From the NCBI GenBank assembly GCA_012840135.1, contig DUMA01000023.1, positions 62,001 through 126,000 on the forward strand: a stretch of DNA of 64,000 nucleotides, given 5' to 3'. Shown here one piece after another: positions 1 through 64,000 of the stretch. The notes below the pieces were generated by a model. It had not been told where the DNA came from and did no database searches. It saw only the letters and a program-made list of their open reading frames with translations. The stretch's first letter is position 1. Each line of letters opens with the position of its first letter. The stretch is from Thermoanaerobacterales bacterium (GTDB taxonomy: Bacteria > Bacillota > Thermosediminibacteria > Thermosediminibacterales > Tepidanaerobacteraceae). The position numbers were made by a program, and so were the translations under genes.

Positions 1-408
1 AATGCGATTTTCGGTGCCGGCCAGCTCATCGGCCAGCTGGCGGAAATTGGCATCGGCTTTCAAATTCGGGTAATTTTCCACTATAGCTAAAAGTCTCGAA
101 AGGGCACTTGTAAGCTCTGCATCGGCCTGAGCTTTTTCTGCTACGCTTCCTGCCCCTATCAGTTTCTCCCGCGCCCTGGTCACCTCGGTAAATATGCTTT
201 CCTCATGGGCAGCATAGCCCTTCACGGTGCTCACCAGATTGGGGATAAGATCGGCCCTCCTTTGAAGCTGGTTTTCTATTTGACTCCATTTGCTGTTGAC
301 ATTTTCTTCCGAGCTCACAAGCCCGTTGTAGCTGCCGAAAATAAACATGGCTATCACGGCCAGTACCACCACTATGGCAATAACCGCCGTCAGAATTCCA
401 TTTTTCAT
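1..408 (-). CDS. lemA: LemA family protein (3' part outside window)
   Basis: The first 136 residues of a LemA-family protein are visible; the C-terminus lies beyond the window edge. The protein has one N-terminal membrane segment (about residues 5-25, GILTAVIAIVVVLAVIAMFI) followed by the family hallmark region SYNGLVSSEENVNSKWSQIE and a helical stretch with QNQLQRRADLIPNLVSTVKGY-like sequence. The ATG at 408 is preceded by GGAGGGG at good spacing. LemA proteins are membrane-anchored with a cytoplasmic or extracytoplasmic helical domain; their role is not settled, so none is assigned. It is divergent from the TRAP genes that follow. Confidence 0.9.
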   Translation of the reverse strand, partial: MKNGILTAVIAIVVVLAVIAMFIFGSYNGLVSSEENVNSKWSQIENQLQRRADLIPNLVSTVKGYAAHEESIFTEVTRAREKLIGAGSVAEKAQADAELTSALSRLLAIVENYPNLKADANFRQLADELAGTENRI

Positions 409-543
409 GAAGACCCCTCCATTTCTTTCGGTATTGTTTAAAGACCTTTAATTTATTATATCTTAAAACTATACACTGTGTCACCTGAAATTTTTTATAC
501 TGTATACATGAATTATATTTCTGTGGTATTCAGTTGGAATCTG

Positions 544-571
544 TTGAATTCAGTTACTTGCAAGATAAAAT
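544..571 (+). promoter_or_regulatory. candidate sigma-A promoter for the TAXI TRAP operon
   Basis: TTGAAT (544-549), a 16-nt spacer and TAAAAT (566-571) lie 46 nt upstream of the 618 start, in the divergent lemA/TRAP spacer. The -35 matches 4 of 6 and the -10 matches 5 of 6 of the consensus. The region is AT-rich, so chance matches are likely. Confidence 0.3.
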
Positions 572-617
572 TATAAACAGTTTAATATTTTAAATATTTT
601 TTAAAGGGGGAAAAGTT

Positions 618-1625
618 ATGGGTAAAAAACTGACGGCTCTTTTGATGTGCATTCTGCTGGCAGCAGTGCTTCTGGCCGGCTGCGGCGGCAGCGGCACCTC
701 CCAGAGTTCCGGCCAGAGTTCTGAACAGAGCTCAGGTCAGGGTTCCGGGGAACAGATCTTTATAAATCTTGCCACCGGCGGGACGGCTGGAACCTATTAT
801 CCTCTGGGCGGAGCCCTGATAGAGATATGGAATAAGAACATAAAGGGCATGAATGCTACAGCCCAAAGCACCGGCGCTTCGGTGGCCAACGTAAATCTTT
901 TGAAGGATGGCAAGGCGGACGTAATTTTCGTCCAGAATGACATAGCCTACTATGCGGCCAACGGCACTGAAATGTTCAAAGACAAAAAGTACGAGGATAT
1001 AAGAGGCCTCGCTACATTGTATCCCGAAACCATCCAGATAGTGACGCTGGAAAACAAAGGCATTAACAGCATCGAAGAACTCAAAGGCAAAAAAGTGGCC
1101 GTAGGTGCAGCCGGCAGCGGTGCCGAGGCCAATGCCCGCCAGATACTGGAAGCAGCGGGGATAACTTATAATGATATAAACGCTCAGTACCTTTCCTTTG
1201 CGGAAGCTGCCAACAACCTGAAAGATGGCAACATAGATGCGGCTTTCCTGACGGCGGGTTTCCCGACGGCTGCGGTAACCGACATTGCAGCCCAGCACAA
1301 GATCAAACTGATTGCAGTGGATGATGCCTTCGCCGATAAATTAATAGAAAAATATCCCTTCTATACAAAGACCGTAATCCCGGCCAACACATACAGCGGC
1401 CAGACCGAAGATGTCAAAACCGTATCGGTCATGTCAATGCTGGCAGTGAGCTCTAAGATGGATGAAAACACCGCATACAGCCTGGTCAAGACCATGTACG
1501 ACAACCTTGATAGAATCAAGGCGGCTCATTCCGTAGGTGAAAAGATAAAACCCGAAACAGGGCAGGAAGGCATGTCTATAACACTTCATCCGGGAGCCGA
1601 AAAATACTTCCAAGAGAAAAAATAA
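618..1625 (+). CDS. TAXI family TRAP transporter solute-binding lipoprotein
   Basis: A 335-residue extracytoplasmic binding protein. It begins with a lipoprotein signal: hydrophobic LTALLMCILLAAVLLAGC with a lipobox ending at Cys22, followed by a Ser/Gly/Gln-rich linker. The mature part starts with the TAXI signature INLATGGTAGTYYPLGG and continues with the periplasmic-binding fold expected of the family (TRAP-associated extracytoplasmic immunogenic protein). Its Shine-Dalgarno is AAAGGGGG just before the ATG. It heads a cluster with a DUF1850 protein and a fused permease, the usual TAXI arrangement. The ligand cannot be read from sequence; family members bind glutamate, other dicarboxylates or unknown compounds. 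Confidence 0.93.
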   Translation: MGKKLTALLMCILLAAVLLAGCGGSGTSQSSGQSSEQSSGQGSGEQIFINLATGGTAGTYYPLGGALIEIWNKNIKGMNATAQSTGASVANVNLLKDGKADVIFVQNDIAYYAANGTEMFKDKKYEDIRGLATLYPETIQIVTLENKGINSIEELKGKKVAVGAAGSGAEANARQILEAAGITYNDINAQYLSFAEAANNLKDGNIDAAFLTAGFPTAAVTDIAAQHKIKLIAVDDAFADKLIEKYPFYTKTVIPANTYSGQTEDVKTVSVMSMLAVSSKMDENTAYSLVKTMYDNLDRIKAAHSVGEKIKPETGQEGMSITLHPGAEKYFQEKK

Positions 1626-1674
1626 GAACCCTCGGAAGTTTCGCTTCCTTAGAACCTGTATTTACAATAATTTG

Positions 1675-1721
1675 AAGGAGGTTGCTGAGCATTGGGCTTA
1701 TCCAATGCTCAGTATTTTATG
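1675..1721 (+). promoter_or_regulatory. hairpin between Shine-Dalgarno and ATG of the DUF1850 gene
   Basis: AAGGAGG (1675-1681) is followed by a perfect 11-bp inverted repeat, CTGAGCATTGG (1685-1695) and CCAATGCTCAG (1702-1712) with loop GCTTAT, and then ATG at 1719. If the hairpin folds, the linear distance of 37 nt from the Shine-Dalgarno to the ATG shrinks to 9 unpaired nt (3 before and 6 after the stem). A TTG at 1692 inside the stem is the competing start. Confidence 0.6.
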
Positions 1722-2264
1722 AAACCGAGATGGGAAATAATTGTAATAATTTTTATGGTCATTCTGGCGGGATTTTTTTCAAAATACAGGATAGTCCATG
1801 GAGTCTACCTTTCCATAGTCAATGCCGATAAAATGGAATTTTTCCTCCCGGTTCCGGACAGGAAGTTTACCCTCAGTTTTACACACTCGGTCCAAAAAAC
1901 TCCTGTTTACGAGATGTACTTCATAGATGGTGATAATAACCTCGTGTTGAAAGAGACCAGATACTATTCTCTCGGAGTAGGCCTCCCTTTTACCGACGAA
2001 AACGGGCATTTTTCCAACGAAAACGGAGAGTTCAGGATAACCGGCTTGAACAGAAAATTTTCCTCCATCTCAATCATGGTATCCCCCATACCCGTTCATG
2101 AAATAATCATTGACGGCAAAAAATATCCCCTGTTGTCCTTTACGAAGCCGGAAGAGAGCATAAATATCAAGGCCGTTGAAAAATGGCACCTCAAGCGTTT
2201 AAAAAAGACAACAAATGTTCAGTCCAAAGGAGTTGAAATGCCAGATGAACGAGAAAGATTTTGA
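1719..2264 (+). CDS. DUF1850 domain-containing protein
   Basis: A 181-residue protein with one N-terminal membrane segment (EIIVIIFMVILAGFF) and an extracytoplasmic domain carrying the DUF1850 pattern: FTLSFTHSVQKTPVYE, then a YYSLGVGLP-type motif. The family is commonly encoded between TAXI binding proteins and fused TRAP permeases, as here; its function is not known. Two starts are possible. TTG at 1692 has a normal 10-nt spacing from AAGGAGG but lies inside a perfect hairpin. ATG at 1719 gives a clean N-terminus directly before the membrane segment and is brought to a 9-nt spacing if the hairpin forms, so it is preferred here. The gene overlaps the permease start. Confidence 0.85.
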   Translation: MKPRWEIIVIIFMVILAGFFSKYRIVHGVYLSIVNADKMEFFLPVPDRKFTLSFTHSVQKTPVYEMYFIDGDNNLVLKETRYYSLGVGLPFTDENGHFSNENGEFRITGLNRKFSSISIMVSPIPVHEIIIDGKKYPLLSFTKPEESINIKAVEKWHLKRLKKTTNVQSKGVEMPDERERF

Positions 2265-4191
2265 ACAGGCAGCCATAGACAGTGAAGAAATATTAAAAAA
2301 AGTGGATAAGGAATCCGATTACAGAAAGCTGAAAGGCTTTTTTGCAAAAATTGTGGCCGCCCTGGCCATCACGTTTTCACTTTTCCAGCTCTATACCGCG
2401 GCGTTCGGAGTCCTGGACGCCATGATTCAAAGGTCCATACACCTGGCCTTTGCCCTCTGCCTCATATTCCTCCTGTACCCCGCCAGAAGTTCATGGCCCC
2501 GGGACAGGATTCATCCGGTGGATTTGATTTTTGCCGTGCTGGGTGCTGCAGTCCCCCTTTATATAGTCGTCTTCTATCAGCAGCTGGTGTTGAGGGCCGG
2601 CACCGTCACCACTCTCGATTATATTATCGGGCTTATCGGAATACTGCTGGTCCTGGATGCAGTCAGGAGGGTGGTGGGATGGCCCATGGTGACGGTGGCA
2701 ACCCTCTTTATAATATATGCCCTCGCCGGCCGTCACATACCCGGCGCTCTTGCCCACAGGGGTATCGATCTTCCGGGCCTTATCCAGCACCAGTTCTATA
2801 CCACCGAAGGACTATTCGGCATACCCATAGGGGTATCTTCGCAATTCATATTCCTGTTCATCCTTTTCGGAGCTTTTTTGGAGAAAACGGGCCTGGGCCA
2901 GTTATTTATAGACCTTGCCAATGCCGTAGCTGGCTGGGCGGCAGGGGGGCCTGCCAAGGTGGCCGTCATTTCCTCGGCCCTGGAAGGCACCGTGTCGGGA
3001 AGCTCGGTGGCCAATACTGCGGGCTCGGGCAGCTTCACCATACCCATGATGAAAAGTCTGGGATACAAGCCCGAATTTGCGGGAGCAGTGGAAGCCACCG
3101 CCTCCACCGGTGGCCAGATCATGCCGCCCATCATGGGAGCCGCGGCATTCCTCATGGCGGAGTTTATCGGCGTTCCGTATCTCAGAATAATTCAGGCCGC
3201 CATAATACCTGCTCTCTTATATTACTTCGGAGTCTGGACCCAGGTGCACTTTGAAGCCAAAAGGCTGGGGCTTCGGGGTATGAAAAAAGAAGAACTGCCA
3301 AAGCTCGGCGTTGTGATTAAAGAAAAGGGTCATCTCCTAATTCCCCTCATCGCTATAATTTACCTCCTGGTGGAAGGCTTTACACCCATGAAGGCCGCCT
3401 TTTACGCCATTATCCTGGCTATTGGTTCTTCGATGCTCCGCAAAAACACCAGAATAAGTTTCATAGATATAGTCAACGGCCTTGAACAGGGGGCCAGGAG
3501 CGCCCTGGGGGTTGTGGCTGCCACGGCCTGCGCCGGCATCATCGTCGGTGTAGTAACTCAAACGGGCCTCGGCCTCAAGCTGGGTTCCACACTGGTGGAT
3601 TTTGCCAACGGCAATCTGTTTTTGACCCTTTTCTTCACCATGATAACTTCGCTCATCCTGGGCATGGGCGTGCCGACGACGGCCAATTATGTCATTACCT
3701 CCACCATTGCCGCACCGGCCCTGATAATGATGAATGTGCCGGTCCTGGCAGCCCATATGTTTGCTTTTTACTTCGGCATCATCGCCGATGTCACACCGCC
3801 GGTGGCCTTGGCGGCCTTCGTTGGGGCCGGCATAGCCCGGGCAAATCCATTGAAGACCGGCATACAGGCATCAAAACTGGCCATTGCGGCATTCCTGGTG
3901 CCCTACGTATTCGTATATCATCCTTCGATGCTTTTGATTAATGTCAATACCTTCGATATTATTGAAATCATAGTCACTTCAATCATCGGAATCATCGGTG
4001 TCGGCAGCGGAGTGTGCGGGTACTTCTTCACAGAACAGTCTTTCCTGGAGCGGATCCTGTTCTTTGCAGGAGGCATTCTCCTGGTGACCCCAGGCATTGA
4101 AACCGACCTGGCAGGCCTCCTCCTTCTCATCATCGGATACTTAATTCAAAAGCATAAAGTATCCAAAAAGAAAGTCCAGGCCGCATCTTAA
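2245..4191 (+). CDS. TRAP transporter permease, fused 4TM/12TM subunits
   Basis: A 648-residue integral membrane protein in which the small (DctQ-like) and large (DctM-like) TRAP subunits are fused, as in TAXI systems. A soluble N-terminus of about 40 residues precedes many hydrophobic segments. The large-subunit part has conserved Gly-rich motifs: VSGSSVANTAGSGSFTIPMM near residue 260 and LGMGVPTTANYVITSTIAAP near residue 475. It would use an ion gradient to import the ligand delivered by the binding protein at 618-1625. The ATG at 2245 lies 12 nt after AAAGGAG and within the end of the DUF1850 gene; an ATG at 2215 is in frame but lacks a Shine-Dalgarno. Confidence 0.93.
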   Translation: MNEKDFEQAAIDSEEILKKVDKESDYRKLKGFFAKIVAALAITFSLFQLYTAAFGVLDAMIQRSIHLAFALCLIFLLYPARSSWPRDRIHPVDLIFAVLGAAVPLYIVVFYQQLVLRAGTVTTLDYIIGLIGILLVLDAVRRVVGWPMVTVATLFIIYALAGRHIPGALAHRGIDLPGLIQHQFYTTEGLFGIPIGVSSQFIFLFILFGAFLEKTGLGQLFIDLANAVAGWAAGGPAKVAVISSALEGTVSGSSVANTAGSGSFTIPMMKSLGYKPEFAGAVEATASTGGQIMPPIMGAAAFLMAEFIGVPYLRIIQAAIIPALLYYFGVWTQVHFEAKRLGLRGMKKEELPKLGVVIKEKGHLLIPLIAIIYLLVEGFTPMKAAFYAIILAIGSSMLRKNTRISFIDIVNGLEQGARSALGVVAATACAGIIVGVVTQTGLGLKLGSTLVDFANGNLFLTLFFTMITSLILGMGVPTTANYVITSTIAAPALIMMNVPVLAAHMFAFYFGIIADVTPPVALAAFVGAGIARANPLKTGIQASKLAIAAFLVPYVFVYHPSMLLINVNTFDIIEIIVTSIIGIIGVGSGVCGYFFTEQSFLERILFFAGGILLVTPGIETDLAGLLLLIIGYLIQKHKVSKKKVQAAS

Positions 4192-4304
4192 ATATACAAC
4201 GGGGATCTCTTGTAATGTCAATTATAAAACTTGCCTGTAAGAACTTTTTATACGAAAATGATAGTGTCTCATAAAGTTTACACAGTACATCAAGTCCAAA
4301 AAGA

Positions 4305-4353
4305 TTTAAAAGGAATCCCGTAACACTAAACAGTGTACGGGATTCCTTTTAAA
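4305..4353. terminator. bidirectional terminator between TRAP permease and glnL-like gene
   Basis: A long stem from TTTAAAAGGAATCCCGT... to its complement, interrupted by one bulged A and closed by a short AAAC loop. T-runs occur on both sides, which suits the convergent genes ending at 4191 (+) and 4418 (-). Confidence 0.85.
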
Positions 4354-4417
4354 CTATTATCCATAGCCTATTGTAGAGTCAAAGAATTAAAATTTACTAC
4401 AGCGAGTCATTGAAACG

Positions 4418-5323
4418 TTATTCCTGGCAGAGGAGCGCGCTACCTTCGATAAATTTTCTCACATTGATCTTGCCACCGTTTTTGTTTCTTCCTCTCAAAA
4501 AGTCCATCTCCTTTTTTACCTCCGAAAAGTCGAACAGAGTGGATGAAAACCTTAAAAACTGCTCGTTGTTATAATCCTCGATGCCCATGGAAGCCACATT
4601 TTTCAAAGCTTTATCTATGGCTCTTCTGATCCTCATCTCTATGGCTTTGACATCGGAGGATTTTCGCCTGTCGCCCGCCTCATAATGCTCCTTCAAAAAA
4701 TGATAGACGTCCTGCATATTCACCATTTTTTGTTTCAGCCCGTCATAATTTTCTATGATTGTTTTAATATCGTCGCTGCCGGATTCTCCCAGTATTCCCA
4801 GGTCTGCCAGAAAAAATTCGATTATGCTCAAATCAGATCTTCTTTTTATTTCCTTGGGCGCGTTTTCGGAAATATCCGTAACCGTTTTTTTTATTTGCTC
4901 AAAGGTGGTCTTCAGTCTTATCAGTTCTTCCACCCTTGATATGACATTTACCGTCTCTATTACATTTATAGGCTTATGAATAAAAAATTCTATGCCGCTC
5001 CTGTAGGCTTGAGAAATCATGGCCTGGTCTTCCACCTGGGAAATCATTATGAAATACGTTTTTATATTTCTCTGCTTCAGAGCTCGTATTACCTCAATGC
5101 CATCCTTACCGGGAAGCAAAAGATCCATAAGAGCTATGTCAGGCTTCAATGCCAATATCTTTTTTTCCGCTTCTTCCCCTTCCTGGGCCTCTCCCACTAT
5201 CTCCCCCAGGTCGTGTTTTTCTATAATCCCTGCCAGGATTCGCCTTACAGCTTTATCATCGTCTACTATAAACAGCCTGAATCCCATAATCCTCCTCTCT
5301 TTCCCATTCAAAGATTTTTCCAT
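4418..5323 (-). CDS. glnL: response regulator, GlnL/YcbB-like
   Basis: A 301-residue regulator. The N-terminal receiver domain (about residues 14-135) has the acidic pair in FIVDDDKAVRR, the phospho-acceptor Asp in IALMDLLLPGKDG, and the Lys of FFIHKPINV. The C-terminal half matches the YcbB domain seen in Bacillus GlnL (FFLADLGILGESGSDDI, then an alpha-helical DNA-binding part). It follows the kinase gene by 5 nt, so the pair is one unit. Two starts are possible: the ATG at 5323, overlapping the kinase end region, or an ATG at 5287 (MGFRLFIVDDD), which has AGGAGG only 3 nt upstream. In Bacillus the homologous pair senses glutamine and controls glutamine uptake and glutaminase; the target here is unknown. 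Confidence 0.85.
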   Translation of the reverse strand: MEKSLNGKERRIMGFRLFIVDDDKAVRRILAGIIEKHDLGEIVGEAQEGEEAEKKILALKPDIALMDLLLPGKDGIEVIRALKQRNIKTYFIMISQVEDQAMISQAYRSGIEFFIHKPINVIETVNVISRVEELIRLKTTFEQIKKTVTDISENAPKEIKRRSDLSIIEFFLADLGILGESGSDDIKTIIENYDGLKQKMVNMQDVYHFLKEHYEAGDRRKSSDVKAIEMRIRRAIDKALKNVASMGIEDYNNEQFLRFSSTLFDFSEVKKEMDFLRGRNKNGGKINVRKFIEGSALLCQE

Positions 5324-5328
5324 TCGTA

Positions 5329-6618
5329 TTATTCTTCCGGGTCTATGACAAAGTTTTCGTTTTTCAAGGGAAGTTTAACCTCGAATCTCGCACCCTTGCC
5401 CTTCTCAGACCTGACCATAATCTCTCCCTCCATATCCTCCACCAGGTTTTTTACGTGAGTAAGCCCCAGGCCTGTGGATATGAAACCATCTTCATTGAAT
5501 TTCGTGGAAAAGCCCGGTTCAAATATATAGGGCATGTCCTTTTCGTCGATTCCTTTGCCATTATCGCCCACAATAATATAAACATATCCTTCGTCAATGA
5601 TGGCCTGAATTTCAATACAACCATTTTTATCTTCTATGGCATCGAGAGCATTTGACACAAGATTGTTTATGATGGAAAAAATGGAAAAGTAATTTTTAAC
5701 CAGAAGATCCCCCACGATATGAGTTTTTAATTCCGTCTCCTTTCCGGCATTTTTCACCCATCGCTCAGTGTTGGATTTGATAATAGCTACAATGGTGCTG
5801 ATACGCATCCCTTCCTGCATTTCTTCGGGTAAAAGGCCCCTGACACCAGACACTATCCTGAGATAATCCTTTTTAATTTCGTGAATGTTTTTTGCCAGAT
5901 TGAGGGCCTTCTTTTTTAATTTTATAATGTCGTCCTCCCTCAGACCTTGGTTGATCGAACTGTACAACTCATAACCTTCCTTCATGGCACTTTCCAGATC
6001 AGCTGTCGACTTTTTTATATATAACAGTTCTGATTTCAGTTCCGACACAAACTCCAAAAGTTCCGCATATCTTTTTTGATGCTCCTCGCTGACTATGAGC
6101 AGGCGGTATCTCTCCATCAGCCAGTACAGGCTGAAGGTTATGATGCTGCGAATCAATCCCACCCCGAGTATGGAAGTGAATATATTCTGAAAAAATATAA
6201 GATTTAACTCCCGCCTTATATAAAGTTCGATGAAATTGGCTCCCATATCCGAAAGGGTCATCACAGAAATAAAGCTGACTGGAGAGTCCAGAAGCTCTCT
6301 TATCCTGCCAGATTTCAGAAAAACAGCATAAAATAAATAAAAAAAGAATGCTGGATAATGCAGGCTGAAAGCTTCGGTAAAAAGCTTCTGCTGTATAATC
6401 ATGCCAAATAAAATCCTGAAGGTGACCGTCCCTGCACCCGCAAAAGGTATCAGCACCATCTCCGGGATTTGCGAAAAATAAAGCATCAAAAAAGATACGG
6501 CAACAACTCCCGCAGTAAACCGGAAGGCTGTATCAAAGGGATAAAAATATATCTCCCCTACCAGTGCGGTAAGGCCCGCTGTAACCAGCAATTCCTTGTA
6601 ATGCCTCTTCAATGTCAA
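5329..6618 (-). CDS. glnK: membrane sensor histidine kinase, GlnK/YcbA-like
   Basis: A protein of about 429 residues. The N-terminal third has several membrane segments. A coiled region and a phospho-acceptor helix with His in NIHEIKKDYLRIVSG follow. The C-terminal HATPase domain shows the N box (INNLVSNALDAIED), G1 (VGDNGKGIDEKDMPYIFEPG) and G2 (STGLGLTHVKNLVEDM). The TTG at 6618 is chosen because GGAGG lies 7 nt upstream; a GTG at 6687 would add 23 charged residues. The gene is directly upstream of a GlnL-like regulator, as in the Bacillus glnK-glnL pair. No glutaminase or glutamine permease gene is adjacent. Confidence 0.85.
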   Translation of the reverse strand: MTLKRHYKELLVTAGLTALVGEIYFYPFDTAFRFTAGVVAVSFLMLYFSQIPEMVLIPFAGAGTVTFRILFGMIIQQKLFTEAFSLHYPAFFFYLFYAVFLKSGRIRELLDSPVSFISVMTLSDMGANFIELYIRRELNLIFFQNIFTSILGVGLIRSIITFSLYWLMERYRLLIVSEEHQKRYAELLEFVSELKSELLYIKKSTADLESAMKEGYELYSSINQGLREDDIIKLKKKALNLAKNIHEIKKDYLRIVSGVRGLLPEEMQEGMRISTIVAIIKSNTERWVKNAGKETELKTHIVGDLLVKNYFSIFSIINNLVSNALDAIEDKNGCIEIQAIIDEGYVYIIVGDNGKGIDEKDMPYIFEPGFSTKFNEDGFISTGLGLTHVKNLVEDMEGEIMVRSEKGKGARFEVKLPLKNENFVIDPEE

Positions 6619-6784
6619 TTTATTGCCTCCGCTTTTTAGTAATTCCCGATTCCCGCATGGAAGTCTTTTTCTTCTGGGTTTGACCACATACCCTGGCTTT
6701 ACTTTTTTTCATTTTTATATTCCGGCAGAATCAATTTTATTATATCATAATTTGGATATTTTTTTATAACAGATGTCAGTTTAT

Positions 6785-6809
6785 CAAAAAAGCCGGATTT
6801 TTCTCCGGC
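6785..6809 (-). terminator. terminator of the ABC transporter operon
   Basis: On the minus strand GCCGGA, a 6-nt loop and TCCGGC (6792-6809) are followed by a run of T, 10 nt after the stop of the ATPase gene. Confidence 0.75.
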
Positions 6810-6818
6810 AATGGAATG

Positions 6819-7640
6819 TTATATAGCAAATTCTCTGGCACTGGCTTTTGTCACTTCTTCCTGAAGCAGATGCCAGATATTTCTATAAAGCTGGGCGAAC
6901 CTGGGCGATGAGCGAAGAAGCAAAATATCCCGGGGCCTCGGGATATCCACACTCACTATGGCTTTTATCCTGCCCGGGTGAGCCGTCATGACCAACACCC
7001 TGTCTCCCAGAATCAATGCCTCGTCTATGCTGTGAGTTATAAAAAGGGAAGTCTTGCCGGTGCCTTCCCAGATCTTTAAAAGTTCCTGCTGCAATATTAA
7101 TCGATTTTGTTCATCCAGCGCTCCGAAGGGTTCATCCATGAGAAGTATTTCCGGGTCATTTACGAAGGCTCTGGCTACATTGATTCTCTGCTTCATCCCT
7201 CCGGAAAGCTGGCACGGGAAAGCATCGGCAAATCTCGAAAGACCCATCAGCTTTATATACTTCATGGCTATTTCCCGGCGCTCTTTGGCGGGCACCCCTC
7301 TCATCCTAAGACCGTATTCCACGTTCTCCCGTACCGTCATCCACGGAAATACGGAATCCCCCTGAAAGACCATGGACGTGAGGGGTTTTTCGGGATTTTT
7401 GGATATCATATAGACCTTTCCCGATGTCTGCTTTTCAAGGCCCGCCAGTATCCTTAAAAATGTGGTTTTCCCGCAGCCGCTGGGCCCCACTATGCACAGA
7501 AACTCCCCATCCTTTACCGATAGATTGATGTCCTGAAGGGCAGTAATGCTGCTGCTGCGGGTGCAGAACACCTTGGTAAGTTTTTCCGTAAGAATGGCCT
7601 CGTTCTGGTATGCGGCCTTCAGTTCTTTTGGCTTTTCCAC
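6819..7640 (-). CDS. ABC transporter ATP-binding protein (SsuB/TauB/NrtD class)
   Basis: A cytoplasmic ATPase of about 273 residues. It has Walker A GPSGCGKTTFLRILAG, a Q-loop (TSMVFQGDSVFPWMTV), the signature LSGGMKQR, Walker B ILLMDEPFGALDEQ and a switch His in LFITHSIDEA. It pairs with the permease at 7619-8470 and the lipoprotein at 8533-9651 as an importer of the nitrate/sulfonate/taurine/thiamine-precursor class. The GTG at 7640, with GGAAAGGA about 10 nt upstream, gives a 22-nt overlap with the permease gene; an ATG at 7676 is possible. The substrate is unknown. Confidence 0.9.
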   Translation of the reverse strand: MEKPKELKAAYQNEAILTEKLTKVFCTRSSSITALQDINLSVKDGEFLCIVGPSGCGKTTFLRILAGLEKQTSGKVYMISKNPEKPLTSMVFQGDSVFPWMTVRENVEYGLRMRGVPAKERREIAMKYIKLMGLSRFADAFPCQLSGGMKQRINVARAFVNDPEILLMDEPFGALDEQNRLILQQELLKIWEGTGKTSLFITHSIDEALILGDRVLVMTAHPGRIKAIVSVDIPRPRDILLLRSSPRFAQLYRNIWHLLQEEVTKASAREFAI

Positions 7641-8470
7641 GGTATCACAATCCTTTCCAACAGATCGAGCATGCAAGAAAACACATATCCCAGAAAGGCC
7701 ATTGTTATCAGAGCCACAAACATCTTTTCGATGTCGAACATGTCATAGGCTCTCCACACCATCCATCCCACCCCGGCTTTTGCCGCCGAAAGTTCTGCAG
7801 CAACTATGAGCAAGAGCGCCGTTCCCATTCCCAGCTTGAAACCGGCAAATATCATGGGTAGCGCTCCGGGCAGCGCCACGGTGGTGTAAAACTGAAAGCG
7901 ACTGGCTCCAAAGTTTTTAGCCACATCCAGATATATGTTATCTATGTTCAGTACCCCGGCCATGGTGTTTATCAATACCAGATAGAAAACGCCTATGGCA
8001 ATGGTAAAGACTTTAGACGCCTCGCCCAGGCCGAAAATGATGAGAATGAGCGGCATTATGGCCAGCTTCGGTATCGGAAAGGTTGCCGCCACCATCGGCA
8101 TCAGGCTGGCTCTCACCGGCGGAAAAAGTCCCATGGAAAGACCCAGTACCACGCCGGGAAATGCGCCCGCCAGGAATCCCAGCACGATCCTTTGCGTGCT
8201 TACCATAGTGTGGTAGAACAATTCTCCCGAGTACAGCATAGGGATCAGTGCGGCAAATATCCTGGAAGGACTAGAAAACAGCCTGACATCTATCATGTGG
8301 AATCCGGCCAGGATTTCCCATAAAATGAGAAGCAGTGAAGGAGACAAGAAAGTCAGGATTTTCAGCAGGAATCCTCTGCTGGCCCATGCTTTGCTTTTGA
8401 TATCTCCTTTTTCTTCTTTTACTATTACACGCCCGAAGGTCTTGTGAATTCTTTCTTCAACCATGCTCAT
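7619..8470 (-). CDS. ABC transporter permease (SsuC/TauC class)
   Basis: A 283-residue permease with about six membrane segments. The cytoplasmic EAA loop is visible as VAKNFGASRFQFYTTVALPG, with ALPMIFAGFKLGMGTALLLI after it, typical of the binding-protein-dependent inner membrane component of sulfonate/nitrate-type importers. The ATG at 8470 follows GGGGAG by about 10 nt. It lies between the binding protein and ATPase genes, overlapping the latter, so translation of the two is probably coupled. Confidence 0.9.
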   Translation of the reverse strand: MSMVEERIHKTFGRVIVKEEKGDIKSKAWASRGFLLKILTFLSPSLLLILWEILAGFHMIDVRLFSSPSRIFAALIPMLYSGELFYHTMVSTQRIVLGFLAGAFPGVVLGLSMGLFPPVRASLMPMVAATFPIPKLAIMPLILIIFGLGEASKVFTIAIGVFYLVLINTMAGVLNIDNIYLDVAKNFGASRFQFYTTVALPGALPMIFAGFKLGMGTALLLIVAAELSAAKAGVGWMVWRAYDMFDIEKMFVALITMAFLGYVFSCMLDLLERIVIPWKSQKN

Positions 8471-8495
8471 CGTGATGTCACTCCCCTCTAGCTAA

Positions 8496-8523
8496 TGGCC
8501 GAAAACCATATGGTTTTCGGCCA
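8496..8523 (-). repeat. 28-bp perfect palindrome between binding-protein and permease genes
   Basis: TGGCCGAAAACCA (8496-8508), then TA, then its exact complement (8511-8523). It lies in the 62-nt gap between the binding protein stop and the permease start and has no T-run, so it is more likely an mRNA-stabilising or attenuating intercistronic hairpin than a full terminator. Such hairpins commonly protect the abundant binding-protein message (inference). Confidence 0.6.
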
Positions 8524-8532
8524 CAGATTTGC

Positions 8533-9651
8533 TCACTTTTCGTACTTGCCCAGGACCTGCACTGCAAAATCACAGAAGCTGTTGTCCACCACATCTTCGG
8601 CCTTCAGGTCGCCCTTTAATAATTCTCTCTGTTTATACCAATCAAGATCCATCTGGATGCCTTTCATCCTCACATATCCATCAGGATTCAGTCCTACCGG
8701 ATACATCTTCTTGTAAAGCTCCTTGTCTTTCACCGTTGAGTATTCCGCAAGGATCGATATGATTTCATCCTGGTTTCTATTCTTGAAAAAGGCATCGTTG
8801 TAGTCTCTGAGGGACTTGATGTATGCCACCATGAATCGCTTTGCAACCTCAGGCCTCTCCAGCATGCTCTTGCCGTATACCAGCAGAGCTGTCTGAGCAT
8901 CGGGGTCGTATTCTGACGGATCCTTCCACGGGTCCGCAATATCTTTTGACATGGCTGCTGTAACAAATGGCTCTATTATCATACCGCCGTCGATGCTCTT
9001 GTTGCTCATGGCAGCCACTATATCCGGGAATGCCCTTATGACCTGAAGGTCCACATCTTTTGTAGTCATGCCTCCCTTATTGAGCACCCTGTCAAGAGCT
9101 ATCTCATCCAGGGATGCGGTACCAACCACTGCCAGCTTCCTTCCTCTCAGGTCTTTGAAATCCTTTATTTCATCCACCAGATCCTTTCTGATCATCAACC
9201 TGTAGTAGCCCTTGCCTGCCACATTTATGCCCTTATCGGCTACAACCTTGATGGGAATACCCCTCAGCATGGCATTGAAAAGTCCCGAGGCGGTAACGGT
9301 GCAGCCCACATCCAGTTGGCCCGCCCCCAGAGCGTTTATCATATCCTGCCCGGTGTTAAACTGTACCATTTCGATTTCGATACCCAGTTCCTTATAATAC
9401 CCCTTTGCCATACCGATCAGCACACCGGCATCGGAAACCACCTGCTTCAATCCTACCGTCACCTTCACCGCCGGCGAAAGAGGGGCAAGCTTTGTCGCAT
9501 CACCTTTCGGCGCCGCCGGTTGCGGTGTGGCCTGCTCCGCATTCTGCTTTACTTCCTGTTTGGGCTGTTCCTGCACGGCCTGCCTTCCACAGCCCACCGC
9601 CAGAGCTGAAAACAACATCACAAACACCAGCAACAATGCCAACCGTTTCAA
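8533..9651 (-). CDS. ABC transporter substrate-binding lipoprotein (NMT1/SsuA-like)
   Basis: About 372 residues. A lipoprotein signal (LALLLVFVMLFSALAVGC) and a Gln/Pro-rich linker precede an NMT1/SsuA-type domain: VTVGLKQVVSDAGVLIGMAKGYYKELGIEIE, with QFNTGQDMINALGAGQLDVG, the usual layout of nitrate/sulfonate/thiamine-precursor binding proteins. The TTG at 9651 is preferred because AAGGAG lies 8 nt upstream; a GTG at 9660 overlaps that Shine-Dalgarno. It is the first gene of the importer operon and sits just after the grd operon, separated from it by a terminator. A role in uptake of an amino-acid-related compound is possible but not shown. Confidence 0.9.
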   Translation of the reverse strand: MKRLALLLVFVMLFSALAVGCGRQAVQEQPKQEVKQNAEQATPQPAAPKGDATKLAPLSPAVKVTVGLKQVVSDAGVLIGMAKGYYKELGIEIEMVQFNTGQDMINALGAGQLDVGCTVTASGLFNAMLRGIPIKVVADKGINVAGKGYYRLMIRKDLVDEIKDFKDLRGRKLAVVGTASLDEIALDRVLNKGGMTTKDVDLQVIRAFPDIVAAMSNKSIDGGMIIEPFVTAAMSKDIADPWKDPSEYDPDAQTALLVYGKSMLERPEVAKRFMVAYIKSLRDYNDAFFKNRNQDEIISILAEYSTVKDKELYKKMYPVGLNPDGYVRMKGIQMDLDWYKQRELLKGDLKAEDVVDNSFCDFAVQVLGKYEK

Positions 9652-9790
9652 AACCCTCACTCCTTTTCAAGGATTTTAAAATTTAACCTTCTTTATATTA
9701 TTCAAGATGACAAGATGGGGTTACCATTTTTTTATGCGGATGGTAATAGTGTATCGCTAAATAGTTATGGCAATGATAGCTCATAAGCAT

Positions 9791-9827
9791 AAAAAATCTT
9801 CTCAAGTAAAAATACCTGAGAAGATTT
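9791..9827 (-). terminator. terminator of the glycine reductase operon
   Basis: On the minus strand AAATCTTCTCA pairs with TGAGAAGATTT (11 bp, then a mismatch and 3 more pairs), followed by TTTTTT. It lies 24 nt after the grdD stop. Confidence 0.85.
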
Positions 9828-9850
9828 ATAGAGAAGATATGAAATCAATC

Positions 9851-11110
9851 TCACAAAATATATCCTTTTAATTTTAATATATTTACCGCCGGTTCTATGT
9901 CTTCCTCCGCCACCAGGATCACGGGCCCCGTGCAGCCCATTCCCGTCTCTGCGTAAATATTGTTTTCCCACAGGGCTCTTGTCGCATCTTCCATCTGAAG
10001 CACATCTATGCCGCTGATTTCTTTCGTGACGAGTTTTCTTGGGGGTGGAACTGTCTCTTTTTTTAATGTGCTATTGGAAATTTCTTCTGCTTTATTAATG
10101 TTGTCGCCTACCTTTTCAGCCCGAAGGATATCATAAAAACCCAAATCCTTCAATATTTGAAATTCTTTATGGATTCTGTCTATCAGGTTTCCCCTCACCA
10201 TCTTTGCAGCGTATTCTATGGCACCTTTGACCACCGGTGCACCGGAAGCCCGGGATATGATCAGGATAATATTGTCCATGCTTTCTCCCACTCCGGGGCC
10301 ATACCCCCAGCCCGCAGCTTCATAGTCTCCGCCGGTGGTGTATGCCGAAAAAATTTTTATCAGGAGATTGCCCGTAAGGGTGTCTGTCACCATAACATCA
10401 CAGGAGCCGGACAAAAGGTCGTTTCCCCTCATGATACACCCACCATCGGCCCTGATGGAACTGGCAAAACAAATCTTATAACCCTTCTCTGCAAGAATTT
10501 TCAAAAGGCGCTCTGCTTGGCGGGCACCGTCGAGATTCAAAATTCCCACTGACGGTTCCAGAAAGCCAAAGGCTTTGGCAGTAATTATGCCGTATATGGC
10601 ATTTTTTACCATAGCCTCTACTCTGTCGGCGGCTGAAGCACCGGTGGTTGTGGAAATAAACATGGGTTTGCCCCTGCCCGGAGTTACAACCCGGCCGACA
10701 GTTGAAATACCCAGCGGAAAATTGTAGTGCATGGTCACAGCCCCATCGATGGCTTTGTCTTCAAGCAAATGTTCCATCTTTTTATGAGCGTCGGAAAGGC
10801 TGTCTGCTGCAATCCCAACTATGCCATCATTTTCCTCCTGGAAATCTCTCGATAAAGCATTCTTTTGATTTTTAGCATTAAACTTATATTCCATTACCTT
10901 GATGTGGTTATCCTTTAAAACTTGAAAAGGCGCCAAAATCACCACTTCAATGTCGCCGTTAGAATTTACCGCATCCACTGAAGCTTTCACCAACATATCC
11001 GGCGGGTGTTCGCTGCCTACGGCAGTTATCCCTATCCTTACATTTCCTTTAGTTTTTTTCTCAATAGCATCGGCCAGGGATGAGAAAAGGTCGACTTTAT
11101 TTAGACCCAT
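9851..11110 (-). CDS. grdD: glycine reductase complex component C, subunit alpha
   Basis: 419 residues. GrdD together with GrdC forms protein C, which takes the carboxymethyl group from selenoprotein A and, with phosphate, releases acetyl phosphate for ATP synthesis. The sequence has a PlsX-like fold with VRIGITAVGSEHPPDMLVKA near the start, GRVVTPGRGKPMFISTTTGA in the middle and the family C-terminus IYAETGMGCTGPVILVAEED, which includes the conserved Cys. The ATG at 11110, preceded by GGGGGAAGGGCG, gives a 14-nt overlap with grdC and indicates translational coupling. Last gene of the operon; a strong terminator follows. Confidence 0.95.
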   Translation of the reverse strand: MGLNKVDLFSSLADAIEKKTKGNVRIGITAVGSEHPPDMLVKASVDAVNSNGDIEVVILAPFQVLKDNHIKVMEYKFNAKNQKNALSRDFQEENDGIVGIAADSLSDAHKKMEHLLEDKAIDGAVTMHYNFPLGISTVGRVVTPGRGKPMFISTTTGASAADRVEAMVKNAIYGIITAKAFGFLEPSVGILNLDGARQAERLLKILAEKGYKICFASSIRADGGCIMRGNDLLSGSCDVMVTDTLTGNLLIKIFSAYTTGGDYEAAGWGYGPGVGESMDNIILIISRASGAPVVKGAIEYAAKMVRGNLIDRIHKEFQILKDLGFYDILRAEKVGDNINKAEEISNSTLKKETVPPPRKLVTKEISGIDVLQMEDATRALWENNIYAETGMGCTGPVILVAEEDIEPAVNILKLKGYIL

Positions 11111-12671
11111 CGCCCTTCCCCCTTGTTTTGAGGAATTCGGCAAATTCCCTGAAGGCTTCCGCCAGGTAGCCGGTGATATCTTCGGTTTGCATGGCCTCTG
11201 AGGCTCCTTCGGCGGCCTTTTTGCCCGGAACAATGCCCCGATTTTTTTCAATGATGAAGGATATTCCATCGAATAAATTCGTCATGCGACCCAGGAAAAG
11301 GCTGCCCTTGCCAATAATCATGGCCCGGGTCATTTTTCCTTCCAGCATCATATCCCTGGCATGGCCGATAAAAGGCACACCTGAGGGAATGTGACCCTGG
11401 GTGGGAGCAAAGCCAGGCATGCCGTGTTTTTCAATAAAAGACTCCATATTTGCCTTTTCAATCTCCCCTCGCCGGACAGCCAGGGCTGCAATCATTTTGA
11501 AATTGGCTCTGGGAACATCGCCTGCCCCGGCAGGCTCGGTAATTTCTGGATTCTGCAGTTCGGGAGCGTATTTGTCCACGTCGGTGGCTTTAAGGCTTAG
11601 CTTATCCAGCGGGTCGAAGACGATGGACTGAATCACCGCCTGGGGCGATGCACCGGTTGCGATAGCATGCTTACCTACGGAATCGGTCCTTACCACGGGA
11701 TTTTTGCCGTCGTTGCTGCTTACCAGCACCCCAAAGCCGCCCAGCATATCTTCCAGGAGGGGGATGCCCTTGTTCACGTGGTCCCTGCCGTTCATGCCAA
11801 GTTTTGCAACGGCTCCGCCGGCCACCACCGCTACATTTTTGAAAATTCCCGCAGATACCAGAGCCGACGCATTGACTATGGCGTGAGCTGGCCCGGCACA
11901 AAAGCCCCTGATATCGGCGCCGGTAGCATTGCCGCAGCCGACAACTTCGCCGATGGCTTTTGCGAAATTACCTCCACCCCTCTGGTTCATATCGCCGCAG
12001 GCCTCTTCGGAGCACTCAATTATGTAGTCGATGTTCTGTGGTGATATGTCGGAGTTCTTTATGAGGTATTTCAATGCCAGCACCGCCGAAGCTTTGGTGA
12101 CAGTATTTTCCAGCATGGTGTGGGCGGACAGGTTTTCATCCCTGTCGTGGGCCTTTTTTACGCATCCCACCAGCCTGCCGCCAAAGTTCAATTCAATGGC
12201 ACCGCTTTCCACCAGCCTGCTGATATTGGCCAGGTCTATTCCTTCTTTTATTCGGGAAAGATCATTTTTTGTTATGAATGGATGCACGGATAGTTTTTCC
12301 TTTACTTGCGCAACAAAACTTTTTTCCAGAACTACAAGGTCGAAGGCGTCTGATATTGCCATAAGGCCGTAAAATTCGTCTTCGGGCATAATTTCGCCGT
12401 AAGGTCCGAAGCGCCGGGCACCCTGCAGCAAATTTTCATACCAGGGTCTTTTATGATTTTTCAGTTCTTCAAGGCTTATATTTCCGATGTAAGCCTGATT
12501 TGGCGGGTAGGCGAGAGCGTCGTTAAAGCTCCTGATATGTGCCGGAGCCCTGCGGAAATACTCCGATTTTTCATTGGATTTTTCCAGAAGCTGTGTGGTG
12601 CCGGCAGCCATCATGATATTTGGAGCATGCACCAGGATGTAACTTGAACCGGATATGACGGGAAAGGTCAA
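11097..12671 (-). CDS. grdC: glycine reductase complex component C, subunit beta
   Basis: About 524 residues, a FabH-like (thiolase-fold) subunit of protein C. It includes NIDYIIECSEEACGDMNQRG, GADIRGFCAGPAHAIVNASA (active-site Cys region) and GMPGFAPTQGHIPSGVPFIG. The TTG at 12671 is selected because AAGGAGG is 8 nt upstream and the protein then begins MTFPVISGSSYILVHAPNI, as in the family. The gene follows grdB after a 161-nt structured spacer, unusually long within this operon, and overlaps grdD. Confidence 0.95.
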   Translation of the reverse strand: MTFPVISGSSYILVHAPNIMMAAGTTQLLEKSNEKSEYFRRAPAHIRSFNDALAYPPNQAYIGNISLEELKNHKRPWYENLLQGARRFGPYGEIMPEDEFYGLMAISDAFDLVVLEKSFVAQVKEKLSVHPFITKNDLSRIKEGIDLANISRLVESGAIELNFGGRLVGCVKKAHDRDENLSAHTMLENTVTKASAVLALKYLIKNSDISPQNIDYIIECSEEACGDMNQRGGGNFAKAIGEVVGCGNATGADIRGFCAGPAHAIVNASALVSAGIFKNVAVVAGGAVAKLGMNGRDHVNKGIPLLEDMLGGFGVLVSSNDGKNPVVRTDSVGKHAIATGASPQAVIQSIVFDPLDKLSLKATDVDKYAPELQNPEITEPAGAGDVPRANFKMIAALAVRRGEIEKANMESFIEKHGMPGFAPTQGHIPSGVPFIGHARDMMLEGKMTRAMIIGKGSLFLGRMTNLFDGISFIIEKNRGIVPGKKAAEGASEAMQTEDITGYLAEAFREFAEFLKTRGKGDGSK

Positions 12672-12728
12672 TTGAAAAACCTCCTTTCTCGAGATTAGAA
12701 GTCGGGGGCTGAAGTTTGAATGGTGATT

Positions 12729-12784
12729 GTGACGGCCTGGCACCTGACCGTTTGGCTTTGCTCTACGGTGCATTTGGCCGTCAC
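12729..12784 (-). repeat. structured spacer hairpin between grdB and grdC
   Basis: A 9-bp perfect stem, GTGACGGCC (12729-12737) with GGCCGTCAC (12776-12784), encloses a second stem GCACC/GGTGC (12740-12744 with 12767-12771). There is no T-run. It lies in the grdB-grdC gap and could set relative expression of protein B and protein C genes by processing or partial termination (inference). Confidence 0.5.
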
Positions 12785-12832
12785 GAACCACAAACGCCGG
12801 AGTTTTTACACCTGTATCAAATCTCTATTTTT

Positions 12833-14173
12833 TCATACGGTAACGACTTTTTTCTCGTGGACCGGCTCATCAAATATCGTTTGTTTATCCACATCGGTCT
12901 TCAGGGCGCGAAGCGCTTTCATTATGAGGCTCCGGCGGAGGTTTTTCTCCTGATCGCAGCTCAAGGCCGGATTCCCAAGAGGATGAGGTATGGCCACTGC
13001 CGGTACTATGCGGTTGGCGCCGACTGTAAGGGATATGGGGACTATCGTACAAATGTGTACCGTCGGAATCCCCGCCCGCTCCAGTTCCTTTACCATCGTT
13101 GCACCGCAACGAGTACAGGTACCTCAGGTTGATGTGAGTATAACCGCCTGGACTCCGTCGGCCACCATTTCCACAGCTATTGATTGGGCAAACTTTCTGG
13201 CGCTGGCCACCGATGTGCCGTTGCCGACCGTGGCGTAGTAGTACCTGTGCAGTTTTCCTATGACTCCTTCCTTTTCAAGGTCGCGCATAACATCCACCGG
13301 CAGCACCCGGTTGGGATTTTCGTTGGCGTAAGTGGGGTCATAGCCGCCATGGGCCGTCTGAAATTCTTTTGAAGTGAGGGATGTCACTCCTTCCAGGTCG
13401 TACTTGCCAAACCTGGAAGCACTGGATGCTTCGATGCGATCCGGATTGCCCCTGGGAACTATCCCCCCAGACGTCACCAGAGCTATGGTGGCTTTGGAAA
13501 GGTCTTTTACCGCAGGTGCGGGTGTTACCCTGTCAAAATCCGGCATGGGATATTCGGTGGCGAAAGGTTCCCCCTTCAATTTTCTTACAAGCATATCCAC
13601 CGCCCGGTAGGCGCCGTTTTCTCCCGTAAATATATTCTTGCGGACTCCCCGGGGAATATAACCTTCCTCGGCCGGCAGGCCTATTTTCTCCCCCCGGACC
13701 AGTTTCAATGCCAGCCTGGCCATCTTCGGCACCGCTTCTCTCATACCCGCAGCCGAATTGGCCGTTTCCACTATATAGATATTTTTCTTGAAAACCTCTA
13801 CCCCGGGGTTCTCGGGAAACATCCCGGTTACTGCAGGAATGGAAAGTTCGTCCATTACGGCTTTGCATACGCTGCCGCAGGCCATGCCGTACCTCCCAGC
13901 ATTGAAGGCCGGTCCGGCAATGAACAGATCCGGATTATATTTTTTAATCCTGGAAAGCACATCAAGCCTGGCCTCGTCCTGGTGCTCATTATAGTATGAA
14001 TCGCCGCAGATGACGGTGCCCACAATTTCCGCTTCTTCACCGAAGGCCATCTTGAAGGCCATGCCCGGACCCACGGGGCCTTCCCTATCCTGAGGCGGCA
14101 CGTCGGCCTTTTCTTCACCGCCTATCTGTCCGAAAAACTGATTTATATAATGGACAACCTTATATTTCCCCAC
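12833..14173 (-). CDS. grdB: glycine reductase component B, selenoprotein subunit gamma
   Basis: 446 residues including selenocysteine at residue 350. The reading frame passes an in-frame TGA (13124-13126) and continues to a TGA at 12833. The TGA is read as Sec in the family motif LTSTUGTCTRCGATMVKE, with the UxxCxxC pattern of GrdB; the sequence after it (VPISLTVGANRIVPAVAIPH) is highly typical and in the same frame. GrdB binds glycine with the GrdE-derived subunits and passes a carboxymethyl group to GrdA. The GTG at 14173 has AAAGGAGG 7 nt upstream. An automated caller would cut the gene at 13124 and leave a false 87-residue gene at 12833-13096. Confidence 0.96.
13097..13111 (-). promoter_or_regulatory. 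SECIS-like hairpin of grdB
   Basis: On the minus strand CGTTGC-GGT-GCAACG, a perfect 6-bp stem, begins 12 nt after the Sec TGA codon. The short stem with a G-containing apical loop just downstream of the UGA matches the position of bacterial SECIS elements recognised by SelB. Confidence 0.65.
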
Positions 14174-14310
14174 AACAGACCCTCCTTTCAAAGAATTAAT
14201 TTAATTTCCAGAATCATTGCGATTTTATTGCCGTCTAACCTCAGGCAATCGGTGCCGGATGTCAGATATACTGTAAGTTAGAGTTGTAATTTGTAGCCCG
14301 CAAATTCCTT

Positions 14311-14342
14311 CTATTCCGACTTTCGGCCTCCGGCTTCTTATT
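14311..14342 (-). repeat. copy of a short dispersed repeat in the grdA-grdB spacer
   Basis: The 32 bases here agree at about 26 positions with 62419-62450, which form the end of lonB. The two copies share CTATTCCGA, TTCGGC and TCC-GCTT blocks on the plus strand. This copy sits in the 230-nt gap between grdB and grdA. Confidence 0.4.
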
Positions 14343-14403
14343 CGAGTGTAAGAGAGAGAAGATACCGGGCCATCTCCGGCAGGAAGGCTACTTTATACTG
14401 AAA

Positions 14404-14874
14404 TTATGCTTTATATTTCGAATACTGCTCCCTGTACTTACTCACTTCTTTAGAAATGGCGTCCACATCCAGCACCATTTCCATCATACCCACCTGTTCG
14501 TCGTAAACTCCTGGATCGACAGCGGCTTTTACTTCGGATTCCAGAATATGATATACCGCCAGGCCGAGGGATACGCCCGACAGGGGGCCGGCAAAGGTGG
14601 GATCGCCATTGGTCACCGTTTCGGCGGCAATTCCGGCGGCTTCCGGCTCGGCTCCGCCCAGGATCACCACGGTATTTTCCGCACCATATTTTTCAGCCAA
14701 ATCTTTAATTCTCTTTTGGATCTCCAGATCCATCGCACCGGCGGCCGTTCAGACGAAGCACTCGGTGGTAGAAAACACCACTTCTCCCTTGGTAGTCTTC
14801 ATGCATGCTTCAATAGCTGGTCCCGGGACACCGTCCCTGTCGCCCACAATGATGATTTTCTTTCCTTCGAACAT
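14404..14874 (-). CDS. grdA: glycine reductase component A, selenoprotein
   Basis: 156 residues with selenocysteine at residue 42. It begins [20 protein letters not shown], continues to [16 protein letters not shown] where U is the in-frame TGA at 14749-14751, and ends at 14404. The CxxU motif (Cys-Phe-Val-Sec) is the redox centre that receives the carboxymethyl group from protein B and is then re-reduced by thioredoxin. The ATG at 14874 has GAGGAATT upstream. A conventional ORF call would begin at the ATG at 14733 and lose the active site. Confidence 0.97.
14717..14732 (-). promoter_or_regulatory. SECIS-like hairpin of grdA
   Basis: On the minus strand TGGATC-TGGA-GATCCA forms a perfect 6-bp stem with a 4-nt loop, 16 nt after the Sec TGA. 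Position and size fit a bacterial SECIS. Confidence 0.6.
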
Positions 14875-14909
14875 CAGAATTCCTCCCTTAATATTATTTT
14901 TGTTTTTCT

Positions 14910-16193
14910 CTAATAGATCGTCGCACTCATGCGGGTAAAGCCCACTTCCGATGTAGCCCCCGTTATGGCCTGAAGTTCGATTTCAATACTGCCGTCATCC
15001 CTCAGGGATTTCTGAGAGCCGCCAGCGATGATTGTGGCCGTGTCCAGGAGGCCTATGATTTTTTTCATGGGGGGCAGCACTACAACCTCATTGGCATTGC
15101 CAGCCGTCACCACCGCGTCAGCTTTAGCATCGGCATCGGCCAGGGACTGGGAAGCGCCGTCCCTTCCTGCATATTCATCCGTTATTAATACCGTCTTTAT
15201 TCCTTTTTCTTCTATCTTCCTGCAGTTCATGATGAGATCCGTATCCGGATTGCCGAACCCTTCTTCAGTTATGATTACCCCGTCAAGGCCCAGGTATTCA
15301 GCCAGTTTTGCCGTATAATCAGAAGACCGTTCTTTGTCGGCCAGGGTTACGTTTTCGTTAGTTATGATCACGCCCAGGAAGTTGATGTCTTTGCCGTGCC
15401 TCGCATAGAGTTCTTCTATGACCGGGTTGTTCTGGTGCACATAGGTGGTGTTCTTATCACAGGCCGAAACGCAGTTGCCGCTGACTATGGCTCCGTCCAT
15501 GACTTCTGTGGGAAAAATGAGGGTGGGGATGATTTTCTTCGCATCTACACCGTAGACATAGGTATCATGCAGCAGGCCCTGGCTCTGCAGCTGGTAAACA
15601 TAAGCCACTTTGGGCAGCGCCGGGTGTTGAAAAAGGGCTTCGGCGATGGATTTGGTTTCATAGACTCTGGTTTCCTCCGGCTCAAGACTTCTTACGGCCT
15701 CCGCCACATAGGCAGCAGCCTTTAATCCGGCTATCCTCACTGCCTCCTCGTGATCATGAGAATCGAGATTTTCCCTGGGGTGTGCCACCACAACCAGGTT
15801 GAACAATTTTGAAAAGGGAGTATATTCGGCACCGGGGCCTCCCATGTCTATGATGCCTTCCTGAAAGCCCACTATACGGCCACAGGTCACCACCGCCATA
15901 CCTTTTAAAACATGGGTCCTGCCTGAACCTACGGTATGGGGTTTGCCCAGAAACCCCGGAAATACAGTGCCGCCAGACACTTTCACCCTCGGCTCTATGA
16001 CATCCTTTACCGGGATAATCCTTACTTCTTCCCCGGGCTTTGCAATTTCCAGGTCTACGGCTTTAAGCCTGCCATCTTCCAGCAGCACGCCGGAAAGCTC
16101 CTTTTTACTGACGGTTACAATGCCGTCTTTAAATCCTGTTTTATCGCCAAAAATCAGGTCTTTTACGTAAAAATATCCGAGTTCCAGCTTCAA
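14910..16193 (-). CDS. grdE: glycine reductase component B precursor (subunits alpha/beta)
   Basis: 427 residues. GrdE is a proprotein that is cleaved at an Asn-Cys bond; the Cys becomes a pyruvoyl group that forms a Schiff base with glycine. The site is visible as [20 protein letters not shown] with the cleaved Cys at residue 241. The N-terminus [20 protein letters not shown] and C-terminal [18 protein letters not shown] match the family. The TTG at 16193 is preceded by GGAGGG at 8 nt. It lies between trxA and grdA in the operon. Confidence 0.96.
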
Positions 16194-16244
16194 TTTCTTT
16201 CCCTCCTTTACATAATATAAATTTTCCTCCTACAGCACGGGAAA

Positions 16245-16559
16245 TCATATGTTCTTCTCAATCATTTCTTCAACCATTTCAATGGTGACATTTTTTGTGA
16301 CTTCGTCTACTTTCTGCCCGTTTTTGTAAAAAATGAGGGTGGGCAGACTCATGACCTTCTGAGAAATGGCCAGCCTCATGTTTTTGGAAGTATCCAGTTT
16401 GCAGAACTTGACCCTGTCCCCGTATTTTTCGGCAAGCTTTTCTACATGGGGCATCAGAGCCTTGCAGGGCTCGCAGCGGGGTCCCCAGAAGTCCACCAGA
16501 ACCGGTTTTTCGGCTTTCATCACCTCCTCTTCAAAATTTTCAGCAGTAAGTTCAATCAT
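16245..16559 (-). CDS. trxA: thioredoxin of the glycine reductase operon
   Basis: 104 residues, a single thioredoxin fold with active site WGPRCEPCK in place of the usual WCGPCK, plus the cis-Pro loop MSLPTLIFYKNG. It is the first gene after the glycine riboswitch, and thioredoxin re-reduces GrdA during catalysis, so it probably serves glycine reductase. Shine-Dalgarno AAAAGGAGG. No thioredoxin reductase gene is in the window, so the electron supply must come from elsewhere. Confidence 0.93.
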   Translation of the reverse strand: MIELTAENFEEEVMKAEKPVLVDFWGPRCEPCKALMPHVEKLAEKYGDRVKFCKLDTSKNMRLAISQKVMSLPTLIFYKNGQKVDEVTKNVTIEMVEEMIEKNI

Positions 16560-16720
16560 TTATATGACCTCCTTTTACTTAATCTCACATTTTGGTGCTA
16601 AAAGTTCCCACCGGTGGTGTTGATGAGCCCGGTGCCGGATCATGCTTTAGGTTAAGGCAGCTGTACTATTATTCTGCTAACAAATCACGTAAATATCCAC
16701 CGGCAGAGTTTTGGACAAAC

Positions 16721-16756
16721 AAAAAAGAGAAATAAAGGTTTTCAGCCTTTATTTCC
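16721..16756 (-). terminator. intrinsic terminator after the glycine riboswitch
   Basis: On the minus strand AAATAAAGG pairs with CCTTTATTT around a 7-nt loop, then a T-rich run. It follows the second aptamer directly and precedes trxA by about 160 nt, the layout of a transcriptional switch; glycine binding would be expected to prevent termination (inference from the genes controlled). Confidence 0.75.
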
Positions 16757-16921
16757 CTGTTTCTTACCTGAGAGATTCCTTTCCGGCCGGAACCGGAAAT
16801 TTGCTCCTTCGGTGCCTTTCAGCTCTCCAGAGATATGTCTGGATACGGTCCTTTTGCCTGAGAGTTTCATGGCTCCGCCATTTACCCCTTCGGCGCCCTA
16901 TTCAGGGTCTCTCCCGTATCC
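16755..16921 (-). ncRNA. tandem glycine riboswitch (two aptamers)
   Basis: Two successive glycine aptamers are readable on the minus strand. The first (about 16841-16921) is closed by GGATACGG/CCGTATCC and contains GGAGAGACC, GCGCCGAAGGGG and AACTCTCAGGCAAAAGGACC. The second (about 16757-16836) contains CTCTGGAGAGCTG, GCACCGAAGGAGCAA and AATCTCTCAGGTAA. These are the conserved gcvT motif blocks. The switch leads trxA-grdEABCD, so glycine would induce its own reduction. Confidence 0.95.
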
Positions 16922-16950
16922 TTCATTCAAAAATTATTACTTTTAACAAT

Positions 16951-16979
16951 ATTATATTATATTATTCCGCTTCAGGCAA
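16951..16979 (-). promoter_or_regulatory. sigma-A promoter of the trxA-grd operon
   Basis: On the minus strand TTGCCT (16974-16979), a 17-nt spacer and a perfect TATAAT (16951-16956). It starts transcription about 20-25 nt before the first aptamer. Confidence 0.65.
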
Positions 16980-17116
16980 GAAATTTTTAATTCCGGTTTA
17001 TTTCATTACACCAATTTTTACCTACAATGCCTCTTATTTTTCAGTGAAAATATTGTCGAACGATGATATACTATAAAAGGGATAATTTTTATCCCCAACA
17101 GAGGGAGAGGATTTCC

Positions 17117-17434
17117 GCGGACCCAGTAACCCATGCTGCCGCAAGTTTTGGTATCTTTAACCTGATGGATCAAGCACTGGCACCCTTCAGCCCCAGCTTA
17201 ATAGGCAACATCGTCGGTTCACTGGCCCCGGACTTCGATATCATCCTCAGAATATGGAGTCCTCTGACCTATTTAAAAAATCAAGAGCTCGTTCCATTCG
17301 CTGCCGGCTATTGCGGCCATATCAGCCTTTAAAGCATCAGTCCTTAGCATTTTACCGGGGCTCCCCGCAGAAGCTTTTTTATGATTTTCACCTGGATTCT
17401 CCTCGGAGCCCTCTCCCATTTATTTTTTCAGTAG
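17117..17434 (+). pseudogene. decayed YdjM-like (metal-dependent hydrolase family) membrane protein gene
   Basis: The opening DPVTHAAASFGIFNLMDQAL and IVGSLAPDFDIIL resemble the start of YdjM/LexA-regulated membrane hydrolase-family proteins (PxTHxxxG, later LxPDxD). The frame then breaks. The next block, HSLPAIAAISAFKASV, is in another frame from 17295. FFMIFTWILLGALSHLFF from 17378 returns to the first frame, explained by loss of one T in the run 17375-17380. The codon before DPVTH is GCG, 6 nt after GGGAGAGG, so the start codon also seems lost. The 3' end stops at 17434 inside the sdpR-like gene region, so the C-terminus is missing. Family assignment is by eye. Confidence 0.6.
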
Positions 17435-17683
17435 ATTCATGCCGAAGCTAACCACATCTTCAAACACCGATGTATTTATGGAATAATATATATTCTGCCC
17501 CTTGCGCTCGTCCAGCACCATCCCAGCCTGTTTCAATATGTTGAGGTGATGGGAGATGCTGGGCTTCGTTATGTCAAACTTTTCAGCGATCTCCCCGGCA
17601 GTTAAGTCTTGTTCCTTCAACATCATCAGTATTTGCCTTCGGACGGGATCTGACAGGGCTTTGAAAATTAGACTGAGACTCAT
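17420..17683 (-). CDS. sdpR: ArsR-family autorepressor, SdpR-like
   Basis: 87 residues, a compact winged-helix repressor: IFKALSDPVRRQILMMLKEQ, recognition helix region FDITKPSISHHLNILKQAGM, then a wing with ERKGQNIYYSIN. In Bacillus SdpR represses the sdpRI operon and is held at the membrane by SdpI when toxin is present. Here it lies downstream of the sdpI-like gene, 64 nt apart, in the same direction. The metal-binding Cys set of true ArsR sensors is absent. Confidence 0.85.
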   Translation of the reverse strand: MSLSLIFKALSDPVRRQILMMLKEQDLTAGEIAEKFDITKPSISHHLNILKQAGMVLDERKGQNIYYSINTSVFEDVVSFGMNLLKK

Positions 17684-17747
17684 TTTTCACACCTGCCTTA
17701 ACCTTTCTAATTTTGTCAATCTCGCAAAGTTTCGACCTTCAGCCGGC

Positions 17748-18410
17748 TTATTTCCCATCTAATTTGTTATAAAGCATAAAAGAATATACAAAACCGTAAA
17801 GGGTAGCAGCCATTAATGCTGCCATATCCACCACAAAAGCAGTCTTATCGGGCAGGAATATGCTGAAGATCCATACAAGACCCGCCATTACCCAAAGGGG
17901 GCCGGATATGCGGTGTGTTTTATTCCATACCTCTTCGCTGGCCAGGGTCCATGGGGTCTTTATGCCAAAGGTGTAGTTATAGCGCACCTTGCCAAAATAA
18001 TTGCCCGTAAAAGTCAGCATAATGCCAAGAGCAAAAATTACCACCTTGGCGACAGAAATGGGTATTCCAAGGGCGTACAAGAGGGTGGCTACGTATATGC
18101 CGGCCATCACCAGAGTTATAAGGGCTCTAAAGCCCTGATAGACACCCGAAAACTTTTTATAGTTTTCAGCTTTCGGGTCTATGATCGGTGCAAAGGACAT
18201 CAATAAATACAGCACCAGTATCAGTGTCGGAAAAAATATAAGGTACCAAGTTTTCGGCATATAGCTGTCCACCCTGCCCGATAGGTTCCAGTGGGATGGC
18301 ATCATGCCAGGCAGAGAAGGATACAGTATGAATCCCAGTATATATAATCCCAGAATGAGCGCTATCACAATCCAGCTGACAGGCAGCCTGAATTTGGTTT
18401 TTTGGCTCAT
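17748..18410 (-). CDS. sdpI: SdpI-family membrane immunity protein
   Basis: About 220 residues with around six membrane segments. The N-terminal part fits DUF1648 (FILYPSLPGMMPSHWNLSGR), the C-terminal part the SdpI domain (FGKVRYNYTFGIKTPWTLAS, VWNKTHRISG). SdpI gives immunity to the SdpC cannibalism toxin and signals to SdpR in Bacillus. The ATG at 18410 is chosen because GGGAG is 8 nt upstream; an in-frame start at 18428 overlaps that site. No sdpC-like toxin or sdpAB maturation gene is seen, so this is an orphan immunity or signalling pair. Confidence 0.85.
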   Translation of the reverse strand: MSQKTKFRLPVSWIVIALILGLYILGFILYPSLPGMMPSHWNLSGRVDSYMPKTWYLIFFPTLILVLYLLMSFAPIIDPKAENYKKFSGVYQGFRALITLVMAGIYVATLLYALGIPISVAKVVIFALGIMLTFTGNYFGKVRYNYTFGIKTPWTLASEEVWNKTHRISGPLWVMAGLVWIFSIFLPDKTAFVVDMAALMAATLYGFVYSFMLYNKLDGK

Positions 18411-18432
18411 ATAAAAAACTCCCTTCATTAGA

Positions 18433-18484
18433 AATTTAGAAAAATGTCTAATTATATTCTATCTCAAAAATACCATACCGTCAA
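18433..18484 (-). promoter_or_regulatory. sdpI-sdpR promoter with overlapping dyad operator
   Basis: On the minus strand TTGACG (18479-18484), a 17-nt spacer and TAGAAT (18456-18461). Directly downstream an imperfect dyad (AATTAGA...TCTAAATT, 18433-18453) overlaps the expected transcription start, where an SdpR-type repressor would act. Confidence 0.5.
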
Positions 18485-18590
18485 TATAACTACAAACAAA
18501 AACAAGTCAGAATAATTTCCGACGCGTTTAAATTTAATCCTATTATTTTTACTGTTTACATAAAAGTGATGTACAATATAATTAATTGTG

Positions 18591-18764
18591 TCAATCGATA
18601 GTTTTTAATATGTCCTGGACTTTCTGACATCCGCCCAGGTTCCAGTGGGTGCAGTTCTTGCAGGATTCAAATTCCATCAGGTATCTGGCGGGATATTTAA
18701 TGCTTCCGCTCTTCTCATAATCTTCACAGCTTTTTGCTATAATAATAGTTTGTTCCGGACTCAT
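18591..18764 (-). CDS. small Cys-containing protein, unknown
   Basis: 57 residues from an ATG at 18764 with GGAGGGG 6 nt upstream. Four Cys residues are present: one in AKSCEDYEKSG and three in SCKNCTHWNLGGCQKVQDIL, a spacing suggestive of metal or iron-sulfur binding. No membrane segment or signal peptide. I do not recognise the family. It stands alone between sdpI and the glycosylase gene. Confidence 0.6.
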   Translation of the reverse strand: MSPEQTIIIAKSCEDYEKSGSIKYPARYLMEFESCKNCTHWNLGGCQKVQDILKTID

Positions 18765-18832
18765 ACTTATCCCCTCCAAAATTGTTTGACACTATTATTA
18801 TAGCACATTAATTATATTTATGCTATACTTTT

Positions 18833-19702
18833 TTAAAATATTTTTTCATTGCCCCAGAAGGTCCGGGTATAGTGAAAGAGATATTGCTGGGCAAATCCCG
18901 CCAGCTCACCGAACCTTCTTTCCGCAAACTCCTGCAGTCTTCTGAGAGGCATTTCCCGCCCATTGAAATAAAGATGCTCGAGGACTCTTTTTATCCACAC
19001 ATCGATGGGAAAGGCATCGTATTTTCTCATGGAAAAGAGCAGGATGCAGTCGGCCACCTTCCTGCCCACTCCGGGAAGCCTCATAAGCTGCTCCCGGGCC
19101 TCCTGCACGGAAAATCTATGCAGACCGAAAAGATCCACTTCTCCCCCGGCCACCATTTTCGCAGTTTGTGCGATGTATTTTGCCCTGAAACCGCACCGGG
19201 TCTTCCTTAATTCCTCTTCCGTCACACCCGCCAGAACCTCCGGCGATGGAAATGTATAATAGATTCCGCCTTCATAGGCCAGGGGTTCGCCGTAAAACTC
19301 GCAGATCCGCGCGATGGTTTTTTTGATATTCGCTATACTGTTGTTGGCTGATGTTATGAACGTTACGGTGGTCTCCCACGGATCCTGCTGAAGGATGCGG
19401 TTGCCGCTGCAGTATTTTACTGCGGGAATCAACTCCTCATACCGGCATAATCGCTCTTCTATGGAAGAGTAGTTCCTTTCAAGGTCAAAATAGTTCCGTA
19501 TAAAGGTATCAAAGCTTTTATCACCGGGACAGGAATTGGCCGTGAGTTTAAGAGCATTATCCTGCTGGTATACTCTCATAACGTAACGGTCCGCCACTCC
19601 TATGTAAGAGCCGTCCTGCTGCCTATCCCACCGGAAAGCCTGACCACCCTCGGCCACAATCTCCAGATTGAAGGGATGTATGTTATCCACAATTAGCTCC
19701 AT
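18833..19702 (-). CDS. ogg: 8-oxoguanine DNA glycosylase (OGG family)
   Basis: About 289 residues. An N-terminal OGG domain (FNLEIVAEGGQAFRWDRQ) is followed by the helix-hairpin-helix glycosylase fold: QDPWETTVTFITSANNSI, LPGVGRKVADCILLF with the catalytic Lys, and the catalytic Asp in DAFPIDVWIKRVLEHLY. It removes 8-oxoguanine and cleaves by beta-elimination. No Cys cluster of the Nth type is present. The ATG at 19702 is used; a GTG at 19711 would add three residues, and neither has a strong Shine-Dalgarno. Confidence 0.9.
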   Translation of the reverse strand: MELIVDNIHPFNLEIVAEGGQAFRWDRQQDGSYIGVADRYVMRVYQQDNALKLTANSCPGDKSFDTFIRNYFDLERNYSSIEERLCRYEELIPAVKYCSGNRILQQDPWETTVTFITSANNSIANIKKTIARICEFYGEPLAYEGGIYYTFPSPEVLAGVTEEELRKTRCGFRAKYIAQTAKMVAGGEVDLFGLHRFSVQEAREQLMRLPGVGRKVADCILLFSMRKYDAFPIDVWIKRVLEHLYFNGREMPLRRLQEFAERRFGELAGFAQQYLFHYTRTFWGNEKIF

Positions 19703-19755
19703 ACCTGCCACCGCAAATTAAAGCTTTCTCCTCTCCGTGAGTTATAAACAAAGGA

Positions 19756-19806
19756 ACGTTCTTTCCGACTCATTACTGGGTACAATTTTTGAGTCAGAAA
19801 GAACGT
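19756..19806 (-). terminator. long hairpin after the nitroreductase gene
   Basis: ACGTTCTTTC...GACTCA (19756-19772) pairs with 19790-19806 over 17 bp; the single plus-strand mismatch becomes a U-G pair in minus-strand RNA. A moderately T-rich stretch (TCCTTTGTTT) follows. It lies 8 nt past the nitroreductase stop and probably ends that transcript. Confidence 0.55.
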
Positions 19807-19814
19807 GTCTTGCC

Positions 19815-20327
19815 TCAGTGAAATTTTTCCCACTTCAGCACTTCATTCAATTCCTTTTTGAGCCGCCGGGGCCTTTCATCAGAGTAACCCAGTGACACCA
19901 GAGAAATAAGCTCGTAATTTCCAGGGACCTCCAGAAACTTCCTGATATCATCGCTGTATGTTCTCCTGTACCCCGCCACCCAGCAGGAGTCTATACCGTA
20001 AGATTTGGCGGCTATGATGATATTCTCGGTGGCTGCGGAACCGTCTTCCACTCCGTGAGGATTATTCCTTTCACAAAATACTGCCACACAGGCAGCGGCG
20101 TCAGCTATGAATTTGCCCCAGGTGGCCAGGCGGGATATCTCCTTTTTACCCGCCTCTTCCGTAACCACCACAAACACCCATGGCTGAGAGTTATTGGCGC
20201 TGGGTGCCAGCCTCCCGCAGTCGATGATATCTTCCAGTATCTCCCTGGGAATGGGCTTTGGAAGGTAATTTCTAGCACTCCGGCGCTCCTTTAAAACTCT
20301 TACGACTTCATTATTCATAACAGACAT
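19815..20327 (-). CDS. nitroreductase family protein
   Basis: 170 residues. FMN-binding nitroreductase fold with RRSARNYLPKPIPREILEDI, GRLAPSANNSQPWVFVVV and AATENIIIAAKSYGIDSCWV. Such enzymes are NAD(P)H-dependent flavoproteins acting on nitro compounds, quinones or other acceptors; the true substrate is unclear. The ATG at 20327 follows GAGGGTGA at normal spacing. Single gene, with a strong hairpin after it. Confidence 0.88.
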   Translation of the reverse strand: MSVMNNEVVRVLKERRSARNYLPKPIPREILEDIIDCGRLAPSANNSQPWVFVVVTEEAGKKEISRLATWGKFIADAAACVAVFCERNNPHGVEDGSAATENIIIAAKSYGIDSCWVAGYRRTYSDDIRKFLEVPGNYELISLVSLGYSDERPRRLKKELNEVLKWEKFH

Positions 20328-20461
20328 GATATCACCCTCACTTTTAATTTTAATAATATTAAAGCAAGGTTGTCGCTCTTAAGGTTTAAAGGCGCCCATC
20401 ATCAGCTGGTTTCCGCACAGGGGGAATATGCAAATCAAGGGACCCAGCTCATTGATATAGA

Positions 20462-23400
20462 TCAAGCTTTTTTTACTCCTATGGTTACTTTATGGTCGTT
20501 CAAATTCCATTCCTGATAGAAACTGTCCGCCGGCGGTGCGATTTTTTGTGCCGAAAGGGCCAGTGTATCTTTCTGGATACTTTCTCCGAATTTTTCCATG
20601 ACTTCATCGATGGTATCGTCACCTGTAAAGTATAGATGAATCTTATCTTCTACTTCAAAACCGGCTTCCTTCCTCATGTTCTGTATTTTGCTGGTCATCT
20701 CCCGGGCTATGCCTTCCAGCATCAGATCGTGGGTGATGGTAGTATCCAGCACCACATAGTATCCGCCCTCGCCTTCGGCGCAGAAACCTTCCTTATCTTG
20801 AGCCCGGATATCCAGCTCGTTTTGGGTTATGGTGATTTTTTCACCGTTTATTTCGAAAGTTACCTCACCCTGTTCCCGAGCTTTACCGATAAGGTCAATA
20901 GCATCGGCTGCCGCAATTTGTTTGGAAATAGCCGACATTAGCTTGCCGTATTTGGGGCCCAGCAGGTCAAACCGGGGCTTTACCGAATAGGTGAAGTACT
21001 CCTCCGCCACATGGATATACTCGATTTCCTTTATATTCAGTTCTTCCTTTATAATATCGGAAAGATCGGAAAGCAGGACTTCATCTTCGGGATTTCGCAG
21101 CTGGACCATCATCTTTTGAAGGGGCTGCCTGTTCTTTATCTTGCCCTTGTTCCTGGCGGCGCGGCCCAGTTCCACTATTTTTCTTGCAAGTTTCATCTTG
21201 TGTTCCAGTGTTTCATCTATAAGGTTCTCCACGACCACCGGGTAGTCGCACAGGTGCACGCTTTCCGGAGCGTCAGGATACGGTACCCTCACCAGATTTT
21301 GATAAAGCTCTTCCGTAATAAAGGGCACAAAGGGTGCCGCCAGCTTCACAAAATCCACCAGAACTTCATACAGTGTCAGATATGCCCCTATCTTATCATT
21401 GTCCATCTCGGATTTCCAGTAGCGTTCCCGGCAGCGTCTCACATACCAGTTGCTGAGGTCATCCACGAAGTCCTCCAGTGTCCTGGCGGCGCCGGTGATG
21501 TCCAGTTCATCCAGTTTTCCCCTGACCTTTTTGTTTACGCTGTTTATTCTTGACAGGAGCCACCGATCCATTTCACTTCTTTCTTCAGGGGCAAGCTTGT
21601 AATCTTTGGGGTTAAAGCAATCAATGTTTGCATACAGCACGAAGAAAGAGTAGACGTTCCACAAAGTGCCCAGGAATTTTCTCTGGGCTTCGCTCACCGC
21701 ATCCTGATAGAACCTGCTGGGGCTCCACGGCGGGCTTGCCACATACAGGTACCATCGCATGGCGTCGGCCCCCTGCTCGTTCAACACCTTCCAGGGGTCC
21801 AGAACATTGCCCTTGTGTTTGCTCATCTTCTGGCCAAATTGATCCAGTACATGGCCCATCACCAGCACGTTTTTGTACGGGGATTCATCAAAGAGCAGTG
21901 CGGAAATCACCAGAAGGCTGTAAAACCATCCCCTGGTCTGGTCTATGGCCTCGGCAATGAAATCTGCGGGGAAATGGTTTTTGAAATACTCCTCATTTTC
22001 AAAGGGATAATGGTGCTGTGCAAAGGGCATGGAACCTGAGTCAAACCAGCAGTCGATGACCTCCGGCACCCTCCTCATATCTGCCCCGCAGTGGGGACAT
22101 TTCAGCACCACTTCATCCACATAAGGCTTGTGCAGTTCGATGTCCCCGACGGGGTTTTTGCTCATTTGTCTTAATTCTTCTATGCTGCCCACCGCATGCT
22201 GGTGGCCGCATTCCTTGCATACCCAAATATTTAGGGGCGTCCCCCAGTAGCGTTCACGGCTCAAGCACCAGTCTATGACATTTTCCAGGAAGTTGCCGAA
22301 GCGTCCATCCCTGATGTGTTCCGGATGCCACCCGATCTTTTTATTTATTTCTATGAGCCTGTCCCTGATGGCCGTGGTCTTTATAAACCAGCTGCTGCGC
22401 CCGTAGTAAAGAAGCGGAGTATCGCAGCGCCAGCAGAAGGGATAGCTGTGCAGGTACTTCTCGGCTTTATACAAAATATTTCTCTGCTTTAAATCTTTTA
22501 TTATGCCCTTGTCGGCATCCTTTACAAACATGCCCGCCCACGGGGTCACTTCACCGGTGAATTTCCCCTGGGCATCCACGGGCTGAAGCACCGGCAGGCC
22601 GTACTTCTGGCCCACCCTGGAGTCGTCTTCACCGAAGGCGGGAGCGATATGGACTATTCCGGAACCGTCCTCCAGGGTTACAAAATCGGCTGTCACCACA
22701 TAGAAGGCCCTTTCCTTTTCTTTCTCAAAGAAGGGGAATACCGGATTATATTTCATGGATGCCAGTTTCTCGCCGGGGAATTTCTCCAGCACTTTGTATC
22801 CCCCATCCAGCACCTGAAGCCTTCCCTCGGCAAGAATCAACTTTTCTCCGTTGTGTTCCACCTTTACGTAGGTATAGTCATCTTTGACCGCCAGTGCCAC
22901 ATTGGAAGGAAGGGTCCACGGCGTGGTGGTCCATACCAGGAAAAAGGTACCGGGCTCCTCCGCTACCGGAAATTTTACATATACGGATGGATCTTCCACT
23001 TCCTCGTACCCCTGAGCCACCTCATGGCTGGAAAGGGATGTACCGCACCGGGGGCAATAGGGGACCACCTTGTGGCCCTTGTATAAAAGGCCCTTCTCCC
23101 ATATCTTTTTTAGTGCCCACCATACGGATTCTATATAGGTATTGTGATAGGTGACGTAAGGGTGGTCCATATCGATCCAGAATCCCACCCTCTCCGTCAT
23201 TCTTCGCCATTCCTGTTCATATGTGAACACGCTGGCCTTGCACTTCTTGATGAAATCTTCTACGCCGTATTTTTCAATTTCCGGCTTCCCGCTGATGCCC
23301 AGTTGTTTTTCAACCTCCAGTTCCACGGGAAGGCCATGGGTATCCCAGCCTGCCTTCCGGTCTACCCTGTATCCCAGCATGGTCCTGTATCTGGGTATAA

Positions 23401-23599
23401 GGTCTTTTACCACCCGGGTTAATACGTGTCCCGCATGGGGCATGCCGTTGGCTGTGGGAGGGCCTTCGTAAAACACATAGTCAGGAGAGTCCTTTCTGCT
23501 CTCTATGCTCTTTTTGAAAATGTCGTTCTGCTTCCAGAAATCCAGTATCTTCTCCTCTATGGGAGCAAAGTTCATCGTGGGTTCTACCTTCCTGAACAT
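20462..23599 (-). CDS. ileS: isoleucyl-tRNA synthetase (IleS2 type)
   Basis: 1045 residues, class I synthetase charging tRNA-Ile. The HIGH-type motif appears in PPTANGMPHAGHVLTR, the KMSKS motif as KMSKHKGN, and the editing domain carries VWTTTPWTLPSN. The Cys set YCPRCGTSLSSHEVAQG and overall length fit the eukaryote-like IleS2 group, whose members often resist mupirocin (known for the group, not tested here). The ATG at 23599 is chosen because TAGGAGG is 6 nt upstream; the in-frame ATG at 23629 lies in the T-box terminator region. Controlled by the T-box leader upstream. Confidence 0.96.
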   Translation of the reverse strand: MFRKVEPTMNFAPIEEKILDFWKQNDIFKKSIESRKDSPDYVFYEGPPTANGMPHAGHVLTRVVKDLIPRYRTMLGYRVDRKAGWDTHGLPVELEVEKQLGISGKPEIEKYGVEDFIKKCKASVFTYEQEWRRMTERVGFWIDMDHPYVTYHNTYIESVWWALKKIWEKGLLYKGHKVVPYCPRCGTSLSSHEVAQGYEEVEDPSVYVKFPVAEEPGTFFLVWTTTPWTLPSNVALAVKDDYTYVKVEHNGEKLILAEGRLQVLDGGYKVLEKFPGEKLASMKYNPVFPFFEKEKERAFYVVTADFVTLEDGSGIVHIAPAFGEDDSRVGQKYGLPVLQPVDAQGKFTGEVTPWAGMFVKDADKGIIKDLKQRNILYKAEKYLHSYPFCWRCDTPLLYYGRSSWFIKTTAIRDRLIEINKKIGWHPEHIRDGRFGNFLENVIDWCLSRERYWGTPLNIWVCKECGHQHAVGSIEELRQMSKNPVGDIELHKPYVDEVVLKCPHCGADMRRVPEVIDCWFDSGSMPFAQHHYPFENEEYFKNHFPADFIAEAIDQTRGWFYSLLVISALLFDESPYKNVLVMGHVLDQFGQKMSKHKGNVLDPWKVLNEQGADAMRWYLYVASPPWSPSRFYQDAVSEAQRKFLGTLWNVYSFFVLYANIDCFNPKDYKLAPEERSEMDRWLLSRINSVNKKVRGKLDELDITGAARTLEDFVDDLSNWYVRRCRERYWKSEMDNDKIGAYLTLYEVLVDFVKLAAPFVPFITEELYQNLVRVPYPDAPESVHLCDYPVVVENLIDETLEHKMKLARKIVELGRAARNKGKIKNRQPLQKMMVQLRNPEDEVLLSDLSDIIKEELNIKEIEYIHVAEEYFTYSVKPRFDLLGPKYGKLMSAISKQIAAADAIDLIGKAREQGEVTFEINGEKITITQNELDIRAQDKEGFCAEGEGGYYVVLDTTITHDLMLEGIAREMTSKIQNMRKEAGFEVEDKIHLYFTGDDTIDEVMEKFGESIQKDTLALSAQKIAPPADSFYQEWNLNDHKVTIGVKKA

Positions 23600-23628
23600 A
23601 AAAAACCTCCTAATTTTAATGTAAAACA

Positions 23629-23657
23629 AAAATCCCGCCCCCGAAGGGACGAGATTT
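23629..23657 (-). terminator. T-box terminator before ileS
   Basis: On the minus strand AAATCTCGTCCC with a short loop and GGGGCGGGATTT pairs imperfectly, followed by TTTTTG. It is the alternative fold to the T-box antiterminator. Confidence 0.8.
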
Positions 23658-23949
23658 CTCCCGTGTTACCACCCTTATGGATATAAAGCCAGACCCTCTT
23701 TTAAAAGTCCGGTCCTGTTCATATCAAAGACTTTAGCGCTTTACCAATAGCTTTACTTTATATCCTCTTCACAAAAATAACGGCCTTACCGTCGGAACCT
23801 ACTCCATAAGTTTCGGGACCGCACTCCGGGGTGATCTTCAGCCATTGGTATCCTGCGGGGCTTTCACCTTCCCCCGCTCGCTGGGAGGTTTTCCGCCGCC
23901 TACTGTCCCCGTCATCGTTTATCGGATTATTTACTTGTGCTGTTTCTAG
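23629..23949 (-). ncRNA. T-box leader of ileS (specifier AUC, isoleucine)
   Basis: On the minus strand the T-box sequence GGGTGGTAACACGGG lies just before a terminator. An ATC in GAAGATCACC (23833-23835) sits where the specifier codon is expected and matches Ile. Uncharged tRNA-Ile would stabilise the antiterminator and allow ileS transcription. Confidence 0.92.
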
Positions 23950-23955
23950 TTATTT

Positions 23956-23984
23956 ATATTACCGCATTTAAAATGCATTGTCAA
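23956..23984 (-). promoter_or_regulatory. sigma-A promoter of ileS
   Basis: On the minus strand a perfect TTGACA (23979-23984), a 17-nt spacer and TAATAT (23956-23961), at the start of the T-box leader. Confidence 0.55.
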
Positions 23985-24085
23985 TGTGCCCGGACACGGT
24001 TGCATGCAAGCCCGGTGGATTTCCCCCGGAATCGCGAAACCTGTTTTTTTACGTGTATTTCTACGTATGCTGTAGCACGAAATCC

Positions 24086-24979
24086 TCAAATATCAACGCC
24101 CAGGACATTTTTTACTATGAGGCCCACGACAAAGGACAGCACTGCAACCCCTAGGCTTATAAACGCCATCTCGATGAAACGGTGCTTAAATTCCATATCT
24201 TTTGCCACCGCAATATAGTAGTTGAATACAGCAATTATCAGCACCACCACAGCCAGCATCGCCATGAGCGCAAAAAGATATTTACTGGCAGGAAATAGCA
24301 GGTAAGGCAGGATCAGCAGCGTCACAGTAGCAAGATACGCAATTCCTGTATAAATGCATGATTTAAGTGCATCATCTCGACCTTCGCTCTTTGCCGATAA
24401 AAATTCGCTGGAAGCCATGGAAAGGGTGGCGGAGATACCTGTAATAAGGCCCGAAAGTGCAATTATCCGCGTATTCTGAAGTGCCAGCGTAAGGCCCGCC
24501 AGCGTGCCGGTAAGTTCGACAAGTGCGTCATTAAGACCCAGCACCATCGAACCAACATACTTAAGCCTTTCCTCGTCGAGCATTCCCATGAGTGCACGTT
24601 CATGCTCATCTTCCTGCTCCTGAATTTTTTCACATTCCGGCACTTCCTCTGCCAGCGCAGCGTAGTTTTTCTGCGCTATGGCCTCGCCGTTCTCCATAAG
24701 TTTAATCGTAAAAGTAAACCCCAGCAAAACCGCCAGCAGCTTCCGCCACCAGACCTTCAATGCCTGCGGCTTCAGCGTTCGGCCTGTATACCGTTTCCAG
24801 ACTTCATAATGCTTCTTTTCCTCATCGGCTATTTTCTCCAAAATTTGCTTATTTTTACCATCCTTCATCCGTGCAGCGATCGATTTATATGTAGCATGCT
24901 CGGTGATTTCATTCTGCTGCATGGCAAGAACCACCGCCATAGCCTGAGCAGAAATCTTTTTGTTGACTTGCCCTTCCAA
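24086..24979 (-). CDS. ferritin-like/VIT1-CCC1 fusion membrane protein
   Basis: About 297 residues. The N-terminal half is helical and rubrerythrin/ferritin-like, with iron-ligand-type residues in QQNEITEHATYKSIAARMKD and IADEEKKHYEVWKRYTG, then EQEDEHERALMGMLDEERL. The C-terminal half has VIT1/CCC1 motifs (GLNDALVELTGTLAGLTLAL, GISATLSMASSEFLSAKSEG) and four to five membrane segments. CCC1/VIT1 proteins export or store iron and manganese; the fusion suggests an iron-sensing or oxidising exporter like MbfA (inference). The TTG at 24979 has GGGAG 8 nt upstream; a TTG at 24994 is also in frame. Confidence 0.85.
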   Translation of the reverse strand: MEGQVNKKISAQAMAVVLAMQQNEITEHATYKSIAARMKDGKNKQILEKIADEEKKHYEVWKRYTGRTLKPQALKVWWRKLLAVLLGFTFTIKLMENGEAIAQKNYAALAEEVPECEKIQEQEDEHERALMGMLDEERLKYVGSMVLGLNDALVELTGTLAGLTLALQNTRIIALSGLITGISATLSMASSEFLSAKSEGRDDALKSCIYTGIAYLATVTLLILPYLLFPASKYLFALMAMLAVVVLIIAVFNYYIAVAKDMEFKHRFIEMAFISLGVAVLSFVVGLIVKNVLGVDI

Positions 24980-25140
24980 TAGCTTCACTCCCAATTATCA
25001 TTAAGATTCCGGCGAAGTTTCTATCCTCACCGTATTGTTATTTTACCATGTTCAAGTTGGTTTAACAATTCCTTTGTACCGTTTTTACTGTATTTCTTTA
25101 AATACTGTAAACCATAATGGTTGGGCCAACGGCAGACGAC

Positions 25141-25188
25141 AATAAAAACAGCCTCCCATGCCGCAACATAATGTGCATGGCAGGCTGT
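25141..25188 (-). terminator. terminator of the gntR-like gene
   Basis: On the minus strand ACAGCCT-G-CCATGC type arms (25148-25161 with 25175-25188, one mismatch) followed by TTTTTATT, 22 nt after the stop. Confidence 0.8.
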
Positions 25189-25210
25189 ATAAATCATAAT
25201 TTGAAAAAAC

Positions 25211-25894
25211 TCAAGCTTTTTTAAAATATTCCGGATGCTTCTCTGCAAGATAACTCTGGTCAAATATTACCCGGGTGAGATGCCTTTCCATGGAAGCCAC
25301 TGCCGCTTTTTTGTCCCTGCTTTTTATGGCCTGCAATATCTCCCTGTGGTCGTTGACAGTCCTTCTCATGTCCATTTCCGCAAGGTTGAGGATGCGCACT
25401 CTGTCAAATTGTGTCATCATGCTTGCTATAAGATTGTACGTGCGTTCCTTTTTACAGGCTTTGAATAAAAGCTCATGAAAACTGTTATCAAGGTAGAGCA
25501 GACGCTTGTAATCATTACGGTTTACACAGGATTCCTGCAGATGCAGGTTTTCTTCCAGGGCAATAAAATCATTTTCCGAAAGCATGTCACATGCAAGCTC
25601 CGCAACAGCTTTTTCCAGTACGCACCGCATGAAGCGGGATTCTTCCACCATTTCCATATCGATAAGCGAAATATACGTTCCCTTCTGGGGATATATCTCC
25701 ACTATCGAAGCCCTGGAAAGCTCAATGAGGGCTTCCCTTACAGGGGTTCGACTTACGCCGAGCATCTCCGCGATCTCATTTTCACTTATGGCCTGCCCCG
25801 GCTTTAGATTCAAATTTACAATGTTATGCTGCAATACTCTCATTACGTATTCTCTTGCGGTTTCTCTCCTGTTTCTTTCCAGCACTTCTAGCAC
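25211..25894 (-). CDS. GntR/FadR-family regulator of the uxu locus
   Basis: 227 residues. N-terminal winged helix: LKPGQAISENEIAEMLGVSR and TPVREALIELSRASIVEIYP. C-terminal FCD domain with ligand-type residues (LDNSFHELLFKACKKE, HREILQAIKSRDKKAAVASM). The start is GTG at 25894 with AGTAGG upstream. It lies downstream of uxuA in the same direction and has its own promoter. UxuR/ExuR-type members of this family respond to fructuronate or other hexuronates; control of the uxuB promoter palindrome is the likely job here (inference). Confidence 0.88.
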   Translation of the reverse strand: MLEVLERNRRETAREYVMRVLQHNIVNLNLKPGQAISENEIAEMLGVSRTPVREALIELSRASIVEIYPQKGTYISLIDMEMVEESRFMRCVLEKAVAELACDMLSENDFIALEENLHLQESCVNRNDYKRLLYLDNSFHELLFKACKKERTYNLIASMMTQFDRVRILNLAEMDMRRTVNDHREILQAIKSRDKKAAVASMERHLTRVIFDQSYLAEKHPEYFKKA

Positions 25895-25927
25895 TATATA
25901 TACCTACTTTCCCATTATCTGATAAAA

Positions 25928-25956
25928 ATTATATTTTTACTACAAACAAAAGTCAA
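25928..25956 (-). promoter_or_regulatory. sigma-A promoter of the gntR-like gene
   Basis: On the minus strand TTGACT (25951-25956), a 17-nt spacer and a perfect TATAAT (25928-25933), in the 85-nt gap after uxuA. The regulator can thus be made independently of the operon. Confidence 0.65.
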
Positions 25957-25979
25957 TGTATCCTGTAAAAAATAGAGTT

Positions 25980-27059
25980 TTAACTCTTGCAGCTCATTTT
26001 ATCAATGGCTTCCCACAAACCGTGTATATATGTGACACCAAGAGCTCTGTCATAGAGTCCATATCCTGGTCGGCCCGTTTCTCCCCATATCATGCGGCCG
26101 TGGTCGGGGCGGATATATCCCTCAAAGCCGGAATCATAGAAAGCCTTGACTATCTCAAACATATCAAAGGAGCCGCATTGGGTAAGATGCGCACTCTCAT
26201 AAAAATCCTTCTCTGATTCAAATCTTAGGTTTCGGATGTGTGCGAAATGGACTCTTCCTTCACCTGCAAACTCCTTTATAATATCAGGAAGATTATTGTT
26301 TCTATTTGATCCCAGAGACCCGGTGCAGAGGGTTATGCCGTTATACGGGCTCTTATTCAGGTCCAGGAATTTTCTTATATTATCCCTGCTGGTTATGACT
26401 CTCGGAAGACCAAATATGGGCCATGGGGGGTCATCGGGATGTACGGCCAGTTTAATGTCATATTTTTCAGCGTAAGGTATTACGCTGTCGAGAAAATATT
26501 TGATATTATCCCAGTATCGCTCTTCCGTCATGTCTTTATACTTTTCAATTGTAGCCGACATCTCCTTAAGCCTGTCCGGTTCCCAGCCAGGTAGCTCAAA
26601 TCCGTTGGACTGCTCGTCGAATTTATCGGCAAGATGTTTTGGATCAATTTTTAAAATATGCTCATGATTATATGCCATGGTATATGAACCATCACTCAAC
26701 GGCCTGGCAAGGTCGCTCCTGGCCCAGTCCAGCACGGGCATGAAATTATAGCATATTACCTTTATACCTATCTGCGACAGGTTCTTGATTGTATCGATAT
26801 AAGTCTGGATATACCTATCTCTAGTTTTTTCTCCCAGCTTTATATCCTCATGGATATTTACGCTCTCAATCACTTCGACCTCAAGACCGCAGCTTTCGAC
26901 TTCCTGTTTCAATGCCTTCACTCTTTCTAGGGGCCAGACCTCCCCTACCGGTATATCCATGAGGCTAGTCACGACCCCCGAAACCCCCGGTATCTGCCGG
27001 ATATATTTCAAGGGGATTTTGTCATATCCTTTCCCGAACCATCTAAAAACCATTTTCAT
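25980..27059 (-). CDS. uxuA: mannonate dehydratase
   Basis: 359 residues. Converts D-mannonate to 2-keto-3-deoxygluconate in hexuronate catabolism. The family pattern is clear: MVFRWFGKGYDKIPLKYIRQ, ICYNFMPVLDWARSDL, KLAVHPDDPPWPIFGLPRVI (metal-binding His), THIGSLG-equivalent LCTGSLGSNRNNNLPDI, and HAIRN-type VHFAHIRNLRFE, ending with YIRPDHGRMIWGE. It follows dctM by 16 nt. Kdg kinase, KDPG aldolase and uronate isomerase genes are not in the window. Confidence 0.95.
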   Translation of the reverse strand: MKMVFRWFGKGYDKIPLKYIRQIPGVSGVVTSLMDIPVGEVWPLERVKALKQEVESCGLEVEVIESVNIHEDIKLGEKTRDRYIQTYIDTIKNLSQIGIKVICYNFMPVLDWARSDLARPLSDGSYTMAYNHEHILKIDPKHLADKFDEQSNGFELPGWEPDRLKEMSATIEKYKDMTEERYWDNIKYFLDSVIPYAEKYDIKLAVHPDDPPWPIFGLPRVITSRDNIRKFLDLNKSPYNGITLCTGSLGSNRNNNLPDIIKEFAGEGRVHFAHIRNLRFESEKDFYESAHLTQCGSFDMFEIVKAFYDSGFEGYIRPDHGRMIWGETGRPGYGLYDRALGVTYIHGLWEAIDKMSCKS

Positions 27060-27075
27060 ATAAAATCACCGTCCA

Positions 27076-28356
27076 TTAGCCAAATATAAGATTGGGAATG
27101 AAAAGAACCAACTGCGGGAAAAATATAAGCAATGCTTCTACTGCTATATATGCAATAAAGAATGGCAAAGATTCCTTCACCGTTTCTTCAGGCGGACATT
27201 CCATCAAAGATGATACTGTATACAGGGCCACTCCGAGGGGCGGTGTCATAATTCCCATAGTAACGTTAGTCATCATAATCACACCAAAGTGCACAGGATC
27301 TATTCCAACTCTTGTGACCACGGGCAGCAAGATAGGTGTTAGAAGCAGTGCTATCACTGTGGTTTCTATAAACATACCAGCCAAAATAAGAAATCCAATA
27401 ATTATAAATAGTAGAATCGTGGGGTTTGATGTTATGCCCAGGAGTAATGCAGCCAATTTTTGGGATACCCCATCATATACAATTCCATAACCAATTATGC
27501 CGGACAAAGCAATTATAAGCATTATTGCACCGATGTCCATGGCACTATCCCTTAATGTCTTCTTAAATGTCTCCCACGTAAGTTCTTTATATATAAAGGC
27601 ACCAACAAAAATGGCATAAACTGCCGCAAAGGCACCGGCTTCGGAGGGTGTGAATACACCAAAACGTATCCCAACAATTAGTATGACCGGGAAAATAAGA
27701 GCCCAGATGCTTTCTTTAAGGGCAATGAGCACCTCTCTTAATGAAGCCGGTTTTTCTTTAGCAGGCATATATCCGCGCTTTTTTGCGGATATAGATACTG
27801 CTGTCATTAATGCCGCCATCATAAGGAATCCGGGTACAATACCACCGGCAAAAAGCCTGCCTATAGATACTTCACCGATTGAACCGTAAATGACTAATCC
27901 CATGCTGGGAGGAATTGTTGAAGTTATTAATGATGTCCATCCGTTAACCGCCGCACTGTATCCTCTTGAATAACCTTTTTTGAGCATTTCAGGCCCAAGA
28001 ATCCGTGTTTCCATAGCTGCATCTGCCGTGGATGAACCGGATACACCCCCCATCAAGGTGCTAAGAACAACACTTATCTGCGCAATGTTACCGTACATGT
28101 GTCCAGTAAGCACATCTGACAGTTTTATAAGCTTTTTAGTTATACCCGTATTATTCATCAAATTACCGGCAAAAATAAACAGCGGAATCGCAAGTAATGT
28201 AAAAGACTGAGTTGAGGTTATAACCCTTTGAACAACTATGGAGAACGGTATTTCGGGTGTCATAAGAAAAAATGTTACACCGGACACACCTATGGCAAAG
28301 GCTACCGGCATGCCAAAAGCCAGTAAAATCAAAAATATTATTAATACAAGTAACAT
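27076..28356 (-). CDS. dctM: TRAP transporter large permease (DctM)
   Basis: 426 residues, about 12 membrane segments. Conserved DctM motifs are FIFAGNLMNNTGITKKLIKL, LMGGVSGSSTADAAMETRIL and SMGLVIYGSIGEVSIGRLFAG. It catalyses sodium- or proton-coupled import of the ligand handed over by DctP. The ATG at 28356 is 4 nt after the dctQ stop, with AGGGGAAG as Shine-Dalgarno. Context with uxuA and uxuB suggests a sugar acid such as mannonate or a hexuronate. Confidence 0.94.
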   Translation of the reverse strand: MLLVLIIFLILLAFGMPVAFAIGVSGVTFFLMTPEIPFSIVVQRVITSTQSFTLLAIPLFIFAGNLMNNTGITKKLIKLSDVLTGHMYGNIAQISVVLSTLMGGVSGSSTADAAMETRILGPEMLKKGYSRGYSAAVNGWTSLITSTIPPSMGLVIYGSIGEVSIGRLFAGGIVPGFLMMAALMTAVSISAKKRGYMPAKEKPASLREVLIALKESIWALIFPVILIVGIRFGVFTPSEAGAFAAVYAIFVGAFIYKELTWETFKKTLRDSAMDIGAIMLIIALSGIIGYGIVYDGVSQKLAALLLGITSNPTILLFIIIGFLILAGMFIETTVIALLLTPILLPVVTRVGIDPVHFGVIMMTNVTMGIMTPPLGVALYTVSSLMECPPEETVKESLPFFIAYIAVEALLIFFPQLVLFIPNLIFG

Positions 28357-28360
28357 AAAT

Positions 28361-28849
28361 TCACTTCCCCTTGTTTGCCGGAGTTTTTACAGCTTTATAA
28401 AGCTTTATACCGGTTGAAATCATCATAAGAGTAGAACCTACCGGCACACTGATTGTTGCCCATGAATAACTTATCCCCAATGTCTGGAATAAACGCTTTT
28501 TACTTTCCAGTGCTAATGGTACACCATACATGATAAGAGAAGCTAGAAAGACAATTATCACAACTTGCCAAAGTATATAAATTGCCTTCTGTTTGGCTGG
28601 TGAAAATTTTTTGACTATCATATCTACTTTTACAAGGTCAGCATTTCTGAGAGCCATGTCGGCTCCCAGAAATACTGTCCATGCATAGAGCAATAAAGAA
28701 AGGTCTACAGCCCAGTTGATTGGGACTTTTAAAGTACGGCATATGGCTGAAGAAAAAACCAAAAACACAATAGAGCATAAAAATATCTGAACGACCATTT
28801 CTTCAAATTTACAAAAGTAATTATATAAGGCTTTCACTTCATTCACCAT
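28361..28849 (-). CDS. dctQ: TRAP transporter small permease (DctQ)
   Basis: 162 residues with four membrane segments. Family features are the VVQIFLCSIVFLVFSSAICR segment, INWAVDLSLLLYAWTVFLGA with the DctQ acidic and Trp pattern, and ALRNADLVKVDMIVKKFSPA. It partners DctM in the membrane. Four nucleotides separate it from dctP, and the downstream stop abuts dctM, so the three are one transcription unit. Confidence 0.92.
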   Translation of the reverse strand: MVNEVKALYNYFCKFEEMVVQIFLCSIVFLVFSSAICRTLKVPINWAVDLSLLLYAWTVFLGADMALRNADLVKVDMIVKKFSPAKQKAIYILWQVVIIVFLASLIMYGVPLALESKKRLFQTLGISYSWATISVPVGSTLMMISTGIKLYKAVKTPANKGK

Positions 28850-28853
28850 CCGG

Positions 28854-29879
28854 CTATTTTTTGCCTATTTCAGCATAAATCTTTTCTCTAAGCTCTCTGT
28901 ATCCGAGAACATCATAAGCTTTATCAGCTGCAGCCTTAAAGGCATTTATGTCAACATTTACTACTTTCATACCCTTTTCAACCATCTTTTTTTCATATTC
29001 ATCAGAAAGCTTCATAACAAGCTGAGCATTTTCAGCGGCAACCGCCTTTGTTTCTTCTAGCAGAATTTTCTGATATTCTTCAGGTAATGTATCGAACCAC
29101 TTCTCACCCACAATAATGCCATTAACCAACTGGAAATGAGATGTCTTGTCTATATACTTGAGAACTTCATATAATCTCGATGTATAGGTAGCTGTATACT
29201 GTCCTTCTGCTCCATCAATAGCTTTCTGCTGCATAGCCTGGTATACTTCAGTCCATGGCATTGAAACAGGAGTAGCCCCCATGGCTTTTATAGACTCTGA
29301 CCAAACCGGTGCCCCCGGTGTCCTTATCCTCAAACCATTAAGATCTGCAGGTTTTGTAACAGGCTTATTCGTGAGAAAATGCCTTGCACCGTCATACCAG
29401 TTAAACGAAAGCACTCTTATGCCGTCTTCCTTTACAAGCTGATCTTCCCATTCTTTAAAAATATCGCTCTGGGTCACCTTCAATATATCGTCATAACCGT
29501 CTGCAAAATAAGGCATGCCAATAATGCCCATTTCCTTCACATAGTTAGCCATTCGGCCACCGTCTGTGAGCACTGCTACATTTACACCCTGAATTGCCTG
29601 TTCGATTACATCTTCATCAGAACCTAGCTGTGCGCTGGGATAAACCTCGATTTTTAGCTTGCCATTGGTTTTTTCTTCCACTCGTTTTGCGAGCTCTTTG
29701 AATCCGTCTACCATTGGGTGTGTTTCATTCAGTTGTGTTGACATTTTGAGTGTGTAAACCTTACCATCATCGGCTGGAGCAGAATTTTCATTGCCTTCTG
29801 GTTTGGAGCCGCCAGAGCACCCCGTCATAACCACCAGAACCATTGCAAGCACCAGCACCACTGATAAAAATTTTTTCAT
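28854..29879 (-). CDS. dctP: TRAP transporter solute-binding lipoprotein (DctP)
   Basis: 341 residues. Lipoprotein signal KKFLSVVLVLAMVLVVMTGC with the lipid Cys at about 20, then a linker. The DctP domain has LKMSTQLNETHPMVDGFKEL, the carboxylate-binding Arg in ADLNGLRIRTPGAPVW, and PMPWTEVYQAMQQKAIDGAE-type sequence. The Shine-Dalgarno is GGGGAGG. The uxu neighbours make an acidic sugar the probable ligand. Confidence 0.94.
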   Translation of the reverse strand: MKKFLSVVLVLAMVLVVMTGCSGGSKPEGNENSAPADDGKVYTLKMSTQLNETHPMVDGFKELAKRVEEKTNGKLKIEVYPSAQLGSDEDVIEQAIQGVNVAVLTDGGRMANYVKEMGIIGMPYFADGYDDILKVTQSDIFKEWEDQLVKEDGIRVLSFNWYDGARHFLTNKPVTKPADLNGLRIRTPGAPVWSESIKAMGATPVSMPWTEVYQAMQQKAIDGAEGQYTATYTSRLYEVLKYIDKTSHFQLVNGIIVGEKWFDTLPEEYQKILLEETKAVAAENAQLVMKLSDEYEKKMVEKGMKVVNVDINAFKAAADKAYDVLGYRELREKIYAEIGKK

Positions 29880-29951
29880 CTAACTTCCTCCCCTTTTATT
29901 TATTTCTTAGCTACTGCAGTATGCAATAGCTTAATAAGCTTTAATAAGTTT

Positions 29952-31553
29952 TTAAATATTTATATATTTCCCCAAAGTTTTCCTTACTGCGCCCTTGTCT
30001 GCCACAAGTTCCTCGAACATGGCTTCCACTTTTGATGTAAGACCGTATTCATACAGGTTTACACCGAAAATTTTGCTGTCGGATAAAATAGGCCTCAGAA
30101 TTTCCGTAAAGGGTCCTTTATCGCCGAGCGAAATCCCTTTGAGATACCCTTGCAGCACTTCCAGCATCGGATCGGGACTGGGCGCAAAGGGTCTTCCATC
30201 ATCATTAACTCCCAAAAGATACCTGAGCCAGCCTGCGAAGAACAACGGTATATATGTGAGTTTCGATATATCCTTCCCGGCAGCAACATATGCCTTCAGG
30301 GTTTGGCCGAAGCGCACGGGGATCTTTTGCGACGTGTCGCAGGCGATCCTCTGAGGGGTATCAGGCACAAAGGGGTTGGGCAGCCGTTTTTCGATTACTT
30401 CGTTTATAAAATCCTCGGGTCGGATAATGCCCGGATCGACTACTACGGGCAGTCCCTCCTCGAAACCCGCCTTTTGTATAAATTTCTTTAAGTGCTTGTC
30501 CTTCATTTCCTCGGATATGGAATTATATCCCAGCAGGCATCCGTAAACTGCGAGGATCGTATGAAGGGGGTTCAGGCAGGTGCAGACTTTCATCTTTTCC
30601 ACCCTGTCTACCGTCTCTCTATCGGTGAAAATGACTCCGGCTTTTTCCAGGGGCGGTCGCGAATTTGGGAAGGAATCTTCAATTACCAGATATTGAGCCT
30701 CTTCGGTATTGACAAAAGAAGATATATAAGTGTTTTTATCTGTGCGCACAATGCCGGCGCTCTCATAGCCGTCGGCTTCCAGCATTGCCTTTACCCGTTC
30801 CGAAGGTCTCGGGGTTATCTTGTCAATCATGCTCCATGGGAAGGATACTGAACAAGGATTGTCTATATATTCCAGGAATCCTGTATCCACAAGCCCTTTT
30901 ACCTTCCAGTGCTCAACAAAGGACCTTACTGCATTGTAGAGTTTCGTTCCGTTGTGAGAACAATTGTCCAGGCTTACCAGTGCTATCGGCAGCTTGCCTG
31001 CCATGTATCTCCTGTAGCACAGGGCGGCTATCATTCCCATGAGGCTTTTGGGATGTTCAGGAATAGCCTCGAAATCGCTGATTACTTCCGGATAATATTC
31101 TCCCTTTGAATTGGTAAGCGAATATCCTTTTTCGGTTATGGTGAAGCTAACCATCTGAAGAGAAGGTGAAGTGAAGATTTTAACAAGCTCGTCCATATGG
31201 CCTTTTGCTGTTATTGCATGAACTATGCTGGCCACAACTTTTTTATCAATATTTCCGTCAGCTTTTAAGGTGACAATCAAGCTGAGGTTGTCAAAGGGAG
31301 TATACGCTTTATCAATGATTTCCTCGTCGAATGATTCGCAAACTATTATTCCTCTGTCACACAAGTCTCTATCCAGAAGGGTTTGATGCAATGCGGCAGG
31401 AAAGGCTCTGAATATATTTCCTGCACCAAAATGAAGCCATACCGGTTCTTTCATCGTGTCTGCCTTTACTTTATCGATGTCAAATAAAGGCAGTTTATAT
31501 CCTTTTTTCTGCCAGAGCTGCTTATCTTTTATATTGTTAATGCAAAGCCTCAT
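29952..31553 (-). CDS. uxuB: fructuronate reductase (mannitol dehydrogenase family)
   Basis: 533 residues, a long-chain polyol dehydrogenase. N-terminal NAD-binding motif WLHFGAGNIFRAFPAALHQT, then SVSFPWSMIDKITPRPSERV and the catalytic region KVCTCLNPLHTILAVYGCLL with the Lys-N-H type motif partly varied. Interconverts D-fructuronate and D-mannonate, feeding UxuA. First gene of the uxuB-dctPQM-uxuA unit; GGTGATATACT before the ATG is a weak Shine-Dalgarno. UxuB is assigned over mannitol or tagaturonate enzymes from context. Confidence 0.88.
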   Translation of the reverse strand: MRLCINNIKDKQLWQKKGYKLPLFDIDKVKADTMKEPVWLHFGAGNIFRAFPAALHQTLLDRDLCDRGIIVCESFDEEIIDKAYTPFDNLSLIVTLKADGNIDKKVVASIVHAITAKGHMDELVKIFTSPSLQMVSFTITEKGYSLTNSKGEYYPEVISDFEAIPEHPKSLMGMIAALCYRRYMAGKLPIALVSLDNCSHNGTKLYNAVRSFVEHWKVKGLVDTGFLEYIDNPCSVSFPWSMIDKITPRPSERVKAMLEADGYESAGIVRTDKNTYISSFVNTEEAQYLVIEDSFPNSRPPLEKAGVIFTDRETVDRVEKMKVCTCLNPLHTILAVYGCLLGYNSISEEMKDKHLKKFIQKAGFEEGLPVVVDPGIIRPEDFINEVIEKRLPNPFVPDTPQRIACDTSQKIPVRFGQTLKAYVAAGKDISKLTYIPLFFAGWLRYLLGVNDDGRPFAPSPDPMLEVLQGYLKGISLGDKGPFTEILRPILSDSKIFGVNLYEYGLTSKVEAMFEELVADKGAVRKTLGKYINI

Positions 31554-31602
31554 AGTATATCACCCATTTTATCAGCGGTTAACATACCGCCTGATTATCT
31601 TT

Positions 31603-31638
31603 GCTTACATACTAACATATTAGTATGTAAGCTGTCAA
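31603..31638 (-). promoter_or_regulatory. uxuB promoter with perfect 13-4-13 palindrome operator
   Basis: On the minus strand a perfect TTGACA (31633-31638) is followed at once by a perfect inverted repeat: GCTTACATACTAA (31603-31615) and its complement (31620-31632) around 4 bases. A -10-like TAGTAT lies within it at 18-nt spacing. A dimeric repressor bound here would block the promoter; the GntR-type gene at 25211-25894 is the obvious candidate. Confidence 0.7.
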
Positions 31639-31700
31639 TATAATTTTTGATGGCAATAAAATAAAAATTTAAAATTAAGAAGGTAAATTTGCAAAGAATA

Positions 31701-31745
31701 CATAAAAAACCGTTCCAGTCTGTTTATTTAAAAACGGAACGGTTT
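31701..31745 (-). terminator. terminator of the repeat-protein gene
   Basis: On the minus strand AAACCGTTCC and GGAACGGTTT form a 10-bp stem (31707-31716 with 31736-31745), followed by TTTTTT. It is 73 nt after the stop. Confidence 0.8.
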
Positions 31746-31817
31746 GAATAATTTTTTGATTCAGCTTGATAAACTCAAATGCCTGGTTAATAAGTCTTCA
31801 TAAAATGCCAATCAAAT

Positions 31818-32510
31818 CTATCTTGTTAAAAACCAGCCTGCTGCGGCAAGTACTATGGTTATCAGGGTTCCTATATACCATAAACGCAGGTTCCGCATTT
31901 CCTGAATTAAGTCCCGGTTATTTTCCTTTATTTCGGCTCTGAGATCGTTGATTTTTTGATCAATTTCTTTTCTTAAATCCATCATTTCTTTTCGCTGATT
32001 GTCAAATCTTATATCAATATTGTTTTTTAAATCGTCAATTTCCTTTTTTTGGTTGTCAAACCTTGCATCAATGCTGCTTCTTAAAGCATTAATTTCCTTG
32101 TCCTGGTTATCAAATCTTGCGTCAATGCTACTTTTTAAATCGTTGATTTCTTTTCTCTGGCTTTCGAATCTTATATCGATGTTATTTTTTAAATCATTGA
32201 TTTCTTTTCGCTGATTGTCTAATCTTACATCTATGTTGTTTCTTAAATCGTTGATTTCTTTTTTCTGATTGTCGAATTTTATATCAATGTTGTTTCTTAA
32301 ATCATTGGTTTCTTTTCTTTGGCTGTCGAATCTTATATCAATGCTGTTTCGAACATCGCTTATTTCTTTTCTGAGGTCGGCCACATTTTGCGATATATTT
32401 ATTAACTGCTGGGATAAATAAAAATAACCCATTTCTGTTATTTTAGGCTCATTATGCTGCGGCTCGTCCATCCCGGCGGCAACTTCCTTTTTGGGATCAG
32501 CCATTGCCAT
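31818..32510 (-). CDS. tail-anchored coiled-coil protein with 18-residue repeats
   Basis: 230 residues, function unknown. A 51-residue head is followed by seven tandem 18-residue units (residues 52-177) of the type DLRNNIDIRFDNQRKEIN, then a partial unit. A C-terminal membrane anchor (LWYIGTLITIVLAAAGWF) ends in LTR. The repeats predict a long trimeric or dimeric coiled coil held at the membrane. The layout recalls Bdr proteins of Borrelia and DUF1640-like proteins, but I cannot assign a family with confidence. GAGGAGG precedes the ATG. It has its own promoter and terminator and no obvious partner. Confidence 0.85.
   Translation of the reverse strand: MAMADPKKEVAAGMDEPQHNEPKITEMGYFYLSQQLINISQNVADLRKEISDVRNSIDIRFDSQRKETNDLRNNIDIKFDNQKKEINDLRNNIDVRLDNQRKEINDLKNNIDIRFESQRKEINDLKSSIDARFDNQDKEINALRSSIDARFDNQKKEIDDLKNNIDIRFDNQRKEMMDLRKEIDQKINDLRAEIKENNRDLIQEMRNLRLWYIGTLITIVLAAAGWFLTR
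31980..32357 (-). repeat. seven tandem 54-bp units
   Basis: The DNA encoding the 18-residue repeats. The units differ at several codons but keep the 54-bp period, so copy number could change by recombination or slippage. Confidence 0.85.
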
Positions 32511-32534
32511 AACCCTTCCTCCTCTCTTTAGAAT

Positions 32535-32563
32535 ATTTTAACATTTTTATCCCTGCATTGCAA
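32535..32563 (-). promoter_or_regulatory. sigma-A promoter of the repeat-protein gene
   Basis: On the minus strand TTGCAA (32558-32563), a 17-nt spacer and TAAAAT (32535-32540), 25 nt upstream of the ATG. Confidence 0.5.
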
Positions 32564-32656
32564 TACGGTATTGAAGACGGCCATTTCAGTATTATACAGC
32601 AACTGGTGGTCAGCGGAATAAATCGGAACCGCCTATAGAGCGACCTTTCTTGCTAT

Positions 32657-32686
32657 ATAAAAAAGCCGGTGGTTATGGCACCACCG
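32657..32686 (-). terminator. terminator of the PTS operon
   Basis: On the minus strand CGGTGGT and ACCACCG form a 7-bp stem with a 6-nt loop, followed by GC and TTTTTT. It lies about 145 nt beyond the last PTS-cluster gene. Confidence 0.65.
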
Positions 32687-32830
32687 CCTGTTTATGAATA
32701 AATCTGCGGCATTATATTGGCCGAGGACACGCTCAGCACGCCGTTTGTGGCACGAGCCTGTCATCTGAGCGCTACCAGCTTATTCCATAATACATGCACA
32801 TACAGAGCTAGTAAATTGTAAAAGTCGTCT

Positions 32831-33787
32831 TTATTTCCTCATGGAGTATCCCATGCGCCTGTAGGTGTGCCGCTTTCCGCGGATTGCAACGGAAAGGGCC
32901 ATAATGTTTTCCGGCAGGGCGATTCCACCATAGCCGGCATCTCCTATATGCTGAATGTCGGCTCCGGCCATTTTCGACATCAACGCGATCTGCTCTATAA
33001 TCTGGCTGCTTGACCCTTCCTGGGAAGTCCCTATGGCCGTCAGTGCCAGCTTCCCCGTTTCGTGGATCGCTTCTATCTGACGCCGGCACAAGTCCTGATC
33101 CATTCCCGGCACGGTGCCCGGCGCGCATATCAAAACGATATCCGCCCCTGCGCCGGCAAAATCTCTGATTACCTGCGGGTCGTAAATGTTCCCGCCGCCT
33201 GCTCCGTGCATCTTCCCCGCAATAATTACAGTATCGTCTCCAAGTATTTCGGCAGCTGCATTAATTCCTTCCAATATGTCGCGATTTGTGATTCCGGTCT
33301 TTGGATTGGCAGTGATTACTATGTAGTCAAATCCAAGTTGCTTGGCTTTTATCAGATTTTCTCTCGTCAATTTCCTGCCCCGGGGGTAATCAATCCCGTC
33401 TGGCACCGGCTCCATGTTCACCCCGAGGAACCTCCCGATGATTGCCTTGGCTTTTTTTACATATTCTCCATCGGTTTGGTTGCGGCATATTCGTTTGTTG
33501 ACTTCATCCACCATACCGGCAATATCATGAATGCCGGAGATTTTCATGTCGCAGTCGTCAATGCCCAGAATAAAAGGAGCATCAAAATCGAACAGATTAA
33601 GTGTGATCATATCGGCGCCAAAGGCCGCAGCCAGTTCAGGGTTGCTCACCCCGTAGACAATGGGCTGCTTTGCTATATCGGTTTCAGCCATTAAAGCCCT
33701 GCCTTCTGAAGCCTTTATTGATTCGAGCAGATCTTTTTTAGAATAGCTCATAATATCGCCGAAACTCAATTCAAATATCCTCTTCAC
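32831..33787 (-). CDS. uncharacterised TIM-barrel-like enzyme of the PTS cluster
   Basis: 318 residues; no established function that I recognise. The sequence looks like an alpha/beta barrel: AFGADMITLNLFDFDAPFIL, FDYIVITANPKTGITNRDIL, AGAGADIVLICAPGTVPGMD, ALTAIGTSQEGSSSQII and IGDAGYGGIALPENIMALSV. Relatives are often labelled PEP phosphonomutase-like or DUF7916, but catalytic residues are not evident to me. It is the last gene of the PTS operon, 21 nt after the IIA gene, with GTG start at 33787 behind TGGAGG. Context suggests it acts on the phosphorylated sugar or a derivative (inference). Confidence 0.75.
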   Translation of the reverse strand: MKRIFELSFGDIMSYSKKDLLESIKASEGRALMAETDIAKQPIVYGVSNPELAAAFGADMITLNLFDFDAPFILGIDDCDMKISGIHDIAGMVDEVNKRICRNQTDGEYVKKAKAIIGRFLGVNMEPVPDGIDYPRGRKLTRENLIKAKQLGFDYIVITANPKTGITNRDILEGINAAAEILGDDTVIIAGKMHGAGGGNIYDPQVIRDFAGAGADIVLICAPGTVPGMDQDLCRRQIEAIHETGKLALTAIGTSQEGSSSQIIEQIALMSKMAGADIQHIGDAGYGGIALPENIMALSVAIRGKRHTYRRMGYSMRK

Positions 33788-33808
33788 GGCAAAACCTCCA
33801 CATTTGTT

Positions 33809-34132
33809 TTAACTGTTCCTGCTTTTATCATTCATGGCCCTGTACATATCCATGAATTCTTCCACCAGATCCTTTGCAAGCATGGCACACATGAGATGGT
33901 CCTGTGCATGAACCATCAATAGCCCGAAGTCGTGCTTTTCTCCGGCAGCCTCTTTATGCAGCAGATCGCTCTGGATATTATGCGCCTGGAGCAGTTCTTC
34001 CTTTGCCTGGGCTATATTCTGATAGGCCCTGTCAAATAGACCTTCTTTTGCAAATTTAAGTGCGTCGAAACAGAGGCTGCGGGCATTGCCCGCATGAGCG
34101 ATGATTGCAAACACTATCCTTTCGTAGTCCAT
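33809..34132 (-). CDS. PTS lactose/cellobiose-type IIA component
   Basis: 107 residues, an all-helical IIA of the Lac family: DYERIVFAIIAHAGNARSLC, ending with the phosphorylation His region LLMVHAQDHLMCAMLAKDLV. It takes phosphate from HPr and passes it to IIB. The Shine-Dalgarno is GAGGAG. It stands between IIB and the unknown enzyme gene. Specificity (cellobiose, chitobiose, lactose and similar) cannot be told from IIA. Confidence 0.92.
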   Translation of the reverse strand: MDYERIVFAIIAHAGNARSLCFDALKFAKEGLFDRAYQNIAQAKEELLQAHNIQSDLLHKEAAGEKHDFGLLMVHAQDHLMCAMLAKDLVEEFMDMYRAMNDKSRNS

Positions 34133-34145
34133 TCTTGTCTCCTCT

Positions 34146-34451
34146 TCATTTTTTGAGATTTAATGCAAAATCAAGAATCCTTGCTTCATCCACCAATCCG
34201 TATATGGCCGGAGGAATAATGGTATACGGCTTTTTATGCTCGTCGCACAGATTTTTTATATAGGGTTCTTTGTACCTTATCTGCGGGCCAACCAGTATCA
34301 CATCATAATCATCGATAATCTTTTCGAGGTTTTCAATCGCGTTGGCATCCACCTTTACTTCTTTCAGGTTTCTCTTTTCTATTTCTTTTCTCATCCTTTC
34401 AACCAGCAAACTGGTAGACATTCCTCCGGCGCATACAAGCAATATGTTCAT
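34146..34451 (-). CDS. PTS cellobiose-type IIB component
   Basis: 101 residues. The phosphocysteine loop is at the N-terminus, NILLVCAGGMSTSLLVERMR with Cys7, and the rest fits the Lac-family IIB fold (DYDVILVGPQIRYKEPYIKN). Shine-Dalgarno AGGAGG. It lies 12 nt after IIC and 13 nt before IIA. Confidence 0.93.
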   Translation of the reverse strand: MNILLVCAGGMSTSLLVERMRKEIEKRNLKEVKVDANAIENLEKIIDDYDVILVGPQIRYKEPYIKNLCDEHKKPYTIIPPAIYGLVDEARILDFALNLKK

Positions 34452-34463
34452 TAAGATTACCTC

Positions 34464-35711
34464 CTAGCGCTGTGATTCTTCCTCCAGCTTCATCCTGTCC
34501 CAGAGCTTGAGGAAAGGATAATAAACGATTGCAGTTGCCACAAGATTTACCATCTGCAGTAAAATGGCCTTCCAATCTCCGGTAGCCAGGAAACCGCTTA
34601 TAAACACGGGAGTGGTCCATGGCACGATTGCATATGGCCTTGCCACCAAATTCAATGCCATAGCCATATATGTAATTATTCCCGCAACCACAGGAGCCAG
34701 TATAAACGGGATGAACATTACCGGATTCATAATAATCGGCATCCCAAATGTTATGGGTTCGTTAACGTTGAAAAATGTGGACCAGATTCCTGCTTTCCCG
34801 ATGGCCCTCAACTGGGCGGATTTTGTATTGAGCAGCAGCAGTGCCAGTGCAAATGTGGCTCCGGCCCCGCCCACAAATACAAAGATGTAGATATACTGAT
34901 TTGATATGATGTTCGGCAATGCCGTCCCGGCAGCCTTGGCCGCCGCATTCTGCTCCGACAGGGCAAGCCAGACAGGCCCCAGAAAAACTGCCACGATATC
35001 CGCGCCCTGTATGCCCACGCACCACAGCAGTTGAATCACTATAATCGCAATCAGCGTGGCGGGCAGCGAAGATCCTAGATTCATTACGGGAATGCCGATA
35101 ACGTTGTTTATCGCCTCCGGAAGTGCCAGATTCACACTTTTTATCAATGCCGTATTTACTGCCCATACCGCAAATAAAATGACAAATCCGGGCACCAGTG
35201 CCGCAAAGGACCTAGCCACAAATGGCGGAACCTCCGGCGGCATCTTAATGAACATGTCCCTTTCCATGAAAAACCTCTGTATCTCCACGGCAAAAAGCGC
35301 CAGCAGCATGGCCACGAACAGGCCTTTACTTCCAAACCATGCCGTGGCAAGCCCTCCTCCTTCAGCAGCCGGTATTGAAAGAAGAAAGGCCGAAACGCTC
35401 AATACCCCGGATGCGAGTTGATCCACTTTGTAAGCCCTGGCAAGGGAATATGCGATCGTGAAAGAGGCCGCCAGGGCCATGATCCCGAAGGTAACGTTTG
35501 TTACTTTCAGAAGGTCGTTCCTGAAGGGTTCCACCGCTTTGTCAAGACTCTGAACGGGTGGATAAGCGATGATCATGAATAAGGACCCAATCAGCAAAAG
35601 TGGCATTACTGCGACAATGCCTTCCCGCAGCGCTTTCAAGTGCCTTTGCTCCGCAAGCCTTCCGGCAAACGGCATAAAACGTTCTTCCAGAAATTTAATG
35701 ATGGCTTTCAC
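34464..35711 (-). CDS. PTS cellobiose-type IIC component
   Basis: About 415 residues, multi-spanning permease of the Lac/cellobiose family. Family features are LKALREGIVAVMPLLLIGSL near the start and the motif INEP-like NVNEPITFGMPIIMNPVMFI near residue 325. The GTG at 35711 is preferred since GAGGT is 7 nt upstream; a GTG at 35720 is also in frame. It is the first gene after the sigma-54 promoter at 35751-35766. Confidence 0.93.
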   Translation of the reverse strand: MKAIIKFLEERFMPFAGRLAEQRHLKALREGIVAVMPLLLIGSLFMIIAYPPVQSLDKAVEPFRNDLLKVTNVTFGIMALAASFTIAYSLARAYKVDQLASGVLSVSAFLLSIPAAEGGGLATAWFGSKGLFVAMLLALFAVEIQRFFMERDMFIKMPPEVPPFVARSFAALVPGFVILFAVWAVNTALIKSVNLALPEAINNVIGIPVMNLGSSLPATLIAIIVIQLLWCVGIQGADIVAVFLGPVWLALSEQNAAAKAAGTALPNIISNQYIYIFVFVGGAGATFALALLLLNTKSAQLRAIGKAGIWSTFFNVNEPITFGMPIIMNPVMFIPFILAPVVAGIITYMAMALNLVARPYAIVPWTTPVFISGFLATGDWKAILLQMVNLVATAIVYYPFLKLWDRMKLEEESQR

Positions 35712-35750
35712 TAAAATCACCTCTTCTATATTTTTGTATTATATTGATTC

Positions 35751-35766
35751 TGCAAGGGCCATGCCA
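35751..35766 (-). promoter_or_regulatory. sigma-54 (-24/-12) promoter of the PTS operon
   Basis: On the minus strand TGGCATGGCCCTTGCA matches the consensus TGGCAC/TG-N4-TTGCA, with both GG and GC elements at correct spacing. It lies 40 nt before the IIC start and next to the gene for a sigma-54 activator. Confidence 0.85.
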
Positions 35767-35792
35767 TCATTGTATTGCCGTTGCCATCGAAT

Positions 35793-35872
35793 GTGTATTG
35801 CATGTGTATTGTACTTTCGCAGGTATTTCAAAGTGTATATAGGGGTAAAGAAGTGTATTAAATAAAGTGTAT
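35793..35872 (-). promoter_or_regulatory. cluster of five GTGTAT repeats, probable activator sites
   Basis: GTGTAT (ATACAC on the minus strand) begins at 35793, 35804, 35833, 35853 and 35867. The first two are within an 11-nt direct repeat ATGTGTATTG. They sit about 30-110 nt upstream of the -24 element, where a LevR-type activator would bind; the last two lie in the end of the activator gene. Confidence 0.55.
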
Positions 35873-38617
35873 CAAGCGAATTGCGTTTACATATTCAGAT
35901 GGAGGAAACGTTATTCCAAAGCTATCTTCCATTTCCGACAGTGCGCCTTTTATTAAAGAATATTGATTGTCATACAGTTTTAAGAATCTGGCTGCGTCCG
36001 CTTCATCCGCATTGCCTTCATAATTCCCTCTCAAAATTTTTTCCAGCGCACAGGCCATGTGCAGGGCAAGTCCTGCCAGCGTATCCGGAGTAAGGACTAT
36101 CCCCTGGACCCTGAGTTTGCGGTAAAAACAGGTGAAATTATGCATAAATTTGTCAACATCAATTCCAATTTTTCCCTGCATTGAACGTTTCATTTGCTCG
36201 AGGAACTGCAGGTTTTCATCATTTTCCACCGCCTGCCGCAACAAATCAAGGCCATCTTTCGCCAGAATATCCGTTGCCGGAATATACATTACCGAGGCAT
36301 CATCATATTTAAAGGTGCTTATTACGGCGAGAACATTTTTTTCTCGTTTCATCGTCTGGATTTTATATTCATAATCCTTCATAGAGGTGATTTCCACGGG
36401 TATTACATCCACATCCGCTCCAAGCTTTAGCAAATACCCCTCCACGATTTCCTTCAGCTTCAAGGCTGTCCCCCTGCCCGTTATGCATGCGGTTACTATT
36501 ACATCCTCCTTTATTGCCCGATCGAAGTCTTCTGATTTAAGATATGCTTTTCCTATGTAGGGGCTGAAGTTTATCACAGAATCATATATATCTTCAAGCG
36601 GCGACAGCATCTGGGATTTTCTCGCGGCTTCGAGCACCATCGGAGTGCTGGCCATATCAATGGTCTTTATGGGTATTCCCGTTTTGTTAAATATAATATC
36701 GCCGAACAGGGCGAGGGAGCCCATATCGACAAGCATAACAACGCCACTTCCTTCATTAGCCCTGACAACCAGATCCGTCAGATTTTCCAGGGCAACTTCC
36801 GGAGGCTGTTCAAGCGGCATGTCATAGGGAACCACGCATTCCTCCTGCAAAAGTTTGTTGACAACACCAGCCATAGACGTCGCCGTACTGTCGCCGTGCA
36901 TTGCCACGACGACACCCACACGCGCCTTGTCCAGGGTTCTGGCATAATCTTCGATTACAAGGAACATCGTCACAAAACCCAATTCGTCCTCCGGGAGCCT
37001 CATGCCGAATTCCCTGTCGATTGTCTCGAGCAGGACTTTGGAGGCGTCAAATTCCGCCGCATAAAGCCTTTTTGTCTCTTCTAGATGAGGATTGGAAATC
37101 ATCTTTCCGCTTTTCAGCCTGTCAATGGCAATAGACATATGTATTGAAAGCCCGAAAAGGATTTTGTTTGAAAATGTCCTGTTCAGCCTTTTTGAAGCGT
37201 AGCTCAGAAACAGCCGTACTATGTCCACCAGCCTTTTATCCACTATTTTATACAATTGGGTCGCATTGTCCCTGTCAAACCTGGCGGCATAACTGATGTA
37301 TCGCTTGATGTATGTATCCATTTCAAGGCTTATCACCATGCGGATATCCCTGTCGCTCATTCCTTTGGATTTTAACGCTTTGACCCGCTGTTCCAGCGCT
37401 TCATATATGTTCAATACGCCTTCAGAACCTGCGGTGTATTTTTGATCCGAACCGTCGGGCAAAAATACCATATTTCCGTCATCCAGGCCGATATCCTTAG
37501 GATCCCTGTATCCTTTGTTCCTCACAAATCCTTCCTTGACGGGTTCAGGCAGGCAATGGCTTTCTATACGAAGGGATTTGTCTTTGCCGGGCATATATTC
37601 CAAAAAAGCCCTGGCACAGGTCAGTTTGATGTCTTGCCTCAACTGTCCGATATTGCCCGGGCAATCATAATATAGCAGCAGTTTGATTGAATTTGCCTCA
37701 ACGGTTATGGGGGCTTTTAAAAGATTTGCTTCACACCTGAAAAAGTATTTTACAAGTTCCAGTCTATCGCCCGGTGACCAGTCTTTTAAGGCCGGCAACC
37801 TGATAATTACCGGTATTCGCCGGAGGAATGTCTTTAGCAGCGTTGACTGGATATTTTCCGTAGTGGCGCAGATTATAAACACCTTTGCCTTGCGGTAAGC
37901 TTCAGCTTCGCCCAGCCGCCTGTACATGCCCTTATCCAGAAGGTAAAACAACATTTCCTGCCCCTCCGGCGGCAACCTGTGAACTTCGTCCAGAAAGAGA
38001 ACTCCATTGTCCGCCCTCTCTACCAGCCCGATTTTATCCTGATCCAGGCCAGTGTACGTCCCCTTTTTTGCCCCAAAAAGCTGGGATACCAGAAGCTGCG
38101 GGTTGTTCGCATAGTCCGCACAATTAAGTGCTACAAAAGGCGCATTTGACTTTAGCCTTCCCCTATCTTTGGCATAAATGTACATGATTTCGGCAAACAT
38201 GCTCTTGCCGGTACCGGTATCCCCTATAATCAAAGTATGAAGTCCGTCGGGCGGATATAAAACGGCGGCTTTAGCCTGTTGTATGGCGGTTTTCAGGCTC
38301 GAATGCGCTCCAATTATGCTATCAAAAACCGTCGGCCTTTCCATCTGATTTTGAAAGGCTTCTTCCGGCGACCCGCTATTAACAGCCTGCTCTGCCTGCG
38401 AGTTTCCAACGGGTTTGTATAGTGTGGGCTTGCCCTTCACCTTCTCCAGCTTCCCGCTTTTCACAAGCTTATTCAAGTCTGCTGAAACATTTGACCTGTA
38501 CAAATTTAAATCGCGGGCAATTTCCAGGGCCGTAACCCCTGAAACACGCCCTCTTTCCCGCAACTGTTTGCCGCAAAGTTTTATTACCGTTTCAAAAACC
38601 ATATCGGCTCTTCTCAT
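35858..38617 (-). CDS. LevR/CelR-type sigma-54 activator with PTS-regulation domains
   Basis: About 919 residues. Domains in order are: N-terminal helix-turn-helix (ALEIARDLNLYRSNVSADLN), AAA+ sigma-54 interaction domain (Walker A GDTGTGKSMF, Walker B GVLFLDEVHRLP, and a GAFTGA-position loop reading GTYTGL), PRD1 (HMSIAIDRLKSG), an EIIA-Man-like part (VVAMHGDSTATSMAG), an EIIB-like part with Cys (IVTACITGRGTALKLKEIVE) and PRD2 (LALHMACALEKILRG). Phosphorylation by HPr and PTS proteins would set its activity. Its ATG at 38617 overlaps the P1 peptidase stop as ATGA. It almost surely drives the sigma-54 promoter just downstream. Confidence 0.93.
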   Translation of the reverse strand: MRRADMVFETVIKLCGKQLRERGRVSGVTALEIARDLNLYRSNVSADLNKLVKSGKLEKVKGKPTLYKPVGNSQAEQAVNSGSPEEAFQNQMERPTVFDSIIGAHSSLKTAIQQAKAAVLYPPDGLHTLIIGDTGTGKSMFAEIMYIYAKDRGRLKSNAPFVALNCADYANNPQLLVSQLFGAKKGTYTGLDQDKIGLVERADNGVLFLDEVHRLPPEGQEMLFYLLDKGMYRRLGEAEAYRKAKVFIICATTENIQSTLLKTFLRRIPVIIRLPALKDWSPGDRLELVKYFFRCEANLLKAPITVEANSIKLLLYYDCPGNIGQLRQDIKLTCARAFLEYMPGKDKSLRIESHCLPEPVKEGFVRNKGYRDPKDIGLDDGNMVFLPDGSDQKYTAGSEGVLNIYEALEQRVKALKSKGMSDRDIRMVISLEMDTYIKRYISYAARFDRDNATQLYKIVDKRLVDIVRLFLSYASKRLNRTFSNKILFGLSIHMSIAIDRLKSGKMISNPHLEETKRLYAAEFDASKVLLETIDREFGMRLPEDELGFVTMFLVIEDYARTLDKARVGVVVAMHGDSTATSMAGVVNKLLQEECVVPYDMPLEQPPEVALENLTDLVVRANEGSGVVMLVDMGSLALFGDIIFNKTGIPIKTIDMASTPMVLEAARKSQMLSPLEDIYDSVINFSPYIGKAYLKSEDFDRAIKEDVIVTACITGRGTALKLKEIVEGYLLKLGADVDVIPVEITSMKDYEYKIQTMKREKNVLAVISTFKYDDASVMYIPATDILAKDGLDLLRQAVENDENLQFLEQMKRSMQGKIGIDVDKFMHNFTCFYRKLRVQGIVLTPDTLAGLALHMACALEKILRGNYEGNADEADAARFLKLYDNQYSLIKGALSEMEDSFGITFPPSEYVNAIRLIHFI

Positions 38618-39576
38618 GATGGCCCCCTCAAATCCCTGCAGCATATTCTTCCGTACAAAGTTTCGGCTTGTTCCACCGCCCTGATCACGGCTTTGGCCAC
38701 TGCTTCCGCCGCAAGGGCTCCGACAATTGAAACATCCGCATCGATTTTACCCGTAGCAAGGCAAAATATGGCATCCCCGTCGTACATGGTATGCACCGGC
38801 CTTATAGTCCTGGCGAGGCCGTTGTGGGCCATGGATGCGGCCTTATTGGCGCCTGCCTTTGAAAGTCTGGCATTGGTGGCTATCACCCCTATGGTGGTAT
38901 TTCGCCCGAAGCCTGCACCGCCCGAAAAGCCTCTTTTCATCAGTTCTATGGTATTGGCAAAACCCGTCTTTTCCATGTTCAGTGCCCCTGCGATAATGGT
39001 TCCGTTTTCCGGGTCCACCACATCCCCCAGGCAGTTTACAACCTTCAGGGCTCCAACCACCAGGCCGCCGGCTCTTATGGAGGCTGTGCCCAGGCCTCCT
39101 TTCATGGAAAATTCGTCTCCCAAGTACTTGCCAACAGTGGCGCCTGTGCCGGCACCCACGTTGCCCATCATGTCATTTTTATCCGAGGCATTCAGGCACG
39201 CCTCATAACCCATTTTAAAATCAGGCCGTTTTTTGGAGTCTCCTGTTGATAGGTCGAAGATTACCGCTCCCGGCACAATGGGGACCTTAGCGATGCCTGT
39301 GTCAAACCCGATCCCCCGCTCTTCCAGATAGCGCATCACCCCGGAAGCTCCGTCGAGGCCAAAGGCACTTCCGCCGCTCAAATAGACGGCATGTACCTTT
39401 TCCACCAGATTCTTCGGGTCAAGCAGGTCCGTCTCCCGCGTCCCTGGTGCTCCTCCGCGCACATCCACTCCCGCCACAGCTCCGCTTTCACAGAGCACCA
39501 CGGTGCATCCAGTTGCTGCCTGCAAATCTCCGGCGTGACCCACCTTTATACCTTTTACATCGGTTATGCAATCCAT
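38614..39576 (-). CDS. P1 family peptidase (DmpA/S58-like)
   Basis: 320 residues. N-terminal nucleophile family: DCITDVKGIKVGHAGDLQAA, GGAPGTRETDLLDP, GGSAFGLDGASGVMRYLEER, and the self-cleavage and active-site region GRNTTIGVIATNARLSKAGA. Members are aminopeptidases or act on cyclic or beta-peptides; the substrate is unknown. It is 17 nt downstream of cheB and its stop overlaps the start of the sigma-54 activator gene (ATGA), so the two are translationally coupled. Confidence 0.9.
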   Translation of the reverse strand: MDCITDVKGIKVGHAGDLQAATGCTVVLCESGAVAGVDVRGGAPGTRETDLLDPKNLVEKVHAVYLSGGSAFGLDGASGVMRYLEERGIGFDTGIAKVPIVPGAVIFDLSTGDSKKRPDFKMGYEACLNASDKNDMMGNVGAGTGATVGKYLGDEFSMKGGLGTASIRAGGLVVGALKVVNCLGDVVDPENGTIIAGALNMEKTGFANTIELMKRGFSGGAGFGRNTTIGVIATNARLSKAGANKAASMAHNGLARTIRPVHTMYDGDAIFCLATGKIDADVSIVGALAAEAVAKAVIRAVEQAETLYGRICCRDLRGPS

Positions 39577-39593
39577 AAAGGCGCCTCCTCACA

Positions 39594-40712
39594 TCAGCCA
39601 TTTTTGATCAATTTAATCAGTTCCTCCGCTATCCTTGTATCGGGCAGCACCATGTCTACACATCCCGTATCGTATGCGGCTTTCGGCATCCCGTAGACCA
39701 CCGATGTGGCCTCATCCTGGGCGAGGACTATTCCTCCCATTGCCTTTACCTCTCTTACCCCCGCCGCGCCGTCCTTTCCCATCCCCGTAAAAACGCAGCA
39801 CAACAGTCCTTCCTTATATCTCTTTGCGGCAGATATAAAGAGCTTGTCCACCGCCGGCCTTACTCCGTGAACCGGAGGTGCGTTATCGAGTTTAATCTTC
39901 TCGCCATCCACCAGCATGTGATAGCCTCCCGGCGCGATATATACCTTCCCAGGTTCTATGGTTTCACCGTCCGCCGCCTCCACCACCGCAAGAGAGCTGT
40001 TGCTGTTCAGCCTCTCAGCAAAAGCCCGTGTAAATCCTGCGGGCATGTGCTGTACCACGAACACAGGAATACGAATATCCCCTGGCAGGCTTGTTATCAC
40101 ATCGTACAATACCTTTGGTCCTCCGGTAGAAGCTCCTAAGGCTGCCGCCTCAATTCTTTTCGACGATTTCAGAATGATCATTGCCTCTTTGGAATCCTGG
40201 ACCGGACTGCACCCGGGTTCCGCCCTGTCTTCTTGCGAGCCGGTTCTATGCTGCAACAGCTTTTTGAAACTGCTCCAGCTGTTTCTTTCATCCCGCAATT
40301 TTTTCCTTCTGGCTCCTGCATATCTAATCTTTTCTACCAGTTCATGCTTTATGCTGTCTATCTTAAAATATGTAAAACCGGAAGGCTTTTGAACAAAGTC
40401 GAAGGCCCCCAGCGACAGGGCCTCCATGGTTATGGAGGATCCACGGACAGTAAGTCCGCTCAGCATTATCACCTGAAAACACTCATCAAGTTCCATAATT
40501 TCTTTTAGTGCTTCCAGACCGCTCTTTTTCGGCATTTCCACATCCATCGTTATTACATCCGGCACCAACGTTCTTGCCTTTTCTACGGCCTCGGCTCCAT
40601 CCTTCGCAGTGCCCACAACTTCCATATCCTGCTGGGTGTTTATCATATCAGATATATATTTTCTCATAAAAGCAGAATCATCGACTACTATTACTCTAAT
40701 CTTTTCGACCAT
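39594..40712 (-). CDS. cheB: protein-glutamate methylesterase CheB
   Basis: 372 residues. Receiver domain with IVVDDSAFMRKYI, the phosphorylated Asp in VITMDVEMPKKSGLEAL, and a Lys in DFVQKPSGF. The C-terminal methylesterase domain has the catalytic Ser (LGASTGGPKVLYDVI), His (VVQHMPAGFTRAFAERL) and Asp (GMGKDGAAGVREVKAMGG). CheB demethylates chemoreceptors. The ATG at 40712 has GGGGG 8 nt upstream. No other chemotaxis gene is in the window. Confidence 0.95.
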   Translation of the reverse strand: MVEKIRVIVVDDSAFMRKYISDMINTQQDMEVVGTAKDGAEAVEKARTLVPDVITMDVEMPKKSGLEALKEIMELDECFQVIMLSGLTVRGSSITMEALSLGAFDFVQKPSGFTYFKIDSIKHELVEKIRYAGARRKKLRDERNSWSSFKKLLQHRTGSQEDRAEPGCSPVQDSKEAMIILKSSKRIEAAALGASTGGPKVLYDVITSLPGDIRIPVFVVQHMPAGFTRAFAERLNSNSSLAVVEAADGETIEPGKVYIAPGGYHMLVDGEKIKLDNAPPVHGVRPAVDKLFISAAKRYKEGLLCCVFTGMGKDGAAGVREVKAMGGIVLAQDEATSVVYGMPKAAYDTGCVDMVLPDTRIAEELIKLIKNG

Positions 40713-40799
40713 ATTAATTGCCCCCACCGCTGATTTATAATTATATTATTATTGTATCTTGCATTTTGCTACCAATTTTGCCAGCTTAAGCGGTCACGG

Positions 40800-42128
40800 T
40801 CATGCGCCGGGATTTTTTAGTTTCTCCAGCTTCTCTTTTCTTTTTTTAAATTCCCGCTCCTCCCCTTCTTCCGTAGGCACATAGTACTTTTTATCTTTCA
40901 AGCTGTCTGGCAGGCATTCCATATCCGCTATTTTGTTTTCAAAGTCATGAGCGTATTTGTATCCATCGCCATATCCCAGTTCCTTCATAAGCCTTGTGGG
41001 TGCGTTTCTGATGTGGAGGGGAACAGGCTCCGCTAAAGTATTTAATGCATCTTTTTTGGCTGCATTGTAACCAACATAGAGGGCATTGGACTTGGGCGCA
41101 AGGGAAAGATACACCGCAGCCTGGGCAAGATTTACGGCGCATTCGGGCATGCCTGTAAAGTGGGCTGCCTGATAGGCCGCCACTGCCTGCTCCAGAGCTC
41201 TAGGGTCTGCAAGGCCAACGTCTTCTGAGGCAAAACGTATCATGCGCCTTGCAACGTATAGAGGATCTTCCCCCGCTTCCAGCATTCGGGCCAGCCAGTA
41301 CACGGCAGCATCGCTGTCGCTGTTTCTCATGGATTTATGGAAAGCGGAAATAAGATTGTAGTGTTCTTCTCCTTTTTTATCATACAGTAAAGTCCTTTTT
41401 TGTAGGGCTTCTTCCAAAACCTTTTCAGTTATGCTGAGGGTTCCGTCTTTTTCCGGGCGGCAGCTCAAGGCGGCCAGTTCAAGGGTGTTCAAAGCCATTC
41501 GGGCGTCGCCGCTAGAAAAAATTGAAATCTTATATAATACATCATCTTCCACTTTGATTTTGAGCTTTCCCAAACCCCTATCCCTGTCCGCCACCGCTCT
41601 TTTCAGCAGTACCATAAGATCATCAGTACTGAGGGGATTTAACACAAAGACCTTGGAACGGGAAAGCAGGGCCGAGTTCAGCTCAAAGGAAGGATTTTCG
41701 GTAGTGGCGCCTATGAGGATTATATCTCCCTTTTCCACATAAGGTAAAAAAGCATCCTGCTGGGATTTGTTGAAGCGGTGGATCTCGTCGATAAAGAGCA
41801 GGGTCCTGCGCCCATAGCGTCTTCGCTCCTCGGCCTGTTTCATTACATCTTTTATCTCCTTTATGCCCGACAGCACGGCGCTGAAGGTTTCAAAATGGGC
41901 CCGGGTCTTTTCAGCTATTATTCTGGCCAGGGTGGTCTTACCCACACCCGGCGGCCCCCAGAGTATCATGGAAGTGATGCTGTCGCTTTCTATGAGTTTC
42001 CTGAGCACCCTGTCTTTTCCCAGAAGGTGCTGCTGGCCTACAAATTCATCCAGGTTTCTGGGCCTCATCCTGTCGGCCAGGGGAGAATTTATCTTTATAT
42101 CGTTTTCAAAAAGAGAACCCTGTTGCAT
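40800..42128 (-). CDS. rarA: replication-associated recombination protein RarA/MgsA
   Basis: 442 residues, AAA+ clamp-loader-like ATPase acting at stalled forks. N-terminal [20 protein letters not shown], Walker [14 protein letters not shown], Walker [21 protein letters not shown], sensor 1 [19 protein letters not shown]. The C-terminal tetramerisation region has [19 protein letters not shown] and [14 protein letters not shown]. The ATG at 42128 has AGGGGA upstream. Followed by a 71-nt gap from cheB-side genes; likely its own unit with acylphosphatase upstream. Confidence 0.95.
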
Positions 42129-42171
42129 TTTGGATATCCCCTTTAAAACTAATGACGGTCAAAACGATTCA

Positions 42172-42447
42172 TCAATACCTGATATCAAAACCTTTGTATA
42201 TCCCTTTAAAATCATCCCATACTACTTCCACATCGTCTACTTGAGCCCACCGGAGGCCTGTCCTTATATAATCCAGGAGGCTTTTTATATCGTTTTCTTC
42301 TCCTTCAACCTTTATTTCCACGCTGCCATCGGCCAGATTCCTGACAAAACCCGTAAGCAAAAGCGCAGTAGCCTTTCGAAAGACCGAATACCTCAGACCC
42401 ACTCCCTGGACGATGCCGTAAACCCGAATATGGGCGAATTTCTTCAT
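42172..42447 (-). CDS. acyP: acylphosphatase
   Basis: 91 residues. The catalytic Arg is in YGIVQGVGLRYSVFRKA and the Asn in GFVRNLADGSVEIKVEGEE, both at expected positions. Hydrolyses acyl phosphates such as acetyl phosphate or carbamoyl phosphate. Shine-Dalgarno AAAGGAG. It lies 4 nt after the truncated Uma2 gene and 43 nt before rarA. Confidence 0.94.
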   Translation of the reverse strand: MKKFAHIRVYGIVQGVGLRYSVFRKATALLLTGFVRNLADGSVEIKVEGEENDIKSLLDYIRTGLRWAQVDDVEVVWDDFKGIYKGFDIRY

Positions 42448-42451
42448 GGAA

Positions 42452-42772
42452 TCACTCCTTTACAAAAGTTAGAGTGACATTTTGGAAACAAAAAGTTTCT
42501 TTGGAAATATAGATTATATCCGGCTGGTAGGTTTCCTTTTCTTCAAGATAAACATCTAAAGGGGCATAAAAAACCAAACCCAGATCCCGTTCTTCCACAA
42601 AATCTATAAGTTTTTTTTCTATTCTTGTGGAAATGTATTGATGAGACGGAGTGGGTGAGGGAGTCATAATGAGTTTGCCTCCTATTAATTGATATGGAGC
42701 ACCTTCCGGCAGCTTTGCATAGTCTTCATAGGTATAAAACTCTTTGTTCGGAATATTTATCTCATACTTCAT
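42452..42772 (-). pseudogene. truncated Uma2 family (DUF820) gene
   Basis: 106 residues beginning MKYEINIPNKEFYTYEDYAK and running through GGKLIMTPSPTPSHQYISTR to YQPDIIYISKETF. Family members are near 185-200 residues and have a PD-(D/E)xK nuclease-like core whose VEILSPS-type segment comes after this point. Here the frame ends after a short unrelated tail (CFQNVTLTFVKE). The gene is therefore probably a non-functional remnant, though still preceded by a Shine-Dalgarno. Confidence 0.75.
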
Positions 42773-42813
42773 ATTAAGCCGCCTCCTGTCCAGATTTTTC
42801 TTAAAATTATGTA

Positions 42814-42839
42814 TTGGGGACGTTTCTCCGTGCCCCCAA
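42814..42839. repeat. REP-like hairpin
   Basis: TTGGGGACG, a 6-nt loop and CGTGCCCCCAA form an imperfect stem. GGGGAC...GTCCCC/GTGCCCC hairpins of this kind occur as dispersed repeats in many Clostridia, in some cases near REP-associated tyrosine transposases. Only one clear copy is in the window. Confidence 0.4.
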
Positions 42840-42962
42840 ACCTATTATATCAATATTTACCGAATCAAATCAATAAATTTACCTCATCAAAGACATGCAG
42901 GATTTTGGGTTTCCATATAGAATTATTGGTTAAGCAAACAATCAAATTCGGGAGGCCGTAAA

Positions 42963-43997
42963 ATGGAATTTATAGATTTGAGGAGCGATACGGTGACCAT
43001 GCCCACCCCGGAGATGCGAGAGGCTATGTATAAGGCAGAGGTGGGCGACGATGTATACGGTGAAGATCCCACCATTAACAGGCTGGAAGAAATGGCGAAA
43101 GATTTGCTGGGCAAGGAGGCAGCCATGTTCGTCACCAGTGGGACTCAGGGAAACCAGGTATGTGTGATGACCCACACCAGGCCCGGAGAGGAAATAATAC
43201 TGGAGGAAAAATGTCACATAATAACATATGAGGTGGGAGGAATAGGCTACCTTGCCGGTGTGCAGGCAAAACTCATCAAGGGTGAGCGCGGTGCCATGAA
43301 CCCGGAAGATATCGAAGCCGCCATACGGGAAGAAGATATCCACCAGCCGAGGACCAGCCTCATCTGTGTAGAAAACACCCATAACCGGGCTGGCGGGACC
43401 GTCATACCCATGGACGTGCTTCGAAGGACCCATGAAGTGGCCCGCATGCATGGCATACCCGTCCACATGGACGGTGCCAGGATCTTCAATGCCGCCACAT
43501 ATTTGAAAGTCCCTGTAAGGGAAATCGCAAAATACGCCGATTCGGTGATGTTCTGCCTTTCCAAGGGGCTTTGCGCTCCGGTGGGCTCCATAGTGGCAGG
43601 AAGCAGGGAATTTATAGTTAGGGCAAGAAAATTCCGCAAGATGATGGGTGGAGGATTGCGCCAGGCGGGATTTCTGGCAGCCGCCGGTATTGTAGCCCTG
43701 GAAAAAATGACCACAAGGCTTCAGGAAGACCACGACAATGCCAGGCTCCTGGCCGAAGGACTCAATTCCATACCGGGAATCAGCATAGACATGGAAACGG
43801 TCCAGACTAATATAGTAATATGTGATATCAGCGGTCTAAACTTGACGGGTGATGCATTTTCCCGCAAGCTTTTTGAAAAAGGAATCAGGGTCAACGGCGG
43901 AAAAAGTCCCATCGTCCGATTTGTAACCCATCACGGCATTGAAAAAGAAGATGTGGAAAAGACAATTGATGCAATAAAAACCATAGCAAAAAGGTAA
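42963..43997 (+). CDS. ltaE: low-specificity L-threonine aldolase
   Basis: 344 residues, PLP enzyme of fold type I. MEFIDLRSDTVTMPTPEMRE opens the protein, EDPTINRLEE and MFVTSGTQGNQVCVM follow, and the PLP Lys is in VMFCLSKGLCAPVGSIVAGS. It cleaves threonine to glycine and acetaldehyde. The glycine could feed the glycine reductase encoded in this window, though the genes are far apart. Shine-Dalgarno GGGAGG. The next gene in the same direction starts 27 nt downstream. Confidence 0.95.
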   Translation: MEFIDLRSDTVTMPTPEMREAMYKAEVGDDVYGEDPTINRLEEMAKDLLGKEAAMFVTSGTQGNQVCVMTHTRPGEEIILEEKCHIITYEVGGIGYLAGVQAKLIKGERGAMNPEDIEAAIREEDIHQPRTSLICVENTHNRAGGTVIPMDVLRRTHEVARMHGIPVHMDGARIFNAATYLKVPVREIAKYADSVMFCLSKGLCAPVGSIVAGSREFIVRARKFRKMMGGGLRQAGFLAAAGIVALEKMTTRLQEDHDNARLLAEGLNSIPGISIDMETVQTNIVICDISGLNLTGDAFSRKLFEKGIRVNGGKSPIVRFVTHHGIEKEDVEKTIDAIKTIAKR

Positions 43998-44024
43998 TTT
44001 TTCGGTGATTGAGCGGAGGAATCC

Positions 44025-44837
44025 ATGGACCGGAATTGTAAAAAAGACTTTATAAGTGACAGCGGTAGCCTTGCTGAAGGATATCGCGGAAAGCTAAATC
44101 TCAGGGAAAATTTATGCTTCCCTAAGAATTATGGCAAATGGTTTTTAACAAAAGTAAAAAAAGCGATTATAGATTATAAAATGATTGAAAATGGAGACAG
44201 GATTGCGGTGGGCATATCCGGAGGAAAGGACTCCTCCGCCCTTTTATTCATACTGGATGTATTGAGAAAGTATTCACCCTTTCGCTTCGACATGGTTGCA
44301 GTATCCGTTGATTTGGGCTGGAACATGGATTATGCACCGCTTCAAAAATACTGCGATGAGATTCAGATGCCTTTTGAGATAGTGAAGACAAAGATAGGGC
44401 CACTGGTGTTCGATGTGAGGAAAGAACCAAATCCCTGCTCCCTTTGCTCCAAAATGCGCCGGGGAGCTCTGGATAACGCTGCGGTAAAGCTCGGCTGCAA
44501 TAAGGTGGCTCTGGCTCACCATGCCGATGATATCATGGAGACCCTTTTTTTAAATTTAATTTTTACCGGCCGGTTTGCCACTTTCGAACCCAAAACCTTC
44601 CTTTCGCGCAAAAACCTTACATTGATACGGCCGCTCATATATCTGGATGAAAGGACCATAAAAACTATCGCTAACGCCAAAAACCTGCCGGTCATCGCAA
44701 ACCCGTGCCCCGCATCGGGAACCACCAGGAGGAGTGATATAAAAGTTCTCCTGGACAGTATGGAAAACATTTATCCCAAAGCCCGTTTCAATATCCTGGC
44801 GGCCATGAAGCGCAAAAACTTTTTTATCGAATCTTGA
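44025..44837 (+). CDS. TtcA-like ATP pyrophosphatase (tRNA thiolation family)
   Basis: 270 residues. PP-loop ISGGKDSSALLF, CxxC in PNPCSLCSKMRRGAL, a LAHHADDIMETLFLN motif and a final Cys in ANPCPASGTTRR, which fits the TtcA/CTU1 group with iron-sulfur-bound Cys. TtcA makes 2-thiocytidine-32 in tRNA; the target here is not proven. GGAGG precedes the ATG. Probably transcribed with ltaE; a terminator follows. Confidence 0.85.
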   Translation: MDRNCKKDFISDSGSLAEGYRGKLNLRENLCFPKNYGKWFLTKVKKAIIDYKMIENGDRIAVGISGGKDSSALLFILDVLRKYSPFRFDMVAVSVDLGWNMDYAPLQKYCDEIQMPFEIVKTKIGPLVFDVRKEPNPCSLCSKMRRGALDNAAVKLGCNKVALAHHADDIMETLFLNLIFTGRFATFEPKTFLSRKNLTLIRPLIYLDERTIKTIANAKNLPVIANPCPASGTTRRSDIKVLLDSMENIYPKARFNILAAMKRKNFFIES

Positions 44838-44872
44838 CTTTACCGCAGCCAGGTGAGTTTTTCAACGATTTG

Positions 44873-44895
44873 TCCCGGTTTATCCGGGATTTTTT
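44873..44895 (+). terminator. terminator of the ltaE-ttcA unit
   Basis: TCCCGG, a 5-nt loop, CCGGGA, then TTTTTT, 36 nt after the stop. Confidence 0.85.
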
Positions 44896-44964
44896 CATGG
44901 AAACATCTTTTTTACTTTAATAACTCCAGCCTCCAACGGCCTGTGAAATTTACATCCGGTTTTT

Positions 44965-45501
44965 TTATAGATACATTTTTCTTACTATAAAGACCGATGC
45001 TAGAAAACTGGCAAAGTCTGCAAAAAGGCCCACCGGTATAGAATAGCGGGTATTGCGTATCCCAACGGAACCGAAATACACCGCAATAATATAGAAGGTG
45101 GTATCGGTACTGCCTATAAGGGTGGAAGCGAGCCTGCCGATAAATGAATCGGGGCCGTGAGTATCGAATATCTCCAGCATCATTCCCAGTGCTGCGGGTC
45201 CCGAAAGGCTCCTGACTATGGTCAAAAACAGCACTTCGGCCGGAGCTCCGACCAGAGAGAGAAGGGGTGAAAGAAGATTTACCAGTATATCGATAGCTCC
45301 CGATTCTCTGAAGACACCGACGGCCACATATATACCTATCAAATACGGTACAATTCTTGCAGCCATAAAGAGCCCGTCCCTGGCTCCTTCTACGAAGGTT
45401 TCAAAAATCCTAATCTTTTTAGCATGAGCATAAATAAAAACCACAAAAATCAAAACAGGTATAACCCACGATACGTTGGTTCCCAGCATTTCAGCTGTCA
45501 A
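44965..45501 (-). CDS. spmB: spore maturation protein B
   Basis: About 178 residues with several membrane segments and the SpmB/nucleoside-recognition pattern: FETFVEGARDGLFMAARIVP, FRESGAIDILVNLLSPLLSL and LASTLIGSTDTTFYIIAVYF. It works with SpmA in spore core dehydration and heat resistance. The TTG at 45501 is favoured over a GTG at 45510 by Shine-Dalgarno spacing. It follows spmA by 27 nt. Confidence 0.92.
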   Translation of the reverse strand: MTAEMLGTNVSWVIPVLIFVVFIYAHAKKIRIFETFVEGARDGLFMAARIVPYLIGIYVAVGVFRESGAIDILVNLLSPLLSLVGAPAEVLFLTIVRSLSGPAALGMMLEIFDTHGPDSFIGRLASTLIGSTDTTFYIIAVYFGSVGIRNTRYSIPVGLFADFASFLASVFIVRKMYL

Positions 45502-45528
45502 GGTTATCACCCTTTCTCAAATGAATTC

Positions 45529-46122
45529 TCAGAGACCCTTGCTGCGCCACCTATTGGTAATTCTCATAACATAGTCGGCTGTTATGGCTGCCAGCGTGGA
45601 ACATGTGGTGGCAAACAGCACGGCTCCTACTATTTCCGATGGGTTTTTAGATCCGGCCGAAGTCCTCAATGCAACCAGGGTGGCAGGAACGAGAGTGACG
45701 CTGGAAGTATTTATGGCCAGAAAGGTGCACATGGCCTCGGTGGCGGTGTCGGGCTTTTTGTTCAGTGACTGCAGCTCCTGCATGGCCTTGAGCCCGAAAG
45801 GTGTGGCGGCACTACCAAAGCCCAGCATGTTGGCCGAAAGGTTCATCAATATGCATCCAAGGGCTGGATGCCCTTTAGGTATTGATGGAAAAAGCCACCG
45901 GAAAAAAGGTGCAATGGCTCTGCTCATGGCGTCAATGAGGCCAGCTTTTTCGGCTACCCGGGCTATTCCCAGCCAGAGGCTGACCACGGCGATAAGGCTG
46001 ACGGCCCTTTCGACTGCACTTTCCGCCGATGTCACCGCCGCATTTACCACCACATCCATCCTGCCGCTTAAAAAAGCTACCGTAATGCCGCTCAGAATAA
46101 GGAACGAAAAAATATAATTCAT
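45529..46122 (-). CDS. spmA: spore maturation protein A
   Basis: 197 residues, polytopic. MNYIFSFLILSGITVAFLSG opens the protein; the conserved core GCILMNLSANMLGFGSAATP and FLAINTSSVTLVPATLVALR is typical of SpmA. The ATG at 46122 has AAAGGAG upstream; a longer open frame to 46317 has no good start. Presence with spmB supports a sporulating ancestry. Confidence 0.93.
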   Translation of the reverse strand: MNYIFSFLILSGITVAFLSGRMDVVVNAAVTSAESAVERAVSLIAVVSLWLGIARVAEKAGLIDAMSRAIAPFFRWLFPSIPKGHPALGCILMNLSANMLGFGSAATPFGLKAMQELQSLNKKPDTATEAMCTFLAINTSSVTLVPATLVALRTSAGSKNPSEIVGAVLFATTCSTLAAITADYVMRITNRWRSKGL

Positions 46123-46252
46123 AATGTTTGGCTCCTTTCTTTTATAAAGTAAAAGCGATAACTGCGCAAACCAGGCATTGTGCATCCTTTCATTTGTAGT
46201 CAAAATTCTAAAAGACATGATTGTATTGTGAAGCGCTCCATGGATCTGCCGT

Positions 46253-47581
46253 TCAGTCATGAATGACGACCAAAGTCCCCTCGAGGATGTTTTCGTAAAA
46301 CCACCTGGCATCTTCATCCTTTAACCTTATACACCCGTGGCTGGCAGGCATGCCCAGCTTTTCATGCTCTTCCCGGATAATATTACCCTGGCTGTCCCGG
46401 GGCACCGAATGAAACAGATAATCATCCTTTATCCGGACCCAGTACAGAGCACCTTCCCTGTACTTATCCGACCAGAAACTTTCCCCCCTGTCCTTTATAG
46501 TAAAAAATCCGAGAGGTGTTTCGTTTTCGGGGCCCGGCAGACCTCCCGATGCCAGCATGGACCTTATCATCCTGCTTCCCCGGTAGACGACGACCTTCTG
46601 CAGCCGCCGGAGGTTTACTTCCACCCACAGTTTATCTCCCATATCTGCTACGGAAAAACCGAAACTATAGGGCTCCATCTCCTCGCCGAATATGGACCTG
46701 CCGCATACCGAAACTTTATACTCCTTTCCGGGCATAAATACCGTATGGGGTTTATAAACGGCGGTTTTGCCCTTTATTTCCGTATCTCCTGTCATGCCGC
46801 CCATCCTTATAGACACATGTTCCATATCCTGATTGAAGCTGACGGACACCGACGTATAAACCGGCACATCATTGCTTCCATTTACAGGTACAGTAGAAAC
46901 TACCTCCGGCATAGCCGGCACCTTAAATACCTTGGAAAAACCAGCTTTTGCGGAGCTTCCCGCCATGTTTTCAAGTAGACCTTCAAATTCAACGGTATAC
47001 CTGCTGCCAGGCTGGAGCCTTTTTTCCGGTAATACATGCCATATGCTGCAGTCTTTAAAAAACTTGCCATCTTCTCGCATTATTAAAGCAGGCTTCAGAT
47101 CAAATTCAAAACCGGTTTTAAGATGCTTTTCCAGCTCTTCTTTTTTAACCGGAGTGCTAAACTCAAGCGTCAACGGTCCGCTGCTGGGTACTACCGGTGA
47201 AAGCCCTGAAAGGAATGGCGGTATATTTGCCCTATAGCATACTTTTACGCTTTTATAAAGTCCCGGTAGCTTTGTCTTTAAGGGTTTGATATAAAGCCAT
47301 GTCTTAAATCCCCGGGGCAGCCCTTCTTCCACCGCAAATATTTCCAGGGTGGTATCGTCAATCCACTGGACGCTTTTTACAAAATTTTTCCCGGGCCTCT
47401 CCGATATCAGTTGAATTTTTTCATCCAGATTCTGGCTTTTCATGGGAACAAGAAACTTTACTTTGATCCTGACGGCTCCAGTATCATCAAGCTGTTCTAC
47501 GGATACATAATTTATTTTTGAGAAAAATATCCATGCGCTCAATATAATCAAAAGGCCAAATAAAACATGATATTCCCTCAC
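46253..47581 (-). CDS. L,D-transpeptidase with N-terminal Ig-like domains
   Basis: About 442 residues. An N-terminal membrane segment (VLFGLLIILSAWIFFSK) exposes the protein outside. Two to three Ig-like/SbsA-like segments follow, recognisable by VPSSGPLTLEFSTPV and VPVNGSNDVPVYTSVSVSFN. The C-terminal YkuD domain ends with the catalytic motif HGCIRLKDEDARWFYE. It would cross-link peptidoglycan through meso-diaminopimelate or remodel it. The GTG at 47581 has GAGAGG about 8 nt upstream. Confidence 0.9.
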   Translation of the reverse strand: MREYHVLFGLLIILSAWIFFSKINYVSVEQLDDTGAVRIKVKFLVPMKSQNLDEKIQLISERPGKNFVKSVQWIDDTTLEIFAVEEGLPRGFKTWLYIKPLKTKLPGLYKSVKVCYRANIPPFLSGLSPVVPSSGPLTLEFSTPVKKEELEKHLKTGFEFDLKPALIMREDGKFFKDCSIWHVLPEKRLQPGSRYTVEFEGLLENMAGSSAKAGFSKVFKVPAMPEVVSTVPVNGSNDVPVYTSVSVSFNQDMEHVSIRMGGMTGDTEIKGKTAVYKPHTVFMPGKEYKVSVCGRSIFGEEMEPYSFGFSVADMGDKLWVEVNLRRLQKVVVYRGSRMIRSMLASGGLPGPENETPLGFFTIKDRGESFWSDKYREGALYWVRIKDDYLFHSVPRDSQGNIIREEHEKLGMPASHGCIRLKDEDARWFYENILEGTLVVIHD

Positions 47582-47643
47582 CTTTCCCACCTCTCCCCTG
47601 TTATTTATTTTTATGAAAAAAAATCCCAAACTTGACTGGAAAT

Positions 47644-47673
47644 ATTAAAAAAAGCGCCATCTTCAGGCGCTTT
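47644..47673 (-). terminator. terminator after the PIN-domain remnant
   Basis: AAAGCGCC, a 7-nt loop and GGCGCTTT (47651-47673), with T7 on the minus strand and TTTCTTT on the plus strand. It probably served the now broken minus-strand gene and insulates the transpeptidase gene. Confidence 0.75.
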
Positions 47674-47707
47674 CTTTAATGTTATTTAATTTTAAAATTA
47701 TAATATT

Positions 47708-47908
47708 TTATACAAAACAAAGCGTTTTCAAACTCGTTTCAACATCTTTTATCATTTCATAATGCCTATCCCGATGGATCAGAATGCAATCGTACATTAA
47801 AGCCCATGCTACGATCAGGACATCCGCATTTCCTCTAGTTCAGAACGGTTTAAAGCCAGGTCGGTATTACCTATACGGTTGGCGCTTTGCCGTTTTAATT
47901 GAAAAAGG
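47708..47908 (-). pseudogene. PIN-domain (VapC-like) toxin remnant
   Basis: On the minus strand RQSANRIGNTDLALNRSELE is followed, in another frame, by ADVLIVAWALMYDCILIHRD and RHYEMIKDVE, then a TAA at 47708. The second block resembles the C-terminal PIN signature (acidic residue before an Ala-rich helix, then HRD-RHxE). A frameshift lies between 47818 and 47842, and the N-terminus is missing. No antitoxin gene is next to it. Assignment is by eye and low to moderate. Confidence 0.45.
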
Positions 47909-47946
47909 CAAGGCCAATAAAAAGGACTATAACATGCTAAAATAGA

Positions 47947-47975
47947 TTGTCTCTACAAAAACAATATAGTAAAAT
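47947..47975 (+). promoter_or_regulatory. sigma-A promoter of the phosphofructokinase gene
   Basis: TTGTCT (47947-47952), a 17-nt spacer and TAAAAT (47970-47975), 53 nt upstream of the GTG start. Confidence 0.45.
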
Positions 47976-48028
47976 ATCAATAAAGGAAGGGTTCAGACGT
48001 ATAAATATTAATTCAGGGAGGGGATTTT

Positions 48029-49210
48029 GTGCATAAAAATGTTCTTTTTGCCCAGTCGGGAGGTCCCACCGCCGTTATCAACGCCAGCTGCTACGGTATA
48101 ATCAAACAGGCAAAAAAATCCGGCGGGAGAATATTCGCCGCCAGATACGGAGTGGAGGGGATATTGAAAGACAATATCATTGAGATGACGGATATTGACG
48201 ATGCTACTCTGGAAATCCTGCGATACTCCCCCTCGTCGGCCTTCGGCTCCTGCCGGCACAAACTGAAGGAAGAAGAATTCGAATCGGTCCTTAAGATATT
48301 TGACAAGTACGGCATCGGCTATTTCTTCTATATCGGCGGTAATGATTCCATGACTACAGCAGACAGGCTCTCAAAATACGCCCTCAAGGTGGGCTACGAT
48401 ATCAAAGCCATCGGCATACCAAAGACCATAGATAATGACCTGCCATGTACCGACTTTTGCCCCGGATACGGCAGCGCTGCCAAATACGTGGCCACCTCGG
48501 TGAAGGAAATGGCGCTGGATTCCGATGTATACGACAAGGGAATCATCACCATAGTGGAAATTATGGGCCGGGACAGCGGCTTTCTGACTGCCGCCAGCGC
48601 CCTGGCAAAAGATGAAGTAGTTGATTCTCCCCATCTAATATATCTGCCTGAAGTGCCCTTTGATGAAAATGAGTTTTTAAAAGATGTGGAACGGGCGTAC
48701 AGTAAAAAGAAAAAGGTTTTCATCACCGCATCCGAAGGACTTAAAAACAAAGATGGAGAGTATGCCTATCTCAGGGAGCGTTCTGCCGATGCCTTCAGCA
48801 ACCTTCAGATGGGAGGCGTCGGAAAATACCTGGAGAACCTGGTAAAGACGAACATTGAAAAGCGTGTAAAATCGGTGGAACTCAGCATCCTTCAAAGGTG
48901 TGCGGCCCATATAGCTTCGGCGCAAGACAACGACGTGGCGGTCATGGTGGGAACCGACGGAGTGAAATATGCCATGGAGGGCTTGACGGACGTGATGGTT
49001 TCCATCGTCAGGACGGAGAACGGGTTCAAAACTTCCACCGTCCCCTTTTCGGAAGTGGCCGGAAAAATAAAGGTTTTTCCGAAGGAATGGATCGACAATG
49101 AAAATCGCGGGGTAACTCGGGAAGCCATCGATTATATGCTTCCCTTGGTGCAGGGAGAAGCAAAAGTGCCCTACGAGAAAGGTCTTCCCCGGTACGTGAG
49201 GTTTATATAG
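48029..49210 (+). CDS. pfkA: 6-phosphofructokinase, pyrophosphate-type motifs
   Basis: 393 residues. FAQSGGPTAVINASCYGII near the N-terminus, GGNDSMTTADRLSK, PKTIDNDLPCTDFCPGYGSA, EIMGRDSGFLTAASALA. In place of the ATP-type GGDGS and PGTIDND it has GGND and PKTIDND; the Lys after Pro is the mark of pyrophosphate-dependent enzymes. It phosphorylates fructose 6-phosphate and, if PPi-dependent, works reversibly. The start is GTG with GGGAGGGG upstream. An ATP-dependent homologue, if present, is elsewhere. Confidence 0.88.
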   Translation: MHKNVLFAQSGGPTAVINASCYGIIKQAKKSGGRIFAARYGVEGILKDNIIEMTDIDDATLEILRYSPSSAFGSCRHKLKEEEFESVLKIFDKYGIGYFFYIGGNDSMTTADRLSKYALKVGYDIKAIGIPKTIDNDLPCTDFCPGYGSAAKYVATSVKEMALDSDVYDKGIITIVEIMGRDSGFLTAASALAKDEVVDSPHLIYLPEVPFDENEFLKDVERAYSKKKKVFITASEGLKNKDGEYAYLRERSADAFSNLQMGGVGKYLENLVKTNIEKRVKSVELSILQRCAAHIASAQDNDVAVMVGTDGVKYAMEGLTDVMVSIVRTENGFKTSTVPFSEVAGKIKVFPKEWIDNENRGVTREAIDYMLPLVQGEAKVPYEKGLPRYVRFI

Positions 49211-49278
49211 CATTGTGAAGAATTTATATACCTTCCGGAGCTTTCAAAAATGAGCTTTGAGGTATATATATTCATGTA

Positions 49279-49305
49279 AAAAGTGCCCGATCTCCGGGCA
49301 CTTTT
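49279..49305. terminator. bidirectional terminator between pfkA and ligA
   Basis: AAAAGTGCCCG, a short loop and CGGGCACTTTT, with T-runs on both strands; the flanking genes converge. Confidence 0.88.
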
Positions 49306-49323
49306 GTATTAAGTTTAATGCAT

Positions 49324-51360
<2,037 letters not shown>

Positions 51361-51384
51361 TCATATGTCAATATGTCACGGGGA

Positions 51385-53589
51385 TTATATTTTTATTATG
51401 GGGGCGTACTTTAATATGAGGTGTTTCAATCCCACCGATGGAAAGTTTATGGAAACTTCTGCATCTTCATCCATTCCGTCTATGTCCACAACGGTGCCCT
51501 CGCCCCATTTGGAGTGCTTTACCCGGTCGCCGGGCTTGAGCCCTCCGGAAGAACCGGCTCGGCTCGAGCTTCTGGCTGCGGCCATATTGGATGCGCCAGT
51601 GCCAGACACAAACCTGGAATCGCCGCGGTCTTCAGAGGCGGCAGCTTTTAATTCATTCCCTTGCACGCCCGGTGTCATCTCTTCCAGCAATTCCGGCGGA
51701 ATCTCGTCAATGAACCTCGATGGCGAGTAAAACGATGTATTGCCGTATAGATTCCTGCGCCAGGCCCGCGTGATGTAAAGAAGCTTTTTTGCCCGGGTGA
51801 TCCCGACATAACAGAGCCGCCGCTCTTCCTCCAGCTCATCATCATCCAGCATAGACCTGGAATGGGGAAAAATACCCTCATCCATGCCAGCCAGGAATAC
51901 TGCGGGGAACTCCAGCCCTTTGGCGCTATGCAGGGTCATGAGCACCACCGCCTGTTCCTTATCGGAAAGTTCGTCTACATCGGAAAGCAATGCCGTTTCC
52001 GCCAGGAAATCCTCCAGCCCTCCCTCGGGCACTCTTTTTTCAAATTCCCGGGCAGCCCCCACCATTTCTTTCAGGTTCTCCATGCGACTTATGGCATCGG
52101 GGGTGTTTTCGGCCTCCAGCTCTGCCATGTATCCTGTCTTTTCCAGCACATAATTCATAAAATCGGAAACGTTCATAGTTCTTGCCGATTTTATCAGATC
52201 ATCTATCAGTATACCGAATTTTAATAGTTTTGCCCTGGCAGCTCCAGAAATAGAAAGTTCATCTATCATCCCTATTATTTCATAAATGCTCTTACCTCTT
52301 TCATCGGAAAAAGCCTTCAGAGTATTTACGGTGGTTTCTCCTATTCCCCTGCGGGGCACGTTGATGATTCTCGTGAGGCTGACATTGTCCCGAGGATTTG
52401 CTGCCACCCTCATATATGCCAGCAGGTCCTTTACTTCCTTCCTCTGATAGAACCTTATCCCACCCACCATTTTATATGGAATGCCCATTTTGAGCATGAT
52501 CTCCTCCAGCACCCTGGACTGGGCATTGGTCCTGTAGAGCACCGCGAAGTCTCCATAATCCATACGCTTTTCTCTTATGAGACATTCAATTTCCCGGGCA
52601 ATAAAAAAGGCTTCTTCGTGCTCGTCTTCCAGTGAAGCGCAGCGGATTTTCTCGCCTTTTCCATTCTTGGTCCACAGCTTCTTTTTTTTGCGCCCGAAAT
52701 TGTGGTCAATCACATGATTTGCCGCATCCAGGATGTTTCCCGTAGAGCGGTAGTTCTGTTCCAGGCGGATCACCGTGGCATCGGGGAAATCCTTCTCAAA
52801 GTCCAGGATATTTCTTATATCAGCCCCCCTGAAGCCGTATATGCTCTGATCATCATCGCCCACCACGCAAAGATTTCTGTGCCACTGAGCCATCAATTTC
52901 ACCAGCTCGTACTGGGCTCGATTGGTATCCTGATATTCGTCCACAAGGATGTGCTGGAACCTCTCCCGATAATATGAAAGCACATCGGGATTCTGTCGAA
53001 AGAGCATCACCGTATTCATTATGAGGTCATCGAAGTCCATGGCATTGTTTTCCCTGAGCCTTCTCTGGTAAAGCTCATACAATTCCGCCATGGTTCTTTC
53101 CCGAATATCCTTCGCTCGGGCCATGCATTGCTCCGGAGCAAGAAGTCCGTCCTTGGCCCTGCCGATGTAATTCAGCACACCGCCGGGAGTGTACTTTTTT
53201 TCATCTATATTTCTAGCCTTCAGGCATTCCCTCATCAGCACCTGCTGGTCTTGGGTATCGAATATCAAAAAATTCCTGTTGTAACCGAGCCTGTCCGCAT
53301 CCGATCTTAAAAAACGCACGCATGCAGAATGAAAAGTGCTCACCAGAAGCCCGTGCACTCCCGAAAGCAGCTTTTCTATCCTGTCCTTCATTTCCCGGGC
53401 AGCCTTATTGGTAAAGGTAATGGCCAGTATGTTTTCAGGTCTGACTCCTGCCTTTTTAATAAGATAAGCAATCCTGAATGTAAGCACCCGGGTCTTGCCG
53501 CTACCGGCTCCTGCCAGTATGAGAAGCGGACCTCCCGGGTGTGTTACAGCCTTCCTCTGTTCTGGATTTAAATCTTCTAATAAAAACAT
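51385..53589 (-). CDS. pcrA: DNA helicase PcrA (UvrD/Rep family)
   Basis: 734 residues, superfamily 1A 3'-5' helicase. Q motif LNPEQRKAVTHPGGPLLILA, Walker A AGAGSGKTRVLTFR, motif II HILVDEYQDTNRAQYELVKL, motif III VVGDDDQSIYGFRGADI, motif VI YVGITRAKKLLYITRA. The C-terminus has the PcrA-type Tudor-like tail GDRVKHSKWGEGTVVDIDG. It acts in repair and displacement of RecA or RNA polymerase. The ATG at 53589 has GGAGGG at short spacing. Confidence 0.97.
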   Translation of the reverse strand: MFLLEDLNPEQRKAVTHPGGPLLILAGAGSGKTRVLTFRIAYLIKKAGVRPENILAITFTNKAAREMKDRIEKLLSGVHGLLVSTFHSACVRFLRSDADRLGYNRNFLIFDTQDQQVLMRECLKARNIDEKKYTPGGVLNYIGRAKDGLLAPEQCMARAKDIRERTMAELYELYQRRLRENNAMDFDDLIMNTVMLFRQNPDVLSYYRERFQHILVDEYQDTNRAQYELVKLMAQWHRNLCVVGDDDQSIYGFRGADIRNILDFEKDFPDATVIRLEQNYRSTGNILDAANHVIDHNFGRKKKKLWTKNGKGEKIRCASLEDEHEEAFFIAREIECLIREKRMDYGDFAVLYRTNAQSRVLEEIMLKMGIPYKMVGGIRFYQRKEVKDLLAYMRVAANPRDNVSLTRIINVPRRGIGETTVNTLKAFSDERGKSIYEIIGMIDELSISGAARAKLLKFGILIDDLIKSARTMNVSDFMNYVLEKTGYMAELEAENTPDAISRMENLKEMVGAAREFEKRVPEGGLEDFLAETALLSDVDELSDKEQAVVLMTLHSAKGLEFPAVFLAGMDEGIFPHSRSMLDDDELEEERRLCYVGITRAKKLLYITRAWRRNLYGNTSFYSPSRFIDEIPPELLEEMTPGVQGNELKAAASEDRGDSRFVSGTGASNMAAARSSSRAGSSGGLKPGDRVKHSKWGEGTVVDIDGMDEDAEVSINFPSVGLKHLILKYAPIIKI

Positions 53590-53624
53590 CAAAACCCTCC
53601 TGAAAAAAAAGCGTGGCGACCACG

Positions 53625-53933
53625 CTAAGTTTGTCTATTTTCTTTTTTATCGAGCCTTTCTAAAACCATATTATAACCATTAGCGCCGTAATTTAAAAAA
53701 CGTTTAACACGGCTTATAGTAGCCGTACTAGCCCCGGTGGTCTGGGCTATATCGGTATATGTATGACCGCTTTTAAGCATCTCCGCCACCTGAAGCCTTT
53801 GTGCCATGGACTGAATTTCACCGATAGTGCAGATATCCTCAAAAAACCGGTAACACTCTTCTCTTGTTTTCAACAGTAAGATTGCGTCAAAAAGCCTATC
53901 AATGCTTCGATCTCCCAGTCTCTCTAATTCCAT
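53625..53933 (-). CDS. yerC: YerC/YecD (TrpR-related) regulator
   Basis: 102 residues. LFDAILLLKTREECYRFFED, ICTIGEIQSMAQRLQVAEML and the helix-turn-helix SGHTYTDIAQTTGASTATIS define the YerC/YecD family of TrpR-like proteins. In Bacillus yerC is next to pcrB-pcrA-ligA, as here without pcrB. The target genes are unknown. GAGGTGG before the ATG. Confidence 0.92.
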   Translation of the reverse strand: MELERLGDRSIDRLFDAILLLKTREECYRFFEDICTIGEIQSMAQRLQVAEMLKSGHTYTDIAQTTGASTATISRVKRFLNYGANGYNMVLERLDKKENRQT

Positions 53934-54002
53934 CGCACCACCTCAAATAAAAATCAATTATGTAAGTTTTCGCCATAAAATTCCCAAATCCTGCAATCGT
54001 TT

Positions 54003-55154
54003 TTAATTTATGGCCATCTTTTTGATCATATCCTTTTTTCTCATCAGACTGAGGATAACTTCTCCGGCTTTTTCCGCAGATCCGGTTTTTTTCAACTGTA
54101 TCTCATGGTCTTTCATGCGCATCAATTTTTCTTCATCTGAAAGCATATCTTTAACCGTTTTTAATAAAGTTTCTCGATCCCTGGCATATCTGGCCGAACC
54201 GTTTCTGAGCAGGAATCTGGTATTTCTTTCTTCCTGGCCTGGTAGAGGGTTGTAAATTATTATCGGCAGTTCGCTCGCCAGAGCTTCTGCTATGGTAAGG
54301 CCTCCCGCCTTTGTTATGATGAGATCGGCGGCTTTCATAAAATCCCACATATTTTCAACAAAACCGTACACCTTTATGTTTTCAATACCTTTTTTGCTTT
54401 TCATTTCCTCAAGGTCGTGCCGGGCAAATTTATTTTTCCCGCAAATTACGGCAAGCTGTACGGGGTTCTTCGCCAGTGTCTCCACAAACTTCCTATCCGG
54501 GCCGTTCAGGCCGAGGCCTCCTCCTGCTATTAGAATCACAGGTAAATCCTCTTCAAAACCCAGGGATTTCTTCGCTGTAGTTTTGTTTTTAAATATATCA
54601 TAATGAGGATCAATGGGAATTCCTGTAGCATATATCTTGCCGGGGTCCACCCCAAATCTTATCATGGGTTTTATCATAGATTCATGGGCGATGATATAAG
54701 CATCTATGCCTTCATTTATCCAGAAGCCGTGAACATCAAAGTCTGTAATAACTGCCGCTACCGGCACCGAAAGTCCCTTTCGCTTCAACCGGGAGGCCAC
54801 ACAGCATGGAAACGGATGGGTGCATACGACCACATCCGGTTTTTCTCTTTCCATTATCTCCCGCAGAATAAAGGAGGCTCCCATTTGTAACATTTTTTTC
54901 GTCATGGTAGCCCTTTTTCTGTTCCGTTCTCTTTCATAAAAATAACCCCAGATTTCAGGCGTAAAGTCTAGAGCTTTTAGATAAAGCTTCAGGGTCATCC
55001 TGGAAAGATAAGGTTGGAAATACTGGAAGAAATTTATCACACTCACTTCGGTTTGAGGAGATAACTTCTTGATGCCTTTGGAAATAGCGGCCGCCGCCAT
55101 TTCGTGGCCGGTTCCAAATTTTTCCGATAGAATTAAGACTTTCCCTTTATTCAT
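54003..55154 (-). CDS. MGDG-synthase-like glycosyltransferase (UgtP group)
   Basis: 383 residues, GT28 fold. LILSEKFGTGHEMAAAAISK opens the MGDG synthase domain; PDVVVCTHPFPCCVASRLKR and the donor-binding VYGFVENMWDFMKAADLIIT with KAGGLTIAEALASELPII follow. Homologues transfer glucose or galactose to diacylglycerol to form membrane glycolipid or the lipoteichoic acid anchor. A membrane-bound, inner-face role is expected. The PAP2 phosphatase gene lies upstream, 34 nt apart. Confidence 0.85.
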   Translation of the reverse strand: MNKGKVLILSEKFGTGHEMAAAAISKGIKKLSPQTEVSVINFFQYFQPYLSRMTLKLYLKALDFTPEIWGYFYERERNRKRATMTKKMLQMGASFILREIMEREKPDVVVCTHPFPCCVASRLKRKGLSVPVAAVITDFDVHGFWINEGIDAYIIAHESMIKPMIRFGVDPGKIYATGIPIDPHYDIFKNKTTAKKSLGFEEDLPVILIAGGGLGLNGPDRKFVETLAKNPVQLAVICGKNKFARHDLEEMKSKKGIENIKVYGFVENMWDFMKAADLIITKAGGLTIAEALASELPIIIYNPLPGQEERNTRFLLRNGSARYARDRETLLKTVKDMLSDEEKLMRMKDHEIQLKKTGSAEKAGEVILSLMRKKDMIKKMAIN

Positions 55155-55188
55155 CCGGTCTCAGACCTTTCGGTTCTATGGTGTAAAT

Positions 55189-55728
55189 CTATAGCACTAT
55201 TCCTCCGAGCGAATGGGTAAGATACGCAAAGGTGGTGCCGAGAAAAGCTCCGCTCAATACATCAGAGGGATAATGCATGCCCGTATATATCCGTGATATG
55301 CCAACCATTGCAGCCAGAGAATATGTCAGGATACTGTAAGAGGGAAAATAAATCGACAAAATCACCGCCATCGAAAAACCTGCAGTGGTATGCCCTGATG
55401 GAAAAGAATAATCCTTGAGCAGCCTGCTCCAGAATAAATTAACCTCAGGCAGCACCATATATGGTCTTTTGCGGTAAATCTTCCTCTTGAAAAGCTGTAC
55501 AATGCCCTGGCTTCCCGTTATGGTTATGAAAGCCTCGGTGGCAGCAGTCTTTGTATCTTTTTGGCCAAAGATATAGAGGAGAAAACATAAAAGCAAGGTG
55601 AAGATAGCCCCACCCAGGTGTGTGATTCGGGGCATTATAAGGTCCAAAGCTTTGCATCTCATTCTCTGGTTAAAATATACAAATATCTTTGCATCTTTCT
55701 GATAAAGATAGTTCCATAGACCTTTCAA
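55189..55728 (-). CDS. PAP2 family membrane phosphatase
   Basis: About 179 residues with five to six membrane segments. Phosphatase motifs are KRKIYRKRPYMVL, FPSGHTTAGFSMAVILSIYF and SRIYTGMHYPSDVLSGAFLG, complete with catalytic His residues. It may act on undecaprenyl pyrophosphate or phosphatidate. The TTG at 55728 has GGGGGA 6 nt upstream; an ATG at 55746 is in frame but has a poor ribosome site. Next to a lipid glycosyltransferase gene, so lipid metabolism is plausible. Confidence 0.9.
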   Translation of the reverse strand: MKGLWNYLYQKDAKIFVYFNQRMRCKALDLIMPRITHLGGAIFTLLLCFLLYIFGQKDTKTAATEAFITITGSQGIVQLFKRKIYRKRPYMVLPEVNLFWSRLLKDYSFPSGHTTAGFSMAVILSIYFPSYSILTYSLAAMVGISRIYTGMHYPSDVLSGAFLGTTFAYLTHSLGGIVL

Positions 55729-55754
55729 AAGGAGTCCCCCTTGCATTCAACTGA

Positions 55755-56168
55755 TTAATCTACCACTTCCACCTGAATCCCGCTCATTTCTACCTCTTTT
55801 ATCAGCGGATTGATAACTTCACCATGTTTTTGAATTTCAAAAGCCGAGCGTAGAGATTTTCCTACGACAATATGGGTTATTTTATTGTTTTTTGCAAAAT
55901 CAGCCAGAGTATTGTATATTTTCTCTCCCGATAAAATTGAAACGGTTCCTCCCAAATTTTTTGCAGTTTCAAACAGTTCCAATAAAATTTTGTGTTCCTT
56001 TAATTCACGATTCAATTCCTGCCTTTTGTTTACATAGATCACCACAAACTGCCCGCCCACTTCTTTGGCCCTGGCAGCTCCCCTTTCTATCAATCTCTCG
56101 CAGCTTCTTTGGGGTGTAACACAGACCATTATTCTGTGCTCAACTCCAGGGTCAAATAAGACCATCAT
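55755..56168 (-). CDS. universal stress protein/KdpD USP-like domain protein
   Basis: About 137 residues. HRIMVCVTPQRSCERLIERG, GGQFVVIYVNKRQELNREL, and the nucleotide-binding-like ITHIVVGKSLRSAFE indicate a USP fold most like the KdpD USP domain. It stands alone with no kdp genes nearby. The ATG at 56168 has GGGGAG 5 nt upstream. Function not assigned. Confidence 0.75.
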   Translation of the reverse strand: MMVLFDPGVEHRIMVCVTPQRSCERLIERGAARAKEVGGQFVVIYVNKRQELNRELKEHKILLELFETAKNLGGTVSILSGEKIYNTLADFAKNNKITHIVVGKSLRSAFEIQKHGEVINPLIKEVEMSGIQVEVVD

Positions 56169-56260
56169 GGCAGCTCCCCTTTCGTTCAATTTTAAAGAAC
56201 TCCGTACTTAATTATATATGATAATTACAGGTTGTGCAATGAATAAAATTGATCTGCAAA

Positions 56261-56303
56261 AAATAATACCGGTGTAAAGAGTATTCATACTGTTTTACAC
56301 CGG
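56261..56303 (-). terminator. terminator of the decarboxylase gene
   Basis: CCGGTGTAAA and TTTACACCGG form a 10-bp stem (56269-56278 with 56294-56303); on the minus strand it is followed by TATTATTTTTT, 22 nt after the stop. Confidence 0.8.
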
Positions 56304-56324
56304 ACCTGTCACCGAAATCAGTGT

Positions 56325-57776
56325 TTACTTAATTATGTTAATATATTTCAGTTCCCTGTCTTCCATGCCTTGAATAAGACCGCCGGCCTCTTTTATCATC
56401 AAAATTTCATCGATTATGTCGCCGGTGATTATTTCTCCCGGACAAATGATGGTTATGCCAGGAGGATATGCCATAATCATCTCTCCGGAGATCCTGCCGG
56501 CAGACTCCTTGAAAGGATGCCGCCTCTTTTCACTATAAAAGGCCTCTTTGGGCAATAAAGCCAGTTCGGGAATTGGAAGATCTGGAACGGGAGGCAGCTT
56601 CTTTTTATTTGGTCCCTGCAAATGGCGGGGTATGTTGGACAGCGCTTTTACAAGAGCCGAAACCGTGCTTTTGCTGTCTCCTATGCTCACGACAGCCAGT
56701 ATATTGTAAAAATCCGACAGTTCCACCTGGATATTGAATTTCTCCCGGAGCATTTTTGATGCAGTAAAACCCGTTATACCAAGGTCTTTCACATTAATAC
56801 ATAATTTCGTGGGATCCAGGGTAAAACCTTCATATAGTTCCAAAACTTCGCTGCCCATGCAATAAAGCCCTTGGATGGCATTTATCTTATATCGTGCCCA
56901 CTGGGCAAGACTGATGGTCTTCGACATGAGATTGCGACCATTTTGAGCCATATTTTTTCTTGCCACATCGAGAGAGGCCAGGAGAATATAAGAAGGACTG
57001 GTAGTCTGTGATAGGTTGAGAATGGATTTAACGTAACCGGGCGAAAACCTCTTGCCCTTTAGAAACAGCATGGAACTCTGTGTGAGGGATCCGGCCAGTT
57101 TATGGGTACTGGAAGCAGCAAGGTCGGCTCCTGCTTCCATGGCAGATACCGGAAGACTCTCATGAAACCTAAGGTGAGCCCCGTGAGCTTCATCCACCAG
57201 TACGGCCATGTCATTGTCGTGGGCCAGTCTAGCCAGATCGATTAGGGGGCTGGCTATTCCATAGTATGTAGTGTTTATAATGAAAAGAGCTTTTGCACCG
57301 GGGTTTTTTCTGATGGCGCCTGCCACTTCATTCAATGTAATTCCCATGGTAATGCCAAATTCCTCATTGATCTCCGGCCTTAAGTATACCGGTTCCGCTC
57401 CACTAAGTATGATTGAACTGATGACGGATTTGTGGGCATTCCTGGGAATCAATATCTTGTCTCCTTCACGGCATGCCGCCATAATCATGGCCTGTATTCC
57501 TGAAGAAGTACCGTTGACCAAAAAAAAAGCCCGGTCTGCACCAAAGGCTTCGGCGGCCAGCGCCTCAGCATCTTTAATCACTCCGGTAGGGTTCATGATG
57601 CTGTCCAGATCCGGCATGATGGTAAGATCTATGTTCATGGCATTTTTGCCTATGAATTCCGTAAATTCAGGATTCCCTCTGCCGTGCTTGTGACCGGGCA
57701 CATGAAAGGATATGGTATTCTCATTCATGTAGTTTTTCAGCGCATCGAAAATGGGAGTATTTTCTTGCGAAAGCAT
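56325..57776 (-). CDS. Orn/Lys/Arg decarboxylase family PLP enzyme (SpeA-like)
   Basis: 483 residues. HVPGHKHGRGNPEFTEFIGK near the start, FLVNGTSSGIQAMIMAACRE, VLVDEAHGAHLRFHESLPVS, the PLP Lys in SSTHKLAGSLTQSSMLF, and a C-terminal domain with AYPPGITIICPGEIITGDII. This is the short Gram-positive form (Bacillus SpeA/YaaO type). Arginine decarboxylation to agmatine for polyamines is likely, lysine possible. GGGTGAT precedes the ATG. Confidence 0.9.
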   Translation of the reverse strand: MLSQENTPIFDALKNYMNENTISFHVPGHKHGRGNPEFTEFIGKNAMNIDLTIMPDLDSIMNPTGVIKDAEALAAEAFGADRAFFLVNGTSSGIQAMIMAACREGDKILIPRNAHKSVISSIILSGAEPVYLRPEINEEFGITMGITLNEVAGAIRKNPGAKALFIINTTYYGIASPLIDLARLAHDNDMAVLVDEAHGAHLRFHESLPVSAMEAGADLAASSTHKLAGSLTQSSMLFLKGKRFSPGYVKSILNLSQTTSPSYILLASLDVARKNMAQNGRNLMSKTISLAQWARYKINAIQGLYCMGSEVLELYEGFTLDPTKLCINVKDLGITGFTASKMLREKFNIQVELSDFYNILAVVSIGDSKSTVSALVKALSNIPRHLQGPNKKKLPPVPDLPIPELALLPKEAFYSEKRRHPFKESAGRISGEMIMAYPPGITIICPGEIITGDIIDEILMIKEAGGLIQGMEDRELKYINIIK

Positions 57777-57863
57777 AATATCACCCGCTTACATTTTGTT
57801 TTAAGATTTGATGTCATCATTTCCACTGCTCTGAAATTATTTTCCCCTGTTTTACGGGTTTCA

Positions 57864-58469
57864 TTATGCGGTGATTGTAAATTCCAGGCTTAATCTTATG
57901 CCAGGCGTTGCAAGATTCCAACCGGTAATTGTGTAATTGCCAGGCCTCACCAGCATGTCATCGGTTTTTTGGTCCCAAACAACCCTGTAAACTTTTTCCT
58001 CACCGGGCTGAAGGGTATCGGAGGTGACCACCTGAGCAAAAAACTGATCTCTCGACCATTGCCATATAAGATTGCCGTCCCTCGTTACCCTGAAATCTAC
58101 TTTTTGTGTCGTCCTGTAGGTAAGGGTCAGAGGCACTGACAGTATATTTTTCTTGCGAAGCCTTATCGTAACAGGTTCGCCCATTTTATAGACTGCCCTG
58201 TTCAGGCTCATGGTGTATTCCACGCCATCAAAGGTCCTGGTAACCGTCGGCCTCCTCGGAGCTGGGGGTGCCGGAGGTGGCGGAGATGGCGGACACGGCG
58301 CCGCCGGAGGAGCCCCGGGGATTTCCACTGGAATCAGAAGGACCTGACCTGCAAATATGATATCGGGATCCTTTAGGTTGTTTGCTTCCATAATAGCTTT
58401 TACAGTAGTGTTGAATCTTTCGGCAATGGCAGAAAGGGTATCTCCCGAGCGCACCAGATAGCGAATCAT
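57864..58469 (-). CDS. LysM protein with BsuPI-like domain
   Basis: About 201 residues. An N-terminal LysM (IRYLVRSGDTLSAIAERFNT to AGQVLLIPVEIPG) binds peptidoglycan or chitin-like glycans. A Pro-rich linker (residues about 52-75) joins a BsuPI-type Ig-like domain (intracellular proteinase inhibitor fold). No signal peptide is apparent, so it may be exported by another route or be a spore-coat-type protein. The ATG at 58469 has AAAGGAGG. Proteinase inhibition is not shown. Confidence 0.82.
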   Translation of the reverse strand: MIRYLVRSGDTLSAIAERFNTTVKAIMEANNLKDPDIIFAGQVLLIPVEIPGAPPAAPCPPSPPPPAPPAPRRPTVTRTFDGVEYTMSLNRAVYKMGEPVTIRLRKKNILSVPLTLTYRTTQKVDFRVTRDGNLIWQWSRDQFFAQVVTSDTLQPGEEKVYRVVWDQKTDDMLVRPGNYTITGWNLATPGIRLSLEFTITA

Positions 58470-58542
58470 GGAAAAGCCTCCTTTCAAATTATAGTAATCT
58501 AACAATATATTTTATGTAAGCTGCAGTGTCATTGTGAAGATA

Positions 58543-58579
58543 AAAAAAGCGACGGGCAAAATATATCTTCACCCATCGC
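58543..58579 (-). terminator. terminator of the acidic-repeat protein gene
   Basis: GCGATGGG and CCCGTCGC arms in minus-strand RNA pair with one U-G, followed by TTTTTTT. It lies about 70 nt after the stop at 58648. Confidence 0.65.
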
Positions 58580-58647
58580 AAAGCTTTATACCCGCATGCA
58601 ATAAAGGTGGGGCCGATCCCGGCGGGAAACCAACTCGATATCATGCT

Positions 58648-59760
58648 TTAATATGTATAATCCCAGTCAAAATATACGTTTCCGGATGAACTCACATCAA
58701 AGTCGGCCATGGTGTCGCCATCCTGGTTTATTATCTCTCCCGACACATCGTAATCCTCAAACATATCCAAAGTATAGTCTACTATATCTTCGATCCACTC
58801 TTCCGCATCATCGGTTTCTTTAACATTATCCCATTCGTCTCCGTATTCAGATGTATCAACAATTATTGTAATATAGATTTCTTCGTCATTCTCGTCCCCT
58901 TCGACGCTTATATCCGCCGTCATGTCACCGAAATCGGAATTGTAATCATCAAGGTTCTGACCGTACATGTCATTCAGATCATCTTCAAGATCGTCAAAAT
59001 CCTCCGAACTATGTTTGAAATTTACATCCAGGTTGCTGCCGGATGCCTCAAATTCCACCAGGGTCTCATCTTCATCCGTATCTACTATGGTGCCCGAAAA
59101 ATCTGCGTTAGGATATTCATCCTGCACATAATCGTAGATATCATTCAGCCAGTCTTCAATATCATTCTGATCCGTAGAATCCCACCTGGTACCGTAATCG
59201 GACAGGTCTATTTCAATAGTCAATTCCAGATCGTCTTCGTCGCCATCCACATCGTAGTCGAAATCCATTCTTTCCCATCTTGAATACTTATCGTACAGGT
59301 AGTCTTCCAGTTCCTTTGCAGGGTCCTTTTGTTTTTCTTCCTCCAGGTTCTTTATGGTGGACTCTAATTCGCCAATTCTTACACCAAGGTAAGCATTTTG
59401 CTGCCTCAGCTGCACAAGTTCGGCATCCTTTTGTGAAAGCTGATTTTTCAGGTCAGCTATCTGTTGCTGCAAAGCCTGATTTTGCTGTGCATTGCTTGTG
59501 ATCACCACCGCCTTCTGGTTGCTATCCCAGTAAACATTGGCTCCCAGGCCTGTGCTTACAAGCCGTATGGGCACATATGTAGTGTTATCGTAAATAAAAG
59601 GTTCCGGAGTGCTGGCCTGCTGCTTCCCATTCACAATAACTTTGATATTGTTGAAATACGCCTTTATATTCTTCATACCGCTGGAAGCCTGTACCGATGA
59701 ACTGAATATCAACACAAAGGAGATTATAACGGCAAGCACTGCAAAATGTTTACCCCTCAT
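58648..59760 (-). CDS. secreted CuAO_N-like protein with duplicated acidic domain
   Basis: 370 residues. Signal peptide (residues 1-25), a copper amine oxidase N-terminal-like domain (VIVNGKQQASTPEPFIYDNT and TTYVPIRLVSTGLGANVYWD), a coiled coil (about 92-142) and then two copies of a roughly 70-residue very acidic domain. Copy one has IDLSDYGTRWDST and copy two VDTSEYGDEWDNV with parallel downstream parts (DFSGTIVDTDEDETL and DVSGEIINQDGDTM). Despite its name the N-domain is a common extracellular stalk and implies no oxidase. The acidic pairs could bind calcium (inference). Shine-Dalgarno GGAGG. Confidence 0.85.
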   Translation of the reverse strand: MRGKHFAVLAVIISFVLIFSSSVQASSGMKNIKAYFNNIKVIVNGKQQASTPEPFIYDNTTYVPIRLVSTGLGANVYWDSNQKAVVITSNAQQNQALQQQIADLKNQLSQKDAELVQLRQQNAYLGVRIGELESTIKNLEEEKQKDPAKELEDYLYDKYSRWERMDFDYDVDGDEDDLELTIEIDLSDYGTRWDSTDQNDIEDWLNDIYDYVQDEYPNADFSGTIVDTDEDETLVEFEASGSNLDVNFKHSSEDFDDLEDDLNDMYGQNLDDYNSDFGDMTADISVEGDENDEEIYITIIVDTSEYGDEWDNVKETDDAEEWIEDIVDYTLDMFEDYDVSGEIINQDGDTMADFDVSSSGNVYFDWDYTY

Positions 59761-59916
59761 AACAAGACCTCCGTTAATTATTCATCCCGTAAATTAACTT
59801 TTTACATATAGGGATGTAATTCTAATACTTCTAGATAGGAACAGAAAATCCTTCATAATTTCTAATATTTTTAAAAAAAATGGACCTTTGCGACCGAAGT
59901 ATTGTTTGAAAAAACT

Positions 59917-62304
59917 TCAGGACGGGTATATGTTCATCTGCTCCTCCTGGCCTTTTTCCATGTCGGGAATGTGCTTTTCAGGCGCATCTTTCAGTGCTTT
60001 TTCCACCACCTCATCCATGTTGTTCACGAATATAAAGCAAAGAGTGTCCTTTACATGCTGGGGCACTTCTTCCAGGTCCTTGGTGTTTTCTTCGGGAAGT
60101 ATTATGGTCTTTATGCCAGCCCTGTGGGCTGCCAGTACCTTTTCTTTTATGCCTCCTACTGGCAATACCCGGCCTCGAAGGGTTATCTCTCCGGTCATGG
60201 CCACCGTCCTGTCAACCGGTTTACCCGACAGTGCCGAAATCAGCGCACAGGCCATGGTAATGCCTGCCGATGGTCCATCTTTGGGTATGGCGCCTTCGGG
60301 CACGTGTATGTGAATATCGTATTTTTCGTGGAAATCTTCATCTATGTTAAGTTCTTCTACCCTGGACCTTACATAGCTGTACCCGGCATGGGCCGACTCC
60401 TGCATCACGTCTCCCAGCTTTCCGGTAAGTATCAACTTCCCCTTGCCTTTCATCACCGTCACTTCAATGCTGAGGATGTCGCCCCCCACTTCGGTCCAGG
60501 CAAGGCCTGTGGCGACCCCCACCAGGTCCTGCTTTTCCAGGACGCCATAGTGAAACCTGGGTTTGCCCAGGAATTTCTCCACCATAGTTGAATCCACATC
60601 TACAGATTTTTTTTCACCTTCAACTATGGCTTTGGCTACTTTTCGGCATATGTTGGCAATCTCCCGCTCCAGATTTCTCACGCCGGCTTCCCGAGTATAG
60701 CTGCGGATGATCTTCAACAAACCATCATTAGTAAAGGCGATCTTTTCCGGAGGAAGACCGTGCTCCTTCAATTGTTTCGGAATGAGGTGTCTTTTTGCTA
60801 TCTCGAGCTTCTCATCTTCCGTATATCCCGGAATAGTAACGATTTCCATGCGATCAAGCAGGGGCCTTGGAATGTTGTAAATGTTGTTGGCCGTGGTAAT
60901 AAACAGCACTTTGGATAAATCAAAGGGCAGCTCCACGTAATGGTCGGAGAAGCTGTTATTCTGCTCCGGGTCCAGCACTTCCAGAAGAGCTGCCGACGGA
61001 TCGCCACGAAAATCGGCGCTCATTTTATCTATCTCATCCAGCAAAAATACGGGATTTCTTGAACCTGCCTGTTTCATGCCCTGTATAATTCTTCCCGGCA
61101 ATGCCCCCACATAGGTCCTCCTGTGTCCCCTTATCTCCGCTTCATCCCTCACACCGCCAAGAGAAACCCTTACAAATTTCCGATCCATGGCTTTTGCAAT
61201 AGACCTGGCCAGAGATGTTTTGCCGACCCCCGGAGGTCCCACAAGGCACAAAATGGGCCCCTTAATTCCTCCGGAAAGTTTTCTCACGGCCAGAAATTCA
61301 AGAATTCGCTCCTTAACTTTTTCAAGACCGTAATGTTCCATATCCAGTATTTTTTCTGCGGCCTTTATGTCTACGCTATCTTCGGTAAGAATGTTCCACG
61401 GCAGGGAAACAAGCCAGTCCAGATACGTTCTTATAACGGATATTTCTGCAGAGGCAGGCGGCATCTTTTCCATGCGGCTTACTTCTTTTAGCATCTTTTC
61501 CTCAAGTTCTTCCGAAAGCCCCATGGCTTTTATCTTTTCCCGGTATTCTTCCGCTTCTATGGTTCTTTCATCCTGCTGGCCCAACTCCTTTTGTATGGCC
61601 CTCATCTGCTCCCGGAGATAGTATTCCTTCTGGGATTTTTCTATCTGCTTTTTTACCCTGTTATTTATCCTTCTTTCAATTTCCAGGATTTCCAGCTCCT
61701 GGGATATCATCTGAAACAGCAATTCCAGCCTTTTTTTAAAAGAAAGAGTTTCGAGAATCTTCTGCTTGTCCTCGATTTTGATGGCCAGTTGCGATGCCAC
61801 CGTGTCTGCAAACCGGCCGGGGTTTGTCACACCGCTCAGTGATACTATCACATCCGGCGGCAGCTTTCTGGTGAGATCCATATAACGTTCAAAAAGGCTC
61901 ATGACGCTTCTCATCAGAGCCTCTTCTTCAGGAGTGGCTTTTTCATCACCCTCGAAGATTTCCTCAATCCTGACTTTGAAAAAAGGTTCTGTTTGAACGT
62001 ATTCTTTTATCACTGCCCTGTTAAGACCTTCTATCAATACCCTTATGGTATCCTGAGGCATTTTCAAAAGCTGTTTGATTTTGGCCACCGTTCCGGCGGC
62101 ATATATTTCATCTTCATCGGGAAAATCAGTTTTAGCGTCTTTCTGAGCCACCAGCAAAATCTTCTGGTCCATTATCATGGCTTCTTCCAGAGCGCCTATC
62201 GACTTGTCCCGTCCTACGTCAAAGTGAAGCACCATGTTTGGAAAAACCAAAAGGCCCCTAAGGGGCAGCAGAGGTATGGTGCGAACTGCCTCGAATTTAA
62301 TCAC
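59917..62304 (-). CDS. lon: ATP-dependent protease LonA
   Basis: 795 residues. N-terminal substrate domain ([20 protein letters not shown]), AAA+ with Walker [21 protein letters not shown] and Walker [13 protein letters not shown], and a C-terminal Ser/Lys protease domain: catalytic Ser in [20 protein letters not shown] and Lys in [20 protein letters not shown]. Degrades misfolded and regulatory proteins. The GTG at 62304 has GGGGGA at 6 nt. LonB lies 115 nt upstream in the same direction, as in Bacillus. Confidence 0.97.
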
Positions 62305-62418
62305 AAATATTCCCCCTACAAACTCACCTTTTTAATATCTATTCTATAAAAATTCACCAATTCCTTCCCATTCAAAGCAAAATAACAGGAGGGGCCGCAG
62401 AGAAAGACGGGAGCCTTT

Positions 62419-63999
62419 CTATTCCGATATTCGGCTTCCCGCTTTTGATAACAGCGGCAGGTTTAACTGGTGCGCCGGTAAATCTTCACGGTGGTATCGA
62501 TCTGCCGTGCTGCGTTTATCAAAAATCAATGCGTGCTCCATTACTTCTTCGATCCTTTCTATCGGTATTATCTTCAAGTCTATGGTCTTAAACATTTCCT
62601 GCCAGTTTTCCCTGGGGATGATGACAGTCTTTACCCCCGCCCTGCGAGCCGCCTCGATCTTTGGTATAACGCCCCCGATGGGCTTCACATAACCCCTTAC
62701 AGAAAGTTCTCCCGTCATGGCAACTTCATTGTTCACAGGCATATTTGTTATGGCCGAGTAAATCGACGTGGCTATGGTTACACCGGCGGACGGGCCATCG
62801 ATGGGAACACCGCCGGGAAAATTGAGGTGTATGTCATAATCCCTGGGGTCTACATCCAGATATTTCCGGAGCACCGTAATCACATTGTCCACCGATCCCC
62901 TGGCAGTACCCTTCCTCCTGAGTCTGTGAACATTACCCCCCATTTCTTCTTCTTCCACAACTCCTGTAACTGAAAGAGTTCCACGGCCCTTTTCGGTAAG
63001 AATGGCAGTTGTTTCAATTTCAAGCAGGGTGCCCATGTTGGGGCCGTAAACCGCCAGTCCGTAAGCAAGGCCTATCTGTGGCGTGGAACTTACCTTCTTC
63101 TCGGGTCTCGGCGGATACTGCCCGCTGTTTATGACCCATTCCACATCTCTGGCTTCCAGCCTTCTCCTGTTCTCGGTCATGGCAAGGCCTGCCGCCATCT
63201 GGATGATATTTACCGCTTCACGCCCATTGGTGGCGTATTTTTTTATGATATTAAGAGACAAATCGTCCATTTCAAAGTTTATTTTTTTGACAGCATTTCT
63301 TGCTATTATGCCAATGTCTTCAGGAGAAAGTGGCTGGAAAAATATTTCCAGGCATCTCGAACGAATGGCCGGGGGGATTTCCTCAGGGGTCCTCGTGGTG
63401 GCTCCGATGAGCCGGAAATCTGCAGGCAGGCCATTTTGAAAGATCTCATGTATGTGCCTCGGGATATTTGTATCCTCACTACTATAATAGGCACTTTCGA
63501 GAAAGACCTTGCGATCTTCCAGCACCTTCAGCAGCTTGTTCATCTGTATAGGGTGAAGTTCTCCAATCTCATCTATAAATAAAACTCCTCCGTGAGCCTT
63601 TGTTACGGCGCCCGGCTTTGGCTGGGGTATGCCCGCAATCCCCAGCGGCCCCGCTCCCTGATATATGGGGTCGTGGACCGAACCTATCAGTGGGTCCGCT
63701 ATACCCCTCTCATCAAACCTGGCAATGGTGGCATCCACTTCCACGAATTTAGCATCAGGCTTGAATGGGGACCCCGGAGTCCTCTTGGCCTCTTCCAGCA
63801 CCAGCCTGGCCGCCGCCGTTTTACCTATACCAGGCGGACCGTATATTATAACGTGCTGGGGATTGGGGCCGCACAGAGCCGCCCTCAGAGCCTTCAGGCC
63901 ATCGGCTTGCCCTACAATTTCTTCAAAGGAAGCCGGTCGCGTTTTTTCCGCCAGAGGCTGGGTGAGGGATATCTCCCTCATCTTCTGAAGCTTATCCAT
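62419..63999 (-). CDS. lonB: ATP-dependent protease LonB (5' end probably outside window)
   Basis: 526 residues are visible. Walker A YGPPGIGKTAAARLVLEEAK, GGVLFIDEIGELHPIQMNKL, sensor IGATTRTPEEIPPAIRSRC, and protease Ser in PIDGPSAGVTIATSIYSAIT with Lys in IGGVIPKIEAARRAGVKTVI. LonB is the sporulation-associated relative with an N-terminal membrane anchor; that segment is not seen, and the ATG at 63999 is at the window edge, so the true start is probably upstream. The last 11 residues (SKAGSRISE region) are encoded by sequence similar to an intergenic repeat at 14311-14342. Confidence 0.94.
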   Translation of the reverse strand: MDKLQKMREISLTQPLAEKTRPASFEEIVGQADGLKALRAALCGPNPQHVIIYGPPGIGKTAAARLVLEEAKRTPGSPFKPDAKFVEVDATIARFDERGIADPLIGSVHDPIYQGAGPLGIAGIPQPKPGAVTKAHGGVLFIDEIGELHPIQMNKLLKVLEDRKVFLESAYYSSEDTNIPRHIHEIFQNGLPADFRLIGATTRTPEEIPPAIRSRCLEIFFQPLSPEDIGIIARNAVKKINFEMDDLSLNIIKKYATNGREAVNIIQMAAGLAMTENRRRLEARDVEWVINSGQYPPRPEKKVSSTPQIGLAYGLAVYGPNMGTLLEIETTAILTEKGRGTLSVTGVVEEEEMGGNVHRLRRKGTARGSVDNVITVLRKYLDVDPRDYDIHLNFPGGVPIDGPSAGVTIATSIYSAITNMPVNNEVAMTGELSVRGYVKPIGGVIPKIEAARRAGVKTVIIPRENWQEMFKTIDLKIIPIERIEEVMEHALIFDKRSTADRYHREDLPAHQLNLPLLSKAGSRISE

Positions 64000-64000
64000 T

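Follow-up and report, generated by a model that had tools for sequence, protein, structure and literature searches.

The glycine reductase operon trxA-grdEABCD is headed by a tandem glycine riboswitch that very probably, at roughly 93% by our estimate, serves as its transcriptional ON switch. The analysed DNA, referred to here as the window, is a stretch of 64,000 nucleotides. On its minus strand lie, in order, a promoter, aptamer 1, aptamer 2, a terminator and the genes trxA, grdE, grdA, grdB, grdC and grdD. A first-pass annotation had placed two aptamers and then a terminator before trxA-grdEABCD, and both elements were recovered where it had put them, as two matches to the glycine riboswitch family RF00504 and a 13-pair hairpin.

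The putative sigma-A promoter (16951..16979, minus strand) combines a -35 box, TTGCCT (16979-16974), that matches the consensus at four of six positions with a 17-nt spacer and a -10 box, TATAAT (16956-16951). This -10 is perfect, as the annotation had noted. Promoter-like matches of equal quality are expected by chance about once per 1.1 kb. TTGCCT-17-TATAAT is also found in a genome of the same genus (G001, locus L112) and in locus L005, and TTGCCT-17-TAAAAT in Fervidicola (L006); because of this recurrence we call the promoter conserved. Placed from it, the transcription start would lie near 16944. The complete leader folds with a z score of -3.07, and no shuffled sequence folded as well.

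Aptamer 1 (16836..16926, minus strand; P1a at 16921-16914 / 16848-16841) was detected in an Rfam scan of the whole window, scoring 74.8 bits (E 8e-14) against RF00504, whose gathering score is 32 bits. Aptamer 2 (16747..16840, minus strand) was absent from the initial whole-window list and was recovered at 47.6 bits in a search of the organism's own genome and in a focused scan. The annotation had proposed an Rfam search as a check, and both aptamers pass it. Aptamer 2 further scores 79.3 bits (E 1e-20) against a grd aptamer-2 model built with this sequence included. Among 64 grd aptamer-1 rows 33 columns are conserved, and aptamer 1 agrees with every one of them; aptamer 2 likewise agrees with 33 of 33 conserved columns of the grd aptamer-2 rows. 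Across 99 aptamer sequences, in an alignment fitted to the model structure, 94.2% of cells are paired and covariation is 0.576, compared with 0.167 when shuffled and about 0.1 when slid. Placed at 16926-16836 and 16836-16750 with the grd aptamer models, the aptamers are adjacent, joined by a short linker and followed by a single terminator as expression platform, which is the tandem arrangement. Judged from its sequence, the leader RNA belongs to the ordinary glycine riboswitch family RF00504, in tandem form, with glycine as the presumed ligand.

The tandem region also matches RF03166, the variant glycine-GGAnGA family, at 90.6 bits, and the aptamers might on that basis recognize some other ligand. 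This score falls below the RF03166 gathering score of 110, and membership of the variant family was rejected. Both aptamers instead score above the cut-off of RF00504 and have canonical core residues, and the operon they precede is of the glycine type (see below). A ligand other than glycine is thus extremely improbable. In the RF03166 alignment, the positions aligned to the leader-linker kink turn (P0) keep two of three pairs.

The proposed switch centers on P1b, the closing helix of aptamer 2, as given by the pairs of the grd aptamer-2 model. Its 5' strand, UCUCUG (16828..16833, minus strand), pairs with the 3' strand CAGGGA (16754..16759, minus strand). The intrinsic terminator (16726..16758, minus strand) has 13 pairs and reads AGGGAAATAAAGG-ctgaaaa-CCTTTATTTCTCT followed by TTTTTTG (16725-16719); with its flanks it folds at -16 kcal/mol (z -3.55). 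Its 5' arm (16758-16746) overlaps the P1b 3' strand (16759-16754) by five bases. Since the P1b 3' strand is the base of this arm, P1b and the terminator are mutually exclusive. The annotation had described the second aptamer as abutting the terminator arm; the contact is real, but the description understates it, as the P1b 3' strand sits within the 5' arm. The helix that a ligand would stabilize therefore excludes the intrinsic terminator, as in a transcriptional ON riboswitch.

Folding predictions are consistent with this competition. When either structure is forced in the absence of ligand, the terminator fold reaches -70.7 kcal/mol and the P1b fold -65.2 kcal/mol, a preference of 5.5 kcal/mol for the terminator in energies that leave out tertiary contacts and ligand. 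Folded as a growing chain, the RNA contains P1b while its 3' end lies between 16754 and 16733 and has lost it at 16726. With P1b held, the residual hairpin is a weak one of 8 pairs, set back from the U tract, so glycine should raise read-through.

From these elements we propose the following pathway. Transcription would begin near 16944 and both aptamers would fold, with P1b forming once 16754 has been transcribed. With glycine bound, the docked aptamers would hold P1b and withhold its 3' strand from the terminator. Only the weak hairpin could then form, and polymerase would continue to the terminator after grdD. When glycine is scarce, the 13-pair terminator would displace P1b and transcription would stop near 16719. 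No separate antiterminator would be involved. In this way glycine would turn on the enzymes that reduce it and, with them, the thioredoxin serving the selenoenzyme.

The opposite direction, in which glycine binding favors termination, has precedent in the glycine riboswitches of transporter genes, for which a review records OFF switching (PMC11477304). Such a design is very unlikely here. A separate antiterminator is neither needed nor seen; the aptamer helix P1b competes with the terminator directly, and ligand should therefore stabilize read-through. The target genes are also catabolic, and transcription of grd in C. difficile goes up with glycine (PMC11477304). The ON switch, as the annotation had it, fits the Rfam identity of the aptamers, the exclusivity of P1b and the terminator, and the conservation of the design in dozens of operons.

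The genes behind the switch, all on the minus strand, begin with trxA (16245..16559; ribosome-binding site GGAGG at 16568..16572). It encodes a grd-type thioredoxin with the active site CEPC, a clostridial TrxA by its NCBIfam model (NF047697, 155.5 bits, cut-off 140), which supports the annotation's description of a dedicated thioredoxin. grdE (14910..16193), for the glycine reductase protein B alpha subunit, was assigned from homologues; its nearest model is NF040793, for GrdG, and it scores below the exception cut-off of that model. grdA (14404..14874) encodes selenoprotein A, with UGA as Sec in CFVUTAAG (NF040748, 269.6 bits, cut-off 130), and grdB (12833..14191) a glycine-type selenoprotein B (TIGR01917, 699.6 bits, cut-off 602.2). 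One UGA is read through in each of GrdA and GrdB, and the Rfam scan placed a SECIS_4 element (13123-13086, minus strand) after that of grdB. The operon ends with grdC (11097..12791; component C beta, NF040746, 785.6 bits) and grdD (9851..11269; component C alpha, NF040747, 509.7 bits), both with real starts downstream of their ORF starts. The only thioredoxin reductase in the genome that scores above cut-off sits elsewhere (C26). Also on the minus strand of the window, a T-box leader (23642-23924, 107 bits) lies immediately upstream of ileS (23629-20462).

GrdB scores below the exception cut-offs of both the GrdF model (703.6 against 800) and the GrdH model (570.5 against 775), and a sarcosine or betaine reductase was rejected on these grounds. 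As its GrdB exceeds the TIGR01917 cut-off and falls short of the other two, the operon is classed by protein models as a glycine-type reductase. No other protein in the genome matches TIGR01917. No strong or convincing terminator was found in the interval from trxA to grdD, and an intrinsic terminator of 15 pairs (9794..9827, minus strand) closes the operon just past grdD. Together with the glycine-type GrdB, this agrees with the annotation's view that the entire operon is the target, and a single transcript would be expected to span it. An NMT1-type ABC transporter lies downstream; it was rejected as an operon member because the strong terminator at 9827-9794 stands between. The 212-nt gap between grdA and grdB (14192-14403, minus strand) holds a weak terminator-like hairpin (14381-14363) with the tail TCTTCTCTCT; transcription could conceivably start, or the RNA be processed, within this gap.

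To place this leader among its relatives, a GrdE scan yielded 80 loci from other species, which are non-independent and chosen by GrdE similarity, and these were scanned with separate covariance models for aptamer 1 and aptamer 2. A glycine riboswitch stands at the operon head in 62 of the 80 grdE loci, as a tandem in 51 and as a single aptamer in 11, C. difficile (L075) among the latter. The annotation had regarded the grd context as unusual; it is both frequent in these loci and already published for C. difficile (PMC11477304, PMC10880999). Among loci with the operon head in view the figure is 62 of about 68, again in a non-independent, GrdE-selected set. The head gene differs (grdX, trxB, trxA or another short ORF), and the RNA is constantly at the head. 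The terminator 5' arm uses bases of the P1b 3' strand in 50 of the 51 tandem loci by script and in the last (L022) by eye. The 11 single-aptamer loci have an equivalent design, also judged by eye, via a ghost helix like CUCUG/CAGAG.

Eighteen loci gave no riboswitch. Twelve lie no more than about 2.2 kb from a contig edge; the L004 contig begins within the terminator itself, and that of L007 begins with unrelated sequence. The other six (L013, L028, L031, L035, L052 and L071), which include operons of Spirochaetota and Cetobacterium, have enough upstream DNA and are truly without one. In full-length loci without matches, scans with both models and filters off gave at most 15 bits, which is chance level, and diverged, hidden riboswitches were rejected for these loci. 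Two ACCGAAGG motifs near the expected site in L052 and L013 were likewise dismissed, having no CTCTCAGG partner and no surrounding aptamer.

Conservation also bears on whether the leader might have decayed, the RNA being present but non-regulating and expression being set by another promoter or factor. The weak -35 box and the 212-nt gap between grdA and grdB would suit such a leader. Against it, all core columns, the exclusive helices and the promoter are conserved in relatives, and the same-genus genome G001 (L112) keeps the promoter, both aptamers, the terminator and the genes. A decayed or constitutive leader is scarcely credible on this evidence.

The closest known counterpart of the proposed ON switch is the C. 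difficile grd operon (CD2357-48). A review of riboswitches in that species lists grd as one of three glycine riboswitch targets (PMC11477304), and a thioredoxin study describes the grd glycine riboswitch, induction by glycine and an atypical grd-associated thioredoxin (PMC10880999). The two systems share the ligand family, a target operon with its dedicated thioredoxin, and a terminator platform. They differ in that a single aptamer, accompanied by a ghost helix, was detected in C. difficile, whereas two aptamers are present here. Gene order differs as well, being grdX-trxB-trxA-grdE in C. difficile; here, as throughout the clade of this operon with L005, L006, L008 and L112, trxA comes first and grdX and trxB are missing.

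The B. subtilis gcvT leader, a studied tandem glycine ON switch with a terminator (PMC5666159), likewise has two aptamers and one intrinsic terminator and turns on glycine catabolism, but there the pathway is the oxidative cleavage of glycine, not its reduction. The third glycine aptamer of the present genome (L002, C19:173092-173219) also precedes gcvT. It belongs to the same family and has its closing helix near a terminator; in contrast to the grd leader, it is a single aptamer with a ghost helix and serves the oxidative pathway. The genome thus has both its oxidative (single) and its reductive (tandem) glycine routes behind glycine riboswitches.

In two large comparative papers (PMC6944388, PMC3766115), the main text deals with gcv, with transporters and with further genes of glycine or serine but leaves glycine reductase unmentioned; grd may nevertheless have been listed before. 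The new point is modest: across the surveyed sequences, the grd context appears general and uniform in Clostridia. We somewhat favor the broader view that grd is a third broad context for glycine riboswitches besides gcv and transporters, and that they usually control glycine reductase in Clostridia, through one fixed device pitting P1b (CUCUG/CAGAG) against the terminator, whatever the first gene and with one or two aptamers. The proposed switch would tie energy-yielding glycine reduction, with its selenoenzymes and thioredoxin, directly to the glycine level through RNA, in a clostridial organism only distantly related to C. difficile, where the known case lies. The 62 operons, which combine a fixed platform with either one aptamer or two, offer a system for asking why tandem aptamers persist or vanish. 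In Syntrophomonas sp. DTU018 (L080), two tandem glycine arrays lie upstream of grdE, at 169-347 and 3614-3795, about 3.3 kb apart. In several Clostridium grd copies (L066, L068, L069, L076, L078 and L043), the aptamer 1 match spans about 167-181 nt compared with about 100, which implies a long insert.
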